DNA of 26,298 nt, taken from positions 1 through 26,298 of IMG/VR virus record IMGVR_UViG_3300037119_002626; one strand, written 5' to 3'. The translations under genes and the position numbers were made by a program. Source of the DNA: a virus. The notes below the pieces were generated by a model. That model made no database searches, was not told where the DNA came from, and saw only the letters and a program-made list of their open reading frames with translations. Positions 1 through 26,298 of the stretch are shown here, one piece after another. Position 1 is the first letter of the stretch; each line of letters starts with the position of its first letter.

Positions 1-2
1 GT

Positions 3-28
3 TTGACATCCGAGAAGTATGCTATAAG
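3..28 (+). promoter_or_regulatory. Putative promoter of the left operon (TTGACA plus extended -10)
   Basis: A perfect TTGACA lies at 3-8 and TATAAG at 23-28, preceded by TGC, which makes an extended -10 (TGCTATAAG). The 14 bp spacing is shorter than the usual 16-18, so the extended -10 may do most of the work. The first ATG follows at 37. The 10-mer GTATGCTATA (17-26) recurs with one change in the promoter of the minus-strand gene near 24.05 kb, which supports a real phage promoter motif. The window edge hides anything further upstream. Confidence 0.5.
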
Positions 29-36
29 TAGTTGAG

Positions 37-174
37 ATGGAGGATGCGACTTACACCGAAGCCGAGGTCAGGCTACTTCTGGCCCGCGCCGAAGCAATAG
101 CGATTGAAGCGTTGCGTGCGGTCGAAGCGATGTATGCCGCAGCCATGAAAGCCGAGAAGAAGGAGAGCGAATGA
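37..174 (+). CDS. Small charged helical protein, unknown function (45 aa)
   Basis: I do not recognise a family. The product is 45 residues, almost entirely alpha-helix-forming (Ala, Glu, Leu and Lys rich), ends in KKESE and has no cysteine or membrane segment. The start at 37 is the first ATG after the promoter. The stop TGA at 172-174 overlaps the next start in ATGA, a sign of translational coupling in the same operon. It could be a small adaptor or inhibitor of a host protein, but nothing in the sequence says which. The reading frame is supported mainly by its position and the overlap. Confidence 0.6.
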   Translation: MEDATYTEAEVRLLLARAEAIAIEALRAVEAMYAAAMKAEKKESE

Positions 175-320
175 TTATGACGAAGCCAACAACTGTCGCT
201 TGCCAGATTGGTAAGCACAAGCTTTGCAATGGATGGGGCGACGAGCGCGACACGCTCGACGACCCGAAGCGGCCCGTCAAGTGCGAGTGCTCTTGCCACG
301 AGAAGAAGGAGAAGGACTAA
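171..320 (+). CDS. Small cysteine-rich, probably zinc-binding protein (49 aa)
   Basis: Starting at the ATGA overlap, the 49-residue product has five cysteines: Cys11 and Cys19 in the N-terminal half, then a tight C-x-C-x-C cluster (CECSC) followed by His near the C-terminus. This pattern suits a small zinc knuckle, although no known family is obvious. The tail is lysine and glutamate rich. Its stop TAA overlaps the next ATG by one base (TAATG), so it is probably co-translated with the SSB-like gene that follows. A nucleic-acid-binding or protein-adaptor role is inference only. Confidence 0.6.
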   Translation: MIMTKPTTVACQIGKHKLCNGWGDERDTLDDPKRPVKCECSCHEKKEKD

Positions 321-1069
321 TGGGATCGAACTACACCGTGACCTCAGCCAAGATGGGCAAGGGCAACCCCGACCAGTACGGCAACGTCCCCTGGTGGATC
401 GAGCTGACCGATGGGGCTTTGCAGTACGAGGCGATGATGATGCGAAAGCAAGACTCACCCACCCCCCAAGGCGAGATGTTCGGGCGGCTTGAGACCAAGA
501 CCTCTCAGGCGGGGAACGAGTACCTCCGCTTCTACACCGAGCAGAACCCGAACGGCGCCGTCGCTTCGCAGCAGGTGGGCCACAACCCCCCTCCCCGGCC
601 AAACACCGCTGGCGCTCAGGACGAGCGCACGCAGAGGATCGAGGCGCAGTCGGCTCGAAGGGACGCGATCGCATACGCCGCACTCGTCGCGCAGGCAGCC
701 GGTCAGGTTCCGACCATTCCGCAGATAAAGACTTGGGCGAAAGAACTCGCCCTAGACGAGGCGGTGCCTTCGGAGTCGATACCGGCACCTCCCCCTGCTT
801 CGGGTGGTGGCACACCCCAAGCGGCACCGCAGGCCGCGCCCGTGGGAGGGCAGCCTGCGGTTGACTTCGCCTCGCAGGACATCCGGCTCGCGCTGGCTGC
901 CTGCGGACAGGACAACTCGAATCCCGCGTTGAACTACGCCAAGCTCGAGCCGGAGATTCAGAAGCAGGTCGATCTGATCTACCAAAACCTCAAGTCGAAG
1001 GGCGAGATGCAGGCGAGCGAGCCTGACCCCGATGGCTGGAAGACGCCGGATGATGAGATCGACTTCTAA
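320..1069 (+). CDS. Single-stranded-DNA-binding-like protein (OB fold, acidic C-terminal tip)
   Basis: The 249-residue product begins with a beta-rich segment (about residues 1-80) resembling phage OB-fold proteins. It continues with a helical stretch (about 110-150), a Pro/Ala/Gly/Gln-rich flexible linker (about 155-180) and a short helical region, and ends in DDEIDF. Bacterial SSB proteins end in an acidic tip finishing with Pro-Phe (DDDIPF in E. coli) that recruits repair and replication partners. The match here is good except that Asp replaces Pro. The open frame extends upstream to 224, but 320 is chosen because it sits in a TAATG overlap just after a purine-rich GAAGGAGAAGGA ribosome site. 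The likely role is protecting ssDNA during phage replication or recombination. It lies in the same operon as a PD-(D/E)XK nuclease. Confidence 0.6.
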   Translation: MGSNYTVTSAKMGKGNPDQYGNVPWWIELTDGALQYEAMMMRKQDSPTPQGEMFGRLETKTSQAGNEYLRFYTEQNPNGAVASQQVGHNPPPRPNTAGAQDERTQRIEAQSARRDAIAYAALVAQAAGQVPTIPQIKTWAKELALDEAVPSESIPAPPPASGGGTPQAAPQAAPVGGQPAVDFASQDIRLALAACGQDNSNPALNYAKLEPEIQKQVDLIYQNLKSKGEMQASEPDPDGWKTPDDEIDF

Positions 1070-1073
1070 CCGT

Positions 1074-1104
1074 TCCAGATAAACCAATCAACCGAAGGGA
1101 TCCA
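1074..1104 (+). promoter_or_regulatory. Start-associated leader repeat (TCCAGATAAACC...GAAGGGATC)
   Basis: The 5' leader of the lipoprotein gene reads TCCAGATAAACC, then CAACCGAAGGGATCCAG just before ATG. This closely follows the leader found before most minus-strand genes at 7.5-10.2 kb (TCC(A/G)GTAAA, then CRAAAGGATCGG). It is the only clear plus-strand copy in the window and contains the Shine-Dalgarno GAAGGGA. Its presence before genes on both strands suggests a dispersed start-associated sequence rather than local duplication. Confidence 0.5.
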
Positions 1105-1106
1105 GA

Positions 1107-1526
1107 ATGAAGAAGAGAGCAACATTAGGAGTGGTAGCACTCACGGTGGCCTTGGTCGCCGGATGCGGTACCAACGAGGGCGATGCAGAGTTCGTCAGAG
1201 ATGCGGGAGATACGGTCGAGGACACGGCGTCAGACATTGCTGCCGTCGATCTCCCCGAGTATCTGACCGAGGAAGAAGTGACCGCCGCGTGGACAGAGCG
1301 TTCAGAGCGGAAGTCGATGAAGACCGACGAAGAGGCGGGGAACGACATCTACGTCGAACTGCTTGAAGCCGATTGCGTCGTCACCGATTTAGAGGAGGGC
1401 GAGGCCCGCTGCACCGAGCGCACGAAGTACGGCTCGTTCAAGGTTCCGTCTATCAACCGGACGACGACGAACATGTGGCGCGTGACCTACGACCCGGTAA
1501 CGGGCGTGTTCAGGACTGTCAGGTAG
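1107..1526 (+). CDS. Predicted lipoprotein, unknown function (139 aa)
   Basis: The N-terminus is a textbook lipoprotein signal: a KKR basic start, a hydrophobic core and the lipobox LVAGC with the acceptor Cys at residue 20. The mature part is strongly acidic and hydrophilic, has two further cysteines in its second half (CVVTD... ARCTE) and ends in a short beta-rich region. The likely location is the outer face of the host cytoplasmic membrane. Phage lipoproteins often exclude superinfecting phage or block receptors. That role is inferred from signal plus context, not from a recognised domain. It has its own leader repeat and ribosome site, so it may be translated independently of the coupled operon genes. 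Confidence 0.75.
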   Translation: MKKRATLGVVALTVALVAGCGTNEGDAEFVRDAGDTVEDTASDIAAVDLPEYLTEEEVTAAWTERSERKSMKTDEEAGNDIYVELLEADCVVTDLEEGEARCTERTKYGSFKVPSINRTTTNMWRVTYDPVTGVFRTVR

Positions 1527-1531
1527 CGGCC

Positions 1532-1732
1532 ATGAAGTGCGACCGTTGCCACAAAGAAGATCTGCCTGACTCGTCGGCCAACTATGAGGTCCGGGGATAT
1601 GAGCACGCCCGAGCGGAGGGTGGCACGAACCACATCCAAGCTCGCCGCCGCACCGGACGGGTGATCTGCAACGGCTGCCTCGTGGAGGTCAAGTCGAAGA
1701 TCCACAAAGGCCAGATGAGGATGAGCGTATGA
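1532..1732 (+). CDS. Small zinc-ribbon protein (66 aa)
   Basis: The product has two CxxC knuckles: CDRC at residues 3-6 and CNGC in the second half. They are separated by a basic segment with a Tyr/Gly-rich turn and an RRR run. This is the layout of a compact four-cysteine zinc ribbon like those common in phage early regions. The start at 1532 is 5 bp after the lipoprotein stop. The open frame continues upstream, but that part overlaps the lipoprotein. The stop overlaps the next ATG (ATGA). It probably binds nucleic acid or a host protein, with no specific family recognised. Confidence 0.65.
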   Translation: MKCDRCHKEDLPDSSANYEVRGYEHARAEGGTNHIQARRRTGRVICNGCLVEVKSKIHKGQMRMSV

Positions 1733-1938
1733 GCAACCTAGAGCAGGGCGCCCGATGGGAGTTCCATAACGTCACGACCGGCGATGTGACCGAGTACGTC
1801 CTTGATGAGGTTGAAGCAGACGGCGCCCTCGGACGCCTCGCCTACCTACTCAACCCGGAGACCGAGAAACACGCAATCGTCAGCGTGCGTACGCTCCTGC
1901 GCGAACCCAAGGACACTTCCTACTGGACGCCCGCATGA
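1729..1938 (+). CDS. Hypothetical phage protein (69 aa)
   Basis: The product is a 69-residue acidic protein with alternating hydrophobic/polar segments suggesting a small beta-rich fold (EFHNVTTGDVTEYVLDEVE at the N-terminal side). It has no cysteines and no membrane segment. It starts in an ATGA overlap with the preceding zinc-ribbon gene and ends in an ATGA overlap with the next gene. The ordered overlaps make translation likely, but I cannot assign a function. Confidence 0.6.
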   Translation: MSNLEQGARWEFHNVTTGDVTEYVLDEVEADGALGRLAYLLNPETEKHAIVSVRTLLREPKDTSYWTPA

Positions 1939-2114
1939 GGGGCGTATGGAAGCGCCGCAGGTTGCGTAAGAGGTTTCTCTGGGTCAACGACGAACCAGAA
2001 CCATTCACGCCGGAGTGGGCGTGGTGGGGAATGGAGCGCGAGCATCTGTATTCGCCCTTCTTCTTCACTCGTCCACGAGAGGCACAAATGCTAATGAAAG
2101 GGATCCACGAATGA
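1935..2114 (+). CDS. Small basic, aromatic-rich hypothetical protein (59 aa)
   Basis: The N-terminus is very basic (VWKRRRLRKRF) and the middle is rich in Trp, Phe and Pro (PEWAWWGM, SPFFF). No family is recognised. The basic patch could contact nucleic acid or phospholipid. The gene is bracketed by ATGA overlaps on both sides (1935 and 2111), which is the main evidence that it is real, and it keeps the operon's spacing rule unbroken. Confidence 0.55.
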   Translation: MRGVWKRRRLRKRFLWVNDEPEPFTPEWAWWGMEREHLYSPFFFTRPREAQMLMKGIHE

Positions 2115-2230
2115 GTACGTTTCACAGTCTGGAAATACTGGCCGAGTTCGTGATCGGGTTCGGTGCCATCCTCTTGATCGCGGCGGTGGTGCTGCTCGTC
2201 GCGTTCACCCTAAAGGCGGCGAGGCTATGA
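2111..2230 (+). CDS. Single-span membrane peptide (39 aa)
   Basis: The product is essentially one hydrophobic helix (about residues 9-33, rich in Ile, Val, Leu and Ala) with a short polar N-terminus and a Lys/Arg C-terminal end, which suggests an N-out/C-in topology. The open frame reaches further upstream, but the ATGA overlap at 2111 fixes the likely start. It is followed by another membrane protein gene starting in ATGA at 2227. Holin-like or membrane-anchor roles are possible. It is too short to assign. Confidence 0.6.
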   Translation: MSTFHSLEILAEFVIGFGAILLIAAVVLLVAFTLKAARL

Positions 2231-2502
2231 GCGCCTATCAGATAATCGGAAACCTAGTAATCGCAGGCGTAGGCGCGGTGCTGACCATGTGGATTCTCTA
2301 CATCGTTCTGATCCTGAACTGGAAGCCGAAGAATCCGAAGCATTGGCCTGACGCTGAATGGTTCAGATCGGTGGCACCAAACGCACCGAGAGGCGCAGTT
2401 GTTCCCTACATCGTGACGCCGGAAGGCGGCATCCGTTTCTTGGTGGAAACGGCGTGGATGGACGATGGGCTTACGCCTGAGTGGGATTGGCCCGTCCGAT
2501 GA
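2227..2502 (+). CDS. Membrane-anchored hypothetical protein (91 aa)
   Basis: One transmembrane helix (about residues 6-30, GNLVIAGVGAVLTMWILYIV) precedes a soluble domain of about 60 residues rich in Trp and Pro, ending in TPEWDWPVR. No known domain is seen. It lies in a run of three consecutive genes with one membrane helix each (2111, 2227 and 2499), all coupled by overlaps, which suggests a small membrane complex or a set of envelope effectors. Confidence 0.6.
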   Translation: MSAYQIIGNLVIAGVGAVLTMWILYIVLILNWKPKNPKHWPDAEWFRSVAPNAPRGAVVPYIVTPEGGIRFLVETAWMDDGLTPEWDWPVR

Positions 2503-2594
2503 TCGAGGCGATTGCAAACCTCGTATTCGCGGGCTTGGTAGTGGCCGTGTTCTATGTCCAAGAAGGGTTGGCGGCAGGATGGTGGAGCAAATGA
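2499..2594 (+). CDS. Very small membrane peptide (31 aa)
   Basis: The 31-residue product starts at the ATGA overlap (2499) and ends in an ATGA overlap with the HNH-like gene. It is mostly hydrophobic (AIANLVFAGLVVAVFYV) and ends in GWWSK, so it would form a single helix with an aromatic interface belt. It is below usual gene-calling length. The overlaps on both sides and the membrane character shared with its neighbours are the support. Confidence 0.5.
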   Translation: MIEAIANLVFAGLVVAVFYVQEGLAAGWWSK

Positions 2595-3004
2595 ACGACC
2601 TCATCATCGTTGAGAAGGGCATAGGGCGACCGCGTAGTTGTTACTGCGGGGAATGTCGGAAATGCAAGCAGGCGGAGTGGGCGCGCAATCATTGGCGCAG
2701 TCTCACGCCGGAAGAGAAACGGGCGCGCATCGCGCGGCGAGATCCTGAGAAGGTTCGCGCCAACAGTATTCGGAAGGTTGAGAAGAGGCGCCTTTTCGGT
2801 ACGCCGGAGCAAAGGGCAAAGATCGTTGCTCGGCAGGCGTTGCGGAATGAGATCTCACGGGGGCATATCGAGCGTGGTGTCTGCGAGGTTGATGGATGTG
2901 AAGAGACTGGTGAAGGTCACCATGACGACTACTCCAAGCCACTTGAAGTTCGTTGGCTTTGTGCGTTGCATCACCGCGCCGAACATGAGCAAGGAGAGGT
3001 CTGA
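2591..3004 (+). CDS. HNH-like endonuclease (zinc-finger, 137 aa)
   Basis: An N-terminal cysteine cluster (CYCGECRKC, about residues 17-25) precedes a basic helical middle. The C-terminal block is CEVDGCEE, then GHHDDYSKPLEVRWLC, then HH. That last block, a His-His-Asp-Asp-Tyr followed by a Cys/His pair, is the usual phage HNH signature with structural zinc Cys residues and a catalytic His. An in-frame ATG at 2579 is an alternative start, but 2591 sits in the ATGA overlap. It could be a free-standing homing-type nuclease or serve in DNA processing. Its tight packing in the operon argues for a resident gene rather than a recent insertion. Confidence 0.7.
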   Translation: MNDLIIVEKGIGRPRSCYCGECRKCKQAEWARNHWRSLTPEEKRARIARRDPEKVRANSIRKVEKRRLFGTPEQRAKIVARQALRNEISRGHIERGVCEVDGCEETGEGHHDDYSKPLEVRWLCALHHRAEHEQGEV

Positions 3005-3801
3005 TGATTACGGTAGAAAAGGGAGACTTTCGAGTCGGAAGAAAGAAGTTCAGGTATCAGGTCGATAGCGGCGATGGGCCGGTGCCCACCCGCTCAGTCA
3101 CCGAGATCCTCGAAGTCGTGTTCGGCAAGGGGAAGTTCGGAGCCGGTGCATGGTGGGGGCAGGGTGTTGCCCTAGCCGCCGTCACCGCCCTGATCGAGCA
3201 GGGTGCCCTGAGATGGGATGCGGAGAAGGGCTGCCTTTGTCTCTCGGATGGAACGTGGGTGGACGACGAGATGCTGATTCAGCTTCTCAAAGACCACAAG
3301 CTCACGACCAACCACACGAGGGACAAGGCCGCTGATAGAGGTACTGCCATCCATGACGCAGCCGAGCGTTACGCAATGACGGGTGCCATCCCGAATCCGA
3401 TGGACTTCCCCGAGGAGCAGCGCGGATACCTCCGCGCCTTTGCGATGTTCTTGGTGGATCACAACCCCACCTTCCTTGACACAGAGGTAACGGTCGCAAG
3501 CGCCGAGCATGGATACGCAGGCACCTTCGATATGCGCTGCAAGATCAACGGCAAGGGCGTCGGGCTCGGGGACTACAAAACAGGCAAGCGCCTCTACGAG
3601 TCGGTGTTCTTCCAGCTTGAGGCATACGAGGTAGCGTCTGTCGAGATGGGCAACCCGCCGACGGACTTCCGTTTCGCCGTTCACCTTGGAGAGGACGGCA
3701 CCTACGGGTACGAGGAATCCACCGTAACGCCGGAGGAGTGGGTGGCCCAGGTGGAGGCTTGGAAGGCCCAGAGCGCAGCGGAAGAGAGGCGGAAGGCATG
3801 A
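3004..3801 (+). CDS. PD-(D/E)XK nuclease, Cas4/RecB-like exonuclease (265 aa)
   Basis: The motifs appear in the family order: GTAIH with His117, Glu161, GYAGTFD with Asp176, GDYKTGK with Asp190 and Lys192 (the D-x-K pair), and QLEAY with Gln204 and Tyr208. These match the RecB/Cas4-type nuclease core (metal ligands H, E, D and catalytic K, plus the QxxxY motif). I see no four-cysteine iron-sulfur cluster of the classical Cas4 type. Phage members process DNA ends for recombination or replication, and the nearby SSB-like gene fits that. The start overlaps the HNH-gene stop by one base (TGATG) and the end overlaps the next gene in ATGA. Confidence 0.82.
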   Translation: MITVEKGDFRVGRKKFRYQVDSGDGPVPTRSVTEILEVVFGKGKFGAGAWWGQGVALAAVTALIEQGALRWDAEKGCLCLSDGTWVDDEMLIQLLKDHKLTTNHTRDKAADRGTAIHDAAERYAMTGAIPNPMDFPEEQRGYLRAFAMFLVDHNPTFLDTEVTVASAEHGYAGTFDMRCKINGKGVGLGDYKTGKRLYESVFFQLEAYEVASVEMGNPPTDFRFAVHLGEDGTYGYEESTVTPEEWVAQVEAWKAQSAAEERRKA

Positions 3802-4016
3802 GGCGGGTCTTTGTGGACGGGACGGGCATCACCCCCGGTACCGAGAAGTGTCAATGCGGGCCGGAGTGCGAGTTCCCGTGTTGGCAGCGGCTTGGATTGG
3901 CTTCTGCGTGTACGGAGTGTGGTTGTCTCCCCTTCCCCGCTGAGGACGACCAAGCCGATGAGGAGCTACATGGCAACCCCGTGGCCCGCTTCGACGCTTG
4001 GCTGAGGCGACGATGA
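3798..4016 (+). CDS. Cysteine-rich small protein (72 aa)
   Basis: Six cysteines fall in the middle: a CQCGPECEFPC cluster followed by CTECGC about a dozen residues later. This pattern suggests one or two zinc sites. The C-terminus is acidic, then basic (ending in WLRRR). The ATGA overlap with the nuclease gene suggests co-translation, so it may be a nuclease accessory. This is inference from position only. Confidence 0.6.
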   Translation: MRRVFVDGTGITPGTEKCQCGPECEFPCWQRLGLASACTECGCLPFPAEDDQADEELHGNPVARFDAWLRRR

Positions 4017-4141
4017 AGAAGATGCGAAAGCCGAAGGAGATGGACCCCCGCTACTTGAAGGAGGCGAAGCCGCGCGTGCCGCGCAACGTCTTCCTTCGCC
4101 CGCTCGACATTCCCCCGATGCGCACGATCAAGCGACCATGA
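4013..4141 (+). CDS. Small basic Pro/Arg-rich protein (42 aa)
   Basis: Bracketed by ATGA overlaps at both ends, this 42-residue product is highly basic with many Lys, Arg and Pro (begins MKKMRKPKEMDPRYL, ends TIKRP). There is no membrane segment or cysteine. It may be disordered and bind nucleic acid. It is too short for a confident call, but it fills the operon exactly without leaving a gap. Confidence 0.5.
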   Translation: MKKMRKPKEMDPRYLKEAKPRVPRNVFLRPLDIPPMRTIKRP

Positions 4142-4509
4142 ACGGCCCACCCAACGCATTCGATCCGGGGCAAGTGATGTCCGATGTAGAGGTGGGCGCT
4201 GCCCGCTTAGAGAAGGCAGCCGATGCCTACTCAGCCGTGGTCAGGGTGTACGAAGAGGCTGAGTCGGACTACGAGATGGCGATGGCGGCCGAGCGTGTGC
4301 GGATCTACGAGCAGGCGAAGAAGGATGGTGAGCGTGTCCCGGCTGAGGACTTGCGTGAGTCACTTGCGCTTCATGCGATCCCCGAGAACATCCGCTTGGA
4401 CTACTCGACCGCGCGTGCGAACAAGGAATCCGCAGCCGTCCGATTTAGGGCATTGGCCGCGGCAGTCTCGGCGAGACAATCTCTCTTGAAAGCCCTGTCC
4501 GGGTCATGA
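4138..4509 (+). CDS. Coiled-coil hypothetical protein (123 aa)
   Basis: After a short polar start, most of the protein (about residues 15-120) is predicted helical, rich in Ala, Glu, Arg and Lys with heptad-like hydrophobics. A break near VPAEDL divides it into two helices, so it looks like a helical hairpin or coiled-coil dimer. I do not recognise the family. It is coupled on both sides by ATGA overlaps and lies between a nuclease block and a second HNH-like gene. Confidence 0.6.
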   Translation: MNGPPNAFDPGQVMSDVEVGAARLEKAADAYSAVVRVYEEAESDYEMAMAAERVRIYEQAKKDGERVPAEDLRESLALHAIPENIRLDYSTARANKESAAVRFRALAAAVSARQSLLKALSGS

Positions 4510-4898
4510 CCGCCTCAGACCCACCCGGCTTAGTCAAGTGCTGGTTCGCCCAGTTTCATGATGAGCCCTGCGACTTCCGGTCGGATGGCTTACCGGATCG
4601 GTGCCATCTCATACCGGCTCAGCGGCTAAGGCGTGTCTACAAAACCCGTGGGCTCCCGCCTGCGATCGTTCATGCCCGCACCCACGACCCTCGCGTTCTC
4701 GTTCTTGGGTGCCGCCGCTGCCATCACGCATTCGATTTTTCCAAGAAGATCAGACTGAATGAAGAGGACTTCCCCGATCGCCTGCTCGATTACGCGCAGG
4801 AGTTTGGGTGGTACTACAACGGGCCCGCCGAAGGATGGCGTGCCGAATACCGAGAGGAAGAAGATGAAGGGTCAGAGGGTCAAGGTTCCGCACTGTGA
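4506..4898 (+). CDS. HNH-like nuclease family protein (130 aa)
   Basis: The sequence has Cys at about residues 12 and 21, then RCHLIPAQRL (Cys/His) and later LGCRRCHHAFD. The RCHLI and CRRCHH blocks match an HNH-type treble-clef fold, with the first His as the candidate catalytic residue and the CRRC cysteines as structural zinc ligands. The C-terminus is acidic (EEEDEG). Its last 35 bp overlap the start of the next gene. It may be a recombination or DNA-processing nuclease. It differs clearly from the HNH-like protein at 2591, so it is not a recent duplicate. Confidence 0.6.
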   Translation: MTASDPPGLVKCWFAQFHDEPCDFRSDGLPDRCHLIPAQRLRRVYKTRGLPPAIVHARTHDPRVLVLGCRRCHHAFDFSKKIRLNEEDFPDRLLDYAQEFGWYYNGPAEGWRAEYREEEDEGSEGQGSAL

Positions 4899-5367
4899 GA
4901 GTTGCGCCACGGATTTGCGTTATGAGGGGATGGGTGAATGGCGTTGCGATTGCGGGGAATCGAAGCTCGCTGACTGGCTTGACGGGCCGGGGCTTTACGA
5001 ATGGATCGAGGGGAAGCGCGACCTCTCTCGCCTTTACTACGTGTACCCCTCCTTCGAGCGCCGCCTTCGAGACTGGCGCCGAGAGGGGTGTGTCGCAAGC
5101 GCGTACACCGTGGACAAGTGGCTGGTTGAGATCGGCCTTCACCTTTCCGAAGTACCCGATGATCTCTGGCGCGAGGACTGGCTGACCGAAGAGGGCAAGC
5201 GCCGCCGCGAAGCACCGAACCTGAGAACCGCAGAAGAGGCGAAAGCCCGCCGCACCAAAGCTCTTGCCCGCTTGAAGCAGATAGGCAACCAGCGCGAGGT
5301 AGCCGAAGAGTTCGGCGTCACCGTTCGCACGATCTATGCATGGCGCGAGATCGAGAGGACAGCATGA
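4864..5367 (+). CDS. Zinc-finger and helix-turn-helix DNA-binding protein (167 aa)
   Basis: The N-terminus has CESC and, about 16 residues on, CDC, a three- or four-ligand zinc knuckle. The C-terminal third (about residues 135-165) reads NQREVAEEFGVTVRTIYAW, a clear helix-turn-helix with the usual small residue in the turn. The middle is Trp/Arg rich and mostly helical. The start at 4864 follows a strong GAGGAAGAAG site. An earlier in-frame start would overlap the HNH-like gene even more. It is probably a phage transcription factor or a DNA-partitioning/packaging adaptor. It precedes another HTH gene through an ATGA overlap. Confidence 0.65.
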   Translation: MKGQRVKVPHCESCATDLRYEGMGEWRCDCGESKLADWLDGPGLYEWIEGKRDLSRLYYVYPSFERRLRDWRREGCVASAYTVDKWLVEIGLHLSEVPDDLWREDWLTEEGKRRREAPNLRTAEEAKARRTKALARLKQIGNQREVAEEFGVTVRTIYAWREIERTA

Positions 5368-6041
5368 GGGCCACGACTGAGTTCTTCAAGGACCGGGACA
5401 TCCGCTACATCTCCCGCGTCCAGCCGAAGCCGATGGAAGCCCTCGCCCGTGAGATGCTCCAACTCTTGCGCGAGATGAGCCTCATGTCCGAGGTAAGCGC
5501 CGGGTCGTTCGTGCCTGTCCACTCAGGAAAGCCGCAGTCCAAACCTCCGCCGGGGTTCTCGGAGCGCCTTAGAGACCCGCTCAGAGCCCCGCAAGTGGAC
5601 TTCTCCCTGTACGAACACTTCTCATGGCGCTGGCGCAAGTCTCGGACCGACTTGCAAAAGCGCGTGATTGTGTGCCAAGCTAGGGTGGCAGTGCGCCACC
5701 GCAAGGACGGGCCTGACCCGTGGATAGTCGATAAGGCAATCCGCACCGAGCGGGAAGAGATCGGACTCTTGATCGAGATGGGCGTAGGCGTACATTCCGC
5801 CGAGCTATCCGCCGATACCGGATGGCCGCGCTCTTGGATAGAGACCCAACGCGAACGGCATGGACGCGAGCCCGAGTATGGGAACGAGCGCCCGCACTGG
5901 CGAGCGCTTAGTGTGGAAGAGCGGACGGAGGCAGCGTTCCGCCTGTTCGAGCGCAACCTGTCCCTGCGAGGGGCGGCGAAGGAGTTGGGCGTAGCGCACA
6001 CAACCCTTGCCCGCTACTGGCCGAGTCAGAGGGCTGCATGA
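5364..6041 (+). CDS. Helix-turn-helix-tailed hypothetical protein (225 aa)
   Basis: The product is 225 residues with no cysteine-rich motif apart from isolated residues. The C-terminal segment (about residues 190-222) holds a resolvase-like helix-turn-helix (LSLRGAAKELGVAHTTLARYW). A second possible HTH (about 150-175, SAELSADTGWPRSWIETQ) lies upstream, so it may carry two DNA-recognition helices. The start at 5364 is set by the ATGA overlap, with an in-frame ATG at 5340 as an alternative. It pairs with the preceding HTH protein and may regulate transcription or act at a replication site. Confidence 0.6.
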   Translation: MRATTEFFKDRDIRYISRVQPKPMEALAREMLQLLREMSLMSEVSAGSFVPVHSGKPQSKPPPGFSERLRDPLRAPQVDFSLYEHFSWRWRKSRTDLQKRVIVCQARVAVRHRKDGPDPWIVDKAIRTEREEIGLLIEMGVGVHSAELSADTGWPRSWIETQRERHGREPEYGNERPHWRALSVEERTEAAFRLFERNLSLRGAAKELGVAHTTLARYWPSQRAA

Positions 6042-6253
6042 CACGGAAGTTCAACGATCCAGACCTCCGGGTTGCGACTCGAATGGTCACGGATGAACCC
6101 GCCCTAGCCATCGCCTGTTATGAAGGTGATGCTGATGAAGGACATCATTGGAACGGCACACTTGTTGGGGCGACTGCGAGTGTTGAGGATGCCGAAGCCT
6201 GGTTGCGAGGCGAGGATGTACAACTAACCCCAATTCAAGGGAATCGTGGCTGA
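6038..6253 (+). CDS. Hypothetical acidic protein (71 aa)
   Basis: The 71-residue product is acidic with a mixed alpha/beta pattern. It has one cysteine and the segment YEGDADEGHHWN, whose His/Asp/Glu cluster could bind a metal. No family is recognised. The start is in ATGA with the preceding HTH gene and the stop overlaps the next ATG by one base (TGATG), so it is clearly part of the same translation unit. Confidence 0.55.
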   Translation: MTRKFNDPDLRVATRMVTDEPALAIACYEGDADEGHHWNGTLVGATASVEDAEAWLRGEDVQLTPIQGNRG

Positions 6254-6921
6254 TGAGTAGCGAAAATCCCCAAGAAGTGGTACAGTCCGAACACTCCACG
6301 GGGGCGGAGAACGGCACCCCTGACACCCGCCCGCTCTCGCAAGTCAATACCTCCGAGCGCCCCGAGGTATCAGCCCGCCGCCAATCCCACCTGTTCACGG
6401 ACGAGCAGAAGGACAAGATGTTGAAGGCGCTTGTCCTTGCCAACATGCAGCCCAAGCTCGCCAAGCGCAGGCTAGAGCGCGAGAACATCGTTGTCTCGCA
6501 CAACACCCTCCAGCACTACAAGATCCAGTATGCGGATCGCCTCGAAGTCCTCGCCAACCAACGCGCCTGGGTAGCAGAGGGGCAGGCCGAGACTTACGAG
6601 GGACTGACCGAGGAGCTGACTGCCCTTGCCCAACAGACGGCAGAGCATGTAGCCAAGCGAAGCGATTGGGACGATATGAACATCGCCTCGCTAGGCAAGC
6701 TGATTACCTCCTTGATGACCGGCGCTGCCATCGCTACGGACAAGGCCCGCATTCTCCGCGACATGCCCACGATCATCACCGAGACCCGCGACCTCGCCGG
6801 AATGCTCCAAGCCCTCGACAAGTATTCCAACGTGGTCAAGGTGAACAAAGACCTGATCGAAGTGGAAGTGGTAGAGGAACCTGCCCCTGCCCTGCCCCTG
6901 CCCGAGAGCGAAGCGGCATGA
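6253..6921 (+). CDS. HTH-containing helical protein, possibly terminase-small-subunit-like (222 aa)
   Basis: A disordered Ser/Thr/Pro-rich N-terminus (about residues 1-50) is followed by a helical region (about 55-95) that looks like an HTH (LVLANMQPKLAKRRLERENIVVSHNTLQ) and then a long helical body (about 100-195). The C-terminal tail is acidic and proline rich (EEPAPALPLP). This plan, HTH then oligomerising helices then flexible tail, fits both small terminase subunits and general phage HTH regulators. The large terminase is 9 kb away, so I do not assert the terminase role. It is the last sizeable gene of the left operon. Confidence 0.55.
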   Translation: MSSENPQEVVQSEHSTGAENGTPDTRPLSQVNTSERPEVSARRQSHLFTDEQKDKMLKALVLANMQPKLAKRRLERENIVVSHNTLQHYKIQYADRLEVLANQRAWVAEGQAETYEGLTEELTALAQQTAEHVAKRSDWDDMNIASLGKLITSLMTGAAIATDKARILRDMPTIITETRDLAGMLQALDKYSNVVKVNKDLIEVEVVEEPAPALPLPESEAA

Positions 6922-7037
6922 GAGACTTCTTCGATGAAGTGATCTTGCCGGGGTGCTTATCCCTGCTTGTGTTCGGTGCGGCTACGACAGTCCTGTTCGG
7001 TGTCTCGTATCTGATCGCATGGCTTCTCTTCGGCTAG
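6918..7037 (+). CDS. Single-span membrane peptide (39 aa)
   Basis: This 39-residue product, starting in an ATGA overlap, has a short acidic N-terminus (MRDFFDEV) and one hydrophobic helix (about residues 9-38) with Gly, Ala and Tyr. It closes the left operon, just before the convergent terminator. Like the membrane peptides at 2111-2594 it could be a holin-like or anchoring peptide. Length and composition do not allow a firmer call. Confidence 0.55.
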   Translation: MRDFFDEVILPGCLSLLVFGAATTVLFGVSYLIAWLLFG

Positions 7038-7079
7038 CGCCCTGCCCCTGCCCCCTTGCCGTCCACAATCCCTGTTAGG

Positions 7080-7128
7080 CTGCGTAGCGGTTAGTCGATC
7101 CCTCTGGGATTCGGTTTACTGGACGCAG
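7080..7128 (-). repeat. Remnant leader cassette with closing stem
   Basis: Read on the minus strand this begins CTGCG-TCCAGTAAACCGA and ends GACTAACCGCTACGCAG. TCCAGTAAACCG and GACTAACCG both match the leader before the gene starting at 9247 (TCCAGTGAACCGATAAACGACTAACCG). A 6 bp stem (7080-7085 with 7123-7128) encloses a 5 bp hairpin (ATCCC/GGGAT). No gene follows on the minus strand, so it looks like a leader left over after loss of a gene. Confidence 0.4.
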
Positions 7129-7154
7129 AAAGGGCGCCTTCGCGGGCGCCCTTT
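7129..7154. terminator. Bidirectional hairpin terminator between converging operons
   Basis: A perfect 10 bp stem (AAAGGGCGCC at 7129-7138 with GGCGCCCTTT at 7145-7154) closes a 6-base loop. Each strand ends the stem in TTT, so it can act in both directions. It sits between the end of the plus-strand operon (7037) and the end of the minus-strand operon (7187), exactly where a shared terminator is expected. The U-tract is short. Confidence 0.75.
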
Positions 7155-7173
7155 CGCGTGCGGCTATGTGCTT

Positions 7174-7190
7174 GGCCTGCTCCTGCCTAG
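7174..7190 (-). repeat. Post-stop tag repeat, copy 1
   Basis: The 17-mer GGCCTGCTCCTGCCTAG (plus-strand text) occurs here and again, identically, at 8410-8426. In both places the minus-strand stop codon TAG falls at its end, so on the mRNA the stop is followed by GCAGGAGCAGGCC. A near copy follows the stop of the gene at 7630 and a looser one follows the gene at 8127. It appears to be the first element of the inter-gene cassette. Confidence 0.6.
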
Positions 7191-7378
7191 TCCAGGGCAG
7201 ACGCCTGTTTCTCGTCCTCCTGTTCCAGCTTCGCAACGATCGTCGCAGCCTCGCGCAGCATCGTTACGGCGTCCTCGATTAGAGTCGCCGCCTCCGCGCT
7301 TACGTCCTCCGCGCGCCACAGTTGCGTTTCTGCGTTGAGCGCTGCCAGGGTGATCTCTTCGGGTATTCCTTGACTCAT
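7187..7378 (-). CDS. Small helical acidic protein (63 aa)
   Basis: The product is one long Ala/Glu/Leu-rich helical segment (about residues 8-55) ending in QEDEKQASALD, with no cysteine or membrane span. The ATG at 7378 is chosen because it forms an ATGA overlap with the upstream gene. The upstream in-frame ATG (7417) would overlap that gene by 43 bp. It is the last gene of the minus-strand operon. A coiled-coil dimer is plausible. The function is unknown. Confidence 0.6.
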   Translation of the reverse strand: MSQGIPEEITLAALNAETQLWRAEDVSAEAATLIEDAVTMLREAATIVAKLEQEDEKQASALD

Positions 7379-7551
7379 GCGCCCTGCTCCTGCTCGAATT
7401 CGGGGACGCCTGCCCACTCCAATAGTTCAACGTCGCCGCTGTCGATCACTTCTGCAAGCGATTGAAGTTCGGCTAGCTCACTCCAACTAATCCGCTCGGC
7501 GCGAATCTCACCGCGTAGGTATTCGAGCCTTTCGCTCGTTTCTGCTTCCAT
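7375..7551 (-). CDS. Small acidic phage protein of the ISWSELAELQSLAE type (58 aa)
   Basis: The 58-residue product contains ERLEYLRGEIRAERISWSEL, followed by AELQSLAE and a GDVELLEWAGVPE tail. To my memory this pattern recurs in small proteins of actinobacterial phages, with no known function. The start at 7551 follows a strong AGAAGGAGG site in the shared leader, and the stop overlaps the next ATG. Its last six residues (EQEQGA) are encoded by GAGCAGGAGCAGGGCGC, the same sequence as the post-stop tag elsewhere in the operon, so the C-terminus may have absorbed a former intergenic cassette. Confidence 0.65.
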   Translation of the reverse strand: MEAETSERLEYLRGEIRAERISWSELAELQSLAEVIDSGDVELLEWAGVPEFEQEQGA

Positions 7552-7585
7552 CTTCCGGCCTCCTTCTGGTTGTTTATTTACCGGA

Positions 7586-7618
7586 TGACCGCGCCGAGTA
7601 ATGACACACGGCGCGGCC
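7586..7618 (-). ncRNA. Intergenic minihelix, class B (loop TGTCATTA), copy 1
   Basis: On the minus strand GGCCGCG pairs with CGCGGTC (7 bp, one G-U). It stacks directly on CCGTG/CTCGG (5 bp, one mismatch), capped by the 8-base loop TGTCATTA. The total of 12 bp equals a tRNA acceptor plus T stem. It lies between the stop of the 7630 gene and the TCCGGTAAA leader of the 7551-start gene, the same place as the tRNA-like elements, and is likewise followed by A then TCCGG. Confidence 0.6.
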
Positions 7619-7629
7619 TGCTCTTGCCT

Positions 7630-8040
7630 CTAAGCGGCGACTGCGCTTAGCTCTAGCTCCCATCGGATTGCGTGTCTGCGTGCGTTCTCCCGCGTGGGAC
7701 GATGCGGCGCATAGTTGCGCGTCTTCTCTACGAAATCGCTTGGCGATTCATAGATTCCAATGCGTGCCTCTGGATCGAGCTTGAATAGCGCGACCATCCA
7801 GTCGCCCCATTCGATGTAGGTAGCCGCCCGGTCGCCGCTTGTCTCGCCTCCGTATTGCCCTGTGTTTTGCGCGTAGCACCGCTTGATGCCGTGCGCGTCC
7901 TCGCCGTGCTCCGCTGATATGCGAACGTCGAAACGTCGCGCACGCGATCGGCTGCCGTGCAGGGAAACGTCCAGCCAGCACCCCTTAGGTAGCTCACGGT
8001 GGAGATCTTCCCAACTGAGCTTGTTTGTATGGATTTGCAT
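7630..8040 (-). CDS. Hypothetical phage protein (136 aa)
   Basis: The start at 8040 (MQIHTNKLSW) follows the AGAAAGGA site and shared leader. The open frame extends to 8154, but that part runs through the tRNA-like element and is unlikely to be translated. The protein has a mixed alpha/beta pattern with basic runs (SRSRARRFDVR) and a Trp-rich middle (YIEWGDWMVALFKLDPEARIG), with two cysteines. No family is recognised with confidence. It is the largest gene of the cassette-separated part of the operon apart from the 8602 gene. Confidence 0.65.
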   Translation of the reverse strand: MQIHTNKLSWEDLHRELPKGCWLDVSLHGSRSRARRFDVRISAEHGEDAHGIKRCYAQNTGQYGGETSGDRAATYIEWGDWMVALFKLDPEARIGIYESPSDFVEKTRNYAPHRPTRENARRHAIRWELELSAVAA

Positions 8041-8068
8041 TCCGGTCCTTTCTGGTTGATTTACCGGA

Positions 8069-8115
8069 TAGGCGCCGCAGGAATCGAACCCGCGCGACGG
8101 CACTCCTTCGCGCCC
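8069..8115 (-). ncRNA. tRNA-like minihelix 1 (acceptor + T arm only, 47 nt)
   Basis: Minus-strand order: 5' acceptor GGGCGCG, 15-nt spacer, T stem GCGGG, loop TTCGATT, CCTGC, 3' acceptor GGCGCCT, then A. The T loop fits TTCRANY exactly and is closed by the conserved G-C pair. Six of seven acceptor positions pair (one G-U, one G-G mismatch). There is no room for D or anticodon arms. It sits between the stop at 8127 and the start at 8040, followed by TCCGGTAAA and a Shine-Dalgarno. Confidence 0.7.
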
Positions 8116-8126
8116 TGTTCCTGCCC

Positions 8127-8327
8127 CTATTCCTCGTCGTACCCGTCGAACCACGGGCCGCGCTCGTCGGTGAGCGCTTGCGCCTCGTCGCTCGTCGCCG
8201 TGCTACTGCTTGTCTCAGGGTCGCGGCAATGCTCCTGCGCCTCGTCCAGCGTTAGCCCTTCTTCGATCACTTCGGATGCGTAATCGTCGCTTTGATACAT
8301 GCGGGTTACTCGATACGTTGCGTCCAT
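8127..8327 (-). CDS. Small conserved-type phage protein (YRVTRMYQSDDYASEV family-like, 66 aa)
   Basis: The product starts MDATYRVTRMYQSDDYASEV and ends GPWFDGYDEE, with a central AQEHCRDPETSSSTAT block. I recall very similar small proteins in many actinobacterial phage genomes, always of unknown function. The sequence is acidic with a beta-like start and one cysteine. The start at 8327 follows AAAGGAGG. The upstream extension in the same frame runs through the tRNA-like element at 8362-8409 and is rejected. It is followed by the GGCAGGAACAG tag and minihelix 1. Confidence 0.75.
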   Translation of the reverse strand: MDATYRVTRMYQSDDYASEVIEEGLTLDEAQEHCRDPETSSSTATSDEAQALTDERGPWFDGYDEE

Positions 8328-8361
8328 TGTCTGATCCTCCTTTGGATCGTTGTTTACCGGA

Positions 8362-8409
8362 AGGGGCGCCGCGGGATCGAACCGCGAACCATCACGCCTA
8401 ACGCGCCCC
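8362..8409 (-). ncRNA. tRNA-like minihelix 2 (acceptor + T arm only, 48 nt)
   Basis: This is the clearest copy. GGGGCGC pairs perfectly with GCGCCCC (7 bp) and CGCGG pairs perfectly with CCGCG (5 bp) around loop TTCGATC, which matches TTCRANY. The 5' acceptor and T stem are joined by only 16 nt, so D and anticodon arms are absent. It is followed by T and then TCCGGTAAAC, the shared leader of the 8327-start gene. On the upstream side it is preceded directly by the post-stop tag (8410-8426). Confidence 0.8.
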
Positions 8410-8426
8410 GGCCTGCTCCTGCCTAG
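8410..8426 (-). repeat. Post-stop tag repeat, copy 2
   Basis: This is identical over 17 bp to 7174-7190 and includes the TAG stop of the 8423 gene. On the mRNA the order is stop, GCAGGAGCAGGCC, then the first base pair of minihelix 2 with no gap. Exact conservation across the stop codon of two unrelated genes points to a copied module and not to coding constraint. Confidence 0.6.
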
Positions 8427-8605
8427 TTCCTGATCGAGTCCTTGCAATCGTCTGCCCATGCCTTGAGAATTGCTCGCGCATCCTCTGGCATTTCATGCGG
8501 CCACGCCTTTGCGATTGCTTGCAATTGCGCGTGCTCGCTATCCCGCGCGTGTTGCATGAGATAGGCCCGCGCATCCTTTGTGCTGTTGATTCTGCTTGGG
8601 ATCAT
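8423..8605 (-). CDS. Small helical hypothetical protein (60 aa)
   Basis: The 60-residue product is predicted mostly helical (KDARAYLMQHARDSEHAQLQ, then ARAILKAWADD) with a basic start and no membrane segment. It starts in an ATGA overlap with the 8602 gene, so there is no cassette here. Its stop lies in the 17-bp tag repeat. Function unknown. It may form a complex with the upstream gene product because the two are translationally coupled. Confidence 0.6.
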   Translation of the reverse strand: MIPSRINSTKDARAYLMQHARDSEHAQLQAIAKAWPHEMPEDARAILKAWADDCKDSIRN

Positions 8606-9069
8606 GCTGTCACCTTTCCTTCCCGCTTGGCTTTACGCCGCGCGATCTCTGCAGCGGCTTCCGGCGTCCCCATCGCGCGCAGCTCCTTGCCACTGGCACG
8701 GAAACAGTCAAGCGCGATCGTGAACCCTTGCGAGGGCTCCTGCGTATTCGGCGTGACCTTGACCTTGCGAGAACCCTTCTTAGGGGCTCTCCGTGGCTTA
8801 GGTGAGGCCGTTTTAGCGGCCTTGACCGAATCCCGCGTTACGCACTCGGCAACGTGCGCGGTTTGGATCTCCGCGATCAGGGCTAGCTGTTCTTCCGTAT
8901 GCGTTGGCACCCTTCCTGCGGATCCTTCACGGTGCCATTCCGTAACGCGCCGATCTAGCCCGGCAGCCTTGAATGCCTTGTCGCGGCGATTGTGTGCCGC
9001 CTTGACCGCGCGCCACGTTGGGGACTCGAATTCCATCCCCGTCCCCATCTTGTTTGTGGGCTCAACCAT
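8602..9069 (-). CDS. Basic hypothetical protein with lysine-rich centre (155 aa)
   Basis: The N-terminal half (about residues 15-80) is helical and contains FESPTWRAVKAAHNRRDKAF. The middle (about 85-105) is a very basic low-complexity stretch (KTASPKPRRAPKKGSRKVKV) and the C-terminal half is again helical and ends in RRKAKREGKVTA. It is therefore likely to bind nucleic acid. The start at 9069 has GGAGG upstream and overlaps the previous gene by 8 bp. An ATG at 9087 is a weaker alternative. No specific family is recognised. Confidence 0.6.
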   Translation of the reverse strand: MVEPTNKMGTGMEFESPTWRAVKAAHNRRDKAFKAAGLDRRVTEWHREGSAGRVPTHTEEQLALIAEIQTAHVAECVTRDSVKAAKTASPKPRRAPKKGSRKVKVTPNTQEPSQGFTIALDCFRASGKELRAMGTPEAAAEIARRKAKREGKVTA

Positions 9070-9247
9070 GCTTCGACCCTCCGCCACTGAGCGGGTTTAG
9101 GCTCTTGGCACTGAGAATCGCGCCACGATCCAATTCACGGCCCTGGCGAATGACCTTTGTAATCGCCTTTCCGCGATTCTCGGCCTCCACCACTTTGGAC
9201 CCCACGGCACCGCGCCGGTAGTCCATGAATTCCACTTTGTACTTCAT
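9062..9247 (-). CDS. Small beta-rich hypothetical protein (61 aa)
   Basis: The first 40 residues (KYKVEFMDYRRGAVGSKVV, then ENRGKAITKVIRQG) suggest a small alpha/beta fold, such as a short beta-hairpin and a helix. The tail is Gly/Ser rich. The start follows the leader CGAAAGGATCGGGC. It is the first gene of a three-gene overlapped block (9247 to 8423) that carries no internal cassette. Function unknown. Confidence 0.6.
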   Translation of the reverse strand: MKYKVEFMDYRRGAVGSKVVEAENRGKAITKVIRQGRELDRGAILSAKSLNPLSGGGSKHG

Positions 9248-9295
9248 GCCCGATCCTTTCGGTTAGTCGTTTATCGGTTCACTGGATACGGCAAA

Positions 9296-9326
9296 GCGCA
9301 TACGCAGTAATGACACTGCGCAGCGC
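9296..9326 (-). ncRNA. Intergenic hairpin, class B (loop TGTCATTA), copy 2
   Basis: A perfect 5 bp stem (CGCAG/CTGCG) carries the 8-base loop TGTCATTA, identical to the loop at 7599-7606. Outside it a second 4 bp stem (GCGC/GCGC) is separated by a small internal loop. It lies between the stop of the 9333 gene and the start-associated leader (TCCAGTGAAC) of the 9247-start gene. Its outer helix is less tRNA-like than that of copy 1. Confidence 0.5.
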
Positions 9327-9332
9327 GGGGTA

Positions 9333-9536
9333 CTAACGCTCTAGTGCGCTGATCCTTTCGTCGCAGCGTTCGCAGATTGGCACTTCACCCAAGATCGGGT
9401 GAGGCCGCATCGTCACCGCTTCATTCGGGCAGAGTGCGAACCATTGGCACGCGGGGATTTCCTCCACGGTTAGAGCCCCTTTCGCTCTCTGCTCCGCGCA
9501 CACTGCCCGAAGGATGTCTCTGCTCTTGCTTTCCAT
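9333..9536 (-). CDS. Four-cysteine zinc-ribbon-like protein (67 aa)
   Basis: A helical N-terminus (about residues 1-25) precedes CQWFALC, then a spacer of about 20 residues with His and Pro, then CERC. This is a C-x5-C...C-x2-C arrangement typical of small phage zinc fingers. The start at 9536 is preceded by AAAGGATCGGATCAG. It probably binds zinc and either DNA, tRNA-like RNA or a host protein. It shares an operon with the tRNA-like elements, but no functional link is shown. Confidence 0.65.
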   Translation of the reverse strand: MESKSRDILRAVCAEQRAKGALTVEEIPACQWFALCPNEAVTMRPHPILGEVPICERCDERISALER

Positions 9537-9567
9537 CTGATCCGATCCTTTCGTTGTGGTTACTGGA

Positions 9568-9611
9568 TACGCGCCCCCGGAATCGAACCGGGCGAAAGCT
9601 CCAAGACGCGT
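9568..9611 (-). ncRNA. tRNA-like minihelix 3 (acceptor + T arm only, 44 nt)
   Basis: ACGCGTC pairs with GGCGCGT (7 bp including one G-U). The T stem CCCGG/CCGGG is perfect around TTCGATT. The spacer is 12 nt (TTGGAGCTTTCG). After the 3' acceptor comes A, then TCCAGTAA, so a CCA triplet lies one base further out than in a normal tRNA. It is placed 8 bp after the stop of the 9620 gene and before the gene starting at 9536. Confidence 0.75.
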
Positions 9612-9619
9612 GGCTACTG

Positions 9620-9814
9620 CTAGTCCTGCTCTAGTGCTCTGATTGCCTCTACTAGTGCAACTGCGCGCCCGCTTGAATCCGGCCCGTGAATCGGCCCGAT
9701 GGTCAGGAATAGCGCGCCTGAGACATTGCGGCTAGCCCGCATGGGGATTCCCTGATAGTAGATCGGCTCCTGCCGTCCTGCCGTCACCTTTTCGATCGTT
9801 TCTTGAACTGTCAT
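9620..9814 (-). CDS. Hypothetical protein (64 aa)
   Basis: The product begins MTVQETIEKVTAGRQEPIYY and has a short beta-like middle (ALFLTIGPIHGPD) and a helical C-terminus ending in ALEQD. The start at 9814 is chosen because it follows the CGAAAGGATCGG leader. The upstream in-frame extension to 9871 would read through minihelix 4. It is acidic, with no cysteine or membrane span. No family is recognised. Confidence 0.6.
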   Translation of the reverse strand: MTVQETIEKVTAGRQEPIYYQGIPMRASRNVSGALFLTIGPIHGPDSSGRAVALVEAIRALEQD

Positions 9815-9842
9815 TTCCGATCCTTTCGTTGTGTTTACCGGA

Positions 9843-9886
9843 TGCGCGGCGAAGGAGTCGAACCCTCGCAAGCTGCCTAGCCGCGT
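9843..9886 (-). ncRNA. tRNA-like minihelix 4 (acceptor + T arm only, 44 nt)
   Basis: ACGCGGC pairs with GCCGCGC at six of seven positions (A-C mismatch at the end). T stem GAGGG/CCTTC (one G-U) closes loop TTCGACT, which matches TTCRANY. The 12-nt spacer TAGGCAGCTTGC resembles that of minihelix 3 (TTGGAGCTTTCG). The element is followed by A, then TCCGGTAAAC. It separates the genes starting at 10139 and 9814. Confidence 0.7.
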
Positions 9887-9893
9887 GGAATGC

Positions 9894-10139
9894 TCAGGGC
9901 TCTACGTGCCAGTAGCCGGGCTCCTGCTCTTCGCGCTTACGTTGCGCGGTCAAGAGAATCCGCAGCTCTGCGCGCAGTTCGGCGCGCTCTTCAGCGTGGA
10001 TTTCCTCGCCTCCGTCAAGATGAGCCTGTAGCGCGGATGAGCGCCTATCAATCTCACGCGCGAGCTGTTCATCTGAGAGAACGTGCGTCCGTCCCGCGTA
10101 GAACGGCTCTTGCAGATGTTGTCCGAATGCGTTCTTCAT
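9894..10139 (-). CDS. Helical hypothetical protein, first gene of the minus-strand operon (81 aa)
   Basis: The product is largely helical and highly charged (REIDRRSSALQAHLDGGEEIHAEERAELRAELRILL), ending in EEQEPGYWHVEP. It has no cysteine or membrane span. It is the promoter-proximal gene, with the leader TCCAGTCAATCG then GAAAGGGATC just before ATG at 10139 and a promoter/operator about 35 bp upstream. A coiled-coil or small regulatory protein is possible. No family is recognised. Confidence 0.65.
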   Translation of the reverse strand: MKNAFGQHLQEPFYAGRTHVLSDEQLAREIDRRSSALQAHLDGGEEIHAEERAELRAELRILLTAQRKREEQEPGYWHVEP

Positions 10140-10174
10140 GCTGATCCCTTTCGTTTCGATTGACTGGATGAGCC

Positions 10175-10202
10175 ATCATACACAATGGGCATTGTGCTGC
10201 AA
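10175..10202 (-). promoter_or_regulatory. Promoter of the minus-strand operon with palindromic operator in the spacer
   Basis: On the minus strand, -35 TTGCAG (10197-10202) and -10 TATGAT (10175-10180) are separated by exactly 16 bp. Those 16 bp (10181-10196) form a perfect inverted repeat: CACAATG, two bases, CATTGTG. A dimeric repressor bound there would block polymerase completely. The first gene starts about 35 bp downstream, and the start-associated leader lies between. Confidence 0.65.
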
Positions 10203-10640
10203 GGGTTCTCCCTCAAGAAGTCTCGCACCTACGCACGATCCAGGCGTGGAAGATTCGCCCCGATCTCAACCCCTCCCAAGCCCAAGCCATCACACCTAGA
10301 CCAAGAGAGCCCTAGACCGGCAAGGCTTGTACGTGCGAGAGACAGCGTTAGACCGGCATCCGTGCGTGTGCGTGTAGATCGTAGGTGCGTGCGACACCTC
10401 TCGCGCCCCACGCAGCCAACAGGCAACACTGCCTATGCACTGCCTAAGCAACAGGCACTAGCACCCTCGCACGTACGAGGCTACGTACCCCACAATCCCT
10501 CTATCCATGCCATCTCTCACCCCTTCTCTGCTCCTTAGACAGGGCACTAGAGCTTGAGTGAGTGAGCGCGAATACGACTGGCTGGTGAGCGTGCGTCGTG
10601 CGTGCGTGAGGGGGAGGGGAGTGGTGCCCGGCGCCCGTAC
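10203..10640. other. Gene-free structured region with inverted repeats
   Basis: No convincing gene is seen in about 440 bp. It contains a 14 bp inverted repeat (10326-10339 with 10466-10479, 13 of 14 matching), a 10 bp inverted repeat (CGCACCTACG at 10224 with CGTAGGTGCG at 10380), a local hairpin AGGTG/CACCT (10383-10399), and AGGCA and TGCCT words alternating at 10421, 10430, 10441 and 10453. GTGCGT-type runs give it low complexity. It adjoins the iteron array and may be part of an origin or control region. Confidence 0.5.
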
Positions 10641-10643
10641 CCC

Positions 10644-10762
10644 CACATATATATATAACTCCCGCCACACACATTTTGTAGCCACAACCAATTCCCTGTG
10701 TCCACAAACAGCCTGTGTGCCCACAGCCCATAACGTGTCCACAGTCTGCTACTGTGTCCACA
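10644..10762 (+). other. Candidate replication origin: AT stretch plus five iterons
   Basis: An AT run (ACATATATATATAACT) at about 10645-10660 is followed by five 10-mers at 10677, 10697, 10716, 10734 and 10753. They read TGTAGCCACA, TGTGTCCACA, TGTGCCCACA, CGTGTCCACA and TGTGTCCACA. Start-to-start spacing is 20, 19, 18 and 19 bp. The core GTCCACA resembles the actinobacterial DnaA box TTGTCCACA. An unwinding element next to ordered boxes is the plan of a replication origin. An alternative is an autoregulatory operator, since the last box reaches the next gene's ATG. Confidence 0.6.
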
Positions 10763-10983
10763 TGCTCGAAGAAGGAACGACGGTCATCTCGAAGCGGGGG
10801 CTTGGCCTTGGCTATGTAACTGACGAGAGGCAGGGGCCGTATCTCATCGTCAAGTGGAAGCTCGGGCCGGTGACGAACGAGCTGCCCCATGATCTTGCGA
10901 CTGAATGCCCTACTTGTGGTGGACATCCAACCCGCGCCGTTGAGAACTGGACTGACTGCTCAGACGTTTTCCATCATGCCTAA
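10762..10983 (+). CDS. Small hypothetical protein next to the iterons (73 aa)
   Basis: From ATG 10762, whose A is the last base of the last iteron, the product reads MLEEGTTVISKRG, followed by a beta-rich segment (GYVTDERQGPYLIVKWK) and one CxxC (CPTCGG), then ends FHHA. The first half could be an SH3-like barrel. There is no obvious Shine-Dalgarno, so translation may be leaderless, or the start may lie elsewhere. The open frame continues upstream through the iterons, which I consider non-coding. Its last 8 bp overlap the next gene. Confidence 0.5.
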   Translation: MLEEGTTVISKRGLGLGYVTDERQGPYLIVKWKLGPVTNELPHDLATECPTCGGHPTRAVENWTDCSDVFHHA

Positions 10984-11266
10984 GACCGAGATCGTCAAGT
11001 TCCGCCTCACCCCCGAAGAGAAATCTCAGCTCTTAGAAGATGCCGGTACCCAGACCCTTTCGGATTACATCCGTTTCAAGCTGGGGATCGACTCCGGCGC
11101 GGTTCGGGCGGTCTCGAAGCCTGCCGCCGTGAAGGTCAAGCAGGTCGATGTGATCGACGTTCACCCGGACGCCATCACCAACCCTGTTATGAAGGTCCAA
11201 CCCGCCCCCAACCCGCCCGAGTCCGCCTACGAGCGCCTGTTGCGAGAGCAGGGGAAGAATGCCTAG
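10976..11266 (+). CDS. Ribbon-helix-helix DNA-binding protein (MobC/CopG-like, 96 aa)
   Basis: The N-terminus KTEIVKFRLTPEEKSQLLED begins with a beta strand (EIVKFRLT) followed by two helices. The second helix contains LSDYIRFKLG, the typical pattern of Arc/CopG/MobC ribbon-helix-helix proteins. The C-terminal part (about residues 45-96) is Val/Pro rich and probably flexible. Such proteins bind palindromes or iterons as dimers of dimers and often autoregulate. The nearby iteron array and inverted repeats are plausible targets. The start overlaps the preceding stop by 8 bp (ATGCCTAA). Confidence 0.7.
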   Translation: MPKTEIVKFRLTPEEKSQLLEDAGTQTLSDYIRFKLGIDSGAVRAVSKPAAVKVKQVDVIDVHPDAITNPVMKVQPAPNPPESAYERLLREQGKNA

Positions 11267-11486
11267 CGTTGACGGCAAGACATTCAGGATCTTCGCGCAG
11301 ACTGAGGAAGACATGAAGGCGGCGCAGATCGCAAGCACCATCTTGGAGCAGGAGTGGCCCAAGTACGAAGAACGCTTTAGGAAGGTGTGGGCCGAGTTAT
11401 GGCTCAATCATGTCGCCAAGGGGATCCCACTCACGGACGAGGCCATCGCTGCCGCCGTCCGCAACGTCTTACCGCCTGATGCCTAA
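11259..11486 (+). CDS. Small helical hypothetical protein (75 aa)
   Basis: The 75-residue product is mostly helical (EEDMKAAQIASTILEQEWPK, then ERFRKVWAELWLNHV) with several Trp and a C-terminal AIAAAVRNVLPPDA. No known domain is recognised. GGGGAAG provides a ribosome site, and the start overlaps the previous stop by 8 bp in ATGCCTAG. It may form a complex with the RHH protein encoded just upstream. This is inferred from coupling only. Confidence 0.6.
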   Translation: MPSVDGKTFRIFAQTEEDMKAAQIASTILEQEWPKYEERFRKVWAELWLNHVAKGIPLTDEAIAAAVRNVLPPDA

Positions 11487-11682
11487 ACCCACCGAAGAAG
11501 AGAAGACCCACCTCCGCCGCGCCGATCGCAAAGCCTTCTTCGCCTACCTCGACAAGAGGATCCCCACCCTCCATGCTGCCGGTGTCCTTGGCAGCTCAGC
11601 GAGGGCGCAGGCCGAGCAGGAGTACCGCTTAGCGAATAGAGCCGACAGCGATCGCCGCCAGGATCGTCAAGACCGTAAGTAG
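11479..11682 (+). CDS. Small basic helical protein (67 aa)
   Basis: The product begins MPKPTEEEKTHLRRADRKAF, is helical and strongly charged, and ends in a run of Arg, Asp and Gln (RRQDRQDRK), suggesting a disordered or nucleic-acid-binding tail. The start again lies in an 8 bp ATGCCTAA overlap with the upstream stop, the third such junction in a row. Function unknown. Confidence 0.6.
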   Translation: MPKPTEEEKTHLRRADRKAFFAYLDKRIPTLHAAGVLGSSARAQAEQEYRLANRADSDRRQDRQDRK

Positions 11683-11723
11683 CAAGATCCCTTCCCCCAG
11701 ATTCACGACCCAAGGAGATAGCA

Positions 11724-12131
11724 GTGTCTGAGAAAGACGACGAGCAAGGAACGATCAGCCTCACGAGCAAGCCGACCCCGATCGAGTTCGACCGGGACGA
11801 TTTCACCCATTCCGAGGGTGTGACAGCCGCGCCGGTCCCCGTACCGGGCGCCAAGGACGAGGACCGCTCGAAGTTCGAGTCGGACGAGCTGCGCGAAAAC
11901 TCGACCGCTCGCCCCGAGGCTTCTGTAGAGGCCGAGAAGGAAGAGTTCGAGAAGCAGGGTGTGGTGCCTGAGCAGGCCGTCAAAGAAGAGGCCGAGAAGC
12001 GCGCTGCCGCGGCGAAGAAGGCTGCCGCTACGCGGAAGAAGAAGGCCGATACCGGCGTCAAGGGCGCTGTGAAGAAGACCGCTGCGAAGAAGAAGGCTCC
12101 GGCCAAGAAGAAGGCCGCAAAGAAGAAGTGA
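11724..12131 (+). CDS. Histone-H1-like protein with lysine/alanine tail (135 aa)
   Basis: The first ~75 residues are acidic and disordered (Asp/Glu/Ser/Pro rich). From about residue 95 the protein becomes a Lys/Ala-rich tail with repeated AKK and AAKKK words (AVKKTAAKKKAPAKKKAAKKK is its final part), like the C-terminal domain of eukaryotic histone H1 and of bacterial H1-like proteins. It should bind DNA by charge and could compact phage or host DNA. It uses a GTG start at 11724 with AAGGAG 7 bp before. The stop overlaps the next start in GTGA. Confidence 0.65.
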   Translation: MSEKDDEQGTISLTSKPTPIEFDRDDFTHSEGVTAAPVPVPGAKDEDRSKFESDELRENSTARPEASVEAEKEEFEKQGVVPEQAVKEEAEKRAAAAKKAAATRKKKADTGVKGAVKKTAAKKKAPAKKKAAKKK

Positions 12132-12256
12132 ACCAGCACGCGATCGTCGGTACCTACGTCCTGATGGGGGTGACGGTCGTCGTGGCCGGTGTCTGTAAGG
12201 CGATCGAGTGGGCGAACGACAAGATGAAGGTCTCCCCCGCCCAGAGGCTCCGCTAG
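12128..12256 (+). CDS. Single-span membrane peptide (42 aa)
   Basis: A GTG start (12128) overlaps the TGA of the H1-like gene. The product has one hydrophobic segment (AIVGTYVLMGVTVVVAGVC, about residues 5-23) followed by a charged tail with Lys and Arg, giving an N-out/C-in topology. It is followed directly by convergent minus-strand genes whose last stop shares the CTAG at 12253-12256. Function unknown. Confidence 0.5.
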   Translation: MNQHAIVGTYVLMGVTVVVAGVCKAIEWANDKMKVSPAQRLR

Positions 12257-12363
12257 TCGCCCCGGTACATCCGCTCAAAGTACCGCTTCACCGGCCCGCT
12301 TACCCCGAAGTCACAGACGAGGTAGAACAAGCCGAGCGCAACCGTGATGTAAAGGATGGTCAT
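12253..12363 (-). CDS. Single-span membrane peptide (36 aa)
   Basis: From ATG 12363 (ATGA overlap with the upstream gene) the product is MTILYITVALGLFYLVCDF followed by a short basic/aromatic tail (VKRYFERMYRGD). It has one transmembrane helix at the very N-terminus. The open frame reaches upstream, but that extension is antisense-like within the upstream gene. Its TAG stop lies within a CTAG shared with the converging plus-strand gene. Confidence 0.5.
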   Translation of the reverse strand: MTILYITVALGLFYLVCDFGVSGPVKRYFERMYRGD

Positions 12364-12581
12364 GGCGCGGGCCAGTTCTCGTTGATCCACTCGCATACGT
12401 CCTGCCAGCGATAGCCGAGAGCGTGATCGGCGCGTCCATCGGGCCATTCGGCTTCCACCGTCCAGCCCCCGTCGTGCCCGCTCATTTCAACCATCCCGCC
12501 GATTGGCTGCCACTCAAGAAGCGTCACGCTTGCGCCCTTTGCTTCAACCGCGTCGGTGATGGCTTTTCTGGCCCGCGTCAT
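12360..12581 (-). CDS. Small hypothetical protein (73 aa)
   Basis: The product has a basic helical start (MTRARKAITDAVEAKG) followed by a Trp-rich beta region (LLEWQPIGGMVEMSGHDGGW, then VEAEWPDGRADHALGYRW) and ends ENWPAP. This alpha/beta pattern with many tryptophans is distinct from its neighbours. No family is recognised. The stop overlaps the next start in ATGA. Confidence 0.55.
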   Translation of the reverse strand: MTRARKAITDAVEAKGASVTLLEWQPIGGMVEMSGHDGGWTVEAEWPDGRADHALGYRWQDVCEWINENWPAP

Positions 12582-12610
12582 GGGGCTAGGGCTATGTAGA
12601 AGTAGGTCAC
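12578..12610 (-). CDS. Ten-codon mini-ORF linking two genes
   Basis: A GTG at 12610 overlaps the TGA of the upstream gene (GTGA), and ten codons later a TGA overlaps the next ATG (ATGA). The predicted peptide is MTYFYIALAP. It fills the otherwise empty 25 bp gap and could carry terminating ribosomes from one gene to the next. Such short frames also occur by chance, so it is marked as tentative. Confidence 0.25.
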   Translation of the reverse strand: MTYFYIALAP

Positions 12611-12951
12611 TTCTCCTCCGAAGCGGGCTCAGGGGATGTATCGGGTGGGGAGAGGGCGCGGTCTAGACGGTTGGCAACTTCTTGAATCCCGAACTGGCGC
12701 ATCGTTGTCGGATGGTCAAGTTCACCCCGCGTCCACTTCACTACCTCTCGCACCGCGTCTAGTTGCTCTCTAAGGGAGTCCCGTTCACGCACAAGCTCAG
12801 CGCATTTAGCGTTCAGGTATTCGTCCCACTTCTCATCGCGTACATCGTCACGCGCTCGCGTCATTTCTTCGTGGGCTTCGACCGCCTCATCCCGTTCCTT
12901 CTCTACTGCGGCCAGTTCAACTCTCAGCCGTCTTTCTTCCGCCGCGGTCAC
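12607..12951 (-). CDS. Coiled-coil protein (114 aa)
   Basis: The protein is a long charged helix for about residues 1-75 with heptad-like Leu/Val and many Glu, Arg and Asp (ERRLRVELAAVEKERDEAV), then DSLREQLDAVREVVKW. It ends in a disordered Pro/Ser/Glu tail. A parallel coiled-coil dimer is likely. The start is GTG at 12951, 6 bp after GAGGGATC, and the leader contains ATCCAGTGACC, a partial match to the start-associated leader of the minus-strand operon. Function unknown. Confidence 0.55.
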   Translation of the reverse strand: MTAAEERRLRVELAAVEKERDEAVEAHEEMTRARDDVRDEKWDEYLNAKCAELVRERDSLREQLDAVREVVKWTRGELDHPTTMRQFGIQEVANRLDRALSPPDTSPEPASEEK

Positions 12952-13014
12952 TGGATCCCTCGCTCTCGTAGAAGTCTTGATTATCCGTAGTTCATATCAA
13001 AGGAGACAGACAGA

Positions 13015-13521
13015 ATGGCCCGTAAGAAATCGAAGCTGACCGGCACCGCGACCGAGCCTGTCTCGGATCTGGACGAGAAGCGAAGCCAGCGCCAGAAGGT
13101 TCGCAAGCGCGCGGTCGGCTTCTCCGCGGCCAAGCTCAAGGCCCGCTCGAAGGCTGCCGAGCCGGACTCGCTGCGTTCCCGCGTCCTCGCAAGGATGTTG
13201 GAGAACCGCACTCTCGGGGAGAACTGGCGCGACGAGGCTCGCGGCCCCAAGGAAGGCACCATGTTCAAGCCCACGCCCCTCCGCGACCTCATGCTCGCCC
13301 GCCAGAACCCCGAGGAGACCGAGGCTCTGACCCAGGCCCAAGCCGCAGCCAAGGAGTACCGCGCCCGCAGAGCGGAGATGCTCGAAGCGGCGAGGCGAGC
13401 GGAACCCGGCGTGTTCGAGCAGGGCTACCAAGACCGCGAGCAGGGACGCCCGAAGGCCGTAGGCCCGCACTACCTCGGCAAGGCCAAGAAGCGCCGCAAG
13501 CCGGGGACGCTCTCCTTCTAG
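13015..13521 (+). CDS. Basic structural-module protein, unknown function (168 aa)
   Basis: The product is very basic and largely helical: a Lys/Arg-rich N-terminus (MARKKSKLTG), a repeated-helix middle, and a basic C-terminus (GKAKKRRKPGTLSF). It has no cysteine or membrane span. Its ribosome site AAAGGAGAC is strong, and it is followed with no gap by the 862-residue hydrolase gene (stop TAG then ATG). By location it could be a DNA-binding internal virion protein, but this is inference. Confidence 0.6.
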   Translation: MARKKSKLTGTATEPVSDLDEKRSQRQKVRKRAVGFSAAKLKARSKAAEPDSLRSRVLARMLENRTLGENWRDEARGPKEGTMFKPTPLRDLMLARQNPEETEALTQAQAAAKEYRARRAEMLEAARRAEPGVFEQGYQDREQGRPKAVGPHYLGKAKKRRKPGTLSF

Positions 13522-16110
13522 ATGCCCGCAACGGGAGGCGCACCGGCTCCGGGCGCTTACGCTCTAAAGAAGAAGAAGCCCGCGCCTTCGCTGCCGAATC
13601 TGGATGCCATCAGCAAGGGCTCCTCACCGACGATCGCACGCCGCTCAGCCCGCGGCGTCACAAGCGGAACGAGCCCCTCATCCTCCGGCTCGTCCTACGC
13701 AGGCGGCGGTGCCTCTCGCGCGGGGCCGTCGCCTGCGCAACTTCGCGCTCAGCGCATCTCACGGGTAGCCAAGATCACCCGCTCCGATCCCAAGCCGCTG
13801 ATAAAGGCGGACCCGATCAAGCGACCGATCAGCCGTGAGAAGGTCAAGCGGGACGTTGAGCGCGGAGTTCTTGTATCGCAGCGGGCTCCGGTCGCAAAGA
13901 AGGCCAAGGTCGCAGAGGCGGCGGGGTTCTTTCTAGACCATCCCAAAGCGGAGAAGATGCCCCGCCGCGAGGTACGCCCGGTGAAGCCGCCGAAGCAGAT
14001 GCGAGCGCCGCAGGTCAAGCGGGCGACCGCGCGCAAGGTTGTGAGGGAGGCTCCGAAGAAGCAGAAGAAGATCGGCTCGCTCGATAAGTCGGGCGGCAAG
14101 CCTCGCCCGCGGCAAATCTTCAACAAGCTCGCCACTACCGACACCGGGTTTGACGCACTGACCCCGCGCGAGCGGGCGATCTGGGAAAAGCGCACCAGCC
14201 CGCAGGGGCAAAAGAAGGCGGCACGGCGGAGGGCCACAAAACTTTGGGACGAGGTAACTCCCGTGACCGGGCTCAAGGGCAAGCAGCCACGGATGCGGTT
14301 CTCTGATCAACCCTCAACGACGGAGCGCGAGGCATGGGTGAACAAGCGCGGAACGGTTGTCCTGCCGACCGATGCGACCGCGATGCTCGGCGGGGTTGGG
14401 AATCGTGACGCGATAGACGAGGGTCGCCGCCTCCTTCTCCATGAGTTCGCCCACACCGGCCAGAACAAAAACTACGTCCCTGCGGTTGACGAGGGGCGGG
14501 CAGTTCGGTTCGAGAACCTTGCGGGCGATCGGCTCGGCTTGGGCGAGGGACGGATGCCCAGTCCGGAATACAAGGAATGGGCCGGGGAGTCCAAGCGTTT
14601 GGACTCACGCCGCAAGATCCTGCGCGGTCAGTTTGGAGGCAGGGGCAAGGGCAAAGGCGCTTCAGGCTCCCCCGTGCGGAAGATGACCGCAGATGCTCTC
14701 AAGGACGGATGGGCAGAGACAACTTCCCGGAACGGCAAAGGCACACACCAAGCCAAGAAAGAGGCCTCACGCCGTTCCGGTTCTTCTGATGGATGGGCCA
14801 AGGCAGCCGAGTCTGCCAAGGGCGCGAGGGTCGCGCAGCGCAAGGAGCGGCGCGCGCGCAAGGAAGGGAAGGTCACGGCAAGGCTCGAACAGGCGGTCAA
14901 GAAGCGCGGCTCAGGCGGAGTCACAATCGAGGGCCCACTGACCGAGGGGCAAAAGACCTTCGGCGCAGAACTCGCCAAGCTGACCGGGATCGACCCCCAG
15001 GTAATTGGCGCGTGGATGCTCAAGGAGCAGTCGTGGGACTACGCGGAGGGCTACGAGAAGGCCAACTACCACAACTGGCTCAACATCCAGCCGGTCCAGG
15101 TCGGTGGCTCGGAAAGCATTGACTCTCACGACCCTGCGTTCAACGATCCAAAGACGGGGGCGAGGATCACCGCTGACTTCATCAAGGGCAAGGACTACAC
15201 CCCCGGAGGCGGCGCCTCGGATGAACTTGCCGCACAGATCGCCGCTCTGCCGAACGCTGGCTCCGCCGAACAGCAAGCCGCCGCGCTCGGCGCCTCGGTC
15301 TGGGGAACGGGCGACATCTCGGGCACGATGCCGCTCGTCACGGGCGAAACCAAGCCGACGAAGCCGCTTCCGAAGAAGCTTGTCTCCAAAGCCAAGGACG
15401 TACTCGGAAAGAAGGAGACCAAGGCGATCATCGCCGGTCCCGAGCCCGAGGACTTGAAGTACCCCGGTCGCCAGGACGGTGCGCTGCGGATGGTCCGAAA
15501 CCTGGTCGGCTCGAAGGTCAAGGGCGATGCCGGGTTCATGGGCGAGGCAGCGGGCGTCCATTCGGCCACGGGGGACCACTACGCCGAATCCTCCTATGCG
15601 CAGGACATCAACGACCCGGCTGGCAACCCAGCCGAGGGCGAGCCTCCCTACTCAGACGAGACCCTGAACACGATCCTCAAGAACCTGAAAAAGGAAGGGT
15701 TCACGGACGTTCCCGCCTCGGGCTCGATCAACGAGACCCTCTCTTACGAAGGCACCAACGAAGCCGGGTATCGCGTCCAGCTCTACACCAACGACAACGG
15801 CGCGATGAACCACATCCATATCGGCACCCGGTATGTGGGGCCCGGCGCATCGACTGGCGTCACATCTGGCGGCGTAGCCCCCGGCACAACGGGCGCCAGT
15901 GTGTCAGGCGGAACCTCGGTAGCGGGCGGAGGCGAAGGCGCACCCTCTGAAAGAACGGCCACGCGCCGCTCTCAACGTGAGAGGGACCGCGAGCAGCTCC
16001 TGAATGAGATCCTCTCCGAGCCCGAAGAAGAGCCGGTAGACGTTCTCGAAGGCTATGTCCGAAAGCCCCGGACGGCTACGCGGACCTCGAAGGTTTCACT
16101 TGGCCTTTGA
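13522..16110 (+). CDS. Multidomain virion-type hydrolase: HEFAH metallopeptidase-like, muramidase-like and M15-like segments (862 aa)
   Basis: Residues 1-230 are a basic, disordered region rich in Lys, Arg, Ala and Pro. A zinc-metalloprotease motif HEFAH lies at 307-311 (His, Glu, His), with acidic candidates at Asp323/Glu324 and Glu331 as possible third ligands. A helical region at about 473-530 (LTEGQKTFGAELAKLTGID, then WMLKEQSW with Glu502, then YHNWLNIQ) resembles a lysozyme/glucosaminidase-type or lytic transglycosylase fold. A third segment has GDHYAESSYAQDIN (His686, Asp695) and HIHIG (His764, His766), like D-Ala-D-Ala peptidases of family M15, although the His-Asp spacing of nine is unusual. 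The C-terminus is again Ser/Gly-rich. It could be a tail-associated lysin used for entry. It lies just before TerL and overlaps it by 56 bp. Confidence 0.6.
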   Translation: MPATGGAPAPGAYALKKKKPAPSLPNLDAISKGSSPTIARRSARGVTSGTSPSSSGSSYAGGGASRAGPSPAQLRAQRISRVAKITRSDPKPLIKADPIKRPISREKVKRDVERGVLVSQRAPVAKKAKVAEAAGFFLDHPKAEKMPRREVRPVKPPKQMRAPQVKRATARKVVREAPKKQKKIGSLDKSGGKPRPRQIFNKLATTDTGFDALTPRERAIWEKRTSPQGQKKAARRRATKLWDEVTPVTGLKGKQPRMRFSDQPSTTEREAWVNKRGTVVLPTDATAMLGGVGNRDAIDEGRRLLLHEFAHTGQNKNYVPAVDEGRAVRFENLAGDRLGLGEGRMPSPEYKEWAGESKRLDSRRKILRGQFGGRGKGKGASGSPVRKMTADALKDGWAETTSRNGKGTHQAKKEASRRSGSSDGWAKAAESAKGARVAQRKERRARKEGKVTARLEQAVKKRGSGGVTIEGPLTEGQKTFGAELAKLTGIDPQVIGAWMLKEQSWDYAEGYEKANYHNWLNIQPVQVGGSESIDSHDPAFNDPKTGARITADFIKGKDYTPGGGASDELAAQIAALPNAGSAEQQAAALGASVWGTGDISGTMPLVTGETKPTKPLPKKLVSKAKDVLGKKETKAIIAGPEPEDLKYPGRQDGALRMVRNLVGSKVKGDAGFMGEAAGVHSATGDHYAESSYAQDINDPAGNPAEGEPPYSDETLNTILKNLKKEGFTDVPASGSINETLSYEGTNEAGYRVQLYTNDNGAMNHIHIGTRYVGPGASTGVTSGGVAPGTTGASVSGGTSVAGGGEGAPSERTATRRSQRERDREQLLNEILSEPEEEPVDVLEGYVRKPRTATRTSKVSLGL

Positions 16111-17593
16111 GCCGGTCGTTGACGAAGAGGCGCTCGCCAGGCTCTCTTACGAGGAGCAACGCGAACTCCGCGATCTTCTCGCAGGGATTCAGGACGCGCT
16201 CAAGGAGAACCCGCTCAACGGATACGCCCCCTATCCCAAGCAACGCTCCTTCCATCTCTCCCCCGCGCGGACACGGATGTTCGTCGGCGGCAACAGGGCA
16301 GGCAAGTCCTCGTGCGGTGCCGTGGACGATCTGATCCAAGCCCTCCCGCCCCATCTCGTCCCCAAACATCTCTTGCCCTACAAGAAGTTCGGACATGATG
16401 AACCCTTCAAGGGGCGCGTGATCACGCCTGATCTCGGGCATACCATGGAGGTCGTTGTCAACAAGTTTCGAACCCTTGTCCCCAAACAGGCGATTCAGGG
16501 ACAGGAGTGGGGCAAGGCTTTCGATAAGACGCGGCGCGTGCTGCGCTTCGAGCATGGGTCAACGATCGACTTCATGTCCACCGAGCAGGACTCGGACAAG
16601 TTCGGTGGCGTAGACCTCCATCGCGTCCATTGGGACGAGGAGCCTTCCGGCCCCAACGTGGAGACCATCTGGCAGGAGTCGCGCTGGCGTCTGCTCGACC
16701 ACGGCGGGGATATGTTGCTTACGATGACTCCGCTCTTCGGAGTCTCCTCGCTGATCCACGATCAGGTCTGGGAGCGCCGGAACGAAGAGGGCATCTACGC
16801 GGTACAGGCATCGGTCTGGGACAACCCCCACATCCCCAAGCGGGAGATCACCGAGGCGCTCGAAGGAATGTCCGAAGAGGAGAAACGCGCTCGCGTCTAC
16901 GGCGAGTTCGTCCACTTCGCAGGGCTCTTCTTCGATGAGTTCAACACCACCCGCCACGTTCCGGAAGAAGCACCCGCACCCGAAGACTTGAAGGATTGGG
17001 ACGTTCTCGTTGCGATCGACCCCGGCTTGGTCAGGACCGGCGTCGTCTGGGGGGCGTTCGACTCCGACAACCACGCGATCATCTTCGGAGAGCTTTACCC
17101 CAACGACGAGCTGATCCCCGAGATCGCCACGCAGATCAGGATGAAGAACCTCGAATGGGGAATCGACCCGCTCTATTACGTCATTGACCCCGCCGCGCGC
17201 GTCCGCTCGCAGGTATCGCGCGAGCAGATCCAGTCCGCTTATGAGCGCGAGGGCATCCCGACGATCTACGGCCAGAACGACCGCGGGCCGGGGATCCTTG
17301 AGATGAAACGCCGACTCCAACAGGACGCCCTCCGAGTCTCTCCCGAGTGCAAGAACCTGATCTGGGAGTTCGGTCGCTACCGCAAAGACCCGAACGCGAA
17401 TGACGAGTTTGCCGCGATCAAGAAGGACGACCACCTGATTGACGCCTCCCGGTATCTCCTGATGGAGCGCCCGTGGGGACCGATCGCCCTCTCCGCCGCC
17501 AATCAAGGCTTTCGTTTCCAAGGCGATCTCGCACCGAACTGGCAGCAACTCGAAACAGCGGGCGCAGGCTCAGGCCCGCCCATTCCCTCCTAG
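16055..17593 (+). CDS. terL: Terminase large subunit (ATPase and nuclease, 512 aa)
   Basis: This is the phage DNA-packaging motor. The ATPase motifs are Walker A GGNRAGKS at 78-85 and Walker B with HWDEE at 192-196. The C-terminal nuclease has three acidic metal ligands in order: Asp322 (AIDPG), Asp378 (VIDPA) and Asp463 (DDHLID), as in RNase H-like terminase nucleases. The length is normal for the family. The start ATG 16055 overlaps the preceding gene by 56 bp. No better in-frame ATG is near the first conserved residues. A separate small subunit is not evident nearby. Confidence 0.95.
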   Translation: MSESPGRLRGPRRFHLAFEPVVDEEALARLSYEEQRELRDLLAGIQDALKENPLNGYAPYPKQRSFHLSPARTRMFVGGNRAGKSSCGAVDDLIQALPPHLVPKHLLPYKKFGHDEPFKGRVITPDLGHTMEVVVNKFRTLVPKQAIQGQEWGKAFDKTRRVLRFEHGSTIDFMSTEQDSDKFGGVDLHRVHWDEEPSGPNVETIWQESRWRLLDHGGDMLLTMTPLFGVSSLIHDQVWERRNEEGIYAVQASVWDNPHIPKREITEALEGMSEEEKRARVYGEFVHFAGLFFDEFNTTRHVPEEAPAPEDLKDWDVLVAIDPGLVRTGVVWGAFDSDNHAIIFGELYPNDELIPEIATQIRMKNLEWGIDPLYYVIDPAARVRSQVSREQIQSAYEREGIPTIYGQNDRGPGILEMKRRLQQDALRVSPECKNLIWEFGRYRKDPNANDEFAAIKKDDHLIDASRYLLMERPWGPIALSAANQGFRFQGDLAPNWQQLETAGAGSGPPIPS

Positions 17594-17602
17594 AAAGGAA
17601 CC

Positions 17603-18115
17603 ATGCCAAACCGCACCACTTCCGCAGGCTCAGACCGCTACACCACGATCATCGACTCACGGGTTGCGGAGATCACCGACGCCACGACCGCCGCAATCTC
17701 CATCCTCCTTCCGCACGCCGGGATGATTGTCTCAACGGTCGCATCAGCACCCCATGGTGCGGTCTACATCGACCCGGACGAATACAAGGTCGATAACACA
17801 ACGCTCGAATACCGCCTCCGGGCTACCTGCCTCGTCAACGCCACCGCTCCGGCGAGGACGATGACGGTCAGCCTTCATGCGATGACAGCGGTTGCGGGCG
17901 GTGCGGATGCTCTGACCGGCACCTTCGGTGCGGCGATAGCGCCCTCGTCAGTTGCCTTCGCCTCCCCATCGCTCTCAACGATTACCACATCGGTCGCCAC
18001 CTTCGGCCCGCAGCCTGCGGGTCTCTACGCGATCGGTATGACCCTTGCGGCTGGCACCATCACCGCAGACTCAGAGGTAGCGATCATCGCTTCCCTCCAA
18101 GCCCGGAACATCTAG
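17603..18115 (+). CDS. Beta-rich putative structural protein (170 aa)
   Basis: The sequence is rich in Thr, Ala, Ser, Val and Ile with alternating hydrophobics, the usual pattern of beta-sandwich virion proteins. There are no catalytic motifs. It starts with MPNRTTSAGSDRYTTI. A clear ribosome site (AGAAAGGAACC) precedes the ATG. It lies in the module after TerL and before the LamG-like and spike proteins, so a head or tail surface role is likely but not proven. Confidence 0.65.
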   Translation: MPNRTTSAGSDRYTTIIDSRVAEITDATTAAISILLPHAGMIVSTVASAPHGAVYIDPDEYKVDNTTLEYRLRATCLVNATAPARTMTVSLHAMTAVAGGADALTGTFGAAIAPSSVAFASPSLSTITTSVATFGPQPAGLYAIGMTLAAGTITADSEVAIIASLQARNI

Positions 18116-18125
18116 GAAAGGAACC

Positions 18126-18533
18126 ATGCGCCTAGTACCCAACCTTCACTCCGAGGGGCGAAAGCCGACCGGACTCGTCCCGCGCGTGTGCGCGGTCACG
18201 GGCCGCGGCGACGACCCCGAGGGCTTCATCCTCACCGACCGCCAACTCGAAGGCTTCGACCGCGACGTAGACATCTCCATCGCAGCGGTCAAGGAGATGG
18301 CTCGGATGATCGACTATGTCTCCCCCGAGGAGGTAGAGGATCTCAAAAAGCGGGTGGACGAGCTTCAAGAGGGGTTCAATCAGGCGCTTCGCCACCTTGA
18401 TGCGGTAATGCAACTCAAGGAACTCTCCAACGAGGTTGAAGCGTTCGAGACCACCCCCGGAGAGTCCCCCGTCCCTGAGCCCGATGAAGAAAGCGACTTC
18501 GCTGCCAAGGCGAGAAAGGCGGTAGGCGTCTAA
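18126..18533 (+). CDS. Coiled-coil virion-module protein (135 aa)
   Basis: The N-terminal ~45 residues are polar (VPRVCAVTGRGDDPEGFILTD). A long charged helix follows (about 55-105) with PEEVEDLKKRVDELQEGFNQ, likely a coiled coil, and then an acidic Pro-rich tail. The strong AGGAAAGGAACC site before ATG matches that of the preceding gene. Its stop overlaps the next ATG (TAATG). Function unknown. It may be an assembly or connector-associated protein. Confidence 0.6.
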   Translation: MRLVPNLHSEGRKPTGLVPRVCAVTGRGDDPEGFILTDRQLEGFDRDVDISIAAVKEMARMIDYVSPEEVEDLKKRVDELQEGFNQALRHLDAVMQLKELSNEVEAFETTPGESPVPEPDEESDFAAKARKAVGV

Positions 18534-18835
18534 TGGGCGATGTAGGAGGACTCAACTGCGGACGCACGACCGTCACGACTGGCGGTACGGCGGTCCCGCT
18601 CGACACCGGAACCGCGCGCATCTCAAGCGTCACGATCACCGCCGAGACCGACAACACCGGGATCATCGTGATCGGGGACTCCTCGGTCGTCGCATCGCTC
18701 GCGACCCGCAAGGGAACCCCCTTGAACGCGGGCGACTCGGCCACGGTCCAGATCTCGCAGCTCTCCGCGGTCTACCTCGACACCACGGTCAACGGCGACG
18801 GCGTGACCTGGACGAGTTCCGTCGCAGGAATGTAG
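18533..18835 (+). CDS. Small beta-rich putative capsid or tail surface protein (100 aa)
   Basis: The product is a Thr, Val, Ser and Gly-rich sequence with regular beta alternation (RISSVTITAETDNTGIIVIG), compatible with a small beta-sandwich such as a head decoration protein or receptor-contact domain. There is no catalytic motif. It starts in a TAATG overlap, and its TAG stop is followed at once by the GTG of the next gene, showing tight translation coupling. Confidence 0.6.
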   Translation: MGDVGGLNCGRTTVTTGGTAVPLDTGTARISSVTITAETDNTGIIVIGDSSVVASLATRKGTPLNAGDSATVQISQLSAVYLDTTVNGDGVTWTSSVAGM

Positions 18836-19576
18836 GTGGCGATCAGGGTCGATAAATCGGGCCAGCGGGCGATCGTCCTCGGCAACCCCGAGTATGGGAT
18901 CAGGATTACCCGCGCGGCGGATACGGGCTTCAACCCTGACTCGATAGCGGGGCTCCAAGTCTGGCTCAAGGCGGATGCGATCGTCGCGGCGGACGGTTCG
19001 TCGGTCACGACCTGGGATGACTCGTCAAGCGCCAATCACGACTTCACTCAAGGCACGGCAGGCTCTCGCCCGACCTATCAGACCAATGAGCTGAACGGGC
19101 TGCCCGTGGTGCGCTTCGACGGTACGGACGACTCGATGCTCGGCGGCGACCTGAGCGCCTCCTTCCCCTCGGCGGCAACCCTGTTCACGGTCTACACGAC
19201 CCGCGACACCGAATACTCGGTCTACGACCATGAGACCAATGATGGATTCTGGCGCGAAGGGACCACGGGTAATGGTTACTTCCGTTGTTTCCGCTCCGCC
19301 AGGATCAACGGCTACCCGGCGACGATGCCCGCCACCGGCTCGCATCAGTTCACCCTGCTCTCCTCAGCCGCGACCTACAACGCTTGGCTCGACGGGGCGG
19401 ACAAGGGGGCGCAAGCCGCTGCTTATATGGCGGGCGCAGGCCACATCATTGGACTCAACGGCGGTTCCGGCTACTCGGACATCGACATCGCGGAGGTTCT
19501 CGTCTACAACTCTGCTCTTTCAGCTCCGAACCGCGCTCTCGTAGAGACATACCTAAACGACAAGTGGGGACTCTAA
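18836..19576 (+). CDS. LamG/concanavalin-like beta-jelly-roll protein (246 aa)
   Basis: The body reads DSIAGLQVWLKAD, then TWDDSSSANHDF, then NGLPVVRFDGTDD, and the end is IAEVLVYNSALSAPNR...VETYLNDKWGL. These are the hallmarks of LamG/concanavalin-A-like domains in phage tail or capsid surface proteins that bind sugars. The N-terminal ~30 residues may anchor it to the virion. It uses a GTG start directly after the previous TAG. Location before the spike gene suggests a host-receptor-binding assembly. Confidence 0.75.
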   Translation: MAIRVDKSGQRAIVLGNPEYGIRITRAADTGFNPDSIAGLQVWLKADAIVAADGSSVTTWDDSSSANHDFTQGTAGSRPTYQTNELNGLPVVRFDGTDDSMLGGDLSASFPSAATLFTVYTTRDTEYSVYDHETNDGFWREGTTGNGYFRCFRSARINGYPATMPATGSHQFTLLSSAATYNAWLDGADKGAQAAAYMAGAGHIIGLNGGSGYSDIDIAEVLVYNSALSAPNRALVETYLNDKWGL

Positions 19577-19870
19577 ATGGCACCGCTTACCTCCGGCCAG
19601 AAAGCCGTAACCGCGACCGCGGCGCAACTCGCATCCGCTGAGATTCCGGTTGAGTCGATCGTCCTCAAGGCACACCCGTTGAACTCGGCTGCGATCTACT
19701 TCGGCGCGCTCGGGGTCACGACCTCGACCGGCTACCCGCTGAATCCCAACGAGGAGTTCCAGATCAGCCCCGCGAACGACAACCTCCGAAAGACCCCGAA
19801 GCTGAGTGAGATCTACGTCATAGCCGCGGACGTGGGCGAGACCCTCTGTTGGGTGGCTACGCCGCGATGA
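19577..19870 (+). CDS. Small structural-module protein (97 aa)
   Basis: The product is mixed beta with few charged residues (VTATAAQLASAEIPVESIVL, SAAIYFGALGVTTS). This kind of sequence is common in small head or tail accessory proteins. It starts immediately after the LamG gene stop (TAA then ATG) and its stop overlaps the spike start in ATGA, so it may form a stoichiometric complex with both. No family is recognised. Confidence 0.6.
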   Translation: MAPLTSGQKAVTATAAQLASAEIPVESIVLKAHPLNSAAIYFGALGVTTSTGYPLNPNEEFQISPANDNLRKTPKLSEIYVIAADVGETLCWVATPR

Positions 19871-21453
19871 CGACCACGCTCGGCCTCGGGCGCCAGAACA
19901 TCACGGGACTCCGCTCGGACGGGAACAGCCCAACGCTTTACACGGTCGATGTCGGCGGCTCGCCGTATGTCAAGGTGCGCGATTTGGTCGTTGACCCGGA
20001 CGCGGTTCTCGATTGGGGTCCGGTTATCAACACGGCGATCGGAGATGGGGTTCGCGCTTTCTACTTCGAGGACTACGACGCAGACGCTCCCTATCCCTTT
20101 GCGACGCAGATCGACCTCTCAACAACGTGGGGAATCGTCTTTCTCGGGCCGAACGGCAACGTCGATCTCGTCGGCAACGTGCTCGGCGGCGTCAAGCAGG
20201 CCCGCGCGTATCTCCTCTGGGAGGGGACCGGCTCAGGCTCTCCATTCGACCTCACCGACTCCCTCGGATTCAGGATGGATCAGATGGGGCTCTACTACTC
20301 ATCGGCCTCGTTCACCGGAAGAACCCTCGATCTCGACAACTCATGCGTCCACGCGATCATCCACGAGTGCGACATCGGCTCGTTCGGCGGCGCCCACACA
20401 TCGGCGCTCTGCAACATCTCCCTTCAAGACGACTGGATCAACACGATCGAGCGTTGCAACCTGCGCGGGGCGCAATACAACATCCTCGGAGACATCGTGG
20501 GCGGTCACTTCTCGAACGCCCACCGCATCCTCGACTGCCGTTTCGCCGCCGCGACGGTAGGCCACATCGGAGGCATCGGCCAGCAATGGTCGATCCGCGA
20601 TCCGATCTTCGAGATGGGCTCGGAAGGCCCGCTCGCCTCGACTCCTTCATGTGTCGTTCCAGGCCCGCACTCGAACGCCCTCATCTCCTCGTTTGAGATA
20701 ACCGGGATGTGGGCGGGGGATGTCGTTGAGGAGGAGCCGTGGTTCATTTCCGACGATACGAACCCCTGGTACGCGACCATCCAAGGCTTCATGCAGGCGT
20801 CCATCGGCCCGATCTTCCAGTTCGAGGGAGGCGGTTGGGTCGAAGTGGTGGCGCTTCCGAGCCTGCTCGCAAATGACACCTCGCAGCCCCTAGTTGACCT
20901 TGGCGATACGGGAGCGGGTGCGACTGCGTTCTCCTATTTCAGCTTGCGCGGCAACGTGTCAAACGCCGTTGATGCGGTTACGAACCGCGCCGGTCATCGC
21001 AACGTAGAGATCCAGACTTATGAAGCCTCCTCCGCCAGCCTTGCCACGCGCTCTGTAGTGGGGCATGAGCGGATGGAATGGCCCCCGTCAGGGATCATCG
21101 ACCGTCCCGCGATTGTGGCGGAGGCGGCGCTTGGCACAGGCTCTCCTCTCGCGGCGATGACCGGAACCGATATTGCGGGTGCGATCTACCTTCAACCCGG
21201 CACTTCGCCAACCTCGGGCAAGGTGGCGACGATCACCCTCGGGAATGAGCTGGTGTCAAGTCCCGATGCGCTCGATGCGCTCGCCGTGTTCCTTCAACCG
21301 ATCTCAGGATGGAACGGGACAGTCGGTTCGGCGGGGGTGGCGGCAGGAGCGTTCGTCCGTTTGCAACCGACCAACACCGCCACTTGGGAGCTTCATGTGT
21401 CAAACGCCATCGGCAACCTCGTTGGCTACACCTACCGAGTGCTTGGACTATGA
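19867..21453 (+). CDS. Beta-helix tail spike/fibre-like protein (pectate-lyase-like, 528 aa)
   Basis: The N-terminus resembles the start of many right-handed parallel beta-helix spikes (VKVRDLVVDPDAVLDWGPVI, then FYFEDYDADAPYPF, then LSTTWGIVFLGPNG), where the repeat coils follow. The middle is rich in short beta coils with Gly, Asn and Asp turns. A C-terminal part (about 380-528) is a separate Ala/Thr/Val-rich domain. Such spikes bind and often cleave host polysaccharide. No catalytic residue is certain. The start at 19867 lies in an ATGA overlap. Confidence 0.7.
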   Translation: MTTTLGLGRQNITGLRSDGNSPTLYTVDVGGSPYVKVRDLVVDPDAVLDWGPVINTAIGDGVRAFYFEDYDADAPYPFATQIDLSTTWGIVFLGPNGNVDLVGNVLGGVKQARAYLLWEGTGSGSPFDLTDSLGFRMDQMGLYYSSASFTGRTLDLDNSCVHAIIHECDIGSFGGAHTSALCNISLQDDWINTIERCNLRGAQYNILGDIVGGHFSNAHRILDCRFAAATVGHIGGIGQQWSIRDPIFEMGSEGPLASTPSCVVPGPHSNALISSFEITGMWAGDVVEEEPWFISDDTNPWYATIQGFMQASIGPIFQFEGGGWVEVVALPSLLANDTSQPLVDLGDTGAGATAFSYFSLRGNVSNAVDAVTNRAGHRNVEIQTYEASSASLATRSVVGHERMEWPPSGIIDRPAIVAEAALGTGSPLAAMTGTDIAGAIYLQPGTSPTSGKVATITLGNELVSSPDALDALAVFLQPISGWNGTVGSAGVAAGAFVRLQPTNTATWELHVSNAIGNLVGYTYRVLGL

Positions 21454-21704
21454 CCGAACTTCTCTTCATCATCCCGATCTGCGTCTTCGGCTTTCTGCTC
21501 TACGCGCAGGGCCGCTCCCACGCTGCCGAGCTTGAGCGCCGGGACAAGCGCGAGGACACTCTCCTCAATCGCATCCAAGCGCCCGAGGTTGCGATCGCGC
21601 AGTCAGCCCCCGATCCCTCCCCGGAAGCCCTCTACCTACCGATGGACGACGATGCGGCGCATGATGCCTATGTGGAGTCGCGCTCCAACGGTGAGGTCTC
21701 CTAG
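21450..21704 (+). CDS. N-terminally membrane-anchored small protein (84 aa)
   Basis: The first ~19 residues (TELLFIIPICVFGFLLYAQG) form one transmembrane helix, followed by a charged helical stretch (AAELERRDKREDTLLNRIQ) and an acidic Pro/Asp-rich tail. It starts at 21450 in an ATGA overlap with the spike gene, and its TAG overlaps the GTG of the portal gene. It may be a holin-like or membrane effector, or an assembly factor. The sequence does not decide. Confidence 0.55.
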   Translation: MTELLFIIPICVFGFLLYAQGRSHAAELERRDKREDTLLNRIQAPEVAIAQSAPDPSPEALYLPMDDDAAHDAYVESRSNGEVS

Positions 21705-23767
21705 TGCCTGCCGTCACCCTCTCGAACAAGAAGGAAGAAGAATCGACCAAGGTAGACGACGCGCTCGAAAGCCGGATCAAGCGCGGGCGCGAGCGTCTGC
21801 AACGGGTCTCCTCAGAGCGCGATGTGGCGTGGGAGTTTTTCCGCGGCAACCACTTTGCCTATGTGGACGACAAGAACAAAGTCCAGTTCCAGCCCACGGT
21901 CACGACCGTTCGGGGCTCGGGCAAGCCGCGCTGGAAGTCTCGCCAGAAGCGGAACCTGATCTACGACGCGGTTCTGTTCGAGACCTCAGCGGCAACGCAG
22001 CGCGCCCCCTCCTATCAGGTGGTCCCTTCGACCGAGGACCCCGAAGACCGCTCAGCCGCGGGGATCTCCGAGAAGGTTCTCCGCTACGGCCACGGCAAGT
22101 GGTCAGTCCGCAAGGCTGCCTACTCGGTTGTAATGCACGCGATCATCGCGGGCGAGGGGTTCGCGTGGCCGTTCTTCGACAACACCATCGGCCCCTTCAT
22201 CGCGGAGTCGGATGAGAAGAACGCGAAGCATGTCGGCCAAGGCGACATCCGGGTCAAGGTCTTCGGTGCGAATGAGTGCTTCTGGGAGCCGGGACTTCGC
22301 TTTGAGGATTCTCCGTGGCACGCGGTCGAGCAGGCACGCCCGATCTCCGAGGTCGAACAGATGGACGGATTCCTCCTAAAGCCGAACACCCTCACCCCCG
22401 ATGCCTCCCAACGCTCTCTCGCAGGACGCGGGCAGGCCCAAGGCGAGCGCAAGCTAGTTCTCGTCACCGATTACTTGGAGCGGCCTTCCCCCCGTTCTCC
22501 GCGAGGCCGATGGGTGACGATGGCGAACAACCGTCGCATTGTCGCGGATCGCGGCTATCCCTCCGAGACCGGCGACCCCGTTCTCCGCAAGCTCTCCTAC
22601 GCGCCCGACCCGGATAATGACCGTGACCTCGGCCTCGTCGGGCAACTGATCGACGCGCAGCGGACCCACAACGACGCGACCAACAAGCAGGTCGAATGGA
22701 AGAACCTCGCGCTGATGCCGCAGTTCGTGGTCTCTCCGGGCCTGATGAAGCAGCAACGCCGCACCGACGAGCCGGGGAAGGTGTACGAGATCCCCGACCC
22801 CGAGCGGAACGTGAAGGTAATCCCCGTTCCCAACGTCCCCCGCGAGCTGTTTGAGATGGCGGACAGGGCAGAGCGCGACATCGGCAGGATCGCCGCGCAG
22901 AACGACATCCCCTCGCAGGTAGAGTCGGGACGCGGGATTCAGGCGCTTCTCGAAAAGGATTCATCCCGCCGCGCTGCCTTCATCGCAGGAGTGGCGGAGT
23001 GGTACTCGCAGATCGGCCACGACTGTCTCTACCTCGTCCAGGCCCACTACACCGAGGAGCGCGTTCTCCACATCCGCGGAGACTTCGGATGGGAGTCGAT
23101 CGACGGCTTCAAGGGCGCTGACCTGAAAGATCAGATCGACGTTCGCGTCTTCCCCGATTCGATCGAGCCCCTGACCCGCCAAGCGGTTGAGCAGCGGATG
23201 ATGAACTACGCGCAGTTGGGTTGGATCGGCCCCGAGCAGGCGATGACCGCAATCGAGTCAGGCACCGCCGAGGCGCTGATGTCACAGCTCCTACGCGACG
23301 AAGCCCGCGCGGGGCGGATCATCCAGAAGATCAAGGCAGGGATGGAGGCGCTTCAACAGATGCCGACCCTCCCGACCGGGCGGATGGAGAAGACCCAAGC
23401 CCTCGACCCCGCAGGGCAGCCCGCCTTCGATGAGGTCACGGGCGAGCCGGTGATGGTGGACTCCGATCAGCCTGAGATGGCTCCCGCGTGGATGCCCCGC
23501 TACTCGGACAATCTCAAAGTCTTCCGCACCACGTTTGAGGATTGGATGAAGACCGAGGAGTTCGAGAACCTCGAAGAGGATCAGCAACTCGTGACGGCCA
23601 ACATCTACCAGGGAATCATCATGCTCGAAGCAGAGAAGGCCGCAGAGCAGGCGCAGGCGCAATCCGCCCAAGCCGCTCAGATGGGGATGGAGAATGCCGC
23701 AAGCCCGCAGGCGAAGCCTCTCCCGTCGCTTCCGTCGATTCCGGACGGCGCACCCCAACCGCTTTAG
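21704..23767 (+). CDS. Portal-like protein (687 aa)
   Basis: The size, gene order (before scaffold and capsid) and sequence style fit a phage portal: an N-terminal helical entry region with ERLQRVSSERDVAWEFFRGN, the R-rich KPRWKSRQKRNLIYDAVLFE block, and a long C-terminal helix-rich crown (about 560-687, Gln/Ala-rich coiled coil). It forms the dodecameric gate at the capsid vertex that docks the terminase. The start is GTG at 21704, overlapping the TAG of the preceding gene. Which portal family it belongs to I cannot say. Confidence 0.8.
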   Translation: MPAVTLSNKKEEESTKVDDALESRIKRGRERLQRVSSERDVAWEFFRGNHFAYVDDKNKVQFQPTVTTVRGSGKPRWKSRQKRNLIYDAVLFETSAATQRAPSYQVVPSTEDPEDRSAAGISEKVLRYGHGKWSVRKAAYSVVMHAIIAGEGFAWPFFDNTIGPFIAESDEKNAKHVGQGDIRVKVFGANECFWEPGLRFEDSPWHAVEQARPISEVEQMDGFLLKPNTLTPDASQRSLAGRGQAQGERKLVLVTDYLERPSPRSPRGRWVTMANNRRIVADRGYPSETGDPVLRKLSYAPDPDNDRDLGLVGQLIDAQRTHNDATNKQVEWKNLALMPQFVVSPGLMKQQRRTDEPGKVYEIPDPERNVKVIPVPNVPRELFEMADRAERDIGRIAAQNDIPSQVESGRGIQALLEKDSSRRAAFIAGVAEWYSQIGHDCLYLVQAHYTEERVLHIRGDFGWESIDGFKGADLKDQIDVRVFPDSIEPLTRQAVEQRMMNYAQLGWIGPEQAMTAIESGTAEALMSQLLRDEARAGRIIQKIKAGMEALQQMPTLPTGRMEKTQALDPAGQPAFDEVTGEPVMVDSDQPEMAPAWMPRYSDNLKVFRTTFEDWMKTEEFENLEEDQQLVTANIYQGIIMLEAEKAAEQAQAQSAQAAQMGMENAASPQAKPLPSLPSIPDGAPQPL

Positions 23768-24006
23768 CGCGTCCACCCTCCGCGCAGCTTGTCGCCGCTA
23801 ACGAGCCTTGAGGGGCGTCGCCACTTTTCGGACGGCATGGTGACGGGATACGTTGGATTCATATTGCCCTCTTGAACCATTCGCTCAAGTTCACGGAGAA
23901 CTACATCTCGATTGGCAGTCGTGTTCTCACGATCCCCTTCAAGGCGAATCGGGAACTCATCTCCATCTGCGTCTACGACAGTTGCGATGGTGAACGGTGC
24001 TGGCAT
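23764..24006 (-). CDS. Reverse-strand insertion (moron-like) gene, unknown function (80 aa)
   Basis: It is encoded opposite to the virion genes, between portal and scaffold. The product begins MPAPFTIATVVDADGDEFPI, is acidic with a central helix (TTANRDVVLRELERMVQEGN) and a basic Trp-rich C-terminus. The start at 24006 has GGAGG 8 bp before it. Its leader contains TCCAGTAAACGATCGG, the same start-associated sequence as the early minus-strand operon, and it has its own promoter and palindrome upstream. Its stop overlaps the portal stop region by 4 bp. This is the layout of a transcriptionally independent moron. Confidence 0.65.
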   Translation of the reverse strand: MPAPFTIATVVDADGDEFPIRLEGDRENTTANRDVVLRELERMVQEGNMNPTYPVTMPSEKWRRPSRLVSGDKLRGGWTR

Positions 24007-24042
24007 CGGGAACCTCCATCCGATCGTTTACTGGACAAACAC

Positions 24043-24068
24043 AGTATAGCACACCTGTCAAGTGTGCT
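24043..24068 (-). promoter_or_regulatory. Promoter with palindromic operator for the 24006-start gene
   Basis: On the minus strand an extended -10 TGCTATACT (TATACT at 24043-24048) is followed by the gene leader. It overlaps an inverted repeat AGCACAC, seven bases, GTGTGCT (24048-24068), whose centre contains TTGACA. That TTGACA is only 7 bp from the -10, so it is not a usable -35 for it. GTGTGCTATA matches GTATGCTATA at 17-26 with one change. A dimeric repressor could bind the palindrome. Confidence 0.55.
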
Positions 24069-24077
24069 TCTAAGACT

Positions 24078-24097
24078 TCCCCGGCCTAGAGCCGGAA
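24078..24097. other. Small hairpin CCGGC/GCCGG upstream of the scaffold gene
   Basis: A 5 bp stem (CCGGC CTAGA GCCGG) lies in the otherwise empty 115 bp between the reverse gene's promoter and the scaffold gene. A second weak hairpin (GGGCGC/GCGTCC) follows at about 24109. Neither has a convincing U-tract. They may end or attenuate readthrough from the portal gene. I see nothing else in this stretch. Confidence 0.3.
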
Positions 24098-24182
24098 AAC
24101 CGCAGGACAAGGGCGCATAAAGCGTCCCCCTGACATCGCGGACAAGCCCTGAGTGGCCCCGCTTCCACAAGGAGAAGTACCC

Positions 24183-24941
24183 ATGCCAGAACAAGAGGCC
24201 CCTGCCCAAGAGCAGGACAAGCCCGCTCAGCCCGCACCCCCTGAGACCCAGGACAAGGGAACGGTTGAACCCGCCGCACCGAAGGCCGAACCGTTTTCAG
24301 ACACCTTCGATCCGGCAAGCCTGCCCGAAGAACTACTTCCGGCGTATAAGCAGCTCCAAGGAGCGGCCACCCGGAAATTTCAGGAGGCGGCAGCACTCCG
24401 CCAGCCCGAAGCGGTAGCCGAGTATCTCCGCACCCTCGCACCGGAAGTGCAGGAGGCGGTACTCGAACGCATCGGAATCCAGCTCGAATCCGGCGAGGAT
24501 CTCTACGAAGAAGACGAGTTCCCCGACCCGGATGAAGAAATCAGCCGCAGGCTCGAAGCGATCGAGCAGCGGTTTCAAGAGCAGGAAACGGGCCAGCAAG
24601 ACGAGCAACTCGAAGATTGGGTGGTCGGACAGATCGGCTCCCAACTCGAAGACCTCGAAACTGCTACGGGGCGCGAGTTCTCAGACGCAGAGGCTCACAC
24701 GATGGGTCAGATGGCTTTCGACAGGTCGCTTGCCTCCGGCAAGCCGCCCGACATGAAGGCGGTCTACGAGACCATCTACACCGAGCTTCTCCCCGCTGAG
24801 CGCAAGCGTTGGGTCTCATCGAAGAGATCCCCCCAGGCTCCGTCAGGCGCGAGTGGTTCCCATGAACCCGACTTGGACAAGCCAAGTGATCGACGGGAGT
24901 ACCTCGCCCAACGGATGAGGGACATCCAAGACACGGCTTAG
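24183..24941 (+). CDS. Capsid-scaffold-like protein (252 aa)
   Basis: The protein is strongly acidic and helical, with a Pro/Gln/Glu-rich disordered N-terminus (about residues 1-45), long helices with heptads (about 60-160, including EEISRRLEAIEQRFQEQETG) and a short basic C-terminal helix (RREYLAQRMRDIQ). That composition and its position just before the capsid gene are typical of scaffolding proteins, which direct capsid assembly then leave. The start at 24183 follows AAGGAGAAG. No protease motif is seen. Confidence 0.75.
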   Translation: MPEQEAPAQEQDKPAQPAPPETQDKGTVEPAAPKAEPFSDTFDPASLPEELLPAYKQLQGAATRKFQEAAALRQPEAVAEYLRTLAPEVQEAVLERIGIQLESGEDLYEEDEFPDPDEEISRRLEAIEQRFQEQETGQQDEQLEDWVVGQIGSQLEDLETATGREFSDAEAHTMGQMAFDRSLASGKPPDMKAVYETIYTELLPAERKRWVSSKRSPQAPSGASGSHEPDLDKPSDRREYLAQRMRDIQDTA

Positions 24942-24973
24942 TCCCGGTCACTAAGCGAAAGGACTAGCTACAA

Positions 24974-26224
24974 ATGGCTGCAGAGTCAGTAGCGAATCTT
25001 CTCGATCTCCTCAAGGAAGTGTGGACTCAGGACCGCTTGGAGAAGCAGTTCTACAATGAGAACCGCTTCCTCGACAAGATCGAGAAAGTAAATAAATACA
25101 CAATCGGGCGACAGGCCCAGGTTCCGATCGAGAAGTCGCTTCCGGGCGGCTATACGGTCAAGACCGCAGCCGGTGGCGCACTCAATGCGTCGGACGCCCT
25201 GCATGTCGATCGAGCCGACTACACGCTGACCTATCACTGGCAGCAAGTCGAACTCGAAACCGGCGCGCTCAATCAGGCGGACTCGGCGGCTCACACCACC
25301 GTCGATGCTGCCGACCAAACGGTTGAGTCCAACATCGCGGCGCTTCGTCGTGAGGTTGGCCGTCAGTCCGTGTCGAACCAGGACGGCCTCGTAGCCGCCT
25401 GCGATACGGGTGGCGCTTCGACCACGGTTGAGCTGACCACAACCGGCTACGGCTATGACGCGATCGTTCGCGGCTGGCTGCGTCCGGGTGTGGCGGTTGA
25501 CATCGGTACGACAGGTGACGCGGACACGATTGTCGCGGCATCGGTCATCACAGCGGTCAAGGAGGACGCGACCGATCCCGACATCACGATCGGCTCGTCA
25601 GTCTCGACCGTTGCGACGACGCACTTCGTTTCGCTGGCGGGCTCGCGCTCGGCAACGACGGGTGCCTCGATCGAGATGAACGGGCTCCGGCAGATCGCTG
25701 GTTCCAACACCCTCGCCGTGGGCGGCTTGGACGCCGACAACGCGGGCGAGGAGTTCTGGAAGCCCGCTGAGGTGGACTCAACGACGACCATCGTGTCGCT
25801 CGATCTGTTGCTCCGGTTGCAGCGGAAGGTCTACCAGAAGACGGGCAAGTGGCCGACATACGTCACCACCAGCCCGAAGCAGTGCGCGGATCTGTATGCA
25901 CTGTTCCAGTCGCAGGTGCGTTTCTCGTCCGATGCTGGAACCACGGCGGGCTCCGTCGATGGGTTCACATGGAACGGGATGCACATTGTCTGCGACCCGG
26001 ACATCCCCGACCGTGAGCTTTACATGCTCACGCTTGAGGACTTTCTCGTCATCACTGGCGGGGCGTTCGGCAAGCCCACCTGGGCCTCAGAGATCCAGGG
26101 TGGCGGCGGACAGTTCGCGTGGAAGCAAGGCAATACGAGTTTCGTAGATGCCGTGGTTTATCCAATTCAGTTGGGTGTCAGACGCCGCAACTCGCATGCG
26201 GCAGCGATCGCGCTAACGGGCTAA
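24974..26224 (+). CDS. Major capsid protein-like (HK97-fold candidate, 416 aa)
   Basis: The N-terminal ~60 residues are helical and charged (LLDLLKEVWTQDRLEKQFYN), followed by a beta-rich body with Gly, Thr and Ser turns (SLPGGYTVKTAAGGALNAS) and a long helix (about 260-300, TIVSLDLLLRLQRKVYQKTG). The pattern suits a coat protein, and the position after the scaffold gene is standard. It starts at 24974 with GAAAGGACTAG. A GC-rich hairpin just after the gene would let this highly expressed gene be separated from the next. The HK97 fold is expected but not proven. Confidence 0.8.
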   Translation: MAAESVANLLDLLKEVWTQDRLEKQFYNENRFLDKIEKVNKYTIGRQAQVPIEKSLPGGYTVKTAAGGALNASDALHVDRADYTLTYHWQQVELETGALNQADSAAHTTVDAADQTVESNIAALRREVGRQSVSNQDGLVAACDTGGASTTVELTTTGYGYDAIVRGWLRPGVAVDIGTTGDADTIVAASVITAVKEDATDPDITIGSSVSTVATTHFVSLAGSRSATTGASIEMNGLRQIAGSNTLAVGGLDADNAGEEFWKPAEVDSTTTIVSLDLLLRLQRKVYQKTGKWPTYVTTSPKQCADLYALFQSQVRFSSDAGTTAGSVDGFTWNGMHIVCDPDIPDRELYMLTLEDFLVITGGAFGKPTWASEIQGGGGQFAWKQGNTSFVDAVVYPIQLGVRRRNSHAAAIALTG

Positions 26225-26243
26225 GCCCCGAAACCGTGAGATA

Positions 26244-26269
26244 GGGTCGGGGTGTCAAAGCCCCGGCCC
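26244..26269 (+). terminator. Hairpin after the capsid gene
   Basis: GGGTCGGGG (26244-26252) pairs with CCCCGGCCC (26261-26269) through 9 bp including one G-U, closing an 8-base loop. There is no T-run after it. It is followed by AGAAAGGACAAATC, a ribosome site for a gene starting just beyond the window. It may be an attenuator or an RNA-stability element that raises capsid mRNA over downstream genes. Confidence 0.5.
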
Positions 26270-26298
26270 GACTCTCGCAGAAAGGACAAATCACAATC

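Follow-up and report, generated by a model that had tools for sequence, protein, structure and literature searches.

Mitochondrial tRNA punctuation places a sense-strand tRNA-like structure, presumed to be excised by tRNA enzymes, between consecutive cistrons. The phage elements described here share this arrangement but lack a D arm, an anticodon arm and a decoding role, and their cleavage is one that we infer. With tRNA genes they have in common an acceptor stem and a T arm with a canonical T loop. A tRNA-like element inside a non-tRNA transcript is also found in mascRNA/menRNA (RF01684), which RNase P and RNase Z generate; mascRNA, however, retains small D and anticodon-like arms and occurs in a single copy at the 3′ end of a lncRNA. 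This was the only Rfam family repeatedly approached by the element-bearing loci searched, in four matches of 21.6-24.8 bits against a gathering score of 42.5. We know of no earlier case of a natural, repeated tRNA minihelix without D and anticodon arms used as an intercistronic signal, and no description of this element family was found in open-access PMC papers, which cover the literature in part.

The artificial RNase P substrates pAT1 and pATSer consist of an acceptor stem, T stem and T loop, with a stack of about 12 bp that the phage elements also possess; they are engineered, mostly end in a 3′ RCC(A) and have no spacer, whereas the phage elements carry a GG-containing spacer of 10-18 nt and no CCA (PMC11143913, PMC11221534). 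The SAS/ESAS sequences of cluster K mycobacteriophages (TM4) resemble the elements as repeated inverted repeats with a conserved leader ahead of small genes, but the ESAS consensus contains no T arm (PMC3203893), and a search of TM4 from 30.0 to 52.8 kb with the element model gave no match. R4-type stoperators are repeated intergenic sites of the same Streptomyces phages; they differ in being repressor-binding DNA sites, devoid of RNA pairing or a T loop (PMC10276819).

The window, that is the whole stretch of DNA analysed, is an IMG/VR virus record of 26,298 bases whose large terminase shares about 29% identity with Arthrobacter phage terminases. Its minus strand carries an operon of small ORFs, designated early-type on the basis of gene content and position. 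Four elements lie within this operon (Table 1), at exactly the coordinates and on the strand given by a previous sequence-only reading. Re-inspection bore out the description made there: each has a five-pair T arm closed by G-C, a TTCRANY loop (4/4), an acceptor stem with 6 or 7 of 7 positions paired, and a spacer of 12-16 nt in place of the D and anticodon arms. The proposed location between the stop of one gene and the leader of the next also held at all four, a stop codon preceding the element and a Shine-Dalgarno (SD) sequence and ATG following it. The exact motif GGTTCGANYCC occurs four times only, once in each element. A chance origin was rejected by dinucleotide-preserving shuffles: when a T arm and an acceptor with at least 6/7 pairs were required 8-18 nt apart, 400 shuffles yielded five elements in total and never more than one per shuffle, against four in the window. 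ARAGORN called no tRNA in the window, and Rfam gave no match at gathering score.

Table 1. Minihelices, leaders and related features of the window. E values are those obtained with a covariance model built without the window.
Feature	Position	Strand	Description	E value
Operon	7187..10139	-	About 10 small early-type ORFs, punctuated by elements	
Minihelix A, T-arm/acceptor	9843..9886	-	ACGCGGC-12 nt-GAGGGTTCGACTCCTTC-GCCGCGC-ATCC; acceptor 6/7, outermost A.C; spacer TAGGCAGCTTGC; followed by ATCCGGTAAA	0.0026
Minihelix B, T-arm/acceptor	9568..9611	-	ACGCGTC-12 nt-CCCGGTTCGATTCCGGG-GGCGCGT-ATCC; acceptor 7/7	6.7e-7
Minihelix C, T-arm/acceptor	8362..8409	-	GGGGCGC-16 nt-CGCGGTTCGATCCCGCG-GCGCCCC-TTCC; acceptor 7/7	4.6e-4
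Minihelix D, T-arm/acceptor	8069..8115	-	GGGCGCG-15 nt-GCGGGTTCGATTCCTGC-GGCGCCT-ATCC; acceptor 6/7 including G.U	0.0011 (match spans 8069-8104)
Leader after A	9815..9842	-	TCCGGTAAA...AAAGGATCGG, ends at next ATG	
Leader after B	9537..9567	-	TCCAGTAACC...AAAGGATCGG, ends at next ATG	
Leader after C	8328..8361	-	TCCGGTAAAC...AAAGGAGGATC, ends at next ATG	
Leader after D	8041..8068	-	TCCGGTAAATC...AAAGGACCGGA, ends at next ATG	
Sister junction	9287..9324	-	Non-tRNA hairpin, loop GTGTCATTAC, then constant leader	
Sister junction	7586..7618	-	10-bp hairpin, loop GTGTCATTAC, then constant leader; fold z = -4.75	
Predicted early promoter	10169..10200	-	TTGCAG-16-TATGAT, by eye; start site at leader ATCCAGTCAA	

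Minimum free energy (MFE) folds of the isolated elements gave the predicted acceptor and T arm in three of the four cases, two of these with an extra 3-bp hairpin within the spacer; minihelix D folded alone preferred an alternative structure. Folding energies of the window elements were no better than those of shuffled sequences and thus uninformative, so that the case rests on covariation.

Every junction of the window operon has a constant leader, (A)TCCRGTAAA...AAAGGA...ATG. The same leader was found by eye downstream of two predicted -10 boxes, one at 10168 and the other at 24035; the hexamers of the 10169..10200 promoter, which a consensus promoter scan did not report, enclose a palindrome, CACAATG-CC-CATTGTG (by eye). 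At the 9286 and 7585 junctions the leader follows a hairpin without a T arm; hence, the leader does not require the minihelix, which argues against a processing role. An IMG/VR scan for a T arm joined to TCCRGTAA returned five stretches: four came from phages that have genuine tRNA clusters, and the fifth was a probable attP belonging to a terminase relative, indicating that the exact combination of T arm and leader is special to this record.

Loci holding relatives of the window terminase also have these elements, on the strand that does not encode the terminase: L059, L094, L110 (2), L114 (2), L131 (2), L067 (2, L136) and L061 (3, L134), together with variants bearing an additional arm in L076. 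The spacer of minihelix B, TTGGAGCTTTCG, is close to that of these relatives, their TGGAGTTG matching TTGGAGCTT in the window. In several relatives the stop codon TAG forms the first acceptor bases. The elements are mostly absent from 41 loci that hold a relative of the 66-aa gene; a search for relatives of the 155-aa gene found none. Scanning for the spacer and T-arm pattern identified elements in unrelated metagenomic phages that vary widely in GC content (L153, L155 with three, L156 with two, and L152), including seven in an AT-rich 114-kb phage (L161/L184). Their acceptors pair although the query consisted of spacer and T arm alone. The same pattern gave 15 matches in cellular genome contigs, only one of which (Halobiforma, L170) was minihelix-like by the pairing test; cellular genomes thus seldom contain the pattern. 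This match and an element in HRPV-1 (L198; stop codon within the spacer, E 0.005 with the model built from cultured phages) are single cases that could be due to chance.

With one element as the BLAST query, 143 records gave a match, of which 113 belong to Streptomyces phages. Cultured phages contain 4-13 copies per genome, the count for each phage depending on the pairing thresholds used. Unannotated copies occur in Streptomyces phages phiHau3 (4), Caliburn (9), Joe (9), Lika (7) and Verse (8), in Mycobacterium phages Send513 (~13), Papyrus (~13) and Konstantine (~7), and in Gordonia phage ObLaDi (~11). ARAGORN at times miscalls them as odd tRNAs (Verse, L153). No element was found in the first 38 kb of Caliburn, which hold the structural genes, nor in isolates Brad, DS1, Shocker, ctEqG8 and Tunturi_3. 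Generally, the elements lie directly after a stop codon, some 25-60 nt ahead of the next SD or start codon. In eight cultured phages, 62 of 63 elements are outside annotated coding sequences; 56 of the 63 start no more than 40 nt after a stop codon and 59 end no more than 80 nt before a start codon. Among co-directional gaps of at least 65 nt, 52 of 65 carry a sense element and none an antisense one. Such placement, combined with the sense-only orientation, points to a function exerted at the RNA level and linked to the boundaries of cistrons. The view of acceptor/T-arm minihelices as gene-junction elements is strongly supported and applies far more generally than to one window.

Register analysis resolved the structure into a T-side stem of 6 bp and an acceptor of 5 to 7 bp, the last spacer base pairing and covarying so as to extend the T-side stem to 6 bp. 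Cultured phages supplied 37 distinct elements; every one of their 407 base-pair cells is paired, and 102 contain double-sided changes, distributed over 9 of the 11 pairs. Since the elements were selected for a helix, complete pairing is in part built into the sample, but the variety of pair types is not. The covariation score of this set was 0.691, compared with at most 0.146 for slid partners, and was matched in 0 of 500 shuffles; 11 independent metagenomic elements scored 0.721, again with 9 of 11 pairs doubly changed. Compensatory change in the acceptors, initially proposed from the four window copies, is therefore seen in two independent sets. None of the 37 elements departs from G10-G11 in the spacer, from the T-loop core or from a C after the discriminator, and the unpaired, D-loop-like GG is nearly always retained across elements. 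The outer pair falls at layer 11-13 from the T loop in 28 of 32 elements.

With the covariance model built without the window, the top matches in the window were exactly the four elements. The cultured-phage model detected L110 (E 9e-5), L114, L059, L186 and L185 and gave weak detection in the window itself (E 0.01-0.09, 4.5 kb stretch); the window is thus linked to cultured actinophages through its metagenomic relatives. Copies in other phages, designated beforehand as a sign of support, therefore exist, and the models transfer between phage groups.

The elements are best explained as structured parts of phage mRNAs that are polycistronic and mostly early-type. They consist of 11-13 stacked bp under a canonical T loop, with a strand of 10-18 nt replacing the D and anticodon arms. 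As judged by comparative sequence analysis, their most probable role, with a probability of roughly 0.57, is that of intercistronic processing signals for RNase P, RNase Z or both, the host enzymes of tRNA maturation; they would amount to a phage form of tRNA punctuation pared down to the elbow half of the tRNA. Decoding features and most tRNA identity features are gone; those retained (T loop, GG, 11-13-layer stack, A-C) are recognition features of maturation enzymes, which favours processing. RNase P cleaves hairpins and minihelices made of acceptor and T stem-loop in vitro, recognises substrates by their T stem-loop as well as by the 3′ RCC, and processes phage RNAs and some mRNAs (PMC11143913, PMC11221534). 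RNase Z matures tRNA 3′ ends prior to CCA addition (PMC7479834). RNase P is plausible as the processing enzyme. Relatives L019/L022, in which full tRNAs are interspersed among small genes, were also counted for the processing reading, as was the sub-threshold resemblance to mascRNA-menRNA.

Host enzymes would recognise the minihelix in the phage mRNA and cut at one or both edges. RNase P would act at the 5′ base, and RNase Z just past the discriminator, its usual cleavage position. The polycistronic transcript would thereby be split, so that the upstream mRNA acquires a fixed 3′ end and the downstream mRNA begins with a fixed 5′ leader. The leader UCCRGUAAA of the window opens with the base that follows the discriminator position. 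As two promoters also have this leader at their predicted transcript start, a cut at that base would equalise the 5′ leaders of processed and primary mRNAs. Three further observations argue against processing or restrict it. The 3′ RCC(A) of RNase P substrates is absent: in cultured actinophages the helix is followed by a discriminator-like A and a C (A-C-T/G; R and the first C only), and the window has A/T-TCC (ATCC or TTCC). The elements thus encode no CCA, which many bacterial RNase P enzymes prefer. Without CCA or an anticodon, charging or CCA use is doubtful, as had rightly been cautioned. Second, A.C or A.A frequently stands at the outermost pair, so that most actinophage elements have 11 layers instead of 12. 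Third, a possible promoter motif, seen by eye upstream of some Caliburn elements, suggests that some may be features of 5′ leaders and not of operon interiors.

The main rival to processing, which we consider unlikely, is a non-cleaving element whose binding by a host tRNA-binding protein (EF-Tu, TruB/TrmA-type modifiers or the CCA-adding enzyme), or whose blocking of exonucleases, protects or regulates the flanking cistrons. Aminoacyl-tRNA synthetases and EF-Tu do accept acceptor/T-arm minihelices (PMC11221534), and the T loop is conserved above any cleavage-site base; yet the strict stop-to-start placement better fits segmentation, and the A-C past the helix resembles pre-tRNA positions 73-74, a processing feature.

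Control of transcription through the nascent RNA, by terminators without a U run or by put/nut-like antitermination sites, appears improbable. Gene junctions are rich in hairpins, the sister hairpins at 7585 and 7123 of the window being strong and simple, and precedents exist in the phiC31 early terminators without poly-U tails and the HK022 put sites. However, no U run follows the stem, neither termination nor antitermination demands TTCRANY, a D-loop-like GG and a tRNA-like stack length, and the cultured-phage model had no match in phiC31. Chances are slimmer still that the elements are decoys titrating tRNA-maturation enzymes or tRNA-targeting defence nucleases: the elbow half of tRNA is indeed mimicked 4-13 times per genome, but a decoy does not need sense placement at most sizeable gene junctions, and the anticodon loop, the target of most defence nucleases, is missing. 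Finally, although the T arms of three relatives (L002, L081 and L090) resemble tRNA-Thr 3′ halves and that of L002 lies close to an integrase as a probable attP, functionless decayed tRNA genes or attP-like fragments are a most improbable source, since decay does not produce compensatory double changes and 100% pairing, and att sites are single and lack a matching 5′ acceptor strand, whereas the window has four copies with 5′ strands.

In its widest form, processing by host tRNA-maturation enzymes would define an undescribed, widespread viral RNA class, composed of an acceptor stem, a T arm and a D-loop-like GG, that causes viral mRNAs to be cut into cistrons at most sizeable early-operon junctions of actinobacteriophages and in unrelated phages, perhaps also in archaeal viruses (HRPV-1); on these comparisons, we see the odds for so broad a class as evenly balanced. 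If correct, this would be, to our knowledge, the first natural, repeated intercistronic use of a tRNA minihelix without D and anticodon arms. Because phages of the standard laboratory hosts S. coelicolor, S. venezuelae and M. smegmatis carry the elements, the mechanism is directly testable. The elements offer a simple rule for annotating many phage genomes, 143 records having matched one query. They would also reveal which parts of a tRNA selection retains when nothing but the elbow and the acceptor end has to be recognised, and would bear on minihelix-first ideas of tRNA origin.

Two junctions of the minihelix-bearing operon carry, in place of the T-arm minihelix, hairpins that share the loop GTGTCATTAC. 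A terminator-like hairpin on the minus strand of the window is followed by the leader TCCAGTAAACC, with no clear gene downstream. The palindromes overlying the two predicted promoters could be repressor operators.

Hairpins, predicted promoters and a minihelix-like element
Feature	Position	Strand	Context
Predicted promoter, palindrome CACAATG..CATTGTG	window 10169-10200	-	
Predicted promoter, palindrome AGCACAC..GTGTGCT	window 24035-24080	-	
Terminator-like hairpin AAAGGGCGCC-CGCGAA-GGCGCCCTTT	window 7123-7160	-	
Non-tRNA hairpin	window 9287-9324	-	operon junction
Non-tRNA hairpin	window 7586-7618	-	operon junction
Minihelix-like element	L198 580-625 (HRPV-1, NC_012558 about 4079-4124)		ORF5/ORF6 junction

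The spacer of the element in HRPV-1, a haloarchaeal pleolipovirus, contains a stop codon. At the gp13/gp14 junction of phage phiC31 lies a single tRNA-like T arm (GCCGGTTCGAATCCGGC, L209 31486) that lacks a matching acceptor strand. ARAGORN sometimes reports minihelices as odd tRNAs; its tRNA-Arg and tRNA-Ile calls at L202 7154-7236 (Streptomyces phage Verse) and L153 5291-5381 are miscalled minihelices. The 3′ halves resembling tRNA-Thr in the terminase relatives L002 (where an integrase lies nearby), L081 and L090 are probably attP sites.

In the metagenomic phage records L019 and L022, six full tRNAs are scattered between small genes, an arrangement similar to tRNA punctuation but using complete tRNAs. 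Loci L135 and L192 (G023:C1 about 1000-2300) have an additional 7-bp arm, CCTCCCG..CGGGAGG, placed between acceptor and T arm; these extra-arm elements may represent intermediates between tRNA and minihelix.
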